NCBI GenBank assembly: GCA_007121075.1
Contig: SKMK01000003.1
Location: forward strand, 18,389-82,388
Origin: Syntrophomonadaceae bacterium
GTDB lineage: Bacteria; Bacillota; Dethiobacteria; DTU022
Length of the DNA: 64,000 bases
Direction: 5' to 3'
Numbering within the stretch: the stretch's first letter is position 1; each line of letters opens with the position of its first letter. Shown here piece after piece: positions 1 through 64,000 of this stretch. Below the pieces are notes generated by a model. The model was given only the letters and a program-made list of their open reading frames with translations. It made no database searches and was not told the origin of the DNA. The translations under genes and the position numbers were made by a program.

Positions 1-1
1 C

Positions 2-1420
2 ATAATCATCTTAAAATCCGGGACCAGCAGCGCCGGCGCCCTGGCTGCCAGTTCCCATACCGGAGCCCTGGCCGGAAGCAACCGGGCTTATGATGCCGCT
101 TTCAGGCAGAGCGGCGTGCTCAGGGCTGAAAGCATGAACGATCTCTTCGATATGGCAAGAGCTTTTGCAACCCAGCCTCTGCCCGGCAATTCACGGACAG
201 CCATCGTTACCAATGCCGGCGGGCCTGCTATTGTAGCCACTGACGCTGTTGAAAAGTATGGCCTTAAAATGGCCCGTTTTACAAAAGAAACTATTGATAA
301 GTTAAGGGAAAATCTGCCCAGTGAAGCAAACCTCTATAACCCGGTTGATATTCTCGGCGATGCCCGCGATGACCGGTACCGGTTTGCCCTGGAAACCGTC
401 ATCGAGGATGAAAACGTAGACAACGCCCTGGTTCTGCTTTGCCCGGCGGCTGTAACCGAACCGGAAAGAACTGCCCGCACAATAGTTGAACTGAATAAAA
501 AACATAACCATAAACCGGTTATGGCTGTATACATGGGAGGAAAAACCCTGACCGAAGGGCGAAGCTACCTGACCACCAATTCTATACCTACTTTTACATT
601 TCCGGAGCCATCTGTTAATTCTTTGCAAGGCATGCTCCAGTACTCTCAATATCTCAAAGCGCCTGATCCTTCCGACCCGGTGGAATTAACCGGCATTGAT
701 AAGAAAGCTGTTCGCAAAACCCTGGACGATGTTTTTGCCGACCGCAGGGTGGTTTTACTGGGACATGAGGCTTCCGGTGTAATGGCGGCTTATGGTATCC
801 AGGTCAGTAAGACGTACCTGGCCGGGTCAGAAGATGAAGCGGCTGGGATTGGTGAAAAACTTGGTTTCCCTGTAGCATTGAAAATTTCTTCACCCCGCAT
901 TGCGCATAAAACTGATGTCGGTGGGGTGGCAATTGGTTTACACAGCGATAAAGAAGTAAAAAGAGCCTATCGAAAAATCATGGAAAACGTGCAATATTAC
1001 CTGCCCGATGCTCCGATATATGGCATTGAGGTGCAGAATATGGTTGAGGAAGGGATCGAGGTTATCGTCGGCATGTCCAGGGATGTCCAGTTTGGACCAC
1101 TGGTAGTTTTCGGGCTGGGTGGAATTTATGTCAACCTCCTTGAAGATGTTTCGTTCCGCCTTGCCCCGGGTCTAACCACCCGGGAAGAAGTCAAAAAAAT
1201 GATTTCCGAAACCAAGGCTTATATTTTACTCAAAGGCTACCGGGGCAAAAAACCGGCCGATATCGAAGCCCTTTCCGATACTGTTCTGAGGACGGCCAGG
1301 CTGGTCAGTGATTTTAGGGAAATAACCGAAATGGACATTAACCCGGTTCGGGTTCATTCCAGGGGCGCCACAGCCCTTGATGTAAAAATAACGGTTGAAG
1401 AAGTTAATGATAAGGGATAA
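2..1420 (+). CDS. acetyl-CoA synthetase (ADP-forming)/acyl-CoA synthetase family protein, 5' truncated by window edge
   Basis: Frame is open to base 2 (IIILKSGTSSAGALAASSHTGALAG...). ATP-grasp-like C-terminus with GFPVALKISSPRIAHKTDVGGV and the GLGGIYVNLLEDVSFRLAP motif of the ACD family. Confidence 0.85.
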   Translation: MIILKSGTSSAGALAASSHTGALAGSNRAYDAAFRQSGVLRAESMNDLFDMARAFATQPLPGNSRTAIVTNAGGPAIVATDAVEKYGLKMARFTKETIDKLRENLPSEANLYNPVDILGDARDDRYRFALETVIEDENVDNALVLLCPAAVTEPERTARTIVELNKKHNHKPVMAVYMGGKTLTEGRSYLTTNSIPTFTFPEPSVNSLQGMLQYSQYLKAPDPSDPVELTGIDKKAVRKTLDDVFADRRVVLLGHEASGVMAAYGIQVSKTYLAGSEDEAAGIGEKLGFPVALKISSPRIAHKTDVGGVAIGLHSDKEVKRAYRKIMENVQYYLPDAPIYGIEVQNMVEEGIEVIVGMSRDVQFGPLVVFGLGGIYVNLLEDVSFRLAPGLTTREEVKKMISETKAYILLKGYRGKKPADIEALSDTVLRTARLVSDFREITEMDINPVRVHSRGATALDVKITVEEVNDKG

Positions 1421-1440
1421 CTCCTTAATGAGGTGATTAA

Positions 1441-2502
1441 ATGAAGGCGATTTATTTTTCTGGAAAAGCCGGCGGGGGGAAAACTGCCACCGCCCTCGGA
1501 TTGGGATTAAAACTTAAAGAGCAGGGTTTGAAAGTTTCATATTTCAAGCCGATTGGTTTTCGGAAAGGGACAGTAAAAAAAGACGATGACGACGTCATGT
1601 TGATGCGCGATCTGTTATCCCTGCCTTTCCCCGGGGGCACTGTTTCTCCTGTTACTGTAAATGACCATTACCTGACCCCGCGATTTATGCAGGAAGTCAA
1701 GGATCTTCACCCCCGCATAAAAAAAGCCTTTCAAAAATGTTCCGAGGGATACGATATTGTCCTGATTGATGGCAGCATCGAGCCCCATGTAGGCCACAAT
1801 CAGGGCCTCGATGATTTTAACCTGGCGGAAATACTTGGCGCTACAGCTTTGCCGGTAATCAAGGCTGATGACGATTTTGACCTTGATCAAAACTTGCTTT
1901 ACCTGGAGATGTGGACAAACAAAAATATTCCGGTACTCGGCTGTATTTTTAACAATGTTGCCACCACCCAGTGGAACAAAAGCAACAGCATATACAAGCC
2001 GCTGGTTGAAGACAAGGGTTTTGATGTTTTAGGTGTAATCCCGAGCCAGGTCGAAATATCGGCTCCGACCGTGGCCGAATTTTTTGATGTTGTCGGAGGC
2101 GATGTCCTAACCGCTCCAGATAACATGAACCGGATTGTTGAAGAAGTGGTCGTAGGGACCATGACCATTGAGAGCGCCCTTACCTACCTGCGCCGGGCCC
2201 CAAATAAAGCTTTGATCACGGGCGGCGATCGCAGCGATATGGCCCTGACAGCCCTTGAAACCAGCACCTCGGTAATTATATTAACCGGTGGCCTTTACCC
2301 GGATCTGGCTGTGCTTTCCCAGGCTGAAGAAAAAGGGGTTCCGGTAATACTGGTCCATGAAGATACCTACTCCACCATCGAAAATCTGCAGAGTATTTAC
2401 CGGAGCATACATCCACAGAACACTGAAGCAATAAAAATAATCAAAAATAACATTGACAAATACTTGAAATGGGAAAAGCTTATTGATTACATCAAAGCAT
2501 AA
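1441..2502 (+). CDS. BioD-like P-loop plus DRTGG-domain protein (phosphotransacetylase N-terminal-like)
   Basis: N-terminal SGKAGGGKTATALGLGLKL P-loop; C-terminal ALITGGDRSDMALTALETS resembles DRTGG. Directly follows the ACD gene. Confidence 0.75.
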   Translation: MKAIYFSGKAGGGKTATALGLGLKLKEQGLKVSYFKPIGFRKGTVKKDDDDVMLMRDLLSLPFPGGTVSPVTVNDHYLTPRFMQEVKDLHPRIKKAFQKCSEGYDIVLIDGSIEPHVGHNQGLDDFNLAEILGATALPVIKADDDFDLDQNLLYLEMWTNKNIPVLGCIFNNVATTQWNKSNSIYKPLVEDKGFDVLGVIPSQVEISAPTVAEFFDVVGGDVLTAPDNMNRIVEEVVVGTMTIESALTYLRRAPNKALITGGDRSDMALTALETSTSVIILTGGLYPDLAVLSQAEEKGVPVILVHEDTYSTIENLQSIYRSIHPQNTEAIKIIKNNIDKYLKWEKLIDYIKA

Positions 2503-2526
2503 AATTAGCGGTAGCTGAAAATAAAT

Positions 2527-3768
2527 TTAATCATTTTCATAGTCCAGGATCTTGTTTTCCCAGGTCCTGATTTTCAAAAGATCTTTGCCCATGCTGACCA
2601 GGTATTCGGGCAGCATTGGTGTTTTGCCCAGGCCAAAAGGTGCGTTGACAACATAATGGGGAATTGCCAACCCTGAAGTGTAACCGCGTAATTTTTCCAT
2701 TATCTCTATACCTTCTTCAACTTTGGTCCTGAAATGGGAAGTGCCCTTGACTGCCTTGGCGTGGAAAATCAGGTAAGGCCTGACCATCATTTTCAGCAGC
2801 TCCTGGTTTAGTTTTCTCATCACAAAGGGATCGTTGTTTACGCCTTTAAGAAGCACTGTCTGGTTGCCCAAACTTACGCCGCTCCTGGCCAGTTTAAAAC
2901 ATACTTCCCTGGCCCTGGGGGTAACTTCAAGGGGATGGTTGTAATGAGTAATCACATATAGAGGTAGATGCTCGGAAAAAATACGACACAGTTCGTCGTC
3001 AACCCGCTGCGGCATGGTAACCAGAGTCCTTGACCCGAAGCGCTTAATTTCAACGTGTTCGATACTGTCGATTTCCTCCAGGAGCCATTTGATGCTCTGA
3101 TTACTAAGCATCAGGCCATCTCCGCCCGTCAGCAGAACATCGCGTATTTCTTCGTTATTCCTGACATAATCAATTGCTTCTTCCAATTGTTCCCTGGGCG
3201 TAGCTAAATCCTGTTCGCCGATACCTCTGCGCCGCTGGCAGTGCCGGCAGTACATAGCACACTGGTTGGTAACTTTTATAATCAAGCGATCCGGATAACG
3301 GCGGGTAATTGCCGCTGTTGGAGAAGTAAATTCTTCCCCCATTGGGTCATCATAACCTTCCTGATCCAGGTATTCATTGATACTTGGTATGCATTGTTTT
3401 TTTACCGGATCGTCCGGATTATCAGGGTCTATTAAGCTGAGATAATAGGGAGAAACCGCCCAGCGGAATTTTGATCCTGTCTCCTTGATTTCTTCAAGTT
3501 CCTGTTTATCTATGGGTAGAAGTTCCTTTAAAACATCAGGAGTGGTGATCCGGTTTTTAAGCTGCCAGTGCCAATTTTCCCAGTCATAATCGGAAGCCTT
3601 AAAATACTCCTTTATTCTTTTCTGGTTTTTCTGAATTTGAGGCCAGTTCTTAAAACCAAACGGCATATCTTTTAGAGCCTCTCTGTAATCGGCTATTGTG
3701 TCTTTCAGCTCATTAGCCCGGTCATGCGCAATCTTTTGTTTTTCTTCAAGGCTTTTCTCAACAGTCAT
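2527..3768 (-). CDS. KamA-family radical SAM aminomutase, probable glutamate 2,3-aminomutase
   Basis: CAMYCRHC radical SAM motif and KamA-family sequence throughout. Start placed at MTVEKS because GGAGG lies just upstream. Pocket residues read HAKAVKG and VVNAPFG instead of the Asp residues of lysine 2,3-aminomutase. Confidence 0.85.
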   Translation of the reverse strand: MTVEKSLEEKQKIAHDRANELKDTIADYREALKDMPFGFKNWPQIQKNQKRIKEYFKASDYDWENWHWQLKNRITTPDVLKELLPIDKQELEEIKETGSKFRWAVSPYYLSLIDPDNPDDPVKKQCIPSINEYLDQEGYDDPMGEEFTSPTAAITRRYPDRLIIKVTNQCAMYCRHCQRRRGIGEQDLATPREQLEEAIDYVRNNEEIRDVLLTGGDGLMLSNQSIKWLLEEIDSIEHVEIKRFGSRTLVTMPQRVDDELCRIFSEHLPLYVITHYNHPLEVTPRAREVCFKLARSGVSLGNQTVLLKGVNNDPFVMRKLNQELLKMMVRPYLIFHAKAVKGTSHFRTKVEEGIEIMEKLRGYTSGLAIPHYVVNAPFGLGKTPMLPEYLVSMGKDLLKIRTWENKILDYEND

Positions 3769-3847
3769 CCTGGCACAACCCTCCTTCTTGTAACATTTCG
3801 TTTTTAGTAAATCTATTATACTTAGTAACATTTTTGATGTCAAAAAG

Positions 3848-3876
3848 AAAAGGCCCGGTTATACCGTCGGCCTTTT
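3848..3876 (-). terminator. intrinsic terminator of the upstream secreted-protein gene
   Basis: AAAAGGCC..GGCCTTTT hairpin followed on the minus strand by TTTTCTTTTTG. Confidence 0.7.
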
Positions 3877-3904
3877 CCATAATTCTTTGCATATTTTAAA
3901 CAAT

Positions 3905-4735
3905 TTATGGTTGCCTATCCCACCAACCTGTCTTTGCTTTTCCTTCTCTTACTTCGGAGGACTCATAAACCCTGGCGTAACCGTCAACGCGCATAGTTTC
4001 GCTTATGAAACCGTCTACATCCAGCTGGCGCTTTGTGGTGCCGCCCGTATTTTCAAAATCCGAACGGATCCTGAGATATTCTTCGCTACCTGAAGCAGCG
4101 GCAATCGACTGCCTGATATAGCCTTCTTCTCCAGGGTCCATATCCACACCAACCCTGACTGTTGCTTCATTACGGGGCAGGTTGATACTGTTTGAGCTCA
4201 GGATCCTTACATTTCTTTTCGCTTCGCTGTATGCATCTATTATGCCCTGTACTCTATCGTCGTAATAATCCTGTAAGCTTCTCATCCTGGAATAGTAAGT
4301 GGCCCCGTCCATATCTTCGGCCGCTCTCTCGACATTGAGGGCCTGGATGGCCTGCTCGCGATCTCTTTCCACTTGAGCCAGTGCTTCTTCTTCCATCCTT
4401 AAAATATCAGCTGAAGCAGCATTGGGGTCGGTTCTGCCCCTCATGTACATGCTTATATTAACTTTATCTTCAGTCCTGGTAAATGTACCGTCCCGGCGCC
4501 TGCCATCCCTGTACTGAACAGAATGAACATCGTGGCTACCGCTTGCTTCCCCAAATCCTCGAACATAAAAACTGCCTGAACCTCGATGGTACTCAATCTC
4601 TTTTTGATGGAAGATGTCCCCAATATACCTGAAGCCGGTACTGGTCCGTTTATACTCATCAGCGGCAGCAGGCAGGGAAAGTGCTAAGATTAAAATTAGG
4701 GTTAGTGCAATCCCTATAATTGCCTTTTTTTGCAT
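3905..4735 (-). CDS. secreted protein of unknown function (shares C-terminal domain with 54203..55234)
   Basis: Signal peptide MQKKAIIGIALTLILILALSLPAAA; C-terminal DPGEEGYIRQ...TGGTTKRQLD...VDGYARV. Confidence 0.75.
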   Translation of the reverse strand: MQKKAIIGIALTLILILALSLPAAADEYKRTSTGFRYIGDIFHQKEIEYHRGSGSFYVRGFGEASGSHDVHSVQYRDGRRRDGTFTRTEDKVNISMYMRGRTDPNAASADILRMEEEALAQVERDREQAIQALNVERAAEDMDGATYYSRMRSLQDYYDDRVQGIIDAYSEAKRNVRILSSNSINLPRNEATVRVGVDMDPGEEGYIRQSIAAASGSEEYLRIRSDFENTGGTTKRQLDVDGFISETMRVDGYARVYESSEVREGKAKTGWWDRQP

Positions 4736-4822
4736 AAAGCGGGCACGTCCCTTCCTTTCATATTCATCTTAATATTAGTTATGTCTTCCCCCCGCATCAC
4801 CCCCAAAAGAGTTCTAAAAAAA

Positions 4823-4899
4823 TGGTCGGAGCGATAGGATTTGAACCTACGACCTCTTGACCCCCAGTCAAGCGCGCTACCAAACTGCGCCACGCCCCG
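4823..4899 (-). tRNA. tRNA-Pro(GGG), CCA encoded
   Basis: Minus strand CGGGGCGTGGCGCAGTTTGGTAGCGCGCTTGACTGGGGGTCAAGAGGTCGTAGGTTCAAATCCTATCGCTCCGACCA; anticodon loop CTGGGGG, T-loop TTCAAAT, pairing acceptor stem. Confidence 0.95.
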
Positions 4900-5328
4900 A
4901 TGTTAATTAATACTTTATACAATTCTTAGTTCATTTTAAATCAAGGTTTTCAAAAAGTCAACAATCGTGTTGCTCTACCCGAACAGCAAAGGAGTGTGCT
5001 AAACTATGAGTACATTTCTTTTTGATGCAACGATAACTCCCTCAAGTACTTTTAATTATGATGCAACGGGCAATCGTTACATACTAAGGATATAAACAGA
5101 ATAGGAGGTGCAACAATCGAAATAACCCGGGAACATGAATGTAAATTTTGGCTTTTCTCTCCTCTGGAGGGAAAAGCGCCCGAAAAGAAGAAACGCGAAT
5201 TATATACCCGGCGCAGCATGGAGGCCCTGTCGGTTTTCTAAAATAAATATCGGGATTTATTTGCTTCAGAAATATGAAGTAGTTTTTACGCAAAATAATA
5301 ATAGCTGATCAGGAGGTTAGATCAAACA

Positions 5329-5907
5329 ATGAACGATATGTTATCAATGGCAATTGCATACCTGCTGGGATCTTTTCCAACCGCCTACTTGATGGGCCGT
5401 TTGTTTAAAAAGATCGATATCCGCGAAACCGGTTCGGGAAATGTGGGGGGCATGAACCTCTTCCGGACCGCCGGCTTCATTCCAGGGTTTTTAACCGTTT
5501 TAATTGACATCGGCAAAGGGGCGCTGGCTGTCCTGGCGGCTTTAAACTGGAGTGATGAGCCCCTGGTGGTACTCATGGCCGGCTTACTGGTAGTCCTGGG
5601 CCACAATTACAGCGTCTTTTTAAGATACCGGGGGGGCAAAGGCCTGGCTACGGCCCTCGGGGTGTTTATCGCTTTGTCTCCTTATACCATCCCGTTCATC
5701 TTGCTCGCTGCTGTGTGTTTAACCATAGCCATGAAAGATATTAACACGGCTTTCGGCGCTTCCGCTTTAAGTATTCCGGTTATCCTGTTTTTCCAGTACC
5801 ATGAAACTGCATGGGTTTTGTTCGGGTTAGCCCTGGCTGCGATCATCACGGCCAGGCACGTCCCCGATTACCAGGCTTACAGGCAGGGTCGCAGGAAAAT
5901 CACCTGA
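5329..5907 (+). CDS. glycerol-3-phosphate acyltransferase PlsY family (divergent paralogue)
   Basis: AYLLGSFPTAYLMGR, ETGSGNVGGMNLFR and FRGGKG-like RYRGGKGLATALG motifs; multipass membrane protein. Confidence 0.85.
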   Translation: MNDMLSMAIAYLLGSFPTAYLMGRLFKKIDIRETGSGNVGGMNLFRTAGFIPGFLTVLIDIGKGALAVLAALNWSDEPLVVLMAGLLVVLGHNYSVFLRYRGGKGLATALGVFIALSPYTIPFILLAAVCLTIAMKDINTAFGASALSIPVILFFQYHETAWVLFGLALAAIITARHVPDYQAYRQGRRKIT

Positions 5908-5934
5908 TCAACTGGAAGAAGATTATTACATGTT

Positions 5935-7137
5935 TTAAACTTTGAAATAGCTGTACAACCGGCCAAAATTTATACCGGCAACAACCTGATTATTATGGCG
6001 ATTGTAAAGCTGGCGGTTACCTTCTTCCAGGTGGGATGATTTAATTCCGTGTGAAATTGATAAGAAAGTTTCGATGTAAGCAGCCAGCTGATCACAGGCT
6101 TTAATCATCTCACCGTCCAGGGGCGAATAGTGATCGTAATTATATTTAGCGGTTATTTCTTCGGAACTGACGTACCTGACCCGGCTGTTTTCAATAACTT
6201 TGCAGGCAAACTCATCTTCAGTGAAATACCTGAATTCGTCGTGCCATTCTACGGGAAGCAGGGGAAATATTCTTTCTTCAAGCTGCCTGTGCTCTATTTC
6301 TTTGATGATTTCTTCGATACCGGCCACGGATCTTTTAACCGGAGAAACAATGTCCCTGGTCAGCACTTCGGGCAGATCGTGGAAAAGAGCGGCAAAATAA
6401 TTGTTATAGAGCCGCCTGGGACAGGCTCCCAGTTCGAGAGAACAAAAGTAACTCATCATGGCTACAATCAGCATGTGGCCCATGACCGATGTTTTTGGAA
6501 CCCGGGGCGACTGGGCCCAGCGCTGCTGAAAACGGAGCTGACCGACCAGATCGAGAAAATTGCTGGTTTTCTTGCCCAGGGCCAGCTTTTGCACTCCGGC
6601 CAGGTCGTAATGCTCTTCGATCTGGTTAGCGATAGCTGCCCTGGTTTCCTCCAAACCGTACAAACCTTCATTAAGGCGATAAATGATTTTAAATTCCCAG
6701 TTAGTAGCGAGATAATGAGCGGCCTGGAGGATTCTTTTTTCCAGGTTGGCCCGTTCCGACATCTTGAAATATTCATCCATCATCTGCAGGATATCAACCT
6801 GCTGATCGCGCAAGCCTGGAACCTTGTTTTCCAGGTTCTCCAGCACCCAGCTGTTCAGCTGTTCTCCTTTTTCAGCCATCAGTTTGTAATAAACCGGAGG
6901 CTTAATATCGGTCAGGACGATACGGTGCAGGAACTCGAACAAACCGCCTTCGATCAGGCGCTGCCAGTCAAGATCGGTGTCATGATCCGCTTCTTCAATT
7001 TTAGCCAGGACAAAAGCATAGACCATCTTATGGGCTTGCTTATCAAGCTCGGTAAAATGTTCGGGCCTGATATGGTCGTTCCAGCGTTGAATGCTGGCCG
7101 CTTCAAATAACAACTCCAGCAATTCTTTTCTGAGCAA
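5935..7137 (-). CDS. HD-domain hydrolase (YfbR-like)
   Basis: HMLIVAMM...FAALFHDLPEVLTRDIVSPVK HD motif. Confidence 0.8.
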   Translation of the reverse strand: MLRKELLELLFEAASIQRWNDHIRPEHFTELDKQAHKMVYAFVLAKIEEADHDTDLDWQRLIEGGLFEFLHRIVLTDIKPPVYYKLMAEKGEQLNSWVLENLENKVPGLRDQQVDILQMMDEYFKMSERANLEKRILQAAHYLATNWEFKIIYRLNEGLYGLEETRAAIANQIEEHYDLAGVQKLALGKKTSNFLDLVGQLRFQQRWAQSPRVPKTSVMGHMLIVAMMSYFCSLELGACPRRLYNNYFAALFHDLPEVLTRDIVSPVKRSVAGIEEIIKEIEHRQLEERIFPLLPVEWHDEFRYFTEDEFACKVIENSRVRYVSSEEITAKYNYDHYSPLDGEMIKACDQLAAYIETFLSISHGIKSSHLEEGNRQLYNRHNNQVVAGINFGRLYSYFKV

Positions 7138-7143
7138 TAGTTA

Positions 7144-7731
7144 TCAACCCTTTCGTCCCAGTTTTGACTCCATACCTTTTAGCAAACGCCCGATATTTTC
7201 ATGGTGGCGGATTATGACCAGTAAAGCCGCAGCCAAACCGAACAAGATGTAAGAAAGGCCAAATCCAAGCACCCAGAATACCAGGGGCAGGAGCAGCATT
7301 GAAATAATAGAACCGAGGGATACATAGCGGCTGAAGTATACGATAATCAAAAAAAAGGCAACAACAATCAAGGTAACCCACCCGGAGAGGGCAAGCAGGA
7401 CCCCGATAGAGGTAGCCATCGCTTTACCTCCCCTGAATTTGAGATAAACTGGAAAGCTGTGCCCGAACATGGCCAAAAAACCGGCCGCAAGAAAAATGGC
7501 CGGCACATCGCTTACGGCCCTGGCCAGGATCACGGCCACCAGCCCTTTAGCCAGGTCAAGGATAAAGACTGGCAGGGCAGAGCGCCAGCCATACACGCGC
7601 AGCACGTTTGTGGCCCCGATATTACCACTGCCGTAATTCCGGATATCGGTTTTATGCAGCATTTTAGTTAAAATATATCCGAACGGAAGTGACCCCAGCA
7701 GGTAAGCTGCAACTAAGGCCAGAAAGATCAT
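7144..7731 (-). CDS. plsY: glycerol-3-phosphate acyltransferase PlsY
   Basis: YLLGSLPFGYILTK, NYGSGNIGATNVLRVYG, KFRGGKAMATSIG motifs. Confidence 0.93.
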   Translation of the reverse strand: MIFLALVAAYLLGSLPFGYILTKMLHKTDIRNYGSGNIGATNVLRVYGWRSALPVFILDLAKGLVAVILARAVSDVPAIFLAAGFLAMFGHSFPVYLKFRGGKAMATSIGVLLALSGWVTLIVVAFFLIIVYFSRYVSLGSIISMLLLPLVFWVLGFGLSYILFGLAAALLVIIRHHENIGRLLKGMESKLGRKG

Positions 7732-7734
7732 TTG

Positions 7735-9066
7735 TTACTCACCTCTCCTCTCTCTTCTTTTAAATTTTACTTCGATCGGAGTCCCTGTGAAACCAAACGC
7801 TTCCCGCAGGCGATTTTCCAGGTAGCGCCGGTAGGAAAAATGAATTAATTCCGGCTCGTTGGCAAAAAAAACAAACTTAGGCGGTTTTACTTCCGGCTGG
7901 GTGCCATAATATATTTTTACCTGTTTTCCTTTTACCGGGGGAGGCGGATTTACAGTCAGGGCGTCCTCCAGTAGCTCGTTTAAAAGGGCAGTGGGGATCC
8001 GCTTATGCTGTTCCTGCCAGGCCTGCAGAACCACTGGAAACAACCGGTCCATCCTCCATCCACTCAGGGCGGAAACAAAAAGATATGGCGCATATGATAC
8101 AAAAGGAAATTTTCGCCTTAGATCTTTTATAAAGGACTGTCGGGCATTTTCATCTGCCCTGACCAGATCCCACTTGTTGGCGACCAGGATCAATCCTTTC
8201 CCAACCTCATCAACGTAACCGGCCAGTTTTTGATCCTGCTCTGTTATGCCGCTTTCCCCATCAATAACCAGCAGGGCTATATCCGCCCGCTGAACTGCTT
8301 TCAACGACCTCAGCACACTGTAATATTCAACGGCATCTTTTACCTTGCTTTTTCTGCGTATGCCCGCTGTGTCAATTAAAAGACAGCGATGATCGTCATA
8401 ATGAAAATAAGTATCAACGGCTTCTCTGGTCGTCCCGGGCTCCCGGCTGACCACTACCCGTTCTTTGCCCAGCAGGGTGTTTATTAAAGAAGATTTACCG
8501 ACATTGGGCCTGCCGATCACCGCCACTTTTACAAGGTCTTCAAGGCCAGGCCTGCTTTCAGAAGGATCAGCAGGCATTTTTTCGTAAACCAGGTCCAGGA
8601 GCTCCCCGATGCCCCGGCCGTGCGAAGCCGATACAGCCAGGGGTTCGCCAAACCCGAGGCCAAAAAAACCGTAACGTTCGTCTTCTATCGACAGGATGTC
8701 CAGCTTATTAACCACAGGCAGGACTGTTTTTCCACTTCGCCGTAAAAGATTTGCAATTTCTTCATCAAGGGCGGTAAGGCCTTCCCGGCCGTCCAACAAA
8801 AAGATAATAACCTGCGCTTCTTCAATGGCAAGGGTTACCTGTTTCTGGACCTGGGTAGTGATCTGATCATCACCGCCAAAGGTAATACCGCCAGTATCGA
8901 TGACAACCATATTTTTCCCCCGCCAGTCACAAAGGCCGTAGAGCCGATCCCTTGTAACCCCGGGCATCTTTTCTTCAATGGCTGTCCTGGCAGAGGTAAG
9001 CCGGTTAAATAACGTCGATTTCCCCACATTGGGCCGGCCGACTATGGCAATGGTATTTTCGCTCAA
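7735..9066 (-). CDS. der: ribosome biogenesis GTPase Der
   Basis: Tandem GRPNVGKSTLFNRL and GRPNVGKSSLINTL G domains plus KH-like C-terminus. Confidence 0.97.
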   Translation of the reverse strand: MSENTIAIVGRPNVGKSTLFNRLTSARTAIEEKMPGVTRDRLYGLCDWRGKNMVVIDTGGITFGGDDQITTQVQKQVTLAIEEAQVIIFLLDGREGLTALDEEIANLLRRSGKTVLPVVNKLDILSIEDERYGFFGLGFGEPLAVSASHGRGIGELLDLVYEKMPADPSESRPGLEDLVKVAVIGRPNVGKSSLINTLLGKERVVVSREPGTTREAVDTYFHYDDHRCLLIDTAGIRRKSKVKDAVEYYSVLRSLKAVQRADIALLVIDGESGITEQDQKLAGYVDEVGKGLILVANKWDLVRADENARQSFIKDLRRKFPFVSYAPYLFVSALSGWRMDRLFPVVLQAWQEQHKRIPTALLNELLEDALTVNPPPPVKGKQVKIYYGTQPEVKPPKFVFFANEPELIHFSYRRYLENRLREAFGFTGTPIEVKFKRRERRGE

Positions 9067-10418
9067 TTGTGTGCTCCCCTTTTCCTTTTAGGCCCCTGCC
9101 GGCCAGCTATTTCCAGGATCTGATTAAGCAGCTCCCTGGGCCCGCTTACCGCCCGGACCTGGACCTGCAAAGTTTCCTCCAGGTCCGATAGTTTCAGATC
9201 ATCCAGAAACAGGCTGCTATTTTCTTTAAGCATTACACGTGGTACAAATACTACATCACCGGGCTGTTTCCCTTCCAGGGTTAACAGGAGATCACTCCCC
9301 GTTAAAAGGCCGCTGACTGTTACATCTTCACCAAAAAAACGGTTTTTAACAAAGACCGGGGAAATCTTAAGGTTGTTAACCCGGCTCAGTGTTTTAACCA
9401 TTTTTAAAATTTGTGGTTTTGCAGCCAGGCCTGAAACCACAGTAGCTGAAATATTACGAGGTAATTCCTTTATGTCTGCCTGCGATAGCTCTTCTAATTG
9501 TTCCATAAACTGCCTGGCCAGGCCAACCCCGTTTTCTAGCTGGGGATAATTTTCATATTCATCATCTCCGGGCAGCGGAAAACCGGCCAGGTTATAAAAT
9601 TCATCGGCTAAAAAAACAAAACGGCTGCCCCTTCTTTGTAAAAACGTTTTTTGCATTTCCGAAATATGTTCGATTAATTTTTTCGCTGACCCCGGATCGA
9701 ACCTTTCCAGTGCCGGAAGTCCGAATCGGTGCCTTGTAAGGCCAACCGGAACAAGACCCACGCTGAGAATTCCCCTACCCAGGTTGTCAAGATCCCTGAT
9801 GGTTCGATCCATTTCTACCCCGGTATTATAACCCGGGCACAGTACGATCTGGGCATGGATTTGGATACCGGCTGCAACGAGCTTTTTCAGGTTCTCCGGA
9901 CCCTTTTCGGCTCCGCCGGAATTAAACATTACTTTTCTTAAAGTGGGATTCGTGGTATGGACAGAAACGTAAAGCGGGCTCAGCTGCAATTTTTTCACTC
10001 TTTCAATTTCATCCCCGGTCATCCGATTCAAAGTTATAAAGTTGCCGTAAAGAAACGAGAGGCGGTAGTCGTCGTCTTTAACGTAGAGAGGCTTGCGCAA
10101 ACCGGACGGATTTTGCTCGACAAAGCAAAATATACACCGGTTCCGGCAGCGCTGGAGGCGGTCCATAGTGGGAGGATCAAAACTCAAACCAAGAGGAGTC
10201 TCGGCCGATTTGTGAATTTTAATCCTGCGCAGGATGCCCTGGCTGTCAATCAACAGCAGGCGCAGGCTGGTGTCCGATTCAATGATTTTATAATCGATAA
10301 TATCACCGATCTCCTGGTTGTCAATCCGGAGCAGCCTCCAGCCTGCTTTTATACCCGCTTTATCAGCAGGGGAGCCCCCCGTAACATGATCCACCAGGTG
10401 TCCTTTAATATTATTCAT
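9063..10418 (-). CDS. DUF512/PDZ-containing radical-SAM-like FeS protein
   Basis: N-terminal PDZ-like GSPADKAGIKAGWRLLRIDN; CRNRCIFCFVEQNPSGLRK; adjacent to der as in many Clostridia. Confidence 0.88.
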   Translation of the reverse strand: MNNIKGHLVDHVTGGSPADKAGIKAGWRLLRIDNQEIGDIIDYKIIESDTSLRLLLIDSQGILRRIKIHKSAETPLGLSFDPPTMDRLQRCRNRCIFCFVEQNPSGLRKPLYVKDDDYRLSFLYGNFITLNRMTGDEIERVKKLQLSPLYVSVHTTNPTLRKVMFNSGGAEKGPENLKKLVAAGIQIHAQIVLCPGYNTGVEMDRTIRDLDNLGRGILSVGLVPVGLTRHRFGLPALERFDPGSAKKLIEHISEMQKTFLQRRGSRFVFLADEFYNLAGFPLPGDDEYENYPQLENGVGLARQFMEQLEELSQADIKELPRNISATVVSGLAAKPQILKMVKTLSRVNNLKISPVFVKNRFFGEDVTVSGLLTGSDLLLTLEGKQPGDVVFVPRVMLKENSSLFLDDLKLSDLEETLQVQVRAVSGPRELLNQILEIAGRQGPKRKRGAHN

Positions 10419-10435
10419 GTGCCTCCCTAACTCAT

Positions 10436-10488
10436 TTTTGGGCCATTAAAAGGACGTACGAAAAGTCCGTCCTTTTAATGGCCCAAAA
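10436..10488 (-). terminator. long perfect hairpin between ispH-rpsA and DUF512 genes
   Basis: 21-bp perfect inverted repeat TTTTGGGCCATTAAAAGGACG / CGTCCTTTTAATGGCCCAAAA with an 11-nt loop. Confidence 0.55.
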
Positions 10489-10518
10489 TGCGATCATTAT
10501 ATGGATTGAAACTCCTGC

Positions 10519-12861
10519 TTACTCTTTTTTTTCCTCTTCGTCTTGTTCTTCTTCCTGTTCTTTTTCCTGCTCTTCTGTTTCAGTTTCTGTTACTTCCGGT
10601 TCTTCCACTGCTTCGCCAGGTTCCACTGTTTCTTCAACAGGGGCCTCTGTTTCAGCGCTGCTTTCGTCTTCGGATTCTGCTGTTTCGGGTTTATCTTCGC
10701 TAACCGGAGTTTCAAACGGGCTTTCGCCGGGCTCACTACCAGATGCCTCAAAGGCTTCGTCAACTATTTCCGGCTGGACTTCTTCTTGTTGCTCTTCCTG
10801 TACTGCTTGCTCTTCATGTTCTTCCTGTTCATCCTGCTCTTCTTGTGCCGCTGTCAGCTGTTTCTCGTCAAAGAGGTTGCCGAAAACATCGCCCAGGGTC
10901 ACGCTTCCGTCTTCTGTTTCTTCTGCCTCAGCTTCCTGCGGCTCTACGGTTGCGCCTCGTGCTTCTTTGACACTTAAGCTGATCCGTTTTGCCTTTGGCT
11001 TAACTTCGAGAATTTTAACTTCCACTTCTTCTCCTTCTTTCAGGATTTCTGAAGGATGGTTGACGTGGTAATCGGCAAGCTGGGAAATATGAGCCAGGCC
11101 TTCCACGCCCGGCCTGATTTCAATAAAAGCACCAAAGTTTACCAGACGTGTAATTTTACCGGTTATAATCTGGCCGCTTTCAAGTTCTTCAATCGCCCTG
11201 GTCCAGGGATCGGGCTGAGTTTTCCTGATGCTTAAGCTGATCCGTTCTTTTTCGGGAATAACCTCCAGCACTTTTACTTCAACCTGTTCACCATTGCTCA
11301 GGACTTCGCTGGGGTGACCTATCCGTTCCCAGGCCAGCTCTGAAATGTGAACCAGGCCGTCAATATCGCCCACATCGACAAAAGCGCCAAAATTGGTCAA
11401 CCTTTTAACGGTCCCCGTAATTGTTGATCCAACCTCCAGGGAGTTGAGAGTTTCTTCTTTTTTCCTGGCAGCTTCTTCTTCGAGAATTTTTTTGCGGCTT
11501 AAGATAATTTTACCTTTTTCACGGTTAAATTCTATAACCTTGAACTGAAGGGTCTGGTCTTTGAATTCATTAAAATCCGGAATATACCTGATTTCAACCA
11601 GGGATCCGGGCATAAAACCTTCCACTCCTGAACCCAGATCAATAACCAGGCCTGCAGAAACTACCTGCTTGACCTTACCCTCCATGGTGGTATCTTCATT
11701 ATGGGCCTCTTCAATCTCTTTTAATCGTTTGTCTCTGGCCAATCTTTTGTGGGAGGCGATTACCTTCCCTTCCTGTTCGTCTGTCTCCAGCACGGTTACC
11801 TCGATATCGTCTTCGGGTGTAAAAATATCCGCCAGCCCTTTGCCCTCTTCAAGATGCACTTCTGAAGCGGGGAGGATAGCTTCGGTTTTTGCGCCGATAT
11901 CGACATAAACCTCTTCATCGGTAACCCGGGCCACTTTTCCGGCAACCTGCTCGCCAACCTGGGCCACCTTGACTTCAACATCGAAGTCAAACTGTTCTTC
12001 GTTCTTGACATCCAAATTCTCATTCTCCATGCTCTCCACGACCTCCTTAATCGTCCACGGGGGAGTTGACGCGCCAGCAGTCACACCAATTACTTCGTAC
12101 TGGCGCAAAAAAGACCGCGGCAACTCCCTTGCATTATTTATCCGGCAGGATGGTTTTAACTGCCGGCAGCAATCATAAAGGGCTTTTGTATTGGCGCTGG
12201 ATTCACTGCCAACCACTACCAGCGCATCAACCCTTTTGGCCAAATTTATAATTTCTCCCTGCCTGAGTCTGGTTTCTGGGCACAGTGTATCATAGACCTG
12301 CCCGTCGAGATTCTTATCTTTAAAAGTTTTTTTTACTTTTTCATATAGCCCCGGATCACTCGTAGTCTGAGCAATTAAACCGGCAGGAGTTTCAACAACC
12401 AGGTTTTCCAGTTCTTCCAGGGTGGACACAACCGTGGCTTCTCCTCCGGCCCAGCCGATCAGGCCTTTTACTTCCGGATGTTCGGGGTTGCCAAAAATTA
12501 TAATATTAAAGCCAAGCTCGCGCAGCTGGGCGGCTTTTTTTTGGACCCGCTGGACCCGGGGACAGGTCAGATCAATAATAGTAATATTGTCGAGTTTGTG
12601 TAACCGCTCCAACATTTCCGGGGTTACACCATGGGTCCGGATGGCCAGAAAAGAGCCCTGTGCCTGCTCCGGTTTTTCAACCGATGTTACCGAACGCTGC
12701 TTCAAATAGTCGACTACCTCTTCATTGTGGACAAGCGGGCCGAAAGTTGATCCGCTTCCGTGCCGGACGGCTTGATCCAGCAAGTGATTGATAGCCCTGT
12801 TAACGCCGGAGCAAAAACCGGCCTTATCTGCCAAAATAACCCGCAAATAATCACTCCACAT
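10519..12861 (-). CDS. ispH: fused 4-hydroxy-3-methylbut-2-enyl diphosphate reductase / S1 RNA-binding protein
   Basis: IspH cysteine motifs (GFCSGVNRAI, DLTCPRV, TLCPETRLRQ) followed by four S1 domains and a ~110-aa Glu-rich tail. Confidence 0.95.
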   Translation of the reverse strand: MWSDYLRVILADKAGFCSGVNRAINHLLDQAVRHGSGSTFGPLVHNEEVVDYLKQRSVTSVEKPEQAQGSFLAIRTHGVTPEMLERLHKLDNITIIDLTCPRVQRVQKKAAQLRELGFNIIIFGNPEHPEVKGLIGWAGGEATVVSTLEELENLVVETPAGLIAQTTSDPGLYEKVKKTFKDKNLDGQVYDTLCPETRLRQGEIINLAKRVDALVVVGSESSANTKALYDCCRQLKPSCRINNARELPRSFLRQYEVIGVTAGASTPPWTIKEVVESMENENLDVKNEEQFDFDVEVKVAQVGEQVAGKVARVTDEEVYVDIGAKTEAILPASEVHLEEGKGLADIFTPEDDIEVTVLETDEQEGKVIASHKRLARDKRLKEIEEAHNEDTTMEGKVKQVVSAGLVIDLGSGVEGFMPGSLVEIRYIPDFNEFKDQTLQFKVIEFNREKGKIILSRKKILEEEAARKKEETLNSLEVGSTITGTVKRLTNFGAFVDVGDIDGLVHISELAWERIGHPSEVLSNGEQVEVKVLEVIPEKERISLSIRKTQPDPWTRAIEELESGQIITGKITRLVNFGAFIEIRPGVEGLAHISQLADYHVNHPSEILKEGEEVEVKILEVKPKAKRISLSVKEARGATVEPQEAEAEETEDGSVTLGDVFGNLFDEKQLTAAQEEQDEQEEHEEQAVQEEQQEEVQPEIVDEAFEASGSEPGESPFETPVSEDKPETAESEDESSAETEAPVEETVEPGEAVEEPEVTETETEEQEKEQEEEQDEEEKKE

Positions 12862-13475
12862 TAATTTTCACTGTATGCAGGGAGTAAAACCCTGATCTGT
12901 CCCATTATAAGATGACTCATCTCTTCCAGCTGGGCTTTTTTCTCCTCTTTATGGTTATACATGAGGGGCGGTAAAACAAAGGGAGGTCCGATAAACACAT
13001 GAAGAGGCTTAAAAAGTCGATACGGCCCGAATATTGCCACCGGCAACACCGGCACGCCACTGCGCACGGCTATTAGAGCCGCTCCGTTGTATGGTTTCTG
13101 CAATCTCCCGCTTTTACTCCGTGAGCCCTCCGGAAAAAGTCCCAACACCTGCCTGTCCTGAAGTAGCTGGTAGGCCTTCCTGATTGCGGCGTAATCGGCA
13201 TCTTTACGTTTAAGTGGAAAAGCGCCCATTTTACGCAGCAAATACGAAAAAATAAAGTTGCTGAACAGCTCTTTTTTGGCCATAAAATGAACTTGATGTG
13301 AACCGGGAACTGATGTCGCGATCACAACCGGATCCAGCCAGCTTAAATGGTTTGAACATATAATAAACGGCTTGCGCCTCGGTATATTTTCTCTTCCGTG
13401 TATTTTTGTCCGGTACAGCACTTTTACAGCTATAAGTAAAATCAAGCGGCCAATCTGATAAAGCACAATGTTCAC
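12861..13475 (-). CDS. plsC: 1-acyl-sn-glycerol-3-phosphate acyltransferase
   Basis: CSNHLSWLDPVV (NHxxxxD) and FPEGSRSKSG motifs. Confidence 0.93.
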   Translation of the reverse strand: MNIVLYQIGRLILLIAVKVLYRTKIHGRENIPRRKPFIICSNHLSWLDPVVIATSVPGSHQVHFMAKKELFSNFIFSYLLRKMGAFPLKRKDADYAAIRKAYQLLQDRQVLGLFPEGSRSKSGRLQKPYNGAALIAVRSGVPVLPVAIFGPYRLFKPLHVFIGPPFVLPPLMYNHKEEKKAQLEEMSHLIMGQIRVLLPAYSEN

Positions 13476-13484
13476 CTGGCTTTT

Positions 13485-14162
13485 TCAGGACACTTTGCTC
13501 TTGACGATGGATAAGATTTTGTCTACGACCTCTTCAAATGCCATATCGGTGGTATCAATCACTATCGCGTCAGATACTCTGGTCAGTGGAGAATCTTCCC
13601 TTCCGGAGTCAATAAAATCCCTGTTTTTAATCTCTTCAATTACTTCGTCTTCTGTCATTTTTATACCTTTTCCCAGCTGTTCTTTCCGGCGCCGCCGCGC
13701 CCTCTCTTGTATTGAAGCATCCAGGTAAAACTTAAAATCTGCATCGGGCATCACCCTGGATGCAATATCCCGCCCTTCCATAACAATCCCGTTTGATTCT
13801 TCCGCTATTGCTCTCTGCATTTCAACCAGCCGCCGGCGGACCAGGGAAATGGCGGATACCGGAGAAACTAACCTGTTAACATCGGCACTGCGAATATCAC
13901 CGGTAACATTCGTGCCGTCGAGAAAAACTTCTTGTCTATCGCTGAGTCTAACCTCGGTCCGATTCAGTATTTCTGCAATACGTTTTAGATCCGATAACCC
14001 GGTATTCTCGTAAATAAATTTTAAAGTTATGGCCCTGTACATGGCACCTGTATCGAGGTATTTCAAAGCCAGGCGGCGTGACACCTCCCTGGTAACAGTG
14101 CTTTTTCCAGCGCCGGCAGGGCCGTCTATAGCTATTTTTGGATATCCCTGTTTTTCTGGCAT
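13485..14162 (-). CDS. cmk: cytidylate kinase
   Basis: IAIDGPAGAGKSTVTREVSRRL; YLDTGAMYRAITL; VMEGRDIASRVMPDADFKFYLDAS. Confidence 0.96.
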   Translation of the reverse strand: MPEKQGYPKIAIDGPAGAGKSTVTREVSRRLALKYLDTGAMYRAITLKFIYENTGLSDLKRIAEILNRTEVRLSDRQEVFLDGTNVTGDIRSADVNRLVSPVSAISLVRRRLVEMQRAIAEESNGIVMEGRDIASRVMPDADFKFYLDASIQERARRRRKEQLGKGIKMTEDEVIEEIKNRDFIDSGREDSPLTRVSDAIVIDTTDMAFEEVVDKILSIVKSKVS

Positions 14163-14221
14163 TTTATGTCTAATTCGCTCTTCCCTGTAAAATCCCTTTT
14201 TTATGGCCTAAATTTAATAAA

Positions 14222-14590
14222 TTATTGTTCCCGCAGCTTTGGTGTTTCTTTCAAGTAAATATGTCTGATCTGGTCCTGTTCAAGGGTTGTGTTAACCAGC
14301 ATCATTATCCTGATACATTTTGCCAGCGAACCCGGCACATCAATTTCAAGCTGGCAAAATAATGGTACGTTCATCCAACCCATATCCCGGGCCGCTTTAG
14401 CCGGGAAAGCGCGGTTCAAATCTGGAGTAACCGAAAAAAACACCGCCGCAATATCCCGGGTGACAATGGAATTTTCATCAACAATTTTTTTCAGCAGTTC
14501 CCGGGTCGCGGAAATTATTTCTTCTGCTGTATTGATTTTTACGGTTGTTGCTCCCCTGATTCCCCGGGTCTGCCTGCTGTTATAAATCAC
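14222..14590 (-). CDS. aroH: chorismate mutase (AroH type)
   Basis: RGIRGATTVKINTAEEI...SVTPDLNRAFPAKAAR. Confidence 0.93.
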   Translation of the reverse strand: MIYNSRQTRGIRGATTVKINTAEEIISATRELLKKIVDENSIVTRDIAAVFFSVTPDLNRAFPAKAARDMGWMNVPLFCQLEIDVPGSLAKCIRIMMLVNTTLEQDQIRHIYLKETPKLREQ

Positions 14591-14693
14591 TTTGATACTC
14601 CCTGGAAAATAAACCTTTAATTCAGGCGGTGTTTGGTTAAAAGCAGTTCTATTCTCTCATTAAAAAAGCTTATTTGCAAGGCATAAAGCCCAT

Positions 14694-15413
14694 TTACAGC
14701 TTAACCAGGCGGTACAGCGCTTTGATTTCCCGGCTGGCAAGGTGGCGGTAAGCTCCTTCCCGGACACTTTCAGCTTTGAGACCGGCGAATTCCTGCCTGT
14801 GCAGGTTAACCACAGGATGGTTTATGGCCTCGCACATTTTTTTAACCTGTCTTTTCTTACCCTCGATCAGGGTTATTTCCAACAGGGATTCGTTATTTTT
14901 CAAGAAATTTCCGGCCAGTTTAACTTTTGCCGGAGCGGTCTTGCGGCCTTCAATTAATACACCCCTGCGCAAATTGTTTAGGGTTTTCTCTCCGGGAATG
15001 CCGGAAACCCGGACCAGATACTTTTTTTCCACTACAAAGCTGGGATGGGTTAGACGATGGGACAGTTCTCCATCATTGGTCATCAGCAGGACGCCGCTGG
15101 TGTCGGCGTCCAGCCTTCCCACCGGGTAAAGGCGCTTTTCTTCCTCTTTAACCAGGTCCATCACAGTGGGGCGGTTGTGGGTATCCCGGACTGTCGAAAT
15201 ATAACCTGCGGGTTTATGCAGAAGAATATAGATTTTTTGCTCAAAACCTGCGACCGGTTTACCATCAACCGTAACCAGGTCGTTATACTGCACGAGAGTC
15301 TGGGGTTTGCCAATTACGATCCCATTAATACAGACCCTGCCTTCGGCAATCATTTCTTCGGCCCGCCGCCGTGAAGCAAGACCGGATCGGGCCAGGTATT
15401 TTGCCAGTCTCAT
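14694..15413 (-). CDS. rluB: pseudouridine synthase, RsuA/RluB family
   Basis: S4 domain MRLAKYLARSGLASRRRAEEMI; YPVGRLDADTSGVLLMTNDGEL. Confidence 0.93.
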   Translation of the reverse strand: MRLAKYLARSGLASRRRAEEMIAEGRVCINGIVIGKPQTLVQYNDLVTVDGKPVAGFEQKIYILLHKPAGYISTVRDTHNRPTVMDLVKEEEKRLYPVGRLDADTSGVLLMTNDGELSHRLTHPSFVVEKKYLVRVSGIPGEKTLNNLRRGVLIEGRKTAPAKVKLAGNFLKNNESLLEITLIEGKKRQVKKMCEAINHPVVNLHRQEFAGLKAESVREGAYRHLASREIKALYRLVKL

Positions 15414-15457
15414 TTTTACCTAACCACCTTTAACCACTGCTTAACCATTGGATTAAC

Positions 15458-16159
15458 TTAGAAATTGTCCCGGTCTTCACCGGAACAGGTGCCATCTGCT
15501 TCCGGCGGCTGTTCATCGGTTAAAGCGGCCCCATATTCTTCCGATGGATCATCTGAAGCAGGATTATCTATAACTTTAAAAACAGGCTCACTTTCCTTTA
15601 TTTCGCTTTCCGGCAGGTTTTCTGCTTCCTGTTCATCTCCGTTTTCCACTTCTAATTCCGGAAGATCGATGAGATCTTTCAACCCAAAATATTTCAAAAA
15701 ATCGGGGGTCGTACCGTACAAAATCGGCCGGCCCGGGCCCTCTTTACGGCCGCTAATTTTGATCAGCTTGCGCTTCAAAAGATTATCAATAACATGTTCG
15801 CTTCTGACTCCGCGAATAGACTCGATCTCAATCCTGGTCACCGGTTGTTTGTAGGCAATTATGGCCAGTACCTCCAGGGCGGCCGTGGATAAATTGCTTG
15901 AAACTTCCTCACTGAATGCTTTTTCCAGCAAAGGTGCCAGATCCGGCTGAGTACCCATTTGAAAACCGCCGGCAGCCTCAAATACCTGCAGGCCGCGGCC
16001 CTGTGAAAAAAGATCTTCCTGTAGCTCCCTGACCCTTTTTTCGGCCTCTTCCGTAGTGGTTGAGAGCGCCGCTGCCATTTTATCCGGTTTTACAGGCTCT
16101 TCGCTTAGAAATAGCAGTGCTTCAATTGCCTTCTTCTGCTGTTCTTTCTCCACTTTCAC
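15458..16159 (-). CDS. scpB: segregation and condensation protein B
   Basis: AALEVLAIIAYKQPVTRIEIESIRGVRS; overlaps scpA. Confidence 0.95.
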   Translation of the reverse strand: MKVEKEQQKKAIEALLFLSEEPVKPDKMAAALSTTTEEAEKRVRELQEDLFSQGRGLQVFEAAGGFQMGTQPDLAPLLEKAFSEEVSSNLSTAALEVLAIIAYKQPVTRIEIESIRGVRSEHVIDNLLKRKLIKISGRKEGPGRPILYGTTPDFLKYFGLKDLIDLPELEVENGDEQEAENLPESEIKESEPVFKVIDNPASDDPSEEYGAALTDEQPPEADGTCSGEDRDNF

Positions 16160-16931
16160 CCTCCTTCGGCTGTTCTGCTTTTAATAAAACCAGGATTGGT
16201 CCGAAGGGCTTGTCCTGCAGCAGGTTAACCTGTCTCTGCCTGGACATTTCCAGCAGGGCAATAAAGGTAATAATGACCTCCCATAATCCTGAACCGGTCA
16301 CAAAATCCTTCATTGGCATGGGCCGCTGTTTCTGTTCCAAAACTGCCTTGATATAATCGGCTTTCCTGGTAATGACAAAATCTTCCACGGCGCTGAAGGC
16401 CGGCACATATTCACGCTGCGAAGCAATCCTGGCAAAGCGCTGCATTATATCGCTGAGATGATGGGCCCCCTCCCAAATGGTATAAACCGATTCCTGCCTG
16501 GTAAAAACCATCACTTTCTGGCCCCCGGTAGACCTCAGGAAAACTTTCTTCTGATCATCTTCTTTTTGACGCAGGTAGAGAGCCGCCTTTTTGAAGGAGC
16601 GATATTCTTCCAGGCGCTGAAACAATTCTTCAGCGGTATTGATTTCAAACAGCTCTTCCACTTCTTCCTGATCTTCGTGTTTAGGTGAGCGCGGCAGCAA
16701 CAGTTTCGATTTGAGGCGTAACAGGGTGGCGGCCATAACCAGGAATTCGCTGGCTATTTCTAAGTTCAGCTCTTTCATCGACTGCAGGTAAGCCAGGTAC
16801 TGCTCGGTAAGATCGGCTATTGAAATTGACCAGATATCGACCTCCTCTTTCTTGATCAGGTGAAAAAGGAGATCAAAAGGTCCTTCAAAAGTGGGAAGTT
16901 TAATTTTATATCCTGCCTGTTCTGCCATCAA
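16122..16931 (-). CDS. scpA: segregation and condensation protein A
   Basis: YKIKLPTFEGPFDLLFHLIKKEEVDIWSISIADLTEQYL. Confidence 0.95.
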   Translation of the reverse strand: MMAEQAGYKIKLPTFEGPFDLLFHLIKKEEVDIWSISIADLTEQYLAYLQSMKELNLEIASEFLVMAATLLRLKSKLLLPRSPKHEDQEEVEELFEINTAEELFQRLEEYRSFKKAALYLRQKEDDQKKVFLRSTGGQKVMVFTRQESVYTIWEGAHHLSDIMQRFARIASQREYVPAFSAVEDFVITRKADYIKAVLEQKQRPMPMKDFVTGSGLWEVIITFIALLEMSRQRQVNLLQDKPFGPILVLLKAEQPKEGESGERTAEEGN

Positions 16932-16990
16932 AACCTCTTAAATAGGGAATCTGATATATTTGCAAACAAATCCCGAAAAAGGTGCTTTTA

Positions 16991-17977
16991 TTATTTTAAG
17001 CCCATTGATTCCGACACCTGGCCCATTTTCTTTTCTGCCCGAGCGCCGGCCTTCTCGGCCCCTCTTTCAAGCATCCCGTCCAGGTACCCCGCTTCGCCGG
17101 TCAGTTCGTGATAGCGTTCCTGCAAAGGCCTCAGGCTTTCTATCACCACTTCGGCCACCTCTTCTTTGAGGATTTTGTAAGTTTTATCGGAGAAGTACTC
17201 TTCTATCTTCTGCCTGTTTTTATCGGTCAGGAGCTGGTAAATAGTGAGGAGGTTGTTTATACCGGGGCGGTTTTCATCAAAACTAATATCACGCAGGGAG
17301 TCCGTGGTTGCTTTTTTAACTTTTTTTCTAATTTGGTCGGGGGTATCAAGCAGGTAAATCGAGTCTTCTTCTTTCTCTTCGCTTTTGCTCATCTTCTTTT
17401 CAGGGTTGGCAAGCCCCATCACCCGGCCGCCAACCGGTGGGATATGCGGTTCGGGTAGGACAAACACCCCTCCGTAACGGTAATTAAAACGCTGGGCAAT
17501 ATCCCGGCAGAGCTCCACGTGCTGTTTTTGATCTTCCCCTACCGGCACCATGTGCGTATCATAGAGGAGGATATCTGCCGCCTGTAAGACCGGGTAATCA
17601 AAAAGTCCTACACTGACTTCTTCCTTCTGCTTTTCTGATTTTTCTTTGAACTGGGTCATCCGGTGCAGCCAGCCCATGGGGGTAATACAGTTTAAGAGCC
17701 AGGCCAGCTCGGAATGGGCCTTAACATCGGACTGGATAAAAACTACCGAGTTTTCCGCCTCAATGCCGGCGGCAAACAGCAGGCCCGCCACCTCCCTGAT
17801 CTTGGCCCTTAGTGTAGCGGGATCCTGGAGCACAGTGATTGTATGCAGGTCAACTACGCAAAAGTAATTATTGTAATCGTACTGCATTGCCGCCCAGTTG
17901 CGGATCGCTCCCAGGTAATTTCCCAGATGCAGGGAACCGGAAGCCTGGATTCCTGAAAATACGGTCTTTTTTTCCAT
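16991..17977 (-). CDS. trpS: tryptophanyl-tRNA synthetase
   Basis: FSGIQASGSLHLGNYLGAI and KKMSKSEEKEEDS (KMSKS). Confidence 0.96.
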   Translation of the reverse strand: MEKKTVFSGIQASGSLHLGNYLGAIRNWAAMQYDYNNYFCVVDLHTITVLQDPATLRAKIREVAGLLFAAGIEAENSVVFIQSDVKAHSELAWLLNCITPMGWLHRMTQFKEKSEKQKEEVSVGLFDYPVLQAADILLYDTHMVPVGEDQKQHVELCRDIAQRFNYRYGGVFVLPEPHIPPVGGRVMGLANPEKKMSKSEEKEEDSIYLLDTPDQIRKKVKKATTDSLRDISFDENRPGINNLLTIYQLLTDKNRQKIEEYFSDKTYKILKEEVAEVVIESLRPLQERYHELTGEAGYLDGMLERGAEKAGARAEKKMGQVSESMGLK

Positions 17978-18009
17978 CTAAAACTGCCCTCCCTGAAAAA
18001 AATATACTG

Positions 18010-18660
18010 CTACAAGCCTGGTATATACTGGATAATTGTTTCGTAAATAAGCAGGACGAACCGGGCCAGCGGAAAGATAATTGATCCGAGAATGCCGGTT
18101 ATGATCAGGCCGATCAAGATCAGCGGCGCGTAGCGTTCCAGCTGCCGGTATAAACCCAGGTGCTCATCTGAAAGAAATGACATTAATATTTTAGACCCGT
18201 CAAGGGGCGGTATGGGCAGCAGGTTAAACAGGGCCAGGTAGATGTTGATCATAATCAACTGCTGGAAAAAATCAAAAGCCAAGTGGCCATAACCGGTGCC
18301 TGCAAAGGTAATCAACCCTGCATTTATAAGAAACCTGAAAACTACCAGGCTGATAAAGCCAAAAATCAGGTTGCTCATTGGGCCGGCAAAAGAAACCCAG
18401 CGCAGCCCCGAGCGGTAATGGTTAAAATTCAACGGGTTAATCGGGACCGGCTTAGCCCAGCCAAAACCGACCAGCAAGATCATCAGCGAACCGATAGGAT
18501 CGAGATGGTTGATCGGGTTCAGGTTCATCCTGCCCTGCCTATGGGCGGTGGCGTCTCCATAATGAAAAGCCATCCGGGCATGGGCAAATTCATGAACCGT
18601 AATCACAATTAACAGTACCGGTATCCGCAAGGCAATAGTTACAGGATCTAAACCTATCAA
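18010..18660 (-). CDS. site-2 protease family (M50) membrane protease
   Basis: [14 protein letters not shown] and [14 protein letters not shown] motifs. Confidence 0.92.
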
Positions 18661-21365
18661 TGCTTACTCCCCCTTACTTTTTCAGCCTCCAGGTAATTAA
18701 TAACGTAGTCGAGCTCTTCCTGCGGGGTCCGCACTTCTCCGTCCAGGACGGCCTGTTTAAGGCTGTCAATAATCTGCCGGTAACGGGCTCCCGGCTCCAG
18801 GCCCATTCTTTTCAGGTCACTCCCTTTTAAGCGCGGCCGGATATGTTTAAGAGCTTCCATGTATACCTTCAGGTGGCCCCTGATCGTATTATTCTCGGTC
18901 ATGGCGTAGGCCAGCAGCACTGTTTCCACTGTAAGCGGTTCCAGACAGCTGACGACAGCGCTCGGATTCAGGACCTCCTGTTTTAATTTTTCCAATATAT
19001 CTGGTATTTTCTGGCATGCATCAATTATTGCTTCGGCCCTGTCCCGGGATAACCGCAACTTTTTTATTATAGCAGACCTGTCGGCAGATTCCAAACCGAG
19101 CAGCAGGCCGCTCAGGTAGACAAGTTCCGAGTCCGGTTTATTCTTCCAGCCGCGTTCTTCAGCCCATTGTAAAACTTCCTCGACCCTGGCCAGCAGTTCC
19201 CATGTTTTGTGATCCGGAGCGGCCCGGGGATATAAAAAGGGCAGGATTTTTAGCTGATCAAACCTTTTTAGCACCTTAACCGGGGATGGTTCCCGGTAGA
19301 TTAATTTAATTTCCTGATTTAAACGATGCCGGCTGACCTCATTCAAAACTTTTCGATCCACGGCCTGTTCGATCAGTCCCAGAGTTTCCGGTTCAATGGT
19401 AAAATTGTAGCGCTGTTCAAAACGGACCGCCCGCAATATGCGCAGGGGGTCATCAACAAAACTGAGGTTATAAAGGGCCCGGATAATTTTATTTTTTAGA
19501 TCTCTGCGACCGTTGTAGAAATCATAAAGCCGACCATAATCTTCGGCCCCAATAGAGCAGGCCATCGTGTTAATGGTAAAATCCCTCCTAAACAGGTCAT
19601 TTTTTAAGCTGGAGCTTTCAACCTGCGGCGGAGCAGCCGGCGAAGGGTAATATTCCTTGCGGGCGGTTACCAGGTCGAGTCTGACCCCGTCATCGAAATA
19701 AAGGGAAGCAGTTCCAAACTGCTCAAAGTGCCTGACCTTACCGCCCACCAGTTTTTGCAAATTGAATGTAAATGAAATCGCATCGCCAAGCACGACAAAG
19801 TCGAAATCTTTTTCCGGAGGATGACGGAGCAGTAGATCCCTGATTGTTCCCCCGACCAGGTAGATGCCTGTATTTTCCCGGTAGGCAAGCTGCCTGATCT
19901 GAAGCAGCAGCTTTTTGACCCTGGAGGGCAGTTCCCTGTCCAAAAGATTACTCAGGTATATCTCGCCGTTCGCAACAACCTGATCGGGTAATTCAGCAGC
20001 TTCTTCGCTCTCCCGTCCGTTTCGGGCAGAAAATGGTTCACCGGTTGGGTTGCCTGCCTGGGCCTTGATCGATCTGCCCCTTGAATCAAGAAAATTTAAA
20101 TGGCGCAGGAGATCGGAGCGGGTGATAATACCCTCCAGTCTGCCGTCCCGGCCCACTACCGGGATCCGGCCGATATTGTGCTCGACCATCATTCTGCGCA
20201 CCTCGATCAAAGAATCCCCCGGCGAAGCGGTAATTAAATGCTGGGTCATAAATCCTTTAACCGGGGCGTGGCCCAGCTCACTGCGTAAACCCTTTTGTAA
20301 ATCCCGGCGAGATATGACGCCAGTTGGCTTTTCATCTTCAAGGACCGGGCAGCCTTTGATCCCCTTTTCAGCAAGGAACTGTTCTGCTTCAACAAGACTG
20401 GTATCGCTTCGGATGGTATAAACTGGCCTGGAAGCGGCTTCGCCGGCCGTCATAATCGGGGGAAGATAATTCTTTAAAAACTCGACAACCTTTCTTTTCA
20501 GCTCTCCCGCTTCGATGCCTTTAAAGTGGGCGGTTACCGCCGCTGAATATCCTCTAACATCAAATGGGGACAGCAATTCCAGCAGGTCAAGATCGTTTTC
20601 ACGGGTCCGCGCGGCAAAGTAAATATTTTCGGTCATCTGGACGATAACTATGGTTAAAGCGGTATCTTCAATGTCATCCAGGAGCTGGAGCATAACCGAG
20701 GCACCACTGACGTATTCGCTCAGTTTGGTGGTGCTGATCATAACCCGGCGCTGGTTAAGCTCGTAAAGCTCGCTGTTTTGAATCAATTTTTCAAGCAGGA
20801 CTTTTTGGGAACCAGTCAGAGGGGTCCGCAGGTACTCCTGGAGCAGGGTGGTGTTAAGCCCTTTTTCCCAGAGATAAGCCAGGGCCCGGGCGTCCCGGCT
20901 GGTGGTTATCTCAAAGGTCAGGCACCCCGTATCTTCATAAATGCCCAGCGCAAACAAGGTTGCCTCGAACTCGGTAAAATCAATATTTTTTTTAATCAAC
21001 TCTTCCAAAAGGATGGTGGTAGTGGAACCAACCCTTTCGATCCTGATATGGTCGGCGCCCAGATCTTCTTCGCCCGGGTGATGGTCAAATACTTCAACCT
21101 GGCCAGCTATTTCAGGGAGGTAATCCCACTTTCCAAGCCTCTCTTTCCGGTTTGTGTCGATTACATAAAGGTTATCAATTCTTTCAGGCAGATCTTTTGG
21201 ATCGCTAATAGGCAGGAGATCCCTGTACAAATTAACAAAGGGCCGAACATTTGCCTGCAGGGTTTCAGGCATAATCACTTTGCTTCCCGGAAAGAGCTTT
21301 GCGGCCGCCGTTACTGCAGCCAGGGCGTCAAAATCACCGTTTTTATGCGTTATGATAAAATTCAC
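18657..21365 (-). CDS. DHH phosphoesterase - CBS - tRNA nucleotidyltransferase/poly(A) polymerase fusion
   Basis: N-terminal DHH (THKNGDFDALAA, VFDHHPGEED), two CBS repeats, then YLVGGTIRDLLLRHPPEKDFDFVV polymerase motif. Confidence 0.93.
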   Translation of the reverse strand: MNFIITHKNGDFDALAAVTAAAKLFPGSKVIMPETLQANVRPFVNLYRDLLPISDPKDLPERIDNLYVIDTNRKERLGKWDYLPEIAGQVEVFDHHPGEEDLGADHIRIERVGSTTTILLEELIKKNIDFTEFEATLFALGIYEDTGCLTFEITTSRDARALAYLWEKGLNTTLLQEYLRTPLTGSQKVLLEKLIQNSELYELNQRRVMISTTKLSEYVSGASVMLQLLDDIEDTALTIVIVQMTENIYFAARTRENDLDLLELLSPFDVRGYSAAVTAHFKGIEAGELKRKVVEFLKNYLPPIMTAGEAASRPVYTIRSDTSLVEAEQFLAEKGIKGCPVLEDEKPTGVISRRDLQKGLRSELGHAPVKGFMTQHLITASPGDSLIEVRRMMVEHNIGRIPVVGRDGRLEGIITRSDLLRHLNFLDSRGRSIKAQAGNPTGEPFSARNGRESEEAAELPDQVVANGEIYLSNLLDRELPSRVKKLLLQIRQLAYRENTGIYLVGGTIRDLLLRHPPEKDFDFVVLGDAISFTFNLQKLVGGKVRHFEQFGTASLYFDDGVRLDLVTARKEYYPSPAAPPQVESSSLKNDLFRRDFTINTMACSIGAEDYGRLYDFYNGRRDLKNKIIRALYNLSFVDDPLRILRAVRFEQRYNFTIEPETLGLIEQAVDRKVLNEVSRHRLNQEIKLIYREPSPVKVLKRFDQLKILPFLYPRAAPDHKTWELLARVEEVLQWAEERGWKNKPDSELVYLSGLLLGLESADRSAIIKKLRLSRDRAEAIIDACQKIPDILEKLKQEVLNPSAVVSCLEPLTVETVLLAYAMTENNTIRGHLKVYMEALKHIRPRLKGSDLKRMGLEPGARYRQIIDSLKQAVLDGEVRTPQEELDYVINYLEAEKVRGSKH

Positions 21366-21477
21366 CTTATTATTCCCGCCTTAGAACTACTGCCTGCCTG
21401 ATCAGACCATTAGTTAACATCTTAATTGTTACAGACATATTTAGTTTTTGCAACAGCTGTTGGTTTAGGCCGGAAAA

Positions 21478-22365
21478 TCAAGCCCGGGGATGGGCCTTGT
21501 CGTATACTTCCCGGATTTTTTTCCTGGTTATCTGGGTGTAGACCTGGGTAGTCGCAATATCGGAATGCCCGAGCATTTCCTGGACCGAACGCAGATCCGC
21601 ACCGTTTTCAAGCAGATGAGTGGCAAAAGAATGGCGAATAGTGTGGGGAGTTATTTCTCCGTCAATGTTAGATTTAAAAGCATACTTTTTCAGGATTTTC
21701 CAAAAGCCCTGCCTGGTCATGCGATTTCCGTGCTGGTTCACAAATAGAGCAATTTCTCCGTTATTTTTACATAACATGGACCTGGCTTTGCTCATATATT
21801 CATTGACAGAGTTGATTGCTACCGAACCGATAGGCACTATTCTTTCTTTCTGGCCCTTGCCCCGGCAGCGCAGGTAACCGACCCGGGGATCAAAATCGCT
21901 TAAATTAAGGTCGATCAGTTCGGAAACCCTGATTCCCGAAGCATAAAGCAGTTCGAGCATCGCTTTATCCCGCAGTCCCTTATGGTCACCCGGCCTGGGT
22001 TGTCCAAGAAGGCGATCAATTTCCGAGGTGGTTAAAACCCGGGGTAGTTTCTTTTCAATTTTTGGTGATTCAAGGTCAAGTGCGGGATTGGTTTCGATAA
22101 ACCCTTCTTCCATTAAAAAATTAAAAAAGGACCTGATCGAGGCTATGGTCCGTGAAATGGTAGAGGTGGCGCTTTTATTAACTTTTAGTTCCGCTAAAAA
22201 AAGGTTGATATCTTCACGATCAACTATTTCAGGGTTTACGACCTCCCGCTTATTCAGAAAAGCAATAAATTTATTTAGATCCCGGCGGTATGATTCCAGG
22301 GTATTCTTTGAGAGCCCTTTTTCAACGGCAAGATAATTAGTGTATTCCTGTAGTTGTTTTTGCAT
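21478..22365 (-). CDS. xerD: site-specific tyrosine recombinase XerD
   Basis: LLYASGIRVSELIDL; HTIRHSFATHLLENGADLRSVQEMLGHSDIATTQVYTQI. Confidence 0.94.
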   Translation of the reverse strand: MQKQLQEYTNYLAVEKGLSKNTLESYRRDLNKFIAFLNKREVVNPEIVDREDINLFLAELKVNKSATSTISRTIASIRSFFNFLMEEGFIETNPALDLESPKIEKKLPRVLTTSEIDRLLGQPRPGDHKGLRDKAMLELLYASGIRVSELIDLNLSDFDPRVGYLRCRGKGQKERIVPIGSVAINSVNEYMSKARSMLCKNNGEIALFVNQHGNRMTRQGFWKILKKYAFKSNIDGEITPHTIRHSFATHLLENGADLRSVQEMLGHSDIATTQVYTQITRKKIREVYDKAHPRA

Positions 22366-22455
22366 TTCTCTATTACCCTCACAACAAAATATGTATTATT
22401 ATTCAACGAGAAAATCAAAATACCTGCCCCAAAAAAATAATTTGTATAAATATTA

Positions 22456-23022
22456 TCATTTGTTCGTAAGTATATTTTTTTTAAGCATGGCGTACTGGAG
22501 CGCAATTATAGTTTTACCGTCTTTAATCCGGCCGTCTACAATCATTTCCCCGGCCCGGGGCAGTGATATAACTTCCTTTTTGATATTTTCTTCTGGATCG
22601 GAAGTTGCCGGATCACCCTGGCTTAAATTTTCAGCCAGAAACAGGTAAATCATTTCGTTACAAAAACCCGGCGAGGTGTAAAAGCAGGTTAATTCCTGCC
22701 ACCTGCCGGCGCTTAAGCCGGTTTCTTCCATCAACTCACGACGGGCGCATTCAAGCGGATCTTCATTCGGTTCTAGTTTGCCGGCCGGTATTTCCAGCAT
22801 AACTTCTCCAGCGGGTTGCCGGTGCTGCCGGACCAGCATCGCTTCGTCATTTTCATTTACAGCCAGGATAGCCACTGCTCCGGGATGTTCGACCACTTCC
22901 CGGAAGGCTTCTTTTCCCCGGCTATCCTTCACCCTGTCCTGGCGGACGTTCACAATTTTCCCGCGGTAAAGATAACTGGTCGATACTGTTTTTTCTTTCA
23001 GGTCCTCGTAAATGGTTAACAC
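22456..23022 (-). CDS. NUDIX hydrolase (ADP-ribose pyrophosphatase-like)
   Basis: Nudix box GKLEPNEDPLECARRELMEETGL. Confidence 0.93.
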   Translation of the reverse strand: MLTIYEDLKEKTVSTSYLYRGKIVNVRQDRVKDSRGKEAFREVVEHPGAVAILAVNENDEAMLVRQHRQPAGEVMLEIPAGKLEPNEDPLECARRELMEETGLSAGRWQELTCFYTSPGFCNEMIYLFLAENLSQGDPATSDPEENIKKEVISLPRAGEMIVDGRIKDGKTIIALQYAMLKKNILTNK

Positions 23023-23052
23023 CTCGCTTTGTTTTCCGGTTTGCCCCAGCTT

Positions 23053-25167
23053 TTATTTGATATTATAACGGTTTATCTTTTCATAAAGCCAGGAGCGGCT
23101 GATCCCCAGGGACCGGGCTGCCCTGCTCTTGTTGCCTCCTGCATCCCGTAGGGCCCCGATGATAGCATCCCGTTCAGATTCTTCTCTTTTCCAGCGGTAT
23201 ACGGGAACGGCCTGCTCACCGGAAGGCCTGGTATTCTCATCTTGCCAGAAGCCGGAGGCTGCTTTGCGCAGGTGGGGCGGCAGGTGATCGATTCTAATCA
23301 CATTTTCATCAGTAAAGTTCATGGCCCGTTCCACAACATTCTCCAGTTCCCGGATATTGCCCGGCCAGTTATAAAACCGCAAAACAGCCAAAGCTTCCGG
23401 TGAGATATCGTTGACCTGCATTCCGAAAATATCGTTATATTTGCGCAGAAACGTGTTAACCAGGGGCAAAATATCCTCGGGCCGTTCCCGTAAAGGCGGG
23501 ATGTGGACCGGTATGACATTAAGCCGGTAATACAGATCTTCGCGAAACTTGCCTTCCCTCACTTTTTGTTCCAGGTCCTGGTTGGTAACAGCAATAAACC
23601 GGGTATCGACTTTAATGGTCGAATGCCCGCCGATTCGCTCGAAAGTTTGATCCTGCAACACCCGCAGCAACTTGCCCTGCATGGTCAGGGGCATATCCCC
23701 TATTTCATCTAGAAACAGGGTCCCACCGTCAGCCATATCCAGCCGGCCCCGCTTTCCGCCAGGCTGGGCACCGGTAAAAGCGCCCTGGACGTATCCAAAA
23801 AACTCCGATTCAAGTAGGTTTTCAGGAATGGCAGCACAGTTTACTTTGACAAAAGGCCCATTACAGCGCGGTCCAGCCTGGTAAATAGCCTGAGCCATCA
23901 GTTCCTTGCCCACTCCGCTCTCTCCGCTGATTAGCACCGTAGAATGGCCCTGGGCACTCTGCCGCGCTTCCCGGATCACTGCCTGCATCACGGGGTTAAT
24001 GGTAACGATATCCTCAAACTGGTATGGCCGTTCCCTGAACCGCGCTTTCTTTAACTCTTCCTGGAAATGGGTCAACCGGTTGTCCATCGCCTCCAGCCTT
24101 TCGGCCAAATCGCGCAGTTCATCAACCCGCCTGAAACTAATTTTGCCGACAGCCCCCATTACTTTTCCATCCCTGGTAATGGGCAGGTTGGATACGACAT
24201 AGGGCTTTCCTTCAATAAACTGGATATCATTCAACTCGGGAACGCCCGTTTTTGCTGTCACCTGGAGACGGCTGTTTTCAAGAATCTCGTGAACCGGTTT
24301 TGATATAACCATTTCTTCTTTTTGCCGGACAAAGTCTAAAAAAACCCGGTTGACCAGAACGATTCGTCCCTCTTCACCAACAACCACCAGGGCATCGTAG
24401 CCGATATCGAGGACTGCCCTCAGGGTCTGGTTCAGCCTTTTTACAGTTTCCATTTCTTCGGCAATCGATTCCAGGTCGGTTATATCCTGAAAAATAAACA
24501 ACGCCCCAACTACCCGGCCGTCATCAATTAGAGGAGTTTTGTTAACTACGCTGGTAAGTTTGGAGGTAGCATAGTTGGCCCCGATTTCCACCATGCCTTT
24601 TTCAAGGACCGGGCTCATATCAAAGCCGGGCAGAACTTCCTCCAGGGGTTTGTTTTTTACAGCGCTGTTTTTGATACCAAAAAGTTGCTCAGCCGAACGG
24701 TTGACAAAATTGATCCGCCCGTTATCGTTAACAGATACCAGGGCATTGTGCATGGCCTGGTACATTGCTGTCAACCTGGTATTAAGCATCCTCTCTTCTT
24801 TAAAAAGTGAGGTTATAAGCTCTACCTTGGTGAACAACCCTACCACAGAACCTGAACTGTCAATGACAACCCCGGTTCCGACCGGGATCCGGTGCACGGT
24901 ATCTATGACCTGATCGTAAGTCAGGTCTTTGCTTATTTTTACTACGTTGCGGTTGTAATAAGGATCGACTGCCTGATCAAGGCTGCATCCTTTTAGAAGG
25001 GCATCATAAAGGTTGGTCTTGGTAAAAATGCCGGCCAGGGAACCATCTTCGTTTAAGACGGGCAGGCCGTCACGCCGGCTGTTTCTGAGGCGCTTAACGG
25101 CCGTTTCCAGCTTGTCGCCGGGACGAAGCGTGGCATAATTGCTGGTCATCATATTCTCAAGAAGCAT
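23053..25167 (-). CDS. sigma-54-dependent transcriptional activator with CBS and PAS domains
   Basis: CBS pair, PAS domains, GESGVGKELMAQAIY Walker A, GAFTGA motif, Fis-type HTH. Start placed at MLLENMM after GGGAGGGG. Confidence 0.93.
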   Translation of the reverse strand: MLLENMMTSNYATLRPGDKLETAVKRLRNSRRDGLPVLNEDGSLAGIFTKTNLYDALLKGCSLDQAVDPYYNRNVVKISKDLTYDQVIDTVHRIPVGTGVVIDSSGSVVGLFTKVELITSLFKEERMLNTRLTAMYQAMHNALVSVNDNGRINFVNRSAEQLFGIKNSAVKNKPLEEVLPGFDMSPVLEKGMVEIGANYATSKLTSVVNKTPLIDDGRVVGALFIFQDITDLESIAEEMETVKRLNQTLRAVLDIGYDALVVVGEEGRIVLVNRVFLDFVRQKEEMVISKPVHEILENSRLQVTAKTGVPELNDIQFIEGKPYVVSNLPITRDGKVMGAVGKISFRRVDELRDLAERLEAMDNRLTHFQEELKKARFRERPYQFEDIVTINPVMQAVIREARQSAQGHSTVLISGESGVGKELMAQAIYQAGPRCNGPFVKVNCAAIPENLLESEFFGYVQGAFTGAQPGGKRGRLDMADGGTLFLDEIGDMPLTMQGKLLRVLQDQTFERIGGHSTIKVDTRFIAVTNQDLEQKVREGKFREDLYYRLNVIPVHIPPLRERPEDILPLVNTFLRKYNDIFGMQVNDISPEALAVLRFYNWPGNIRELENVVERAMNFTDENVIRIDHLPPHLRKAASGFWQDENTRPSGEQAVPVYRWKREESERDAIIGALRDAGGNKSRAARSLGISRSWLYEKINRYNIK

Positions 25168-25189
25168 TATTTCCCCTCCCGGAAGCGGA

Positions 25190-26902
25190 TCAACCCGCAA
25201 ACTGTTCTTTAAAACGGCGAGCCCTTTCCAGGACGCTGTCGACATGTTGCAGGCTGACCTGGTCTATTCCGGCCCCGTCCAGCATACGAGCCAGTTCTTC
25301 CCGCCTCTGCCATGAGTCGAGCCGGGCTGCCCTGGTCAAGGTTCTTTCATCAACGGTTTCCTTGTAAAGACTGTAATGAGAATCGGCCATGGCGGCGATC
25401 TGAGGGCTGTGTGTAACGCACAAGACCTGATGGTGCATAGAGAGGTGAGCCAGCTTTTCAGCTACCGCCTGTATCGTCGCTCCCCCGATCCCGGCATCGA
25501 CTTCGTCAAAAATCAGGGTCGGCACCATATCCTGCCTGGCCAGGATCGTCTTAAGGGCCAGCATTACCCTGGAAACCTCGCCGCCTGAGATAATCTTGGT
25601 CAGAGGTTTAACGTCTTCGCCGCGGTTGGCGCTGAACATAAATTCAACCTGGTCCAACCCTTTAGAAGTCAGCTCGACCTTTTCATTAAACTTGACTTCA
25701 AAGCGAGCGTTGGGAAGGGCCAGCTCCTGCAGGCATTCTTCAAGAAGAGCCTCAATATTTTTGGCTGTGTCCCGGCGCAGCCTACGCAGCTGCAGGCTTT
25801 GTTCCTGCATCCTATTTTCCAGATCGCCAATTTCCTGTTCCAGGCGTGCGGCCGTTTCCTCGCTGTTTCTGAGTCGATCCATTTCTTCTTCCGCCCGGGT
25901 TGCAAATTCAAGAACTTCATCAATTGAGGAACCGTATTTCCTTTTCAAATCACCGATCAGGTTTTGGCGTTCCTGGATCATATTCAACTCGGCCGGATCA
26001 AATTCAAGCCTGGATTGGTAATCGCGAAGTTCATGCGATGTTTCCTCCAGCTGGGCTGCAGCACTCTCCAGAAGATCAAGCATGGGGGCCAGGTTCTGAT
26101 CGATCTCGGCCGCTTCATCCAGGAAACGTTTGGCCCTGTTGAGCCGGTCGATTACCGCTTCGGTCATGCCATCATCACTTCCGTTATACAGATCGGCATA
26201 AGCATCGGCGGTAAGGTTCCACAATTTTTCCGCATTGGCAAGGACTTTTTCCCGGACAGCCAGTTCTTCATCCTCACCCTGCTGCAAGCCTGCATTTTTA
26301 ATTTCGTTGATTTGAAATTCGTATACATCAAGGCGTCTTTCACGTTCGGAGCTGCTGCTGCCCAGGGAGGACAGCTCTTTCTGCAAGTCCTGCCTTTTGC
26401 GGGACATTTCCTCAAGCGCGTTTCTTAATGTCCTGATCTTTTCTCCTCCGAATGAATCAAGCAGCTCCAGGTGTTCTTCGGGACGCAGCAGGGATTGATG
26501 TTGGTGTTGGCCGTGCAGATCAACCAGGTACCGACCCGTTTCTTTTAAAAACGAAACCGGAACAGCCCTGCCGTTCACCCGGGCCACGCTGCGGCCGTTA
26601 CTGTAAACTTCGCGGGCAATGATCAGTTCATCTGATTTCTCGATTCCGGCCTTCTCCAGGAGGAAATCTATTTGATTCCGGCCGGCCTGTTCATGGTAGA
26701 CAGCTACTTCCACATAGGCATTATTTTTGCCCTGGCGGATTTGTTCCACGGTAGCCCTTTCACCAAGCAGCAGGCCAATCGCTCCTATCACCACAGACTT
26801 GCCGGCTCCGGTTTCGCCGCTTAATACATTTAAGCCGGAACTAAACGTAAAGCTGAGATCTTCGATTAACGCGAAATTGGAAACCCGCAGCTCCACAAGC
26901 AT
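25190..26902 (-). CDS. recN: DNA repair protein RecN
   Basis: FALIEDLSFTFSSGLNVLSGETGAGKSVVIGAI; FDEVDAGIGGATIQAVAEKL. Confidence 0.96.
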   Translation of the reverse strand: MLVELRVSNFALIEDLSFTFSSGLNVLSGETGAGKSVVIGAIGLLLGERATVEQIRQGKNNAYVEVAVYHEQAGRNQIDFLLEKAGIEKSDELIIAREVYSNGRSVARVNGRAVPVSFLKETGRYLVDLHGQHQHQSLLRPEEHLELLDSFGGEKIRTLRNALEEMSRKRQDLQKELSSLGSSSSERERRLDVYEFQINEIKNAGLQQGEDEELAVREKVLANAEKLWNLTADAYADLYNGSDDGMTEAVIDRLNRAKRFLDEAAEIDQNLAPMLDLLESAAAQLEETSHELRDYQSRLEFDPAELNMIQERQNLIGDLKRKYGSSIDEVLEFATRAEEEMDRLRNSEETAARLEQEIGDLENRMQEQSLQLRRLRRDTAKNIEALLEECLQELALPNARFEVKFNEKVELTSKGLDQVEFMFSANRGEDVKPLTKIISGGEVSRVMLALKTILARQDMVPTLIFDEVDAGIGGATIQAVAEKLAHLSMHHQVLCVTHSPQIAAMADSHYSLYKETVDERTLTRAARLDSWQRREELARMLDGAGIDQVSLQHVDSVLERARRFKEQFAG

Positions 26903-26922
26903 TTAGTTGCTCCTCCTTAAAT

Positions 26923-27774
26923 TTATGCCTTTAATTTTTGATGCAGTAACCTGTAAAAGGAGTTTTCATGGAAACAAACCAGTTTAACTTTTTGCTTAGC
27001 CCGGCAGATCAGGATACGGTCGTCGTCCTCGAGGGCAAAGCGGACCTGACCATCAACTGTTAAAACTACCTGGACCTGACGGGAGTCGACTTTTAAACTG
27101 ATCGTGTCCGAGCCGTCAACTATAACCGAGCGGTTGTAGAGGCTGTGCGGGCAGATTGGTGTAATTACAAAAAGCTCCATGCCCGGGTTGATTATGGGCC
27201 CGCCCGCCGATAAAGAGTAAGCGGTTGAGCCGGTGGGAGTAGAAATGATTATGCCGTCGCCAAAATAACTTTCCATGAAGTCGTTGTTGATAAATGAATC
27301 CACTTTTATATTGCGGGAAAAAGGGCCGCGGGCCACAACAATATCATTGAGGGCCAGGTAACAACCCAGTTCTTCGTCCCTGCGGTAAAGTTTTGCTTCT
27401 AGCATCATTCGATCCTGGTAATCGTACTGCCTTGTGGCAATATATTGCAGAAACCGCTCCATCTGTTCAACTTCTATTTCAGCCAGAAAGCCCTTGTGCC
27501 CCAGGTTGATGCCTAAAACCGGTACATCCCAGCCGGCCAAATCCCTGGCCACCCTTAGGATAGTGCCATCTCCGCCGACCACTATGATCATTTCCAGTTT
27601 GTTATAAAGTTCGGAAAGTTGTTCGGCAAGAGACACACTGCTGTAGAAATCAGCTTGTTCTCTGTCAACAACATGAAGAGGCATCCGGCGCTGGTCAAAA
27701 AAGTTTTTTATCTTATCTACAACCAGGGTAGTATTGCTTTTATGCCAGTTGGGAATAACACCTATTTCTTTCAT
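26923..27774 (-). CDS. nadK: NAD kinase
   Basis: VVGGDGTILRVARDL; GDGIIISTPTGSTAYSLSAGGPII. Confidence 0.96.
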   Translation of the reverse strand: MKEIGVIPNWHKSNTTLVVDKIKNFFDQRRMPLHVVDREQADFYSSVSLAEQLSELYNKLEMIIVVGGDGTILRVARDLAGWDVPVLGINLGHKGFLAEIEVEQMERFLQYIATRQYDYQDRMMLEAKLYRRDEELGCYLALNDIVVARGPFSRNIKVDSFINNDFMESYFGDGIIISTPTGSTAYSLSAGGPIINPGMELFVITPICPHSLYNRSVIVDGSDTISLKVDSRQVQVVLTVDGQVRFALEDDDRILICRAKQKVKLVCFHENSFYRLLHQKLKA

Positions 27775-27877
27775 ATGACTTCTTGTATCCTCCTTTAGCT
27801 AAAACCTAACCATAGCTAAAACCAACCCGGATGGGAATAAGTTTCTTCACGCCGGCTTTGATATCCTCCCAGGCTCG

Positions 27878-28714
27878 TTATTTCTTCTCATTCATCAGCA
27901 ATTGATGGGCTTCTTCTACAGTCTTTGCTGTTTTTGCTTTACAATCTTCCCGGCATTTGCAAACCCCGGCTTTTTGTCTTGAAAAGTATCCAAAATATTC
28001 AATGTTCCCCTTGGGCCCCGGGTATTGGGAAAAAGTTATACCCCGGCAGCAGTACCCGATTTTGCAAGAATCTTCGACGACATCCTTTAAAATCCGGCAG
28101 TGTAAGTCAGGGTTCCGGATTACGCCCCTGCCCCTTCCGGCATCGGCTTTCCCCGCTTCAAATTGTGGTTTAACCAGGGCCAGGACATGCGGTATCTCAA
28201 GTTGGTAGAGGACGGGCAAAACTTTTAGCAGTGAAATGAACGAAACATCAATTACGGCCAAATCAGGAACTTCCGGAAGATCTTCAGGTTTCAGGAAGCG
28301 GACATTGAAACGCTCCATAACCACTACTGCCGGATTGCGGCGGAGGCTGTAATCCAACTGGCCGTATCCAACATCAAGAGCATAAACCCGGCGGGCACCG
28401 TTCTGCAGCAAGCAATCGGTAAATCCTCCGGTTGAAGCGCCGACATCAAGGATAACCAGGCCCCCGACGTTTATGGCCAGATCTAAAAGGGCTTTTTCCA
28501 GCTTCAGCCCGCCCCGGCTCACGTAAGGGTTGTCCGGTTCAAGAAGTTTTATTTCTGCACTTTCTTCCACCAGGGCCCCGGGTTTATCACATACAGATCC
28601 GTTAACCAGGACTTTTCCGGCCATTATTTCCGCCTGGATTCGGCTCCGGCTCAGTTCCGGTTTCAGCCTGTGCAGAAGAAGATCAAGGCGTTTTTTTTGA
28701 CGGCCGCTTTTCAA
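27878..28714 (-). CDS. tlyA: TlyA family rRNA 2'-O-methyltransferase
   Basis: S4 domain plus DVGASTGGFTDCLLQNGARRVYALDVGYGQLD. Confidence 0.94.
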   Translation of the reverse strand: MKSGRQKKRLDLLLHRLKPELSRSRIQAEIMAGKVLVNGSVCDKPGALVEESAEIKLLEPDNPYVSRGGLKLEKALLDLAINVGGLVILDVGASTGGFTDCLLQNGARRVYALDVGYGQLDYSLRRNPAVVVMERFNVRFLKPEDLPEVPDLAVIDVSFISLLKVLPVLYQLEIPHVLALVKPQFEAGKADAGRGRGVIRNPDLHCRILKDVVEDSCKIGYCCRGITFSQYPGPKGNIEYFGYFSRQKAGVCKCREDCKAKTAKTVEEAHQLLMNEKK

Positions 28715-30609
28715 CTCTGACCCTTCACAGCCCCGGTGCCGACAAAGGCAAGGGCTTCATTAAATATTCCCCAGGCATCAAGTTTGAAATGAGAAAGTAA
28801 TTTAGCCCGGGAACCGTGCTCGACAAATTGATCGTCTATGCCGAGCCTTATTACCGGCACCGACAAACCTTCACCGGCAAGCAATTCGAGAACGCCGCTT
28901 CCAAAACCGCCGGCCAGGACATTTTCTTCCACGGTCAAAACCCGCCCGCACCTGCGGGCCCACAGAGCAATCAGCTCTTTGTCCAAAGGTTTCACAAAGC
29001 GGGCATTGATCACCGCTGCATCAATACCCTGCCGGGTCAGTTTTTCGGCAGCCTCTACAGCATGCTTGACGACCGTTCCGACGGCAACAATCAGCAGCTC
29101 CCGGCCTTCCCGAAGCAACTCGCTCTTGCCCCAGGGTAAAGTGTGCGGCTCTTCTAGGTCTACTCCTTCCACTTTATCGCGCGGGTAACGCAGGGCCACA
29201 GGACCGTCGGAATAGTTTAATGCCGTAAACAGCATGTGTTGGAGTTCGTTTTCATTTGCCGGCGCCATTATAGACATTTTGGGGATGCTGCGCAGAAAAC
29301 TGAGATCAAATAAACCCTGGTGAGTTTCTCCGTCTTCGCCGGTTATACCGGCACGATCAACGGCAAACACAACAGGCAGGTTTTGCATGCAGACATCATG
29401 TAAAATTTGGTCATAGGCTCTTTGCAGGAAGGTGCTGTAAATGGCTACAACCGGCTGCATTCCGCCGGCAGCCAAAGCCCCGGACATAGTTACCGCATGC
29501 TGTTCTGCAATCCCTACATCATAAAACCGCTCCGGAAACTCCCGGGCATAATTTCTCAGGCCGGTGCCTGAGGTCATAGCCGCTGTAATGGCCATAATTT
29601 TCGGGTTCTCACGGCTGAGTTTGATCAGGGTCCGGCCAAAAATTTCTGTGTACGAAGCGCTTTTCTTTTTCTTGAGCAAGCCGTTGTTTAAATCAAAAGG
29701 ACCGATCCCGTGGAAAATTTCCGGTGATTTTTCTGCGTAGTGATAGCCTTTCCCTTTTTCTGTCACCACGTGGATCATGACCGGCCCTTGCATCTGATTG
29801 GCCTGCCGGAGGGTATTTTTAATTGCAGCTATATTATGACCGTCGATGGGGCCAAAATAAGTAAAGCCGAGCTCTTCGAAGATCATGCCAGGCACAACCA
29901 GGTATTTAAGCCCGCCCTTGATCCTGTCGGCATAATTAAGAGCTTTCTTTCCGATCACAGGGATACGACCTATAAAGCTTTCGAAATCGTCCTTTAGTCT
30001 AGAAAATTTTGGATCAGAGCGGATCCGGGCCAGGTAAGCAGACATGCTGCCAACGTTTGAGCTGATCGACATCTCATTGTCGTTTAGAATAACCGTTAAA
30101 TTGGCCTTGATATGGCCGGCGTGGTTAAGGGCTTCAAAAGACATTCCCCCGGTCAGGGCACCGTCTCCGATTACAGCAATAATCTTGTAATCTTCACCAT
30201 TGTAATCCCTGGCCTGGGCCAGACCCAGGGCCGCCGAAATTGAGGTACTGCTGTGTCCGGTCAGAAAAGGATCATGTTCGCTCTCAGAAGGCTTTGGAAA
30301 ACCGCATAAACCATCAAACTGGCGCAGAGTGGCAAACTCCTCCCATCTGCCTGTAAGCAGCTTGTGGGGATAACTCTGATGGCCGACATCCCAAATAATG
30401 CGGTCGGTGGGGCTGTTAAAAGTACTGTGCAAGGCCAGGGTCAGTTCAACCACCCCCAGGCTTGCCGCCAGGTGGCCGCCGTTATCGGCCACCGTCCTGA
30501 TCATGTATTCGCGTATTTCAGAAGCAGCTGTTTCAAGCTGATCCCCGCTCATATTCTTCAGATCATCAGGCAGGTTCATACTGCCAAGCACACCATCCAT
30601 TAAAATCAC
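28711..30609 (-). CDS. dxs: 1-deoxy-D-xylulose-5-phosphate synthase
   Basis: HQSYPHKLLTGR; VIGDGALTGGMSFEALNHAG; GIAEQHAVTMSGALA. Confidence 0.97.
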   Translation of the reverse strand: MILMDGVLGSMNLPDDLKNMSGDQLETAASEIREYMIRTVADNGGHLAASLGVVELTLALHSTFNSPTDRIIWDVGHQSYPHKLLTGRWEEFATLRQFDGLCGFPKPSESEHDPFLTGHSSTSISAALGLAQARDYNGEDYKIIAVIGDGALTGGMSFEALNHAGHIKANLTVILNDNEMSISSNVGSMSAYLARIRSDPKFSRLKDDFESFIGRIPVIGKKALNYADRIKGGLKYLVVPGMIFEELGFTYFGPIDGHNIAAIKNTLRQANQMQGPVMIHVVTEKGKGYHYAEKSPEIFHGIGPFDLNNGLLKKKKSASYTEIFGRTLIKLSRENPKIMAITAAMTSGTGLRNYAREFPERFYDVGIAEQHAVTMSGALAAGGMQPVVAIYSTFLQRAYDQILHDVCMQNLPVVFAVDRAGITGEDGETHQGLFDLSFLRSIPKMSIMAPANENELQHMLFTALNYSDGPVALRYPRDKVEGVDLEEPHTLPWGKSELLREGRELLIVAVGTVVKHAVEAAEKLTRQGIDAAVINARFVKPLDKELIALWARRCGRVLTVEENVLAGGFGSGVLELLAGEGLSVPVIRLGIDDQFVEHGSRAKLLSHFKLDAWGIFNEALAFVGTGAVKGQS

Positions 30610-31187
30610 CTCTGGTTAATATCACCCTTGCTGAACCAGCTTAGCGGCTTTTGCAATCTGGTAATCAGCAATCCAACCATTAAAATCACTTCGGTAGAAT
30701 AATTAATGGCAATTATTTTACCCCAGGCTTTACCGCCTACTGTAAGGGCTGCAACAAGAGCGGTCAGCAAAATTCCCAGGTAAAATTCAGCCTGCTGATG
30801 TGAGAATGTAACCACCAGCTTGATTACGATTACTGTCACCAGGGTCCCGCTGATTATACCACTGATATCGCCGCCCACGTCGTTGCAGAATGTCGCTACC
30901 CGTTCGGCGTTCTTAACCAGGTTGACTCCGCATTTGGCTCCTGTAACTCTTCGGGCCGCCTTGGCGTTGAGCGGCGCTATGTCAGCCGCGGCTGCCGCGG
31001 TACCGATCAGGTCAAAAACGATGCCCAGCATAACTACCAGCAGCAGGATCATAAAAGACAACGCAATCGACTGCAGCTCGTTTAAAAAATAATGTGATAC
31101 AAAGCTGAGGGCCACAGCCAGGAAAAAAGTCCACAAAGAAATGACAATGATCCAGCGGATTCTGCTTCGGTTTTTACTGTTGGACAA
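30606..31187 (-). CDS. multipass membrane protein, probable OLE-associated protein OapA
   Basis: 193 aa with several hydrophobic spans. Lies between dxs and a large structured non-coding region, which is the OapA position. Apparent TTG start. Confidence 0.75.
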   Translation of the reverse strand: MSNSKNRSRIRWIIVISLWTFFLAVALSFVSHYFLNELQSIALSFMILLLVVMLGIVFDLIGTAAAAADIAPLNAKAARRVTGAKCGVNLVKNAERVATFCNDVGGDISGIISGTLVTVIVIKLVVTFSHQQAEFYLGILLTALVAALTVGGKAWGKIIAINYSTEVILMVGLLITRLQKPLSWFSKGDINQR

Positions 31188-31195
31188 TAGCCATC

Positions 31196-31776
31196 ACCTT
31201 TGTACAAAGAAACACAAGTGGTAGCAAGCCAGGTAAACTTTGCGGCTTAGGTCCAGCAGGTTTTCCCGGATAGTCACCTGCAGTCGCCTGTCAGGCTGTT
31301 CCCATTTAAAGACTATCCCCGTCGTGTCGCCACTAACGGAGCTGGATTACCACTTAGCTCACACTTTAATCCCTGGCTTACTTCTCTTACGAGAGCAGTC
31401 TAGGCGATTTCCACTCTGGCGCCTGATCTCCCCTAGCCTCTTTTGCAGAAAGGGTTTCAGAATTTAACTCCTCTACCCTGTCCACTCAAGGCAGGCTACA
31501 CTGTACACAGCTTCTTACCGCATACAGGTTCTTCCCAAGCCGTAACCTTTTGTTTCTCAACAATCCGCCACGAACATTGGGTCTCCACGAAGGCAGGGTC
31601 AACGCCTACATGCCTTTGTAGATCGCCCCGTCCTTCTTAACTCCCAGCAGCAGCTCCCAACTGGGCTTCGGCAGCCGCCACCAGGAACTTCATCGATGTG
31701 CCCTTAACGGATTTTTAGGCCCGTTTTCGGGAAGGGGCGCCAACTAGAATACTGCACCACTTATGCTTGCTTCAGT
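31196..31776 (-). ncRNA. probable OLE (ornate, large, extremophilic) RNA
   Basis: About 575 nt without credible ORFs, GC-rich and stem-rich (e.g. GGATAGTC 31268..31275 pairs with GACTATCC 31311..31318). Own promoter. Exact ispA-[OLE]-oapA-dxs gene context. Boundaries approximate. Confidence 0.8.
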
Positions 31777-31781
31777 ATTAT

Positions 31782-31810
31782 ATCATAGCACAACCTCCAT
31801 ATGCAGACAA
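31782..31810 (-). promoter_or_regulatory. sigma-A-type promoter for the OLE-like RNA
   Basis: Minus strand TTGTCT - 17 nt - TATGAT. Confidence 0.6.
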
Positions 31811-31900
31811 CGGATCAGTTTTATAGTTTTTTTCTACATCTTGCAGGTTATTACGGTCTGCTCCCACAGTACGGTTGTCGTTATTTTATAACCCCTGGAG

Positions 31901-32785
31901 TTATTTACTCCTGAATACCATTTTTTTTGCCAGGCCGGTTAAAAGCTCCACCGGCCGGTTTAAACCTGTTAAAGCCATTATTGCTTCGTTATAAAGGCTT
32001 TCTGCCCTTGATCTGGCCTCATCTGGACCCAGCACGGCCGGAAAGGTAGGCTTAAAGCGGTCCCGGTCCGCACCTGTAGGTTTGCCCAGTTCTTCGGCTG
32101 AGCTTTCCACATCCAGGAGATCGTCAATGATCTGAAAAGCGGTCCCGATCTTTGAAGCATAGCGGTCCAGCAGCTCCAGCTCCTTGCTGCCAGCATCTGC
32201 TGCTAGAGCCCCGCAAATAACAGAAGCCTTCAACAGTGCTCCTGTTTTCATGGCCGAAATGGTTTCAATTTCCAGAAGAGTCAAATCACGTCCTTCCGCC
32301 TCCAGGTCAAGGACCTGACCCCCAATCATGCCGGTTACCCCGGCCGTTTTGCCGAGCTCGGTACCGATCCGCGCCGCTTTTTCCGCCCGTCCGGGCTTCA
32401 AACCGTAGCGGGATAACAGCTCAAAAGAAAGGGTCAGGAGGGCATCTCCGGCCAGCACGGCAACGGCATCCCCGTATACTTTGTGGCAGGTCGGCTTTCC
32501 CCGCCTCAAATCGCTATCGTCCAGGGCCGGTAGATCATCATGAATCAGGGAATAGGTGTGGACCAGCTCCAGGGCACAGGCCACATCAATCACGTCATGA
32601 TCATCACAACCCAGGGTTTCGGCAGCGGCCAGGGTCAGGATTGGGCGCAGGCGCTTTCCTCCGGCTTCAAGGCTGTACCTCATAGCCTCCCTGACCGCTT
32701 TTGGCCCGGTATCTGGCAGGCATTCTTTTAAAGCCCTGTTAACAATCTCTTTTTTTTGAGTAAGGTACCGATCAATCTCGATCAT
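31901..32785 (-). CDS. ispA: farnesyl/geranylgeranyl diphosphate synthase
   Basis: LIHDDLPALDDSDLRRGKPTCHK and FQIIDDLLDVE aspartate-rich motifs. Confidence 0.96.
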   Translation of the reverse strand: MIEIDRYLTQKKEIVNRALKECLPDTGPKAVREAMRYSLEAGGKRLRPILTLAAAETLGCDDHDVIDVACALELVHTYSLIHDDLPALDDSDLRRGKPTCHKVYGDAVAVLAGDALLTLSFELLSRYGLKPGRAEKAARIGTELGKTAGVTGMIGGQVLDLEAEGRDLTLLEIETISAMKTGALLKASVICGALAADAGSKELELLDRYASKIGTAFQIIDDLLDVESSAEELGKPTGADRDRFKPTFPAVLGPDEARSRAESLYNEAIMALTGLNRPVELLTGLAKKMVFRSK

Positions 32786-33081
32786 GATTTATCTCCGGCA
32801 TCATCATCTTCTTCCGCCAGGCTGTCTGTCGAATCAATGGACTGCTGTTGTTCTTCCTTTAACAAATACTCGACTTTGTATTCTATCTCTGCCAATTTTT
32901 CCCGGCAGTACCTGGAAAGGGCAATCCCTTCCTGGAATGAGGAAAGGGACTCTTCCAGGGGTATTTCAGCATTTTCCAGGCGGCTGACGATTTCTTCGAG
33001 CTTTTTTACCGCTTCCTCGTAAGTCATATCTTCCATCTTGCGGTTATCCTTATCCTTCGTCAATGATGCAGTCCTCCTCAA
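32782..33081 (-). CDS. xseB: exodeoxyribonuclease VII small subunit
   Basis: TYEEAVKKLEEIVSRLENAEIPLEESLSSFQEGIAL. The true start is likely the internal MEDMTYEEA. Confidence 0.93.
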   Translation of the reverse strand: MRRTASLTKDKDNRKMEDMTYEEAVKKLEEIVSRLENAEIPLEESLSSFQEGIALSRYCREKLAEIEYKVEYLLKEEQQQSIDSTDSLAEEDDDAGDKS

Positions 33082-34297
33082 CCTTTTCTACCCGGCAATC
33101 CGCCCTGCCATCTTTCAAGCTCAGCTGCAACAACTGGCCGATGCGTATATCTTTTACAGAACGGATAATATTTCCTTCCTGATCCCGGCAAAAAGTATAG
33201 CCGCGGTTCATTACTTTAAGCGGGCTGTAGCTTTCCAATTTATCCACAAGGGCTGTCAGCTGGATTCCTTTTAACTGCAGATAACGGACCATTTCCCGTT
33301 TTAGCCTGGTTTCAGTCTCTTCCAAATAGGCCTTTGCAGTTTTAATCCTTTCTTGCGGACGCCGGAAAAACCGTTCGCTTACAATATGATCCAGCCGCTG
33401 TTTTTCCTGCAGAACCCGGTTTTTTAAGGCCAGGCCAGCCCGGTTTCGCAGCTGATCAATTTCTGCCAGCAGTTCATCATAGACGGGCACTGCCGCAGCC
33501 GCCGCTTCTGTAGGGGTATGGGCTCGCAGATCCGCTGTAAAATCGGCAATAGTAAAGTCGGTTTCATGGCCAACGGCGGAAATAACCGGTTTTGAAGACC
33601 TGAAAATGGCCCTGGCCACCATTTCTTCGTTAAAAGGCCACAGGTCTTCCAGTGAGCCTCCGCCCCGGGTCAGAATAATCAGATCAATATCGTCTTTTTT
33701 GTTCAGTAGATCCAGGGCCCTGATCAGATCGGCTGCCGCTCCGGGCCCCTGAACCAGGCTTTCAACAACCAGTAACTGGACATAGGGGAAACGTTTCTTA
33801 ATCGTGGTAATTATATCCTGCAGGGCGGCCCCGCCGGGCGAGGTAACCAGGCCGATTTTCCTGGGAATCCGCGGCAGCTTTTTTTTGTGTTCCGGCTTGA
33901 ACAGGCCTTCTGCTTCCAGTTTTTGTTTCAGCTGCTCGAAGGCAATATAAAGCGAGCCCATTCCGGCCGGCTGCATTTCCTGCACATACAGCTGGTATTG
34001 GCCGCCAGGCTCATAAACCGACAGGTAGCCGTGCAGGATTACTTCCATGCCGTCGGTAGGTTGAAAAATGCAGTGGACGTTGTCCCGGCGAAAATAAACA
34101 CAGCGCAGGGCAGATGAACTGTCTTTTACTGTAAAGTACATATGTCCGGAGCGGTGATGTTTGAAATTGGAGATTTCACCGGTTACCCACAGGTCGCGCA
34201 GGCGCGGATCGCTTTGAATCAAACCTTTCACATAACGGTTTATCTCGGAAACTGTGAACAGCGGTAGTTGTTTGTTCATATCATTTACAGGCAGCAC
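33050..34297 (-). CDS. xseA: exodeoxyribonuclease VII large subunit
   Basis: LRDLWVTGEISNFKHHRSGHMYFTVKD; RGGGSLEDLWPFNEE; SAVGHETDFTIADFTADLRAHTPTEAA. Confidence 0.96.
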   Translation of the reverse strand: MLPVNDMNKQLPLFTVSEINRYVKGLIQSDPRLRDLWVTGEISNFKHHRSGHMYFTVKDSSSALRCVYFRRDNVHCIFQPTDGMEVILHGYLSVYEPGGQYQLYVQEMQPAGMGSLYIAFEQLKQKLEAEGLFKPEHKKKLPRIPRKIGLVTSPGGAALQDIITTIKKRFPYVQLLVVESLVQGPGAAADLIRALDLLNKKDDIDLIILTRGGGSLEDLWPFNEEMVARAIFRSSKPVISAVGHETDFTIADFTADLRAHTPTEAAAAAVPVYDELLAEIDQLRNRAGLALKNRVLQEKQRLDHIVSERFFRRPQERIKTAKAYLEETETRLKREMVRYLQLKGIQLTALVDKLESYSPLKVMNRGYTFCRDQEGNIIRSVKDIRIGQLLQLSLKDGRADCRVEKVEEDCIIDEG

Positions 34298-34378
34298 CCG
34301 GCCACCGAATCCTTTTAATGTGTAAGACAGCGGCAGCCGGGCACTGTTTTTGTTTAATCACCCGGTTTACAGTTTATA

Positions 34379-34405
34379 CCCGGGCTTTTTATTAAAAAGC
34401 CCGGG
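34379..34405 (-). terminator. intrinsic terminator downstream of the NuoG-like gene
   Basis: CCCGGGCTTTTT-ATT-AAAAAGCCCGGG: 12-bp perfect stem, 3-nt loop. Confidence 0.65.
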
Positions 34406-34420
34406 CAGGTTTAGGTTCGG

Positions 34421-36448
34421 TTAGCCGGGAATATACCCCTGCATTTCCTCACGGACATCAGCAAGGGAAGAATAATTCCATTTCTCACCCATTGCTTCAG
34501 CCAGATCACAGATCAATTTCCAATCCTGCGGCGATTCTGGGCCGCCTTCCAGGGCTGCTTGATTGATACAGACCTCTCCTGATGAATTGGTGAAAGTCCC
34601 ATTTTTGCGTTCCGGTGGCTGGGCAGGGAAAACCAGGTTGCTTTTCTCCGGTACTCCGCTGCGGTTAAGGCATGAAATCGCCAGAAAATCTAATCCCCCC
34701 GGCTTTAAATCGGAGAGTCCGTCTCCAAAGACCAGTGCGCCTTTGACTTTGCCGTTTACAGCCGCAGAAACAACTTCTTCGCGGTTTAAACCGGCTTCCC
34801 CGTTAAGAGCCACAAATCCGGGACCGAAAGATGGCGATCCACCCAGGACGATAGTACCAGCAGCGTTGCTGTACCGGGATAGGAGTAGAAGGTCGCTTCG
34901 GCCGTATTCAAGCTGTCCTCCGGCTTTGGTCATGGCCAGCAGAGCTTCTACAGCTGTATCGGCGGCGTTTTTAAAAAATGAAGAAGCAACTACTGTGCAG
35001 CTCCTTATTTTTACCAACTGCTCCGCGGCTTTCTGCAGGTCTTCGGCCGCAACGCCTGCCTCTTTGGCCGGCCCTGAAAGATCATCCCCGCGCATGGCGG
35101 CAGTGATTCCCTTCAGCACGGCAGCTTCTGAGCCGGGCTTGTATTCGACACAGATCTCTTTAAAAGTGTTCTTAATCTCCTCTTTTTTATCGCTGATGCG
35201 CACTATTACCGCATCGCCAAAACGTCCGGCTTGCTGAACGGCAAAAGCGGCTACCGGGTGACTTTCTTCCAGCCCCGACCCGATCACGATAATCGCTTCG
35301 CACTCCTGCATGGTGGCCGGGGTAGGTCCGCAGACGTCCGGCCCGGTAATTTTATACAGGCCCTGGTAAGCCTGGCCCCAGGCTTTTTCTACGCCCAGGT
35401 CAACATTAGCGGTACCTAAAACCGAGCGGGCCAGTTTTTGCAGCAGGTAACTTTCTTCATTGCTCTGTTTACCGGAAGCCATTACGGCCACAGCGCCCGG
35501 GCCTGATTTTTCCTTAATATCAAGAAGGTTCCGGGCTGTTTCTTTTACAGCTTCGTCGTAAGCAACTTCCTTGTAATCACTGCCCTCAAGCTGCAGTGGT
35601 GCTTCCACGGGATCGGGTTCCGGCTTGTGAACGCCAAACTTGCCTTTCTGGCAGACCCAGCTCACTTTTTCCCCCTCTGCAGGAACGGTGACCTTGATCA
35701 GGTCATCGCCTGATGCCTGTCGTTCCAAGAAGCAGCCGATTGAGCACTCCACGCAAACTCCAGGAACCCGCGAAAGCTCCCATTCCCTGCCTGCAGCAGC
35801 CCTCCCGGATTCGGTCAGGGCGGCTACCGGGCAGACATCAACACACTGCCCGCAAAAAATACAGCCTGCTTCTTCCATGGATACTTCTTTGCCGTCTTTA
35901 TAGGGTACCACCCTGGTATTGACACCGTTGCCGACCAGCTCGTAAACATAGCAACCGGGGTTGGTCCGGCATACCTGGACGCAGCGGCCGCAAACGATGC
36001 ATTTTTCTTCATCGCGGACAATGTAGGGGTTGTCTTGAGCCTTTTCTACAGGCACTTCCCGGTCAAGCTGTTCGGGAAGTTCAACCTTGAATTGATAGGA
36101 CTTTTCCTGCAGTTCGCAAGTTCCAGTCCGTTCACAGGTCAGGCAGTCTTTGTACGGGTGTGTCGCTAAAAAAAGTTCCAGGATCTGATCGCGCATTTTC
36201 TGGATTTCCGGTGTCGTAGTTTCAACTACCATTCCTTCGGTAACCGGGTTGTCGCAGGATGTGATCGGCTTGTCGAAGCCCTGAACATCAACAATACAGA
36301 CACGGCAATGGCCAAGCGGTGCCAACCGGGGGTGGTAGCAAAGAGTGGGAATGTCGATTCCGTTCTGCCGGGCCGCCTCCAGAATAGTCGTGCCCTCTTC
36401 AGCAAATACTTTCTTGCCATTAATTTGTAGGTTTACTGTTTTCATCAT
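34421..36448 (-). CDS. NuoG/FdhA-like iron-sulfur subunit with a vestigial molybdopterin domain
   Basis: 2Fe-2S ferredoxin N-terminus (CYHPRLAPLGHCRVC), His-Cys cluster region, two 4Fe-4S motifs (CIVCGRCVQVC, CIFCGQCVDVC), then a shortened MopB-like region. Confidence 0.85.
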   Translation of the reverse strand: MMKTVNLQINGKKVFAEEGTTILEAARQNGIDIPTLCYHPRLAPLGHCRVCIVDVQGFDKPITSCDNPVTEGMVVETTTPEIQKMRDQILELFLATHPYKDCLTCERTGTCELQEKSYQFKVELPEQLDREVPVEKAQDNPYIVRDEEKCIVCGRCVQVCRTNPGCYVYELVGNGVNTRVVPYKDGKEVSMEEAGCIFCGQCVDVCPVAALTESGRAAAGREWELSRVPGVCVECSIGCFLERQASGDDLIKVTVPAEGEKVSWVCQKGKFGVHKPEPDPVEAPLQLEGSDYKEVAYDEAVKETARNLLDIKEKSGPGAVAVMASGKQSNEESYLLQKLARSVLGTANVDLGVEKAWGQAYQGLYKITGPDVCGPTPATMQECEAIIVIGSGLEESHPVAAFAVQQAGRFGDAVIVRISDKKEEIKNTFKEICVEYKPGSEAAVLKGITAAMRGDDLSGPAKEAGVAAEDLQKAAEQLVKIRSCTVVASSFFKNAADTAVEALLAMTKAGGQLEYGRSDLLLLSRYSNAAGTIVLGGSPSFGPGFVALNGEAGLNREEVVSAAVNGKVKGALVFGDGLSDLKPGGLDFLAISCLNRSGVPEKSNLVFPAQPPERKNGTFTNSSGEVCINQAALEGGPESPQDWKLICDLAEAMGEKWNYSSLADVREEMQGYIPG

Positions 36449-36464
36449 TATACCCTCCCCTCGG

Positions 36465-38426
36465 TTATGAAATAGCCAGACCCAAGCGCAAACACTTGAT
36501 ACAGCGTTCCGCTTCGTCGATAACTTCAGATGGATTTTTAAAGCCCAGTTCAGCTTCGTCGAAACCTTTAATCCTGATGCTCACCGGGCAGGCTTCTTCT
36601 TCCAGGCGGGTTCTCCCACCTACCATTTCCGGTACTCCTTCTTCTTTGTATACACCTATTTTTTCAACATGTTGCTCTTTAACTACCTGGGGACTCGGCT
36701 TGCTCTTGCCGGTCCGGATATAGTTGTCAATTGCTTCTGCGGCGCGGTTGGCGGATGCAATAGCCTCGATCACTGTAGCAGCACCCAGGACAACGTCACC
36801 ACCGGCAAATACACCCGGTTGATCCGTTTCCATCGTGGCGGGATTGGTTTGGATAGTTCCTTTTTGTGTCGGTTCAAAACCGCATTCCGGAGTTATATAA
36901 CAAAAATCAGCAACCTGCCCGATGGCAGGAATTACTGTGTCCACTTCCAACACAAAATCGGACCCTTCGATCGGTTCAGGCCTGCGCCTGCCGCTTTCGT
37001 CGGGCTCTCCCAGCTTCATTTTGATACACTGCAGGCCGCTGACACAACTTGCTTCTTCCAGGATGCAGGTGGGATTGGCAAGCAGGTGGAATTTAATTCC
37101 TTCCTCTTCTGCCGCATCCACTTCTGCCTTGTTGGCGGGCATTTCCGCCCTGCTGCGGCGGTAAATCAGGTTAACTTCTTTAACGCCAAGGCGTACCGCG
37201 GAACGGGCACAGTCCATGGCCACGTTTCCGCCGCCGATTACCGCTACCTTGTCGCCGATATCGACTTTTTCGCCGAGATTGACTTTGCGCAGGTATTCCA
37301 CGCCGGGCATAAAACCCCTGTAACCTGCGTCTTCACCCGGGCAGCCCATGTTGGCGCTTTCATGGAGACCGTTAGCAATAAAGATGGCCTTAAAACCTTC
37401 ATCCCACAGTTTTTCAAGGGGGATGTCTTCGCCAATCTTGGTATTGTACTTAATTTCCACACCCAGGCTTTCTACCAGCTCAATTTCGGCATTGAGGATA
37501 TCCCGGGGCAGGCGGTAACTGGGAATACCCACTGCCAGCATACCGCCGGCTACGGGCAGAGCCTCGTATATTATGACCTTGTAACCCTTTTGAGCCAGCT
37601 GGTAGGCCGCATTCAAGCCCGCCGGGCCGGCACCTATGACCGCCACTTGATCGGCATTGGGGCCGGGTTTGGAATAGCGGTCTTTCTGATCGTAATTGGT
37701 CCTGATTCCAAAATCTGATGCAAACCGTTTTAACAACCTGATTGACAGGGACTCGTCATAGGGCTGCCGATTGCAGTTTGATTCGCAGGGGTGAACGCAC
37801 ACACGGCCCAGGGTCCCTACCAAAGGTGTTTTTTCGCGATTTATTGCCAGCGCACCTTCGTAATCTCCTTCTTTGATACACTCAATATACCTGGGAATAT
37901 TAATATGAGCCGGACAACCGTTACGGCAGGGAGCCGTCAATACCGGCCGGTATGTGAGGCCGTTTCCGGCCGGCGGCCGTTCTTCATTCAAATAGGCTGA
38001 AAAATTATCTTCAAAATGTTCAAGAGCATGAAGAAGGGGAACCGGTGAAGACATTCCAAGCTCACAAAGCGAACTGTCCTTAACCAGCTTGCTGATCTCC
38101 TTCAGAAAAGCCAGATCCTCCCTGCTGCCGTTACCTTCAATCAGCTTTTCCAGCCGGTCGGCAATCACCTGGCTGCCGGCACGGCAGGGAATGCAGCGGC
38201 CGCAGGATTCCTGCTGGACATTTCTGAAATACTCTTTTAACGATTCGACTACATTTACTTCCGGATCAAAAACCATTAGCCCCGCCCAGCCGACGAAAGC
38301 TTTAAGATTTTCGCCTTCAATCTGAGGCGGGACATCCAACTGGTTCAGGTCAATCCGTTCATCTGATTTCTTGTTTCGTTCGTCAATTAATTTTCCATTC
38401 CAGCTGCTAAAAAATACTTTGGACAT
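36465..38426 (-). CDS. NuoF C-terminal Fe-S domain fused to a GltD-like FAD/NAD(P)H oxidoreductase
   Basis: QQESCGRCIPCRAGSQ (NuoF N3 cluster region) then CRNGCPAHINIPRYI...VCVHPCESNCNR and FAD-binding VIGAGPAGLNAAYQLAQKGY. Confidence 0.9.
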   Translation of the reverse strand: MSKVFFSSWNGKLIDERNKKSDERIDLNQLDVPPQIEGENLKAFVGWAGLMVFDPEVNVVESLKEYFRNVQQESCGRCIPCRAGSQVIADRLEKLIEGNGSREDLAFLKEISKLVKDSSLCELGMSSPVPLLHALEHFEDNFSAYLNEERPPAGNGLTYRPVLTAPCRNGCPAHINIPRYIECIKEGDYEGALAINREKTPLVGTLGRVCVHPCESNCNRQPYDESLSIRLLKRFASDFGIRTNYDQKDRYSKPGPNADQVAVIGAGPAGLNAAYQLAQKGYKVIIYEALPVAGGMLAVGIPSYRLPRDILNAEIELVESLGVEIKYNTKIGEDIPLEKLWDEGFKAIFIANGLHESANMGCPGEDAGYRGFMPGVEYLRKVNLGEKVDIGDKVAVIGGGNVAMDCARSAVRLGVKEVNLIYRRSRAEMPANKAEVDAAEEEGIKFHLLANPTCILEEASCVSGLQCIKMKLGEPDESGRRRPEPIEGSDFVLEVDTVIPAIGQVADFCYITPECGFEPTQKGTIQTNPATMETDQPGVFAGGDVVLGAATVIEAIASANRAAEAIDNYIRTGKSKPSPQVVKEQHVEKIGVYKEEGVPEMVGGRTRLEEEACPVSIRIKGFDEAELGFKNPSEVIDEAERCIKCLRLGLAIS

Positions 38427-38636
38427 TTTTCCCTCTCTCCCTAAAGAAATTACTTAACCTGCCTCCCCTGTTATGGTTCGTGATTCTTTTCACTCATCCT
38501 CCCTCCAATTGGAAATTATGATATCCGATTAAGGCTAAGCCTTTATCCATGCGATCAACCTATGATAACTTCGCCATTCTTTGAGAAATTCCTTTTACAG
38601 TTTTAATAGTAAGTAATTTTAACGAATATATTTTTT

Positions 38637-39599
38637 CTAAGTCCTAAAGTGGCGGGCTGCCTGCACGGCCAGGCCGACGGCATTGTCGGAAGCAAACTCC
38701 GGAGCGGCAAAAAACAACTTGAGTTTCTCCGTTTTCCAGGCCAGTCTTTCTCTGATATACCTGTTTGCCATAACCCCTCCCACGGCCAGGACTCCGTCAA
38801 AATCATCACCGCCGGTATGGGAGCTGGTAATGGCTGCGGCCAGGGAGTCAGCGATGCAGGCCTCTATTGCCCGGGCCACGTCTTCTTTCCTCCACCCTTC
38901 CCGCAGGGCCTGTTCAGCCCGGGTAGCGGGGCCGGAAAAACTGATCTGTGCCCCTTTTATTGCTACCGGCAGCTCCACGGCTCCGTCTTGCCCCGCCCGG
39001 GCCAGTATTTCCAGCTGCGGCCCGGCCGGAAATCCCAGTTCCATCATTCTTCCCAGACGGTCAATAAACTGTCCGGCATTTAGATCGCTGCCCCCGCCGA
39101 GCAGGTGTAGTTCCAGTGAGCCGGGCTTAATTTCTTCGGCGGCAACGACTTCGGTGGTCCCTCCCGACAAATGGACGCACAAGTAGCGCCCTGGTTTCAG
39201 CCCTGCCGACCACAGACCGGCCATTATATGCCCTTCCTGATGCGAAGAAGGCAAAAAATTAAGGCCCATGGTTTGAGCAAGAAACAAACCAAAGGCCTCA
39301 CTTACTTTGAAAACCGGCATGTAGGAATTCGGCTGCGGACGAGGGCGGGTTGAGGCGGCAGCCGCAGCTACCTTATATCCCTTCATTCTATTGCCCCTGC
39401 CCTCCCATAGCAGGGGCAAGTTTTTGATATGAGAAAAAACTGCCTCCGACTGGCGCAAACCCAGGCTGCCTGTTTCAACAGCCAGGGGCAACCTGCTGTC
39501 AATAATTAGCCTTTCTTCCCGGTCAACCACGGCCAGTGAAGTAGTATACGCCGACGTATCAAGCCCCAAATAGATTAGATACTCATGATTCTCTCTCAA
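38637..39599 (-). CDS. Kae1/TsaD-like (M22 glycoprotease fold) protein, divergent
   Basis: YLGLDTSAYTTSLAV; SSHQEGHIMAGL; HLSGGTTEVV; ASDNAVGLAV. Confidence 0.8.
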   Translation of the reverse strand: MRENHEYLIYLGLDTSAYTTSLAVVDREERLIIDSRLPLAVETGSLGLRQSEAVFSHIKNLPLLWEGRGNRMKGYKVAAAAASTRPRPQPNSYMPVFKVSEAFGLFLAQTMGLNFLPSSHQEGHIMAGLWSAGLKPGRYLCVHLSGGTTEVVAAEEIKPGSLELHLLGGGSDLNAGQFIDRLGRMMELGFPAGPQLEILARAGQDGAVELPVAIKGAQISFSGPATRAEQALREGWRKEDVARAIEACIADSLAAAITSSHTGGDDFDGVLAVGGVMANRYIRERLAWKTEKLKLFFAAPEFASDNAVGLAVQAARHFRT

Positions 39600-39999
39600 A
39601 AGCTTCTCCTACCGCACGATCTAATACTCCATTGATAAAGCCAACAGCTTCACCAGTGCTGCCGTATTTTTTGGCCAGCTCCAGGGCCTCGTTTATCGAA
39701 ACTGCGGGGGGGATATCGGGACGATAATTAATTTCAAAAAGGGCCAGCCGGAGCAGGTTGCGATCCACGGCGGAAAGTCTTTCAAGCTCCCACTTGACCA
39801 GGTGTTTCTTAATGATTTGATCCAGAGGCTCGCGGTTACCAACCGTACCGGTTACCAGCTCTTCTACGAACTGCTCTTCTTCTTCGTTGAACTTGTAATC
39901 TTCCAAAGATCGGATCAGGGCCTGTTTAACCCTGCATCTGCCAATATCAACTTGAAAAAGAGCTTTAAAAGCAACTTCTCTAGCTAAACGACGGGACAA
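39583..39999 (-). CDS. nusB: transcription antitermination factor NusB
   Basis: SRRLAREVAFKALFQVDIG...INEALELAKKYGSTGEAVGFINGVLD. Confidence 0.95.
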   Translation of the reverse strand: MSRRLAREVAFKALFQVDIGRCRVKQALIRSLEDYKFNEEEEQFVEELVTGTVGNREPLDQIIKKHLVKWELERLSAVDRNLLRLALFEINYRPDIPPAVSINEALELAKKYGSTGEAVGFINGVLDRAVGEAFERES

Positions 40000-40067
40000 T
40001 CGGTCAGTACCTCCGTGCTGTCAGCTTATAATCATTAAAAAAGATAGTAGCGTTTAGCGGTTTGGGC

Positions 40068-40298
40068 TCAATCAGATTCTTCTCTGGTAGAAAATAGGCG
40101 CCTAAAAAAACTGCCGACATCTTTACTGAGATCTAATCTCCAGCCAATCAATATCCCGATCCCGATACACAGGTATATAAAAACACTCCACCAGAATCCA
40201 TAATTAACCACCAACAGGGCAAATACCAGCCCCAGCAAACCGCCCAGGATTTTTCCCCAGTGTCTGCTGATTATTAACCACCAGTTCATTTCAGACAA
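40068..40298 (-). CDS. DUF2273 small membrane protein
   Basis: Small two-TM protein next to amaP/Asp23; RHWGKILGGLLGLVFALLVVNYGFWW. Confidence 0.8.
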   Translation of the reverse strand: MSEMNWWLIISRHWGKILGGLLGLVFALLVVNYGFWWSVFIYLCIGIGILIGWRLDLSKDVGSFFRRLFSTREESD

Positions 40299-40330
40299 GA
40301 TATGCTCCCCCTTCTAACATAAATTCGGAT

Positions 40331-40861
40331 CTATTTTTTGGATGGAGCCTGTTCTGTAACAATGTTCTCGACCATCACTTTAACTTCGTGGACGGTTATT
40401 CCGGTAATCTCTTCAACATATTCCTTAATCTTCGACTGCAGTTCACTGGTCAACCCCGGCATAGAAACGTCGGGCATAACCCTGATTTTTACAGTGATAA
40501 TCAGTCCATCCTGCGTAAAAGAAACCTGCCTGCTGACATCTTTAAGACCCTGGATTTGCTGGACGACCCTTAAAACAATATTCTCAATAGCAGGAATCGA
40601 TATGGCCACTTCACCATATTCGCTGCCTTTAAGCACAGCATTGCCGGGGCCTTTGGACTTGCGAAAGCCGAGGATTAACAAAATCAGGGCAATCAGCACT
40701 AAAGCCGCTACAACCCCAAGGACAACTTCTTCTCCTGCCCATCCGGGCAGGTACAGGGCAAGGCCGGGAACCAGATTGTATTTAACGGCTAGCAGAAACA
40801 GGGCGGCGCCAATCAATATTAGCGCCACAAAAACCATTATCACCCGGGCTAACGTTTTCAT
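40331..40861 (-). CDS. amaP: alkaline shock response membrane anchor protein AmaP
   Basis: Two N-terminal TM spans plus an Asp23-like C-terminal region; adjacent Asp23 gene. Confidence 0.85.
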   Translation of the reverse strand: MKTLARVIMVFVALILIGAALFLLAVKYNLVPGLALYLPGWAGEEVVLGVVAALVLIALILLILGFRKSKGPGNAVLKGSEYGEVAISIPAIENIVLRVVQQIQGLKDVSRQVSFTQDGLIITVKIRVMPDVSMPGLTSELQSKIKEYVEEITGITVHEVKVMVENIVTEQAPSKK

Positions 40862-40896
40862 ATAAAGTCCCCCTTTGTTTTATACCAGTCTAACCC

Positions 40897-41337
40897 TTAT
40901 TCTTTGCTTTCTACTTCCTCTTCGCCTTCTGCGGGCTCTCCTTCAATCTCTTCTTCTTTCTGGGGGAAATGGACGCCCTGGACATGAACATTAACTCCAG
41001 TCACCCGGAGCCCGGTCATATTTTCAACCGTATTTTTAACTCCTTCCTGGATATCCCAGGCCACATCGGGAATCCGGGCGCCGTAATCAACTATGATAAA
41101 GATGTCTACTTTTGCTTCTTCGGTGCCGACCTCTACCTTAATGCCCTTGGAGAGGTTACGGCGGCCGAGTACTTCGGCGATGCCGCCGGCGATACCGCCG
41201 CTCATCGAGGCTACTCCCTCAATTTCTGTCGCGGCCAAACCGGCAATTATCGAAACCACTTCTTCGGCAATCTTAACTTCTCCAAGTTCTGTGGGCAGGG
41301 TCCGGGTCTCTTCATCCGCCATTTTCATACCTCCCAA
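40897..41337 (-). CDS. Asp23/Gls24 family envelope stress response protein
   Basis: GEVKIAEEVVSIIAGLAATEIEGVASMSGG...GIKVEVGTEEAKVDIFIIVDYG. Confidence 0.95.
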   Translation of the reverse strand: MGGMKMADEETRTLPTELGEVKIAEEVVSIIAGLAATEIEGVASMSGGIAGGIAEVLGRRNLSKGIKVEVGTEEAKVDIFIIVDYGARIPDVAWDIQEGVKNTVENMTGLRVTGVNVHVQGVHFPQKEEEIEGEPAEGEEEVESKE

Positions 41338-41448
41338 CCATAATATTTATAAGCGCAAAGCTTATCCTTTAAACTGTATTATAACAGACTACGGTTAACG
41401 GTTCAATTTTCCGGCCCGGTAAACTACTATTTTTTCAGTTTTTATCGG

Positions 41449-41904
41449 CTATTCTTCTTCCTCTTCCTTTTCGTCCAGATCCGACAATTCCTCAAAATCT
41501 TCATCCCATTCTTCGTCGTCAACCAGCACGGCTTCACCGCAGCCGGGGCAGGTCACCTCGATCGAAGAGTCCTGGTCGAGAATATTTTCGTCAAATACAA
41601 CGATTTCCCGGCAGTTGGGGCATTCAATAGAAAATCCATCTTCGTATTCATCAAACTCATCTTCATCTTCTTCTTCATCTTCATAAAAATCTTCTTCAAT
41701 TTCGCTTAGGTCGTCGTCAATCGCTTCTGTGTACTCAAACAACTCCTCGTAATCAACCCTGAGATGCTCTACTTCATCGGCCATATCTTCTAACAGATCG
41801 ATAATTCGCTGCAGGATTTTTTGCTCCTTGCTTTCATCTCCCAAATCTATGCCTTCCGTATAACCCCTTAAGTACGATACTCTTGCTTTCAAATCTTCAT
41901 GCAC
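41449..41904 (-). CDS. CD1247 N-terminal domain protein with zinc ribbon and very acidic linkers
   Basis: LKARVSYLRGYTEGIDLGDESKEQKILQRIIDLLEDMAD; CPNC...CPGC. Confidence 0.85.
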   Translation of the reverse strand: MHEDLKARVSYLRGYTEGIDLGDESKEQKILQRIIDLLEDMADEVEHLRVDYEELFEYTEAIDDDLSEIEEDFYEDEEEDEDEFDEYEDGFSIECPNCREIVVFDENILDQDSSIEVTCPGCGEAVLVDDEEWDEDFEELSDLDEKEEEEE

Positions 41905-41937
41905 GGCAAATTCCTCCCTTTAAGATAGTAGCCTTGA

Positions 41938-42498
41938 TCAGGCCCGTTCAATGTAATTCCCGGTGCGGGTGTCTATTTTGATCAATTCGCCGGTATTGAC
42001 AAAAAGCGGAACCTGGACTACGAGGCCCGTTTCCATGGTCGCCGGCTTGGTGGCTCCGGATGCGGTGTCACCTTTCAGGCCCGGCTCCGTGTCGGTTACC
42101 TGCAGGGTTACCGTAACCGGCAGATCAACGCCCACAATTTCGTCTCCATGCATGAGCACCTGAAGACGGTCGTTTTCTTTGAGGTACTTGACCCCGCTGC
42201 CAAGATTTTCTTCAGAAATGGTAATCTGTTCGTAGGTTTCCAGGTCCATCAAGTAAAACAGATCATCGTCCCGGTAAAGATATTCCATTTCTTTCCTTTC
42301 CAGGTGAGCCCGGGACACCTTTTCACCAGCCCGAAAAGTGTGTTCAATAATCGACCCCGAGCGCAAGTTGCGCAGTTTGGACCGGACAAAGGCTGCCCCT
42401 TTACCCGGCTTGACGTGCTGGAATTCCAGGACTGTATAAATCTCCCCCCCCATTTCAATTGTTACCCCTGTATGAAAGTCGTTAGTTGAGATCATCAT
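41938..42498 (-). CDS. efp: elongation factor P
   Basis: ISTNDFHTGVTIEMGGEIYTVLEFQHVKPGKGAAFVRSKLRNL. Confidence 0.97.
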   Translation of the reverse strand: MMISTNDFHTGVTIEMGGEIYTVLEFQHVKPGKGAAFVRSKLRNLRSGSIIEHTFRAGEKVSRAHLERKEMEYLYRDDDLFYLMDLETYEQITISEENLGSGVKYLKENDRLQVLMHGDEIVGVDLPVTVTLQVTDTEPGLKGDTASGATKPATMETGLVVQVPLFVNTGELIKIDTRTGNYIERA

Positions 42499-42529
42499 TT
42501 TAGCAGCCTACCCTTCTTCATAATGAGTT

Positions 42530-43597
42530 CTAATTTATAATTGTCAGCTCACGGGAACTTGCCGTAAACACTTCCGCGCCGGCGGCGGTAACACATGCCA
42601 TATCCTCTATCCTAACTCCGCCCCAACCCTTGATGTAGACACCCGGTTCAACTGTTACGGTCATGCCCGGCTTAAGGATGGTAGTGCTCAGGGGGTTCAA
42701 AACCGGCTGTTCATGGGTTTCCAGCCCGATCCCGTGGCCCAGGCCGTGCCCAAAATAATTGGCATAGCCGGCCCGGTCTATAATATCGCGGGCCACCGCA
42801 TCCAGGTCGCTGGCCCTCATGCCTGGCTTCACAGCCCGGCCAGCTTCCTGCTGGGCTTCCAGGACCAGGTTGTAGATCTCACGCTGCTTTTGATCGGCTT
42901 TACCCAGGGCCAGCGTCCTGGTCATATCGGTGGCATAACCCTCAAAAACAGCACCGTAATCGATGGTTACCAGGTCACCTTCCTGCATGATCCTGTTCGA
43001 TGCCGTACCGTGGGGCATTGCCCCCCTTTCTCCGGAAGCAACTATAAATCGAAAAGACCTTTCTTCTGCTCCCTGCCTGAGCAGGTAGATTTCCAGTTCC
43101 AGGGCCAGTTCATTTTCCGGCAGGCCCGGTTTGATGATGGACAGAATAAACTTAAAGGCCCGGTCAAGGACTTTTGCTCCCCGGCGCATGGTTTCAATTT
43201 CCGCTTTGCCTTTCCGCATCCGCTGTTTTTCCACGGCATCATCAACCGGGATCAGTTCCGCCGGCAGCTTTTCAATCATTTCCTGGTGGGTGGAATAAAC
43301 CACATGCCTGCTCTCAAATCCAACTTTTTCCCAGCCGGCCTCGGATATAATCGGGGCCAGGCTTTTATAAAGATCATCCTGCCACCGCCGGCTTTCAAAA
43401 TGCCCGGCTTGATCGGCGGCCTGTTCTAAATAACGGAAGTCTGTAACCAGGATCGCTTCAGTCCCGCTGATTAACAATACTCCGCTCGTCCCTTCAAAAC
43501 CGCTCAGGTAGCGGCGGTTAACCGGGTTGCTGATCAACATGGCATCAATGCTATATTCACTTAAAATTTTCCTAAATTTGTTCAGGCGGCTTTTCAT
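42530..43597 (-). CDS. pepP: Xaa-Pro aminopeptidase (M24)
   Basis: VTIDYGAVFEGYATDMTRTLALG; FGHGLGHGIGLETHEQPVL. Confidence 0.95.
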   Translation of the reverse strand: MKSRLNKFRKILSEYSIDAMLISNPVNRRYLSGFEGTSGVLLISGTEAILVTDFRYLEQAADQAGHFESRRWQDDLYKSLAPIISEAGWEKVGFESRHVVYSTHQEMIEKLPAELIPVDDAVEKQRMRKGKAEIETMRRGAKVLDRAFKFILSIIKPGLPENELALELEIYLLRQGAEERSFRFIVASGERGAMPHGTASNRIMQEGDLVTIDYGAVFEGYATDMTRTLALGKADQKQREIYNLVLEAQQEAGRAVKPGMRASDLDAVARDIIDRAGYANYFGHGLGHGIGLETHEQPVLNPLSTTILKPGMTVTVEPGVYIKGWGGVRIEDMACVTAAGAEVFTASSRELTIIN

Positions 43598-43600
43598 AAC

Positions 43601-44053
43601 CTAATCCTGCCGTTTCTTAATCATATTCAGCAGGGCCTCCAGGCCCAGCAGGTAGCTGTCTTCCCCGAAACCGCACATTATCCCCCCGGCAACCGGTGAA
43701 ATCACCGAATGACGGCGAAATGGTTCCCGGGCGAAGATATTGCTCAGGTGTACTTCAACCAGTGGAAGCCTGGATGCGGACAAAGCATCCCGCAGGGAGT
43801 AACTATAGTGGGTGAGGGCACCCGGGTTGATCAGGATTCCGTCAAAATGGCCCTGGGCCTCCTGGATGCGGTCAATCAGGGCCCCTTCACAGTTGGACTG
43901 GAAAGTTTCTACCCGGGCGTCAAGATCCGGCGCCCGTTCTTTCAAAAACTGATCAATTTCAGCCAGGGTCCGGGTCCCGTAAAGTTCAGGTTCCCTCCGG
44001 CCCAGCAGGTTGAGATTGGGTCCATGGAGAACTAAAATACTGCAACCTGCCAC
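43601..44053 (-). CDS. aroQ: 3-dehydroquinate dehydratase type II
   Basis: [52 protein letters not shown]. Confidence 0.97.
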
Positions 44054-44169
44054 TTCGCCTACCTCCCTTAAAAATAATAAAACTAATTTCCCGTATTTAC
44101 AGTAAAATTCCTGCTTCTGACCGATAAATTTTTCTAAAACAGCAAGGAACCGTAAATCAGTTCAATAAA

Positions 44170-44709
44170 TCAGCGGTTGTTTAAACAGGATAGAATTTCT
44201 GAGGCAACCTGCCGGGGTGTTTTAGCGGTTGTATCGATTTCAAAATCGCAGTTCCGGTAATAAGGTTCCCTTTCTTCCAGCATTTTTTTTACCTTTTGTT
44301 CCGGCTCTGGTCCGTTTAAAAGAGGCCTGTGCCCGGTACCGGAAATTCTCCGGCAAATTTCCTCCGCTGAGGCCCTGAGCAGGACAATCAGGCCGACTTT
44401 CTTTAACATGGCCCTGTTATTCTCTCTCAAAACCACACCCCCACCGGTAGCAACCACCAGGCTGCCCGGAGGGTACCTATCCAGGCTTTTCACCACTTTG
44501 CTTTCCCGCTCCCGGAAAAACCCTTCTCCGTATTTTTCAAAAATGAGGGGCACACTTAAACCGGTAGCCGTTTTAACCAGTTGATCGGTGTCCACAAACC
44601 GCCTCTTCAATTTAGCGGCCAACAGTTTGCCCACTTCGGTTTTTCCGGTACCCATGAAGCCGGTTAAGATGATTTGTCTGCTTTCCAAACGGGCAGTAAT
44701 CTGAACCAT
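44170..44709 (-). CDS. aroK: shikimate kinase
   Basis: IILTGFMGTGKTEVGKLLAAKL; VVATGGGVVLRENN. Confidence 0.96.
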   Translation of the reverse strand: MVQITARLESRQIILTGFMGTGKTEVGKLLAAKLKRRFVDTDQLVKTATGLSVPLIFEKYGEGFFRERESKVVKSLDRYPPGSLVVATGGGVVLRENNRAMLKKVGLIVLLRASAEEICRRISGTGHRPLLNGPEPEQKVKKMLEEREPYYRNCDFEIDTTAKTPRQVASEILSCLNNR

Positions 44710-44784
44710 CCCCTGCCTGCACCGCTATTATTTACTATCATATCATAACCTGTAACCGCGTAATTGGAATATGCTCCTGCGGTT

Positions 44785-45282
44785 TTAATAAATTTCCCAG
44801 TGCTCAGGAGGCTCTTCTGAAATTCTGACCCTGCCGGTGGCCGGGGCAACAATTATATACAAAACACTGCCGGCGGCGTTCTCCAGGGCCACAGTACCGC
44901 CGCTGCTGGGAGAACCGTTATAGTTAAAGAGAAGATAGCGGACATTGTCTGACATGGGAAAGTTAACCGACCTGAGTATCACCCCTTCCGGCAGCTCAAC
45001 AAGGTAGGTCTCCTCGCTCTTACCGCATGTAACCCGGTACCTGCCATCAAGCCTGAATTCCAGGATTTGACCGCTGCCCGTTGTGATCGCCCTCTGCTGG
45101 GCTTTGCGCATTTCAGTGGTCATGGTCCTGGCCGCCAGATCAAGGTTGTGTTTTTGCCCCAGGCCCTGGACGGCTGGAGCGGCCACCAGCGCCAAAATCC
45201 CGAGCAAGGCCACTATACATACCAGTTCGACCAAAGTGAAGGCAAATTCAGTTTTGAGTTCTTTTCTTGTTGTTTTTATCAT
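44785..45282 (-). CDS. GspH-like pseudopilin
   Basis: Prepilin-like FAFTLVELVCIVALLGILALVAAP N-terminus. Start placed at MIKTTRK; overlaps the locus of the GspE gene. Confidence 0.8.
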   Translation of the reverse strand: MIKTTRKELKTEFAFTLVELVCIVALLGILALVAAPAVQGLGQKHNLDLAARTMTTEMRKAQQRAITTGSGQILEFRLDGRYRVTCGKSEETYLVELPEGVILRSVNFPMSDNVRYLLFNYNGSPSSGGTVALENAAGSVLYIIVAPATGRVRISEEPPEHWEIY

Positions 45283-45331
45283 CTGTTTAAATAATCTTTC
45301 CGCCGTTGATAAATAATAATCAAGGCAATCA

Positions 45332-47092
45332 TCAATCATCCTGCTGCAGTTCGGAAAAAACACAACTGTTCTCTACGAACCCGGCTGTTTGATCATCGAG
45401 CAGGCTGTTAAAGGTAGCCCGCACCGCCTCACCCAGGGTAGTGACCCCTTCTTCGACGCACCTTAAGGCCCCGGAAAGCAGGGGCTGCATTCCCAGCTCC
45501 ACCGCTTTATTATGAATCGCCACAGCCGGCGACCGGTTTAAAATTAAAGCCTGCAGTTCCTGGCCCACGACCAGGATTTCCTGGATCGAAGTGCGCCCTC
45601 GAAAGCCGGTATGACTGCAGCGTTTACAACCGGCGCCGCGGTGCAGACTCTGCGGGGGTTCCTGATTAAAATAGCGGGCATAAAATACCTTCTCTTCATC
45701 CTTGAGACAAAACTCCTCGGTGCAGTGAGGGCAAATTCTTCTGATCAGACGCTGGGCAACTATTCCCACCGTCGAAGCCGTTACCATGAAGGGTTCCAGG
45801 CCCATATCGCTAAGCCTGGTCACTGCGCCGGCAGCATTGTTGGTATGGAGGGTGGATAAAACCAGGTGCCCGGTCAGGGCGGCCTGAGAAGCAATTTTAA
45901 CTGTTTCCGGATCTCTTATTTCGCCGACCATGATGATGTCGGGATCCTGCCTTAGAATCGATCGGAGGGCGTTGGCAAAGGTGCGGTTAATCCTGCGATC
46001 AACCGGGACCTGGTTGATTCCATTCAGGCGATATTCGACCGGATCTTCAACCGTGATAATATTGTAGCTGGGATTGTTCAGGTAATGCAGGGCTGAATAA
46101 AGGGTTGTCGTTTTGCCGCAACCGGTCGGCCCGGTAACCAGGATCATCCCGGACTGGTTCAGTAAAAGACGTTGAAAGGCTCTTAAATTGTCAGGAGAAA
46201 AACCCAGCCGGTCCAGGGGTAAAATAATTTTATTCTTGTCCAGAAGGCGAATCACTACTTTTTCCCCGTGCACGGTAGGCATGGTGGATACCCGTAAATT
46301 GATTTCCCGGCCCTCTTTACGGTGATGGATGTTCCCATCCTGGGCCAACCTTTTCTCTGCAATATCCAGGTTGGCCATAATTTTTATCCTGGAAACAATC
46401 TGGGCCGGTTTAAAACGGGGTGGCACGGCAAGGTCTTGAAGGACCCCATCCAGCCGCATCCGAATTCGCAGCCCTTCTCCGGTTGGTTCCAAATGAATAT
46501 CACTTGCTTCTTCTTCGATGGCCCTGCCGATCAGGGAATCGACCAGTTTTACAACCGGGGCCTCACCCGAAGCGGGCATTGTGGCAGTGGTTGCTTCAGT
46601 TTCCCTGACAGTGTCTTTCCCTGCCGACCCTTCTTGATCACGGTTTTGATTGCCGGCCAGTTCATAATAATGGTCGATGGCATAAGAAATAGCTTTTTCT
46701 CCGGCAACGACCGGGCGTATTTCCAGCCCGGTAACCATGGCTGCATCATCTATGGCGGTTAAATCCAATGGGTCGGCCATAGCCAGGTAAAGCCTGTCTT
46801 CCCTGATGGCAGCAGGCATGATCCGGTAACGGCGGGCCATTTCCGCCGGGATGGAATCTACAACATTTTCGTTAATTTTAAAATTATAAAGGTTAATCAG
46901 GGGTATGTTCAGCAGTTCTTCCAGGATTGAAACAGCTGTTTCTTCATCAAGCAGGCCTTTTTCAATTAAAATTCGAGCCAGGGATTTCCCGGTCCGATTT
47001 TGTTCATTAAAGATTAAAACTTGTTTTTCTACCGGAACTAAAGCGGCTTCGAGAAGAGCCTTTTCAATACTTTGACGGTTAAGCCTCTCCAT
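45332..47092 (-). CDS. GspE/PilB type II secretion/pilus assembly ATPase
   Basis: MshEN-like N-terminus; GPTGCGKTTTLYSALHYL; VGEIRDPETVKIASQAALTGHLVLSTLHTN; CPHC/CKRC zinc motif. Confidence 0.95.
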   Translation of the reverse strand: MERLNRQSIEKALLEAALVPVEKQVLIFNEQNRTGKSLARILIEKGLLDEETAVSILEELLNIPLINLYNFKINENVVDSIPAEMARRYRIMPAAIREDRLYLAMADPLDLTAIDDAAMVTGLEIRPVVAGEKAISYAIDHYYELAGNQNRDQEGSAGKDTVRETEATTATMPASGEAPVVKLVDSLIGRAIEEEASDIHLEPTGEGLRIRMRLDGVLQDLAVPPRFKPAQIVSRIKIMANLDIAEKRLAQDGNIHHRKEGREINLRVSTMPTVHGEKVVIRLLDKNKIILPLDRLGFSPDNLRAFQRLLLNQSGMILVTGPTGCGKTTTLYSALHYLNNPSYNIITVEDPVEYRLNGINQVPVDRRINRTFANALRSILRQDPDIIMVGEIRDPETVKIASQAALTGHLVLSTLHTNNAAGAVTRLSDMGLEPFMVTASTVGIVAQRLIRRICPHCTEEFCLKDEEKVFYARYFNQEPPQSLHRGAGCKRCSHTGFRGRTSIQEILVVGQELQALILNRSPAVAIHNKAVELGMQPLLSGALRCVEEGVTTLGEAVRATFNSLLDDQTAGFVENSCVFSELQQDD

Positions 47093-47125
47093 GGCAGTTC
47101 TCCTCTTTTCTTGGATGTATTAGAA

Positions 47126-47995
47126 TCACGTTGACGGCTTTGTTTTCTGGACGCCTGCCGCCTTTTGCATAATCTCCCCCGGAGCTTTCTCCCCGGTGAA
47201 CAATTCAAAAGACTTTACGGCCTGCCAGACAAGCATCCCCAGGCCGTTGTAAGCACCCCCCCCTTTCCGCTCAAACGCCTCCATTATTCCGGTCTGATCC
47301 GGGTTATAACGCAGGTCAATCAACAGCTGTTTTACATCCAAGCCGTCCGCCACCGTAAGAGCATCATCAAATTCAGGAGCATCAAAAGGAAGGCTGTACA
47401 CCACCAGCCTGCACCGGGCTAAAACCTCCCCCATGGATCGCCCGTCCAGGGATATATAACTGCAATTTTGCAGGGGTGTTTTTTCTGACAATAATTGACA
47501 CAGGGCCCGCCCCCTGGATCCTGAACGGTTGGCAACAATAATCTCTCCTGCTCCCCTGTGGGCCAGGGTATAAGCCACAGCCCGGGCTGCCCCGCCGGCC
47601 CCAACCACCAGTACAGTTTGTCCGGAGCTATAGGACGGATCCGTCTGGCTAAGGTACCGGTAAAACCCCTCCCCGTCTGTGGTAGTACCATAAAGCATGC
47701 CGCCCCGGTTGATGATAGTATTGACGGATTTAACATGTTCCGACTCCGGCGAAACTGAATCGAGATAGTGTATTACGGCTTCTTTAAAAGGGGCAGTCAC
47801 ATTGCCCCCCGCGGCGGATAGGGCCTTCATACCCCTCACTGCCGCCCCAATGTGTTCATAATCCACCGGGCAGGCCAGGTAGACACAGTTCAGGCCTAAA
47901 GCGTCAAAGGCAGAGTTGTGCATCGGCGGAGACAGGGAATGCTCCACAGGGTTGCCCAGCAAGAGGTAGAACCTGGTCCTGGCGTTAATCGGCAA
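47126..47995 (-). CDS. aroE: shikimate dehydrogenase
   Basis: LLGNPVEHSLSPPMHNSAF; VVGAGGAARAVAYTLAHRGA. Confidence 0.96.
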   Translation of the reverse strand: MPINARTRFYLLLGNPVEHSLSPPMHNSAFDALGLNCVYLACPVDYEHIGAAVRGMKALSAAGGNVTAPFKEAVIHYLDSVSPESEHVKSVNTIINRGGMLYGTTTDGEGFYRYLSQTDPSYSSGQTVLVVGAGGAARAVAYTLAHRGAGEIIVANRSGSRGRALCQLLSEKTPLQNCSYISLDGRSMGEVLARCRLVVYSLPFDAPEFDDALTVADGLDVKQLLIDLRYNPDQTGIMEAFERKGGGAYNGLGMLVWQAVKSFELFTGEKAPGEIMQKAAGVQKTKPST

Positions 47996-48200
47996 TACCG
48001 TTCACCCGGCCTTTTTAATATTGATCATGTAATAGTATAGCACAGCGATATCTGCACGGAAAGGCTCAGAATGGTGATTTTAAACTAAATTTAACTGATA
48101 CCGCTGCTTTATGCAGGAATAAGCCCCGGAATGTCGAATAGACTGAACTAATTGGGTCATAAAAAACATCAATAGAGGCTGAAAGGAGCTATACACCAAA

Positions 48201-49004
48201 TTGCTTAACACCCAGGATCTGTTTCCAGCAGCCTTACTTTTCATTCTCGGCCTCTGTTTCGGCAGCTTTTTGAACGTCCTCGTATACCGCCTGCCTAAAA
48301 AACTATCCCTGACCAGCCCGCCATCCAGCTGTCCCCGGTGCGGAAAGAAACTGGGCGCTATGGAGCTAATCCCGGTTGTCGGTTACCTGTTCTTGAAAGG
48401 TCGCTGTCAGGACTGCGGCGCCAGGATCGGTATACGCTACCCCCTGGTGGAGCTGTTGACCGGTATTCTCTTTATGCTTATTTATTTATTTTACGGCCTC
48501 TCCCTGGAGTTTTTCATCTATACCACTCTATTGTTCCTGCTTTTTGGCATCGCCCGGATCGACCTCGAACACCGGATTGTTCCCAATATCATGGTCGGGA
48601 CAGGACTGCTAATCGGTTTGATTTTTTATCTGCCCGGCCTCCTGCCCGGTCTGCTGCCGGTGCCGGAAGCCCTGATTAGTGAAAGGGCCTTTACCGATGC
48701 CCTGTTTGGAATGTTCCTGGGAGGCGGGATCATGCTGGTCATTTTTTTGGCAAGCCGCGGCGGTATGGGCGCCGGGGATATCAAACTGATGGCCCTGATC
48801 GGCTTTTACGTTGGCCTGCGTGGTACAGCGGCAGTCCTTCTCTTCGGCTTCCTGTTCGGTGCTGTAACCGGCCTTGCTTTCATGGTCACCGGAAAGCTGA
48901 CCAGGAAAGACGCCCTCCCTTTTGCCCCTTTCTTATCCCTGGCCACACTGGTCCAGGTTCTGTGGGGTGAGCAAATTTGGGACTGGTATACCAGCCTGTT
49001 GTAA
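48201..49004 (+). CDS. pilD: prepilin peptidase (A24)
   Basis: CFGSFLNVLVYRLPKK; CPRCGKKLG...CQDCGARIG; IDLEHRIVPN; GMGAGDIKLMALIG. TTG start. Confidence 0.95.
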   Translation: MLNTQDLFPAALLFILGLCFGSFLNVLVYRLPKKLSLTSPPSSCPRCGKKLGAMELIPVVGYLFLKGRCQDCGARIGIRYPLVELLTGILFMLIYLFYGLSLEFFIYTTLLFLLFGIARIDLEHRIVPNIMVGTGLLIGLIFYLPGLLPGLLPVPEALISERAFTDALFGMFLGGGIMLVIFLASRGGMGAGDIKLMALIGFYVGLRGTAAVLLFGFLFGAVTGLAFMVTGKLTRKDALPFAPFLSLATLVQVLWGEQIWDWYTSLL

Positions 49005-49138
49005 TTTTTCCGCTCCGAATGTATTTACATTGCGCCTGCCAGGGCGTGCGTCCGGATCCAGGTGAAAATTTTTTCCGCCTGGGCGTCCAGCGTTGCTTGA
49101 TACCTTAATAAAAAACTGATTGAAACAGGAACACGTCT

Positions 49139-49567
49139 GTGAAAAAAACATCATTTTTTAGTAACTGTGGTTATACCTTAATCGAACTGCTGGTGGCTGT
49201 AGCCATACTGGGCCTGGTAGCGGCACCAATATTTACGCTTTTTAACAGCGGTTTTTCTTCGATCGCCGTTGCGGGAAGACAAAGCGCCGCTATCAACCTG
49301 TGCCGCGAGAAGATGGAAACTGTCAAAGCCGGTGATTTCGATCAACTCTACGATTTTTATATTTCAAATGCAGGCAGCCCCCATGTTGAGGATAATATCC
49401 CCGGAGCCCCTCTTTTCCGGCGGGTTACCGAAGTCGATGTTGTTAACCCCGCAAATGGATCTCTGCCCCCCGGGGCTGAGGTTCTATCTGTTACCGTATC
49501 CGTTTACTGGACCTCAGGTTCGGGCGAAAAGTCAGAAAGCCTGGAAAGCAGGCTGGCAAGAAGGTGA
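49139..49567 (+). CDS. type IV pilus minor pilin / GspI-like pseudopilin
   Basis: NCGYTLIELLVAVAILGLVAAPIFTLF prepilin N-terminus; directly upstream of further pilus genes. Confidence 0.85.
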   Translation: MKKTSFFSNCGYTLIELLVAVAILGLVAAPIFTLFNSGFSSIAVAGRQSAAINLCREKMETVKAGDFDQLYDFYISNAGSPHVEDNIPGAPLFRRVTEVDVVNPANGSLPPGAEVLSVTVSVYWTSGSGEKSESLESRLARR

Positions 49568-50142
49568 AAGAGTCGTTATTGCATAAATTAAAACATCTTG
49601 AAAACGGCTTTACACTGGTGGAAATGGTCGTAGCCTTTGCTCTGCTCGGCCTGGTTATTTCCGCCCTTTATTCCTTCTATTTATTCGGACTGCAGGCCTG
49701 GAACCGCAGCGACGAGCGGATGGAGCACCAGCAAACAGCCCGAATTGCCCTGGACAAAATGATCAGGGAGCTGCAGTATGCTCACCTGGTTAAATGCAGT
49801 ATCGATCAAAATGACTGCAGCAGCGGTGTGCCCTGCGAGATCATTTACTTCAGGATTAACGTCGCCGGAACCTCTACCAGGCACAGCTTTCGCCTTAACC
49901 ATACCCAGCTTCATTTTGACCGGCGCCGGGACAGCAACAATTCGATCCGGTCTACCAATGTCGTCGCCCTGGGCATAACCGGCCTGGAATTTTTAATCGA
50001 CGAACAGGAGACCGTCTTCATTACGGTCAGGGCCGGAGAAGGCTCCAGCAGGGTTGTCCTTACCGGGGCGGTGAGACCTCGTAATTTACCCCCGCCGCAG
50101 TCCGGTCACGAAAACCATGAAGGCGGTGACGTCGATCATTAA
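49564..50142 (+). CDS. GspJ-like pseudopilin
   Basis: ENGFTLVEMVVAFALLGLVISALYSFYLFG. GTG start overlapping the previous gene. Confidence 0.85.
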   Translation: MKESLLHKLKHLENGFTLVEMVVAFALLGLVISALYSFYLFGLQAWNRSDERMEHQQTARIALDKMIRELQYAHLVKCSIDQNDCSSGVPCEIIYFRINVAGTSTRHSFRLNHTQLHFDRRRDSNNSIRSTNVVALGITGLEFLIDEQETVFITVRAGEGSSRVVLTGAVRPRNLPPPQSGHENHEGGDVDH

Positions 50143-50614
50143 CAAAAGGATTTACTATGTTTGGTTCTGTGATAAGGGGATGGCCCTGGCCCTGGTTTTA
50201 ATCTTCACCGCCGCCCTGATGATTTTGGGGGCCGCTGTAATAACTTTTGCCGTCAATGAAAGGTTGATCACCGCATACAACAACAGCGATATCCGCCTTT
50301 ACTATATTGTCGAGGGAGGCCTGGAGACAGGTCTGGCCGTCCTTAGAGAAGACTTTTATTATAATGATGAGCTAAACGGGTCCCTGAGGGAGGGTACCTT
50401 TACAGTTTACTTCACCGACGAATACCAGCACTACAATGAAAACCGCAAAGACGAGGAGGAAGAAGAATATTTCGAAAATGAGGATAAGATCCGTTTTATC
50501 CGCTGCGTGGGCACCCTGGGCGAAAACAGCAAGGCCATGAGTATAGCGGCGGAGCAAGATGAGCAGGGCCGGCTTTACATCCTCAGGTGGTACCGGATTT
50601 TCCCCTACCACTAA
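50117..50614 (+). CDS. PilX/GspK-like pilus accessory protein
   Basis: GMALALVLIFTAALMILGAAVITFAVNERLITAYNNSDIRLYYIVEGGLETGLA. Confidence 0.7.
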   Translation: MKAVTSIINKRIYYVWFCDKGMALALVLIFTAALMILGAAVITFAVNERLITAYNNSDIRLYYIVEGGLETGLAVLREDFYYNDELNGSLREGTFTVYFTDEYQHYNENRKDEEEEEYFENEDKIRFIRCVGTLGENSKAMSIAAEQDEQGRLYILRWYRIFPYH

Positions 50615-50688
50615 GATCAATTAACCATTTAAGTAAATCGGCTTTTAACAGAATACCGGTTGTCGAAAGGAGAGCAACTATCACATTG

Positions 50689-51789
50689 ATGAGTACAATT
50701 AATACTTCAGCCGCACCAGGGCACCGCATCAGGGGTAAATATTCACCGATCGGCATTGATTTTGGCAGCGGCCGGGTCAAGATGCTCCAGCTGAAGCAGC
50801 AGCGGGGCAATTTTCACGTTCATGATAAATGTCATTTCCCCATGCCGCTGGAAACAACACCAAACAGCCTTATTGCCAGCACTGCCGATCCGCATCTCCT
50901 GCTTGAACAGCTTCGCCAGGCGAAACATAATTGCAACTGGCGCGGCAACCGGGCCTGCCTTTCTATGGACAGCCGGGCCTGCTACACCCGCGCGATTTCT
51001 CTGCCCCCATTAAGAACCCGGGAGCTTAAAGAGGCCGTTCGCTGGGAAGTCAGGAAAAATTTCCCTTTCGAGATTGATAATGCGGTGGTCAGCTGGGCAG
51101 TATTAGGTAACGGATCCGGCCCGGAACAACCGGGCCGCAGGTACTTAATTGCCTCGGTTCAGAAAACCACAGCTGATTTTTATACCGCAGTGGCCCAGAA
51201 AGCCGGCTTCAAACCCGTTTCACTGGAAATACCGCTGACCGCCCTGCTGCGATCTGTTAAACTCCGGCCGAAGGGCCCGGACCCCGGCGCCAGCAAGTAT
51301 CAGCTGCTCGTAGATTGCGGCTTCAGCTCAACCCTGGTCCTGCTTACTGTAAAGGGAACCTACTGCTTTCATCGGGTTCTAAACCTGGGAGCCGGACATT
51401 TCTACCGGGCAGCAACAGGGGGAAAGAAAGGCGACCTGAAAGCGGCCCTGCGCCTGGTTCACAGCCGGGCCTCTCTGGCAGAAAAAGGCCTCATGGTCGA
51501 AGCCTCCAGGTTGGCCCGGGCAATAAGCGAAACCCTGGCCTACTGGTCTTCTTTGTCACATAACGACCCGGTAAACCCTGCCGTTATGGAAGTAAGCGGG
51601 GGTGGCATCTTAATTCCTGGTCTGGCCTCCTACCTTTATAAAGAACTGGGTTTAAAACCCCGCCTGTATAACCCGGTTCATCTTATAAACAGTGTCCGGG
51701 TTGAAAATGGAACCGGCTCTGGAAACGGTTTCCGGGAAACTCTTTATACCACCGCCCACGGGCTTACTCTCAGGGGGTGGTTGAAATGA
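50689..51789 (+). CDS. pilM: type IV pilus assembly protein PilM
   Basis: IGIDFGSGRVKMLQLKQ; LKEAVRWEVRKNFPFEIDNAVVSW; precedes PilN/O-like genes. Start placed at MSTINT after AAAGGAG. Confidence 0.87.
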   Translation: MSTINTSAAPGHRIRGKYSPIGIDFGSGRVKMLQLKQQRGNFHVHDKCHFPMPLETTPNSLIASTADPHLLLEQLRQAKHNCNWRGNRACLSMDSRACYTRAISLPPLRTRELKEAVRWEVRKNFPFEIDNAVVSWAVLGNGSGPEQPGRRYLIASVQKTTADFYTAVAQKAGFKPVSLEIPLTALLRSVKLRPKGPDPGASKYQLLVDCGFSSTLVLLTVKGTYCFHRVLNLGAGHFYRAATGGKKGDLKAALRLVHSRASLAEKGLMVEASRLARAISETLAYWSSLSHNDPVNPAVMEVSGGGILIPGLASYLYKELGLKPRLYNPVHLINSVRVENGTGSGNGFRETLYTTAHGLTLRGWLK

Positions 51790-52340
51790 TCCCCGAACTG
51801 GATTTGAGAACACCTGAATATATCGCCTCCCGCCGCCTTTTTGGCCCGCCGTTCTTAAAACTATTATCCGGCATCCTGGGGTTCTGTATGCTGGTAGGCG
51901 CATTCTATGCAGCGACCATATACCCGGACTGGCTGCGCCGGGAGCTGGAACAAGAAATAGGCCTTGCAATTGGGCTCAGGGAAGAAGTTGCGCCCCTCCT
52001 GGAACTGGCCGAAGAAACCGCCCTGCTCAAAGCCCGGTCCGATCTGGAACAGGATCTGCATAAATCTTTAGATCCGCCCCAGGAATATCTGCTTGTCGCC
52101 AAAAAGCTGGCCTCAGCCCACCGCCTTAATTTGGAAAAGGTAACCGTTGACCGAAATGGCAGCCTCTTTCTAAAAGGGTGGAGCAGGGATTTAGGTGATA
52201 TTGCTCTGTTCAGCCAGGTTCTTGAATGTGAACCATGCTTTGTTTCTTCCGAAGTCCGGCTAATAAACCGCGGGCCCGGGGGAAACTACTATTTTGAACT
52301 GACAGCGCTCGGAACCGGAAATGGAGGCGAAATGGAATGA
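51777..52340 (+). CDS. PilN-like pilus assembly protein
   Basis: Position between pilM and PilO-like; single N-terminal TM and coiled coil. Confidence 0.7.
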   Translation: MVEMIPELDLRTPEYIASRRLFGPPFLKLLSGILGFCMLVGAFYAATIYPDWLRRELEQEIGLAIGLREEVAPLLELAEETALLKARSDLEQDLHKSLDPPQEYLLVAKKLASAHRLNLEKVTVDRNGSLFLKGWSRDLGDIALFSQVLECEPCFVSSEVRLINRGPGGNYYFELTALGTGNGGEME

Positions 52341-52912
52341 GTGAGAAAAGAACACGGGGCCCGAAAAACGGGAAAGGATTTAAATTATTTATTATAATGG
52401 CCATTTTTACGGCAGCTTTTTTAAACCTGCCGGCAGACCATTACAACGAGGCCAAAAGGTTGCGGGAACAGTTAACCGATACCCGCAGTGAAAATATGCA
52501 GTTAACTGCTGTACTGGAAGGGTCCGGCCTGATTGAATTGGAACAGGACCGGTTAGAGGGAGAAAAAGAACGCCTGGAAGCACTAGTTCCTCTTGAACAG
52601 GATCTTCCTTTTTCACTGATCAAGCTTGAGGAAGCTATAAGCCGCTTCCCCCTGACCATTCACGAGATCCGGGCCGGGGGAAAATCCAGGCATTCTCCAT
52701 ACAGCAAAATTAAAATTGACCTTGCAGTGTCCGGGCCTCCGGCAGAAATCGAAACCTTCCTGAGACAGTTAAATAATCTGCCTTACCTCATCTCTGTGGA
52801 CAATCTTACCTGGTCAAGCGGAAACGAGGAAGATCTGGTAGTACTGGATCTGGAACTTTTTTTCATCGATCCTGCTGAAGTAAAACCGCTGCTGGAATGG
52901 CCAGAGTTATAG
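52337..52912 (+). CDS. PilO-like pilus assembly protein
   Basis: N-terminal TM, coiled coil, ferredoxin-like ISRFPLTIHEIRAGG... and IETFLRQLNNLPYLISVDNLTW. Confidence 0.72.
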   Translation: MSEKRTRGPKNGKGFKLFIIMAIFTAAFLNLPADHYNEAKRLREQLTDTRSENMQLTAVLEGSGLIELEQDRLEGEKERLEALVPLEQDLPFSLIKLEEAISRFPLTIHEIRAGGKSRHSPYSKIKIDLAVSGPPAEIETFLRQLNNLPYLISVDNLTWSSGNEEDLVVLDLELFFIDPAEVKPLLEWPEL

Positions 52913-52968
52913 CAACCGGATTCTCTCCTTACTTACAGGCACCAGCATTCAACAAAGGGGATGGTTAT

Positions 52969-54201
52969 ATGGCTGTACAATACCGTTTTACTGCTATAGA
53001 CTGGAATGGCAAAAAAATACGCGGTGAATTAACCGCGACAAACAAAACCAAAGCTCTTGAGCAGCTGCAAGATCGCAACCTGGTCCTGCTTGGGTTAAAA
53101 GAACAGGGCCCATTTCAAAGGGCGGTGAAAAATGTTTTTCTGAATGCCCTGTACAGTATTGGTTACCGTTCTTACACCAGCCGGGAACTGATGATCTTCT
53201 GCCGGCAGTTTGCAACCATGCTGCAGGCCGGGATCAGTGTTTTGCACTGCCTCAGGGTTTTGTCAGGACAAAAAGAACTGGCCTGCCTGCAAAACCAGAT
53301 CGGCGCAGCGGCCCTGGAACTCGAGCAGGGTGGTTCCCTCTCGTCTGCCCTGCTTTGTGGAAGAGAAAAATTTCCAGCAGTAATGGTTAGCATGGTGGAG
53401 GCAGGTGAAGCCAGCGGCAAGCTTGATCTGATCATGGAAAAAATGGCCGACCATTTCGAAAAGCAGCATGATTTTGCCGAAAAGATCCGCTCGGCAACCC
53501 TTTATCCAACTTTCATCGTCCTTGTTTCAATAGCCGTCACGGCAGTACTGGTTATTTTTGTCCTGCCCCAGTTTGCAGGCATTTTTAATGCCATGGGGAT
53601 GGAAATGCCGGCCTACACCCGCTTGCTTCTCACTTCTGCCGTAATCTTTTCCCGTTACAGGATCCTGTTCCCTCTCCTTTTGATCTGCCTCGCCGCCGGC
53701 CTTCTTTACTTCCTGAAAACAGAGAGAGGCAGGCGGTTATTTGACCGCCTGCGCTTACGACTGCCTTTGTTCGGCAGGATCTACAGGCAAGCTGCCGCAG
53801 CACGGTTTGCCAGGATCATGTCCACCCTGCTGGCAAGCGGTATCAATTTGCACAGTGCCCTGCTCCTTTCGAGCAGGGTCGCCTACAATACCGTGCTTTC
53901 AGAATCAATAGCCATGCTCAGTGAAGCCCTTAACCGGGGTGAGTCCCTGGCCGGTCCGATGCAGCGGGACAAATACTTTCCCGCCCTTTTGACCGAAATG
54001 GTGCGCATCGGCGAAGATACAGGAACCCTCGAGCATACCTTAAACAGGACCGCTTTATTCTATGAAAAAGAAACAGCTTATGTGGTTGAACGCCTGGGAA
54101 CCATTTTAGAGCCGGCCCTGCTGTTAATTGTAGGGTTCTTTATCGGCTTGCTTGTATTCTCCATTCTCTCTCCAATGTACCGGGTGTTTGAAATGATGTA
54201 G
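52969..54201 (+). CDS. pilC: GspF/PilC inner membrane platform protein
   Basis: YRFTAIDWNGKKIRGELTATNK; FCRQFATMLQAGISVLHCL; VRIGEDTGTLEHTLNRTALFYEKE. Confidence 0.93.
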   Translation: MAVQYRFTAIDWNGKKIRGELTATNKTKALEQLQDRNLVLLGLKEQGPFQRAVKNVFLNALYSIGYRSYTSRELMIFCRQFATMLQAGISVLHCLRVLSGQKELACLQNQIGAAALELEQGGSLSSALLCGREKFPAVMVSMVEAGEASGKLDLIMEKMADHFEKQHDFAEKIRSATLYPTFIVLVSIAVTAVLVIFVLPQFAGIFNAMGMEMPAYTRLLLTSAVIFSRYRILFPLLLICLAAGLLYFLKTERGRRLFDRLRLRLPLFGRIYRQAAAARFARIMSTLLASGINLHSALLLSSRVAYNTVLSESIAMLSEALNRGESLAGPMQRDKYFPALLTEMVRIGEDTGTLEHTLNRTALFYEKETAYVVERLGTILEPALLLIVGFFIGLLVFSILSPMYRVFEMM

Positions 54202-54202
54202 C

Positions 54203-55234
54203 TTAATCCGCTTTATCAGCTACATGCACGGTATAAAGGATAACCATGTTGTCGGGAGCAATAATGTGGTCTGGAAAGTGGAGCTGTCCCGTAAAAATAT
54301 AACTGCCTTCCTGTTCAGGATCATAAGCGGGCACAGACTGACTGTCCCACTCCACTTCTATACCGGTTATTTCGATTACTTCTGCAGTGATGCTGATGGT
54401 CCGGTCAAGCTTAAGAGTTTCCTGCCGGGTACCTACTGGCACCGTGGTTTCAAAATCATCGCTTTCCAGGACAAAGACCTGATCGTTGAAATCATCTTCA
54501 AAACCGTCTTCTTCCAGCTCAGTTTCCGTGGTGGTGAAAAAACCTTCTTCCCGGCCCGAATCTTTTGTCTCCAGTTCCCCTTCTTCCGGATTGCCCTGAT
54601 CATCTTTTCCGCCCCCGTCGGCCGCAGGCTGGAGCGAGTCTATCACTCTTGCATACCCGTCAATTTCAGCGTCTTCGAAAAGATATACTCCGGTAGCAGG
54701 GCAGATTAAATCTATACGCCGCTTCATTGTTCCACCGGAAGTAAATGCGTCCTGATCGATAACAAACATACTGCTCAATTCTTCATCGAAGTAAACCTGG
54801 TCGGAAGCGCTCCAATCCTGGCGCAGATGGCCTTCCTCGCCGGGCTCTGAATCCACCTTGACGGCAAAAACCTGTTCGGCCAAATCGTCAGGCAGGCCGG
54901 CTAACTCAGGGTTAAGTTTAACTGCCGAGCCCACAGACAGTCCCCGCAGGTGCCTGTCGTCAACATCCCAGTCACTATCAGCCCTGACCTTTATTTCTTC
55001 GGGATCAAGATAAATCGACTCATCACGCTCAAAAGCCCCCCTGCCTTCCACGAGGGTTTTATGCTGGGCCGGAGATGAGCTCTTATCGCCGGTCTGGATC
55101 TTGAGCAGAATTTTTCCGTCGAGATCGTAATATTTGTCATACCTTATGTTTCCGGAGAATGAATGCACAGGAGCGGATAAAGAAAGGACAAAAAAGAAGA
55201 CAACAAGTAGAGCCACAAAATTACTCGGCCTCAT
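54203..55234 (-). CDS. secreted protein of unknown function (shares C-terminal domain with 3905..4735)
   Basis: Signal peptide MRPSNFVALLVVFFFVLSLSAPVHS; EPGEEGHLRQ...SGGTMKRRID...IDGYARV. Confidence 0.75.
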   Translation of the reverse strand: MRPSNFVALLVVFFFVLSLSAPVHSFSGNIRYDKYYDLDGKILLKIQTGDKSSSPAQHKTLVEGRGAFERDESIYLDPEEIKVRADSDWDVDDRHLRGLSVGSAVKLNPELAGLPDDLAEQVFAVKVDSEPGEEGHLRQDWSASDQVYFDEELSSMFVIDQDAFTSGGTMKRRIDLICPATGVYLFEDAEIDGYARVIDSLQPAADGGGKDDQGNPEEGELETKDSGREEGFFTTTETELEEDGFEDDFNDQVFVLESDDFETTVPVGTRQETLKLDRTISITAEVIEITGIEVEWDSQSVPAYDPEQEGSYIFTGQLHFPDHIIAPDNMVILYTVHVADKAD

Positions 55235-55475
55235 GGTATACACTTCCTCCCTGATAAAAATAGCGGCAACCATTTTTTTTACAGCGATCCTGTTTGTTGC
55301 CGGCGGCCGGTTAATCTCTCTTTTTTTTTAGCCGGGCAGGCGGCCGCTACCTGCCGGACTTTTTCCAGTTATTTTTCTGATCTTACAATTTTAAACTCCA
55401 CTACATTATATTTAAAATACCCAGCTTTGTCAAAATTTTAAAGAAAAGAATCGGGCCGGCATTTTTCCATACCAA

Positions 55476-56720
55476 TTAATCCAGGTGATAGGTCAGCTCC
55501 CTGTCGAACGGCAGGGAATATTTGCCGTCCCAGGTTACATCAATATAGTTGCCCGGGTCTGTATCTCCTTCCGTATTTAAAACCAGGACCCTGGAGTTTT
55601 CATCAAAACCCAGCTGTTCTTTAACGCGCTCCAACTCCGGCCTTTCCATTAAAAGGGTAAGCAGGCCGGCACCCACAGCACCCGATTCGCCGGATATAAT
55701 GCGGGGATCGTTGCCAACCGGATGGCCGAGAACCCTCATCCCCCTGGCGGCAAAAAAATCTTCCAGGGACACGAAGGCATAGCTAAAATCCCTCAGGATA
55801 TCCCAGGCAATCAGGTTCGGTTCTCCGCAAGCCAGGCCGGCCATAATCGTCTGCAGTTCGCCTTTTACGGCATGCCGCTTTCCGTCTTTGTGGACGGCTG
55901 AGTGGTAAATACAGGCTGCGTTGTGCGGCTCGAGAATAACAGCCTTGATCTGCTCTTCAGCGGGGCCGTTTACCAGGTAGCCCAAAACGGCCGCCGGCAT
56001 CGATCCCACCCCCGCCTGGAGAAAGATATGGGTAGGCAGTTTCAGGCCTTCTCCATTTACCTGCTCCAGGACTTCATGAATCATGGTCATGTAACCCTGC
56101 ATCACCCAGGCCGGCACCTCCGTGTAGCCTTCCCAGGCGCTGTCCTGGACCAGGGACCAGCCGTTTTCATCAGCTTTTTGCATAGCCAGCCGGACCGTAT
56201 CATCGTAATTCAGATCGGTAACCACAGCCTCTGATCCGGTTTCCAGGATAGCATCAACCCTGGGCCTGGCTGTTCCCCTGGGCAGGTAAACGACCGCTTT
56301 CTGTCCAAGCTGTGCGGCGCCCCAGGCCACCCCGCGGCCGTGGTTTCCATCGGTGGCAGTGACAAAAGTGAATGCCCCGGCTTTATTCCTGGCTTCCGGG
56401 GAAGACAGGTAACCGAAATCCAGGTTGTCTTCAGGAAGCCCCAGCTTCCGGCCCAGGATCCTGGCCATGGCGTAAGTACCGCCCAGCGCTTTAAAAGCAT
56501 TCAAGCCAAACCTTTCCGATTCATCCTTGATATAGATACCTCCAACTCCGATCTTTCCGGCCAGATCCTCCAGGGCAACCAGCGGTGTAGGCCGGTACGA
56601 GGGCACTGTCTGATGAAAGCGGAGGACTTTTTCCGCTTCCGGGCGGGACAAATAGTCAGGTTTCTGCCCTCCTTTAGCAGGATTGATCAGCACTTTTAAA
56701 TCATATATACTTGAGCTCAC
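55476..56720 (-). CDS. dpaL: diaminopropionate ammonia-lyase
   Basis: PLP fold-type II; YRPTPLVALEDLAGKIGVGGIYIKDESERFGLNAFKALGGTYA; TATDGNHGRGVAWGAAQLG. Confidence 0.92.
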   Translation of the reverse strand: MSSSIYDLKVLINPAKGGQKPDYLSRPEAEKVLRFHQTVPSYRPTPLVALEDLAGKIGVGGIYIKDESERFGLNAFKALGGTYAMARILGRKLGLPEDNLDFGYLSSPEARNKAGAFTFVTATDGNHGRGVAWGAAQLGQKAVVYLPRGTARPRVDAILETGSEAVVTDLNYDDTVRLAMQKADENGWSLVQDSAWEGYTEVPAWVMQGYMTMIHEVLEQVNGEGLKLPTHIFLQAGVGSMPAAVLGYLVNGPAEEQIKAVILEPHNAACIYHSAVHKDGKRHAVKGELQTIMAGLACGEPNLIAWDILRDFSYAFVSLEDFFAARGMRVLGHPVGNDPRIISGESGAVGAGLLTLLMERPELERVKEQLGFDENSRVLVLNTEGDTDPGNYIDVTWDGKYSLPFDRELTYHLD

Positions 56721-56873
56721 GATTTTTCAGGCCTCCCTGTTAAATACTTAAGCTTTGGCTTCACCGTAATAATTCTTAATCTAATCTTAAAACCCTGCCG
56801 GAAAGGTTCGAAAACAGCACCAGAGCTGCGTTTTTAACTGCAGGCAGTTATAAGCCTGGATAAAAATAAACTC

Positions 56874-56902
56874 TTGTAAGCTTACATTGATAACTGTATA
56901 AT
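56874..56902 (+). promoter_or_regulatory. sigma-A-type promoter for the GYF/MORN gene
   Basis: TTGTAA - 17 nt - TATAAT, ~90 nt upstream of the GTG start. Confidence 0.6.
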
Positions 56903-56991
56903 GTTGGTGCGATAAATAACATACTTAAGTTTAAAGTTCAAGCCATAATAGTATGGCTTTTATTTCTTCATTTAATGGAGGGAACCGGTTC

Positions 56992-57858
56992 GTGGGAAAC
57001 CACTGGTTCGTATTTAAAAACCAAAAACAAAAAGGGCCCTATACCTGGAAACAGCTGTGGCTGGAAGCTCAAGCAGGCAGGATTAAGCCCAGGGATCTGG
57101 TCTGGAACAAAACCATGAAGGACTGGGTGATGGCTTCTAAGATACCGGGATTAATCAATAATCCCCGCAAACGGAATTACCTCACCATTGCAGTAATTGC
57201 TTCGGCCGTATTTTTCTTCGTCCTGAGTGGAGCTGCTTTCTATTACCTTTTCTTCTATACCGGCCCCCAGCTGGCGGTCAATGAAGAACAGGAAGAAAGA
57301 GACATTATCGAAGAAGCGGCAGGAGAAGATGAACTTAATAATAATGACCTGTTTGATCCAGATCAAATCGATCAAAATGACGATCCCGGCGGAAGCCAGG
57401 GAAATGAAACAGCTACCGCTCCCGACCCGGGCAACGACAATGACGATACCGACCCAACAGAATCCCGGGTGAAGAGGACCTCTTTTCAGGGCGGCACCTA
57501 TACCGGTCCCCTGAAAGACGGGGAACCTCACGGCTACGGAGTCTGGACTCACCCGGACGGACACCGCTATGAAGGAGACTTCAAAGAAGGCAAGATCGAA
57601 GGTTACGGGACCATGACTTTCCCGGACGGGGAAAGGTATACCGGCTACCTGGTTGACGGTAAAGCACACGGACAGGGGACCATGATTCACCCGGACGGCA
57701 GGCAGGTAAGCGGAACCTGGGTTGAAGGCATTTACCAGGGCGAAACCGAAGAGGATGATTATGACGAAACCGAAAACGGCGAAGATGATGATAACGGCGA
57801 AGATGAAAACGCTGACGGAGATAGCAATGATAACAACGAAAACAACGATGAAACCTGA
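56992..57858 (+). CDS. GYF_2-like domain - TM - MORN-repeat protein with acidic linkers
   Basis: WFVFKNQKQKGPYTWKQLWLEAQAGRIKPRDLVWNKTMKDWV; TM; three to four MORN repeats (YTGPLKDGEPHGYGVWTHPDG...). GTG start after GGAGGG. Confidence 0.8.
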   Translation: MGNHWFVFKNQKQKGPYTWKQLWLEAQAGRIKPRDLVWNKTMKDWVMASKIPGLINNPRKRNYLTIAVIASAVFFFVLSGAAFYYLFFYTGPQLAVNEEQEERDIIEEAAGEDELNNNDLFDPDQIDQNDDPGGSQGNETATAPDPGNDNDDTDPTESRVKRTSFQGGTYTGPLKDGEPHGYGVWTHPDGHRYEGDFKEGKIEGYGTMTFPDGERYTGYLVDGKAHGQGTMIHPDGRQVSGTWVEGIYQGETEEDDYDETENGEDDDNGEDENADGDSNDNNENNDET

Positions 57859-57948
57859 TCCCGCCTTATTTAAATAGAAGTTAATAAACTAACATAACAA
57901 TCTTACATCAGTGAATATTTATCAGACCTGGCAATCCTTAAAAGAACG

Positions 57949-58872
57949 GTGGATCTGGCTGTGGAATTTACTGTAACAAGGGCAGAGCCCGGGGACAGGG
58001 AGGCTGTGATCGAACTAAGCCGCCATTTTACAGATGATTACCTGGAGCACACCGTCGACCGGTGGATTGGCCAGGAAAAAGGCGGCCTTTACCTGGTCTG
58101 GGATGCCGATTTGTTAATTGGATGCTGCTCCCTCTGTTTTCCTTCTTCCGCCGAAGCGTGGCTCCAGGGAATGCGTGTCCGGCCAGGGTACCAGGGCCGC
58201 GGCATCGCTTATCAGCTCAACCGCTATTTAATTGAGCAGGCAAAAACCGGGGGCGCTGATGCGGTCCGCCTGCTGACCCATCAAAACAATCACCAGGCTC
58301 TACAAGTAGCCCAAAAACTGGGCTTTTCTGCTGCCGGAGGGCAGCGTGAAATCATCTTCCGCCGGGAACTTAAACCGGATGCGCCTTTTGAATCAATTAA
58401 CGGCCCTGTTCCACGGCTTTGCACAACCTCAGAAATTAACCGGGCCGCTTACTTCCTGGACAACGGTCCCTCGTTCCACAACCTGCAGGGTTTCCTTTTC
58501 GGCCCCGGCTTCAGCTACCGCCGCCTCACCCGTATGGATCTGGAGCAGGGCATAGATAATAAGCAGGTCTACCTGTTTGAAGAACGAAGTCAGGTCCGGG
58601 GCATATTGTTCGTGCTGCGCCAAGAACACGAAAACCACTTAATTTTAAGCTACCTGGATGCACCGCTGAAGAACCTTCCTACCACCGGGAACCTGTTCAA
58701 AGCCTGGTCTGAAGAAGGCTATAATCATTTTACCATCAACATGATCACAGAGCAGCACCAGGCCCTAACACCCACCTTAAAAAAACTGCTCGGCGCCTAT
58801 GAGTGCGAGCAGTTGCTGCTGATGGAAAAATATTTAATCCCTGTAAACACAAACTTAAACTTGGACCAGTAG
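57949..58872 (+). CDS. GNAT family N-acetyltransferase
   Basis: MRVRPGYQGRGIAYQLNRYLIEQA acetyl-CoA motif. Confidence 0.88.
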   Translation: MDLAVEFTVTRAEPGDREAVIELSRHFTDDYLEHTVDRWIGQEKGGLYLVWDADLLIGCCSLCFPSSAEAWLQGMRVRPGYQGRGIAYQLNRYLIEQAKTGGADAVRLLTHQNNHQALQVAQKLGFSAAGGQREIIFRRELKPDAPFESINGPVPRLCTTSEINRAAYFLDNGPSFHNLQGFLFGPGFSYRRLTRMDLEQGIDNKQVYLFEERSQVRGILFVLRQEHENHLILSYLDAPLKNLPTTGNLFKAWSEEGYNHFTINMITEQHQALTPTLKKLLGAYECEQLLLMEKYLIPVNTNLNLDQ

Positions 58873-58925
58873 AATCCTGAGCTGCCAAGTTCGATTTGTC
58901 CAACAAAAACCTACCGGTTTTAAAA

Positions 58926-60470
58926 TCAATCATTTCCCTTGCTGACAGTAACTGTAACTGTATATATCCTTGACAAATTCTCAACTGTGTCAATAACTTC
59001 AATCTCAATAACTGTTTCATCTTCTACAAGCTCTATACTAACTGGTTCTCCACTATTCGCATCATCATCATCATTGATCTTTAATGTATGATCAAGATCA
59101 TCCAAGGTGGGGGTAATATCAATATTTTCTGTTTCGACTACTACTTCCACAGTGTAATCTTGAATGTAAGGATCAAATACCGGATCAAGTGCACCCGGAT
59201 CAACTGTTAAATCTTCCAGGATCGGATCTATTTCTAAGAAAAACTCTTCGCTGTTCCTGGTGGTTTTGCCTATCGTAGCAACAAGGATTAAATCTTTGCC
59301 GTAATCTTCGTCATTTTCTAACTTAATCTCAAATATTATATCGCCGTCTTCATTTACTTCCGGCCCTCCGGAGTGATAGCTAAACTCTACAACACTATCT
59401 TCATCTTCGGGATCCTCTAATAACACAATATCTGCCTCTGTACCTGGGGGCACGCCACCGGTCTCTATCGTAACCGTTCCAAAATGCGGTTCTCCGGGCT
59501 TCTTTTCAATATGAATATCATATATCTGGGGATAAATATAATAATATCTGCGCTGGGAAATTTCTACATCTTCACTTTCATTCACCACGCTGACCCTAAA
59601 AAAGTAATGTCCATAATCTAAATCTTTTGGTACATCAACATTAAATTGCGCATAATTATCCTCTACTGGCAGATCAGATACAGGATCAACTTCCGTCACC
59701 TCACTGGACTCGTCTTCCCCTTCAAGCTTCCTAAATTCAGCGTTAACAGTGCTCCCTCCGGGAACATTGTGGGTAGATACTGTTATTTCCACATCATGCG
59801 TCTCTTCGCTATCCTCATATTCATGAACCTGAGGGCTTAAAACTATGCTTTCGATATATGGTTCCGGAGGGGCTGGAATCTGGTAAAAAACAGCTGAACC
59901 GGAGCCATCTGACTGATCTTCTACTTCTTCCAGGTTTAGGGCCATCACTTCTGTTTCAAGACTGTAAGTCCTGCCGCTTTCAATATTGACAGCGTCAAGG
60001 TTAAAATTGATTAAGTTTTCCCGGGTTTCGCTTTTTTTAAATTCCAGATCAAATTCTATTTCACCTGAAATGTTTTCTACTATGTCCCGTATATCAGGCT
60101 CGCCCATCTGTTCATAAAATACGGAGCCCTCTTTCAGGTATATATAGTGGAGACGGTATTCCTCCAGGGACTCATCGATTTCAAGTTCTTCGATGTCTTC
60201 GTAGCTGTCTAATATTACAATTTTTTCTGCCACCCTCAGCTCTCTTGTAATAAAATCGGCTACCATTCTGGCATTTTGCTGGACATCAACCTGCTTTTCA
60301 CCAATGCTAAATGTGCTGAGGCCAAAAGTATAAAATGTATAAGCTATGCCCATGGTAATAGATAGCAAGGCCAGCACGATCATCAGCTCTATAAGCCCCA
60401 AACCTCGCACATCACTGATCATATTAGATAAATTGTACTTAATTCCACGCCCATAATTTTTCATCAACAA
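58926..60470 (-). CDS. very large minor pseudopilin with beta-sandwich/cadherin-like C-terminus
   Basis: VRGLGLIELMIVLALLSITMGIAYTFYTFG prepilin-like N-terminus; C-terminal LTVDPGALDPVFDPYIQDYTVEVVVETENIDITPT resembles the cadherin-like beta-sandwich family. Confidence 0.78.
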   Translation of the reverse strand: MLMKNYGRGIKYNLSNMISDVRGLGLIELMIVLALLSITMGIAYTFYTFGLSTFSIGEKQVDVQQNARMVADFITRELRVAEKIVILDSYEDIEELEIDESLEEYRLHYIYLKEGSVFYEQMGEPDIRDIVENISGEIEFDLEFKKSETRENLINFNLDAVNIESGRTYSLETEVMALNLEEVEDQSDGSGSAVFYQIPAPPEPYIESIVLSPQVHEYEDSEETHDVEITVSTHNVPGGSTVNAEFRKLEGEDESSEVTEVDPVSDLPVEDNYAQFNVDVPKDLDYGHYFFRVSVVNESEDVEISQRRYYYIYPQIYDIHIEKKPGEPHFGTVTIETGGVPPGTEADIVLLEDPEDEDSVVEFSYHSGGPEVNEDGDIIFEIKLENDEDYGKDLILVATIGKTTRNSEEFFLEIDPILEDLTVDPGALDPVFDPYIQDYTVEVVVETENIDITPTLDDLDHTLKINDDDDANSGEPVSIELVEDETVIEIEVIDTVENLSRIYTVTVTVSKGND

Positions 60471-60491
60471 TACCTGCCTGAAAAGTTTAGA

Positions 60492-60836
60492 TTACTCACC
60501 GGCCGGAAAAAAATATTTAATAGTACCGGTATGGTCTTCATATTCATAACCCACCTGCTTAACTTCTCCGGTTACTTCTAAAAGCAACTCATCAAAAACA
60601 ATAGTCAGGTTAGTTTCATCATACTGTTCTTCTAATCCGGAAGCAATCTTATTATCCATTTCTTCCTGGGCCCTGAATAGAGCTTCGCTTTTTCTGCCCG
60701 CACCAAAGATTCCGGAAAAACTGGTGGTGAAAAGCAAGGTGAAAGAAAAAATAATCATCATCAGTATCGATATGGCAATGAGTAACTCTACCAGGGTGAA
60801 ACCCTTTTGGTGGTTTATTAATTTTTTTATTACCAT
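60492..60836 (-). CDS. pseudopilin (GspI-like)
   Basis: HQKGFTLVELLIAISILMMIIFSFTLLF. Confidence 0.88.
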   Translation of the reverse strand: MVIKKLINHQKGFTLVELLIAISILMMIIFSFTLLFTTSFSGIFGAGRKSEALFRAQEEMDNKIASGLEEQYDETNLTIVFDELLLEVTGEVKQVGYEYEDHTGTIKYFFPAGE

Positions 60837-60854
60837 TTCATTATCACCTTTTCC

Positions 60855-62012
60855 TTAATCGCCGTAACGCCATTCTTCCATCCTGTAAAATGATAAATCC
60901 AGCCCGGTCTTGGCCATTTCTATCGGGCTGTAATTTAACTCCAGGTTACCCTCACCCTCAAAGTTATCGGCTATAATCCAGCCGGTTAGACTGCTGTTGC
61001 CAAGTAATAAAGTATCAGCCTGGGGGCCATAGATGACCCCTTCAAAGTTAGGTGTCCCTCCAAGATCAAATTTTCCGCCTTCCATCACTAAAATATTGAC
61101 ATTTACATCCGCATCGGAAGCATGCTGAAATGTACCGCCGCCGGTATAATTTCTTACATAGAACATCAAGAAACCTTCACCTTTAATAAATACTTCACTG
61201 TTGCCGGTGCTTCTAAAATCATCCACTACAATGGCTACCGTATTATTATCCAGGGTAACGTTCATATCATTGTTTTTCAAATCTATTCTGTCTGCTTTTA
61301 CCAGTAGATCTTCACTATTTTCAGTTTCAATATTCAATTCTTTATGATCTCCGTCCAAAACTATCTCTTCGTACTGGCTGTGTTCAGTTATAATTTCACC
61401 TTCAAAAGGATCACTTGAATCTAAAGGGCATACTCCATAAAAATCTGAATCTTCATCCTCACAGGGAGGAACCACGGGATCAAATTCACGTTTAAGGGGT
61501 ATCGTTTCAGCGTCTTCATCCAGAATCGCTTCTTCATCCATATCAATACTATCACCATAAACAACATCCCCTCCGGAGATTGTTCCCGCAACGCCATCTA
61601 CCTTAATTGTGTTGCCATATAAAGTAAAATCCACTTCCCTGTCTCCGAGGGTGACGACCACTGTTTGCTCAACACCTCTGTGGGTTCCAGTAGATTTAAT
61701 ATAGATTTCTCTTTCATCAGAACTCATGGAAACTTCAATCACAAACTGACCATCTGCAAAATCTACCGGTTCTGATGAGGGCGAGTTAACCAGATCTTGA
61801 TCAAGATCCTGGTTTTCAAGCAACTTCAAAGCTACAGCGTGGGCGCCTGACCGGGCTATATAATGGGCCTTCATTTTATTTTCATCCCTGGCCACCTGTG
61901 TTGTTTCGGTCATATTAAATAAAAACAATGTCAGCCCAATTAAAGTTAAGGCCAGGACTATTACCAGGGTCAACGGCAGTGCAAAACCACTTTCATTTTT
62001 GTAAATCTGCAT
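60855..62012 (-). CDS. PilX-like protein with polymer-forming-type C-terminal region
   Basis: NESGFALPLTLVIVLALTLIGLTLFLFNMTETTQVARDENKMKAHYIARSGAHAVAL. Start placed at MQIYKNE after AGGAGAG. Confidence 0.75.
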   Translation of the reverse strand: MQIYKNESGFALPLTLVIVLALTLIGLTLFLFNMTETTQVARDENKMKAHYIARSGAHAVALKLLENQDLDQDLVNSPSSEPVDFADGQFVIEVSMSSDEREIYIKSTGTHRGVEQTVVVTLGDREVDFTLYGNTIKVDGVAGTISGGDVVYGDSIDMDEEAILDEDAETIPLKREFDPVVPPCEDEDSDFYGVCPLDSSDPFEGEIITEHSQYEEIVLDGDHKELNIETENSEDLLVKADRIDLKNNDMNVTLDNNTVAIVVDDFRSTGNSEVFIKGEGFLMFYVRNYTGGGTFQHASDADVNVNILVMEGGKFDLGGTPNFEGVIYGPQADTLLLGNSSLTGWIIADNFEGEGNLELNYSPIEMAKTGLDLSFYRMEEWRYGD

Positions 62013-62100
62013 CTTATTGGCTCTCCTATCATCTGGAGCAATATTTTCATAGTATGTGAGCATTAGTAAGATAGTTGATAACTTTGCTTCATAAAAAACA

Positions 62101-62197
62101 ACCCACTTCGGCAGCCAGGCGATCCTAGCCCGCAGCAGCGAACCTTAGACCCTTAAGCTTTGCGCCCCCGCTTTTCAGCAGGTTTGCCATTATCGTT
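62101..62197 (-). promoter_or_regulatory. cyclic di-GMP-I (GEMM-I) riboswitch aptamer
   Basis: Minus strand GGCAAACCTGCTGAAAAGCGGGGGCGCAAAGCTTAAGGGTCTAAGG...GCTAGGATCGCCTGGCTGCCGA matches the GEMM core (GGCAAACC-GAAA-GG-CGCAAAGC, CUAA/UAGG receptor). Confidence 0.9.
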
Positions 62198-62229
62198 TGG
62201 GCTTTCTGTTATTTCCTTTTTGTTCCTTT

Positions 62230-62258
62230 ATTATAGTTGTTATTTGATATTATGTCAA
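62230..62258 (-). promoter_or_regulatory. perfect consensus sigma-A promoter driving the riboswitch leader
   Basis: Minus strand TTGACA - 17 nt - TATAAT. Confidence 0.85.
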
Positions 62259-62311
62259 TCTAAGCGCTTAAAATTTGTTTTACTTAGCAACATTCACAAT
62301 TAACAAACAGA

Positions 62312-63787
62312 TTAAACAAATATCCGTTTAAATTCTTCATAAGATGTCAGGCCTGTTTTTACTTTCTCCAGGCCGTTCAAGCGAAGCGGCGCCATCCCCT
62401 CTTCAACCGCTATTCTGCGAATATCCTGGGCTGACTTTACCTTCCTGACCGCTTTCCTTATTTTATCATTTACTACCAGCAGTTCAAATACCCCCGTCCT
62501 TCCGCTGTAACCGGTGTGATCACAAACAGAGCATCCTTGCGCGCTGTACAACTCTATCAAGCCGCCGGGATTTTCCACCGGAAACTCCGGTTCTTCTTTT
62601 AACAACTCTTCAGCAGCAATAGCATCCTTTCTCCTGCAGTTGCGGCACAGTTTCCTTACCAGCCGCTGGGATAATACACCGGTCAGGGTAGACTCGGCCA
62701 GGTAAGGCTCCACTCCCATATCCAGCAGGTGCACCACCGCCTTGGCGGAATCTTCGGCATGGAGGGTGGACAACACCAAATGCCCGGTAAGGGCTGCTTC
62801 CGTGGCCATGGTTCCCGTTTCGGAATCCCTGATTTCACCGACCATAATTACATCGGGGTGATTGCGGAGCACAGACCGCAACCCGGAAAAAAAGGTCACT
62901 CCCGCTTTCCTGTTATAGGGGATCTGGCTAATACCTTTAATCTTTTTTTCAACCGGATCTTCTATAGTAATAATATTCCTGTCTTCGGTATTTATTTCAG
63001 TCAAAGCAGCATATAAAGTTGTGCTTTTACCGCTTCCCGTGGGGCCGGTTGCGACAATAAACCCGTACGGGTAACAAATAAGTTCTTTAAACTTTTTCAA
63101 CTGGTCTTCCTTAAACCCGAGCTTGTTTAAATTCATCAACCCCGGCTCATGAAAAAGGAGGCGCAAAGTTATGCGTTCCCCATAGTAAGAAGGCAGGGTA
63201 GCAACCCGTACATCGATCAACTCCCTGTCTTTTAGCACTGACATTCTCCCATCCTGGGGGGTGCGGTTATTGGTTATATCCATGTTAGCCAGCACTTTTA
63301 CCCGTGAAACCAGCGAATCATGATATTCGGTAGATATTGAAAACCGGTAATGCAGGACCCCGTCAATGCGAAAACGAATTTTTACCTCATCTTCATGCGG
63401 TTCGATATGAACATCATTAGCCCTTTCCTGCACAGCCAGCGAAAGTAATTTGTTAAGGATTTCCACCGAAGGAAAGGTAGAATCCGGCCCCGTTGAAAGG
63501 ACCAGGCATTCTCTTTTACCCTCAAAGTCCGTTTCTTCGAACTGCCTGAAAAATTCAAAACCCTCTACTTCTTTCCCGTACTTACTGCTGACCTTGTTAA
63601 TCAGGGTTTCCAAATCGGAGTCTTTAATCAACACTGGTTGAATCTCCATCCCGGTAATCATGCGCAGATCATCGATAGCTTCTATATCTGCCGGGTGCAT
63701 CATGGCCACCATCAGGACATTGTTTTCCCTATTAACCGGAAAAACTTTATACCGGTTGGCCGTGCTGCGCGGTATTAATTTAATCAC
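62312..63787 (-). CDS. GspE/PilB ATPase; frame continues upstream to the window edge but is interrupted by a TGA at 63872..63874
   Basis: GPTGSGKSTTLYAALTEI; VGEIRDSETGTMATEAALTGHLVLSTLHAEDS; CRNC/CSVC zinc motif. Upstream frame reads EQLIKNDIITRKQLEEALAVQGERAQRGETAYLGNILLELGY*TDEELARVLARKHNVPYFNI. Confidence 0.9.
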   Translation of the reverse strand: MIKLIPRSTANRYKVFPVNRENNVLMVAMMHPADIEAIDDLRMITGMEIQPVLIKDSDLETLINKVSSKYGKEVEGFEFFRQFEETDFEGKRECLVLSTGPDSTFPSVEILNKLLSLAVQERANDVHIEPHEDEVKIRFRIDGVLHYRFSISTEYHDSLVSRVKVLANMDITNNRTPQDGRMSVLKDRELIDVRVATLPSYYGERITLRLLFHEPGLMNLNKLGFKEDQLKKFKELICYPYGFIVATGPTGSGKSTTLYAALTEINTEDRNIITIEDPVEKKIKGISQIPYNRKAGVTFFSGLRSVLRNHPDVIMVGEIRDSETGTMATEAALTGHLVLSTLHAEDSAKAVVHLLDMGVEPYLAESTLTGVLSQRLVRKLCRNCRRKDAIAAEELLKEEPEFPVENPGGLIELYSAQGCSVCDHTGYSGRTGVFELLVVNDKIRKAVRKVKSAQDIRRIAVEEGMAPLRLNGLEKVKTGLTSYEEFKRIFV

Positions 63788-63871
63788 TTCTTCGCTTAAA
63801 TCCAGTTCATCGATATTAAAGTAGGGGACATTATGTTTCCTGGCCAGAACCCGGGCCAGCTCTTCATCAGT

Positions 63872-63874
63872 TCA
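63872..63874 (-). other. in-frame TGA stop inside the N-terminal (MshEN-like) domain of the second PilB/GspE
   Basis: Minus strand GGC TAC TGA ACT GAT GAA with homologous frame on both sides. Confidence 0.85.
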
Positions 63875-64000
63875 GTAGCCCAGCTCTAACAGGATGTTGC
63901 CCAGGTAAGCAGTCTCCCCCCGCTGTGCCCTTTCACCCTGCACGGCCAGGGCTTCTTCGAGCTGCTTCCTGGTGATAATATCGTTTTTAATCAACTGCTC

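Follow-up and report, generated by a model that had tools for sequence, protein, structure and literature searches.

A family of secreted proteins, apparently confined to one lineage of alkali-loving anaerobes, with one class encoded behind a proline tRNA gene

The gene for protein A and its setting

The window, by which we mean the whole stretch of 64,000 nucleotides of Syntrophomonadaceae DNA that was analysed, carries on its minus strand a gene for a secreted protein, referred to here as protein A. The gene is found between a tRNA gene and a terminator-like hairpin, and the locus comprises the following features.

3905..4735 (-): gene A, encoding the 276-aa secreted protein A (class I)
4661..4735 (-): Sec signal peptide in residues 1-25, with cleavage between AAA and DEY by inspection; conserved in orthologs
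4217..4408 (-): insert forming a predicted helical hairpin, residues ~110-173, from alignment and AlphaFold2
3950..4168 (-): shared C-terminal domain of protein A, residues ~190-262, PGEEG...GGTTKR...VDGYARV
3908..3928 (-): aromatic C-terminal tail GWWDRQP, conserved (G-W/F-W-... in classes I and II)
4933..4961 (-): promoter of sigma-A type ahead of the tRNA, TTGACT-17-TAAAAT, a 10/12 match
4823..4899 (-): tRNA-Pro (anticodon GGG), called by ARAGORN
4736..4822 (-): 87-nt leader from the tRNA to the start codon, with an SD-like GGGGGTGATG upstream, a conserved start-proximal GAAAGGAAGGGACGTGCCCG and no promoter-like site
3846..3878 (-): terminator-like hairpin with a T-rich tail, downstream of gene A

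The initial annotation had described an open reading frame with a signal peptide at 3905-4735; both are present, and the strand, which it did not give, is the minus strand. The N-terminus, MQKKAIIGIALTLILILALSLPAAADEY..., is by inspection that of a typical Sec signal peptide. Comparison with the nearest ortholog (96% amino acid identity, PWGX01000017.1) gives a dN/dS of 0.09 and, judged by this ratio, gene A is a real gene under purifying selection. The mature protein contains no cysteines, and the mature family proteins tested are acidic, with pI values of 4.1-5.2. Protein A terminates in ...AKTGWWDRQP, with neither a C-terminal transmembrane segment nor an LPXTG-TM-charged C-terminus.

In 19 of the 22 class I loci the coding sequence is preceded, at a distance of 72-154 nt (mostly 72-93), by an intact tRNA-Pro(GGG) gene, and the proteins encoded at these linked loci are often only 37-48% identical. 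The three remaining loci comprise one truncated within the gene by the end of its contig (L014), one in which no tRNA is seen (L017), and one, L021 in genome G029, in which only the tRNA 3' end (CGCTCCGACCA) precedes the leader, reflecting either a deletion or an assembly artefact. A promoter of the form TTGAC(T/A)-17-TA(A/G)AAT occupies the same place upstream of the tRNA in all 19 linked loci. Most class I leaders harbor an extended SD-like element, GAAAGGA(A/T)GTGCCCG, directly before the start (GAAAGGAnGTGCCCG), and about half of them have a further one resembling GGAGGTG, 60-70 nt ahead of the start; an Rfam scan of the leaders returned tRNAs only. Behind gene A, the terminator-like hairpin has a centroid energy of -18.5 kcal/mol and a z-score of -2.95 (68-nt region), and the next gene, which encodes a lysine-2,3-aminomutase-like protein (KAM), is equipped with its own 12/12 promoter.

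Because the promoter is upstream of the tRNA, with usually none in between, and the terminator-like hairpin stands behind the gene, the elements from promoter through tRNA-Pro, leader and gene A to terminator are likely to form one co-transcribed unit, as predicted from their arrangement. Passive synteny is a live rival, since in the family at large these genes keep the order plsY-tRNA-A-KAM; the tRNA would then be carried on a separate transcript, and gene A would be read from a promoter inside the leader, where four of the 19 leaders do contain weak promoter-like sites (8-9 of 12). We regard this as possible but doubtful, as the other 15 leaders have no such site and yet the start-proximal SD-like element is conserved, and in the window no terminator-like site is found between the tRNA and gene A.

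With the single tRNA-mRNA unit as the preferred reading, the mRNA of gene A would be released by processing of the tRNA 3' end, and the supply of protein A would be tied to a housekeeping tRNA promoter. Co-transcribed tRNA-mRNA units are known, for instance the tRNA-tufB and metY-nusA operons of E. coli. They too have a protein gene placed behind a tRNA gene, with the promoter upstream of the tRNA. In contrast, the protein gene here belongs to a secreted orphan family rather than to the translation or transcription machinery, and the unit is a predicted one. The arrangement is directly testable.

A shared domain in several architectures

A second member of the family is encoded in the same window.

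54203..55234 (-): class IV paralog, with a signal peptide, its own N-terminal region, the shared domain and a Big_4-like C-terminal stretch (sub-threshold)

The open reading frame extends over 54203-55273, and the real start is at 55234, where it is preceded by GGGAGGAAGTG. The C-terminus of protein A had been proposed to be homologous to this protein, and the comparisons bear this out. BLASTP aligns the two with 35% identity over 94 aa (E=3e-9), and the alignment scores 44.3 bits, the best of 1000 shuffles reaching 30.8 bits; the shared region covers approximately 75 aa at the C-terminus of protein A. Two profiles were built, A3 for the tRNA-linked class and A5 for the shared domain as found in the remaining classes, and their profile-profile comparison with hhalign gave P=98.6-98.9 and E values of ~1e-15 to 1e-17 (best 1.2e-17) over 72 columns. 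The signature that had been read from the two window proteins recurs as PGE(E/S/T)G...Q...GG(T)xK/R...GxAxV in about 100 sequences of related genomes. Outside the domain, the N-terminal region of class I and that of classes IV and V show only a weak relationship in profile comparison (P 5.5, E 0.007). An internal duplication, with the N-terminal half related to the C-terminal half, was also considered and found no support in the comparison.

The helical insert had been described as present only in the protein A copy. This holds within the window pair; among orthologs, those of g1, the window's genus, and of g9 carry the insert, at approximately 65-80 aa, and those in g3, g4, g5, g7 and g13 are without it. 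The initial annotation had also proposed structural modelling, and the result is a confident hairpin within a model that is otherwise of low confidence: AlphaFold2 with a two-sequence input predicted helices at mature residues 79-113 and 119-156, mostly at pLDDT 75-89, with the rest of protein A as strands at pLDDT below 50 and a mean of 43 for the whole. The model of the class IV protein has a mean pLDDT of 35.5. Judged from such models, protein A and the family are probably beta-rich.

In the window's genome there are eight family genes (C3 x2, C6 x2, C33, C41, C67 x2) in at least four architectures. We refer to five classes, I-V, which are our own labels assigned by profile scores and tails rather than from a tree, with class V told from class IV partly by its tail, W-x-x-L-F. 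Class I proteins, to which protein A belongs, are ~200 aa long, or ~265-290 aa with the helical hairpin insert, and end in GWWD or GFWD. Class II proteins (210-230 aa) also end in GWW, whereas those of class III (140-210 aa) have W-x-x-L-F at the end. Class IV, which includes the 54203 protein, is larger (315-450 aa) and has an N-terminal region of its own plus an acidic or Ig-like extension, and class V (260-480 aa) combines the class IV N-terminal region with the W-x-x-L-F tail and often occurs as tandem pairs beside yhaM. The tails are highly constant, with W-x-x-[LFM]-[FY] in 54 of the 55 class III and V members and G-[WF]-[WFY] in all 27 members of classes I and II. Across the family the shared domain spans approximately 75-120 aa, the most conserved positions are Gly, Pro and Thr turn residues, an aromatic tail is conserved as well, and nearly all full-length members have a signal peptide by inspection. 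Such diverse architectures could reflect diverse functions.

The class V tandem pairs (G000:C67:16687-18420, which is L135, and L139, L140, L141, L145, L148 and L149) occur in several genomes with yhaM on one side and a 3-hydroxyacyl-CoA dehydrogenase gene on the other, and several class V leaders have AGCGAGGTG(C/T) in common upstream of the SD. A resolvase-like gene adjoins the gene for a multidomain member in G017 (L138). In G009 (L169), both the class IV gene and pilC are interrupted, the former by a split into two frames and the latter by an in-frame TAA, through either decay or assembly error.

Novelty and taxonomic range

Neither the two window proteins nor the family members gave a match above the curated cut-offs in Pfam or NCBIfam, and profile searches of PDB sequences returned matches at chance level only (best E=0.095). 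The suggestion that the proteins represent a possibly undescribed domain family thus stands, since no described Pfam family is matched above its cut-off and the profiles of the classes align significantly. As far as the Pfam, NCBIfam and PDB libraries and a narrow literature search extend, the sequence comparisons support an undescribed family. Secreted orphan families as such are nothing new; what is distinctive here is the tRNA-led arrangement.

A number of sub-threshold matches were set aside. The NCBIfam SanA match to protein A (E 0.0036, 16.6 bits against a cut-off of 363) falls within the helical insert, and the near-matches in the PDB, including IsdB, are at chance level and lie mostly over the same insert. 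Big_4 (PF07532), a bacterial Ig-like domain, resembles residues 277-331 of the class IV paralog at 13.8 bits, below its cut-off of 22.1; this stretch is outside the shared domain and is absent from protein A.

Within the taxonomic family to which the window belongs, 29 of 43 genomes contain the domain; profile A5 detects it in 27, and A3 adds G062 and G023. In the remaining families of the order neither profile gave a match, and A5 gave none in the 55 other genomes of the class or in a sample of 384 genomes from the rest of the phylum. When 60 related genomes were searched at the protein level, about 20 proved to contain members. There were 21 matches, of which that in G040 (E 0.007, internal stop) lies within an unrelated protein and disappeared in the profile search. 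No relatives were found in viral contigs. On the basis of these searches, the protein family is apparently confined to one GTDB-level family. Since 14 of the 43 genomes there show no member, the role it plays is not one that the entire lineage requires.

A named relative is the MAG 'Syntrophomonadaceae bacterium T1Sed10_145'. A study of soda-lake sediments reported more than 50 such MAGs, with 16S sequences related to Dethiobacter (PMC6146748), and the name of the T1Sed10_145 MAG suggests that it came from this study. The host group consists of alkali-loving anaerobic bacteria, in which the family is present in many copies. Lineage-restricted, multi-copy secreted families are common in uncultured bacteria and few have been delimited; for the present one we delimit the family itself, describe its architectures and taxonomic bounds, and define a conserved, predicted tRNA-led transcription unit. 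Should these proteins prove to build the cell surface, they would provide a concrete handle on how soda-lake anaerobes meet high pH, and would bear on possible interaction with syntrophic partners.

Possible roles at the cell surface

Protein A would be located outside the membrane and, having no recognised wall anchor, would most probably be an abundant structural component or a component of the envelope or matrix. Searches of Pfam and NCBIfam gave no domain match to enzymes, and no catalytic signature was seen. The aromatic C-terminal tail may act as the contact for docking, either between family members or with a partner, and the helical hairpin of the window's genus and g9 may be a projecting accessory element. 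Taken jointly, a new lineage-restricted family of Sec-secreted proteins, expressed from a tRNA-led unit, with an abundant structural or envelope role and docking through the tail, is a reading that we hold tentatively, at somewhat short of even chances for the whole. A more specific form of it, in which the new domain makes the main extracellular matrix or surface fibre, the W-x-x-L-F and GWWD tails mediate co-assembly, and the tRNA-Pro transcript couples the output of one subunit to translation capacity, appears rather improbable.

Ligand binding is the main rival to the structural role. The paralogs would be secreted binding or sensing proteins, each recognising a different ligand, such as a polysaccharide, a metal or the surface of a partner cell, through a domain common to all, with inserts and N-terminal regions supplying the diversity. 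The sequence around the one conserved domain is indeed variable, both at the N-terminus and in the inserts, G017 encodes a multidomain secreted version of ~867-876 aa (L138:203-2803) with the shared domain, an S/T-rich linker and no Pfam match, and the Big_4-like tail of class IV points the same way, albeit below threshold. However, there is no match to any known binding module, and the top conserved positions, being Gly, Pro and Thr turns, are more scaffold-like; we therefore see such a function as conceivable though on balance unlikely.

The secreted surface and matrix proteins of monoderm bacteria include SLH S-layer proteins, LPXTG proteins and TasA/camelysin fibres. Protein A resembles these in its Sec signal peptide, its presumably beta-rich nature and its multiple copies, but has none of their signatures. 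An SLH S-layer protein was rejected, as neither protein A nor the genome contains an SLH domain, and so was a sortase-anchored protein, as protein A has no LPXTG signature although the genome has two sortases. It might also be supposed that the terminal F of W-x-x-L-F is the insertion signal of an outer-membrane beta-barrel, given the terminal aromatic residue in classes III and V and the strand-like sequence. This reading was rejected as extremely improbable, because Omp85/BamA is absent from the window's 90%-complete genome, with control searches positive in seven genomes; moreover, classes I and II do not end in F.

Finally, the family could be an accessory of a type IV pilus or type II secretion-like machinery. 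The class IV gene at 54203 is convergent to pilC at the end of a pilin operon, and class IV is found directly behind pilC in 12 genomes of several genera. However, the same pilC occurs without a class IV neighbour in six genomes where the contig continues (G011, G023, G019, G034, G027 and G022), and no pilus genes lie close to the other four classes. The adjacency is for these reasons probably conserved gene order only; with an association to the pil operon that is not constant, a dedicated pilus component is disfavoured, and we think an accessory role quite improbable. Two prepilin-like or type IV pilus gene sets flank the class IV region of the window, at 48183-54201 (+) and 58926-63871 (-), and the latter includes a long prepilin-like protein of 514 aa at 58926-60470. 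At 56953-57858 (+), the window encodes a membrane protein that, by inspection, has an N-terminal GYF_2-like segment, an acidic linker and C-terminal MORN-like repeats.

Follow-up and report, generated by a model that had tools for sequence, protein, structure and literature searches.

A Syntrophomonadaceae OLE RNA that lacks the distal P9 arm, with its partner gene oapA

OLE is a large membrane-associated non-coding RNA that is known in many Gram-positive bacteria. In Halalkalibacterium halodurans, ole was already reported to have its own promoter within a larger operon (PMC9723947). The P1 and P3/P3.1 helices have been named (PMC12265935), and the P3/P3.1 stem has been proposed to cross the membrane. 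In cryo-EM structures of the OLE dimer, the A-rich P4 loops form bridge B1, the P5/P6 loops bridge B2, and the P9 loop the intermolecular bridge B3; covariation of the P9 loop was cited in support of the dimer (PMC12286853). Sites for partner proteins have also been reported: the palindrome AUCGAU near P4a for OapA, a kink turn for OapC (PMC12265935, PMC9723947), a further site for OapB (PMC9723947), and the P6 region as the stem that binds bS21 (PMC12054373).

We analyzed a stretch of 64,000 nucleotides from a Syntrophomonadaceae bacterium, hereafter the window, whose source assembly is fragmented (82 contigs, 90% complete, 3.5% contamination). An earlier note on this DNA had proposed an OLE RNA at 31196-31810, and the covariance-model check that it asked for was passed: Rfam RF01071 matches the minus strand at 31776-31202 with 469.1 bits (E 1.6e-134; gathering score 50 bits) over model positions 1-616 of 616. 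This stretch is a genuine OLE RNA, and its membership in the family is beyond doubt. The proposed extent stands in that the OLE lies within it; the RNA proper is confined to 31776-31202, the remainder belonging to the promoter and, for a few bases, to the oapA leader. As the note had it, the stretch holds no credible open reading frame (none of at least 60 aa on the minus strand), and its neighbors are those described there; on the minus strand the full order is xseA, xseB, ispA, OLE, oapA (the 193-aa membrane protein), dxs, tlyA, NAD kinase, and recN. A whole-genome search found a single OLE copy. The main features of the locus are:

31901-32785, minus strand: ispA-type farnesyl diphosphate synthase gene, upstream neighbor (NF045485 above cutoff)
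31782-31810, minus strand: proposed promoter of extended -10 sigma-A type, with TTGTCT (31810-31805), a 17-bp spacer ending in TGC, and TATGAT (31787-31782) (site scan and conservation in the order)
31202-31776, minus strand: OLE RNA (RF01071), full-length match (covariance model, fold z -6.7, covariation in 51 sequences)
30606-31187, minus strand: oapA, 193 aa, TTG start, AAAGGTGATGG at 31201-31191 (open reading frame, motif, fold, and context evidence)
28711-30609, minus strand: dxs, downstream neighbor (TIGR00204, 879 bits)

Two further RNA genes or elements were seen in the window. A c-di-GMP-I-GGC riboswitch (62106-62197, minus strand; 61.7 bits against a cutoff of 59) lies between a gene for a PilB/GspE-type ATPase (62312-63787) and a 402-aa gene of no known family (60855-62063), and a ComGE-like minor pilin (60492-60836) comes after the latter; type IV pili may be under cyclic-dinucleotide control at this locus. 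A tRNA gene is located at 4826-4899 (minus strand, 64.5 bits).

The gene that begins 14 bases downstream of OLE had been called OapA-like, and the note would have been refuted had its product failed to match OapA; this check too was passed, as several indications identify the gene as oapA. It adjoins OLE across the order, where homologs of its product are likewise found beside the RNA. The product carries the motif DxxxD (D103-VGG-D107), which is invariant in 22 aligned sequences; the motif was reported to distinguish OapA from CNNM domains, which lack it (PMC11332333). CNNM matches were obtained for 11 of the 22 family members, and the top structural matches of the AlphaFold model of the 193-aa protein (pLDDT 84) are to MtCorB (7m1t/7m1u), a CNNM protein from an archaeon, with probability 1.00, the match itself being modest (E 6.9e-3, TM 0.55). 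The membrane domain of bacterial CorC is also among the best solved relatives, and the authors who described OapA likewise found MtCorB as its closest structural relative. Searching for the OapA family directly with profiles gave no match in NCBIfam and weak CNNM and MARVEL matches only in Pfam, and a sequence search of the PDB gave nothing convincing.

Genes for the other known partners were sought elsewhere in the genome, as the earlier note had suggested, and both OapB and OapC are present. The OapB gene (G000:C48:4641-4928) was located by following the map-infA gene order in a sister genome, with whose protein it shares 96% identity; that sister protein, of KOW type, matches the OLE-associated protein B structure (PDB 7k9b, E 2.7e-7). 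A KOW family search for OapB in the source genome returned only NusG above cutoff, and weak KOW matches in three other genomes (G016, G017, G013) led to unrelated genes and were rejected as OapB. OapC is a kink-turn protein of the YbxF-type L7Ae family (3v7e/4lck, E 2e-15) encoded between rpoC and rpsL, and bS21 is also encoded in the genome. The source genome further contains one CNNM protein without recognizable CBS or CorC domains. In the order, just 11 of 71 genomes gave a strong CNNM match, which agrees with reports that MpfA is scarce among OLE carriers.

OLE was detected in 62 of the 71 order genomes, and OLE, OapA, and OapB are each present in all 35 that are near-complete. Across a phylum-wide sample, 287 of 399 genomes (about 70%) carry the RNA. 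Because OLE is found in all near-complete genomes of the order and so widely in the phylum, its presence in the window is ordinary. The named relatives are Syntrophomonadaceae MAGs. They bear the isolate names T1Sed, CSSed, and B1Sed, which we take to denote soda-lake sediment samples, and the source bacterium is probably from a soda lake. In six relatives (G001, G004, G007, G053, G054, G062) contigs break off within the 5' portion of OLE; near-identical stretches shared between species probably disrupt the assembly graph there. Two genomes have two OLE-OapA loci each, one or both of them cut by contig ends (L149 and L150 in G043; L151 and L152 in G062), and are most simply explained as mixed MAG bins.

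The promoter TTGTCT-17-TATGAT, also named in the earlier note, is present at 31810-31782. In a single-sequence scan it does not stand out, as one site was found against 1.6 expected from shuffles, which is chance level; conservation argues that it is real. At 49 of 50 order loci, OLE is closely preceded by TTGnnn, a spacer of 17 bases (once 18), and a TGnTATAAT-like hexamer, with 13 to 25 bases between the -10 box and the first conserved OLE element, and the other bases between ispA and OLE are poorly conserved. At one of these loci (L013) the automatic pick took another site, and the alignment shows the conserved promoter there. In the wider phylum, a similar site is present at 57 of 68 loci, and at 50 of these it includes TG. 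Positions 1-6 of RF01071 (uaauau) resemble the end of a -10 box, and the model may begin slightly upstream of the RNA. The one order locus without the conserved promoter, L078 (G056:C183, OLE at 1008-1601 on the minus strand), has lost this extended -10 element together with the A-rich P4 loop and the AUCGAU palindrome, and is possibly a decaying copy; its genus mate L076 has the promoter. No terminator-like site was seen between OLE and oapA, and their co-transcription is therefore likely.

The many complementary segments that had been noticed in the stretch are borne out by its folding. The minus strand has a minimum free energy of -239.9 kcal/mol against a mean of -191.4 kcal/mol for shuffled sequences (z -6.7), and none of 100 shuffles was as stable. 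We aligned the window with 50 further OLE sequences of the same order, using MAFFT and no model. The window has 143 of the model pairs; in these 51 sequences, 92% of the corresponding cells hold a standard pair, and compensatory changes are seen at 71 of the pairs. Sliding the partners by one to three bases lowers the paired share to 39-46%. Two covarying helices are absent from the Rfam drawing. A terminal helix of 14 pairs joins the two ends of the RNA (OLE 9-22/554-567; 95% paired in the 51 sequences, seven pairs with compensatory changes) and is probably the published P1. A long helix consists of 35-41/354-360 (96% paired, six pairs with compensatory changes) and 45-48/344-347 (97% paired, three pairs); it fits the published P3/P3.1, and we take both helices as known. 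The elements of the RNA are as follows:

31755-31768, minus strand: terminal helix, 5' strand, pairing with 31210-31223 (covariation)
31729-31742, minus strand: long helix, 5' strand (TGGCGCC + TCCC), at the P3/P3.1 position (covariation)
31706-31725, minus strand: P4 hairpin with conserved A-rich loop CCUAAAAAUCC (model match, covariation, motif search)
31688-31703, minus strand: GGGCACAUCGAUGAAG, holding the palindrome AUCGAU and a strand of the kink turn for OapC (same sequence as the Rfam consensus), a putative OapA/OapC contact region by analogy
31589-31636, minus strand: P6 region with P6.1 loop CAAAGGCAUG (model match; 100% paired across 51 sequences)
31436-31492, minus strand: P9 in short form, distal arm missing (model alignment, comparison in order and phylum)
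31417-31433, minus strand: long helix, 3' strand (covariation)
31268-31318, minus strand: 3'-domain hairpins with GGCGAC loop, inferred to be P12.2/P13, a retained OapB-type site (covariation, loop comparison)
31210-31223, minus strand: terminal helix, 3' strand (covariation)

The loop sequences of L4 (B1) and L5/L6 (B2), including P5.1/P6.1, are present in the window at the level of motifs, their contacts being predicted.

The single unusual feature of this RNA, a modest structural one, concerns the P9 arm. Compared with the model, the window lacks 42 P9 positions (about Rfam 312-353) and has one base in their place, leaving 37 nt between anchors against 71-83 in armed RNAs. Most OLEs of the phylum sample have a long P9 arm whose central loop is GC-rich and self-complementary (GGCC, GGGCCC, or GAGCTC, for example); a central GC-rich palindrome occurs in 63 of 64 armed RNAs against 9 of 57 armless ones, the latter being about the frequency expected by chance. 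The short arm, of 36-50 bases, is common to the window and 49 relatives of its order. When P9 was left out of the OLE tree, these 50 RNAs came out as a single group (SH-aLRT 90). A small number of armless RNAs are placed elsewhere on the tree, giving six changes in total, or three when three long-branch rows are left out; such examples from other lineages were chosen for their short length, so that their number gives no frequency. The rest of the RNA is retained: the P7-P8 segment measures 80 nt in the window (medians of 80 in the order and 79 in armed RNAs), and a GGYGAC-type loop is kept in all 50 order RNAs. One candidate for an armed OLE within the order, L011 (G043:C128), was set aside; a second OLE-OapA end lies on contig C93 of the same genome, C128 is more likely a contaminant, and L011 was not counted as evidence for an ancestral arm.

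In the article texts that were searched, we found no description of an OLE with only P9 shortened. We see an even chance that these RNAs represent an OLE subtype of their own that has yet to be described. It would have lost the P9 arm alone, and bridge B3 with it, more than once, one of these losses lying at the base of a large clade, and would have kept the known partners and other contact loops. The simplest reading is that bridge B3 is dispensable, at least in armless species, and a replacement contact is possible. If the subtype is real, the B3 kissing loop would be dispensable or replaced, and armless OLEs would offer a natural test of the dimer model: such a natural deletion that still dimerizes would mean that the P9 kissing loop is unneeded, and one that does not would mean that the dimer is not universal.

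The missing arm could also be read as an assembly error, given that the order genomes are fragmented and that the contigs of several relatives break inside OLE. We find this hardly credible, for the short arm recurs in 50 genomes of four families with loops that vary and are always short, and single-contig genomes from other lineages (G372 and G453) are armless as well. It is similarly improbable, in the extreme, that the locus is a decayed or unexpressed relic persisting in the operon. The lost distal arm and the relative L078, which lacks P4 loop and promoter, would suit such decay, but all other helices of the window RNA are retained with compensatory changes, its promoter is conserved, every near-complete genome of the order has an OLE, and the loss of the arm is common to a whole clade that keeps the remainder.

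A cis-regulatory leader of oapA or dxs, as opposed to an independent RNA, would also be expected to sit right before oapA without an intervening terminator, as this RNA does. That it is such a leader is very unlikely: the family is known as a free RNA of about 600 nt working with proteins whose genes lie elsewhere (PMC9723947, PMC12054373), and pairing of its two ends closes the RNA before the oapA ribosome-binding site. Taken whole, the observations are best explained by an OLE RNA gene that this Syntrophomonadaceae bacterium carries together with the partner gene oapA, a reading of which we are nearly certain.

How this OLE may work can be proposed by analogy with the literature. RNA polymerase would start at the extended -10 promoter just upstream of OLE and continue into oapA, so that RNA and membrane partner derive from one transcript, to which read-through from ispA may contribute. 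The RNA of about 0.57 kb adopts the OLE structure, closed by pairing of its two ends, and probably homodimerizes by contacts of its A-rich P4 loops and of its P5/P6 loops; with the P9 arm and its kissing loop gone in this lineage, any dimer would form without bridge B3. The CNNM-like membrane protein OapA would anchor the RNA, and OapB, OapC, and bS21 may bind their respective sites. As in H. halodurans, the particle most likely aids tolerance of stress (Mg2+, cold, alcohols, poor carbon sources). The mechanism of the OLE family is poorly understood, as the earlier note remarked, and the window copy leaves that unchanged; what it contributes is a complete OLE system from a group of mostly uncultured bacteria.

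Among described systems, the OLE of H. halodurans with OapA, OapB, OapC, and bS21 resembles the window in its full-length match to RF01071, the same partner genes, oapA directly downstream, the cluster of isoprenoid and other basic genes, and an own promoter in an operon context; it measures about 630 nt against 575 in the window, which is without the distal P9 arm. With the OLE dimer of C. acetobutylicum (PDB 9MCW; PMC12286853) the window shares the P3-P8 domain, the A-rich P4 loop (B1), and the P5/P6 loop sequences (B2), whereas the L9.3 kissing loop (B3) is impossible because the arm is missing. The window OapA has a CNNM-like fold in common with the CNNM Mg2+ transporters MpfA/CorB and differs from them by its DxxxD motif, the lack of CBS/CorC domains, and a gene adjoining OLE. 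The two published OLE variants were compared by their wording in PMC11332333. Variant 1 also has a shorter P9, but its P7/P8 are short and its OapB site is often missing, whereas the window keeps the P7/P8 lengths, the OapB-type loop, and OapB; variant 2 is without P7/P8, which are of full length in the window. Since a published variant already has a shortened P9, the arm is no defining feature of OLE, and the window OLE is an ordinary case of the known family with lineage-specific structural trimming and no new system.
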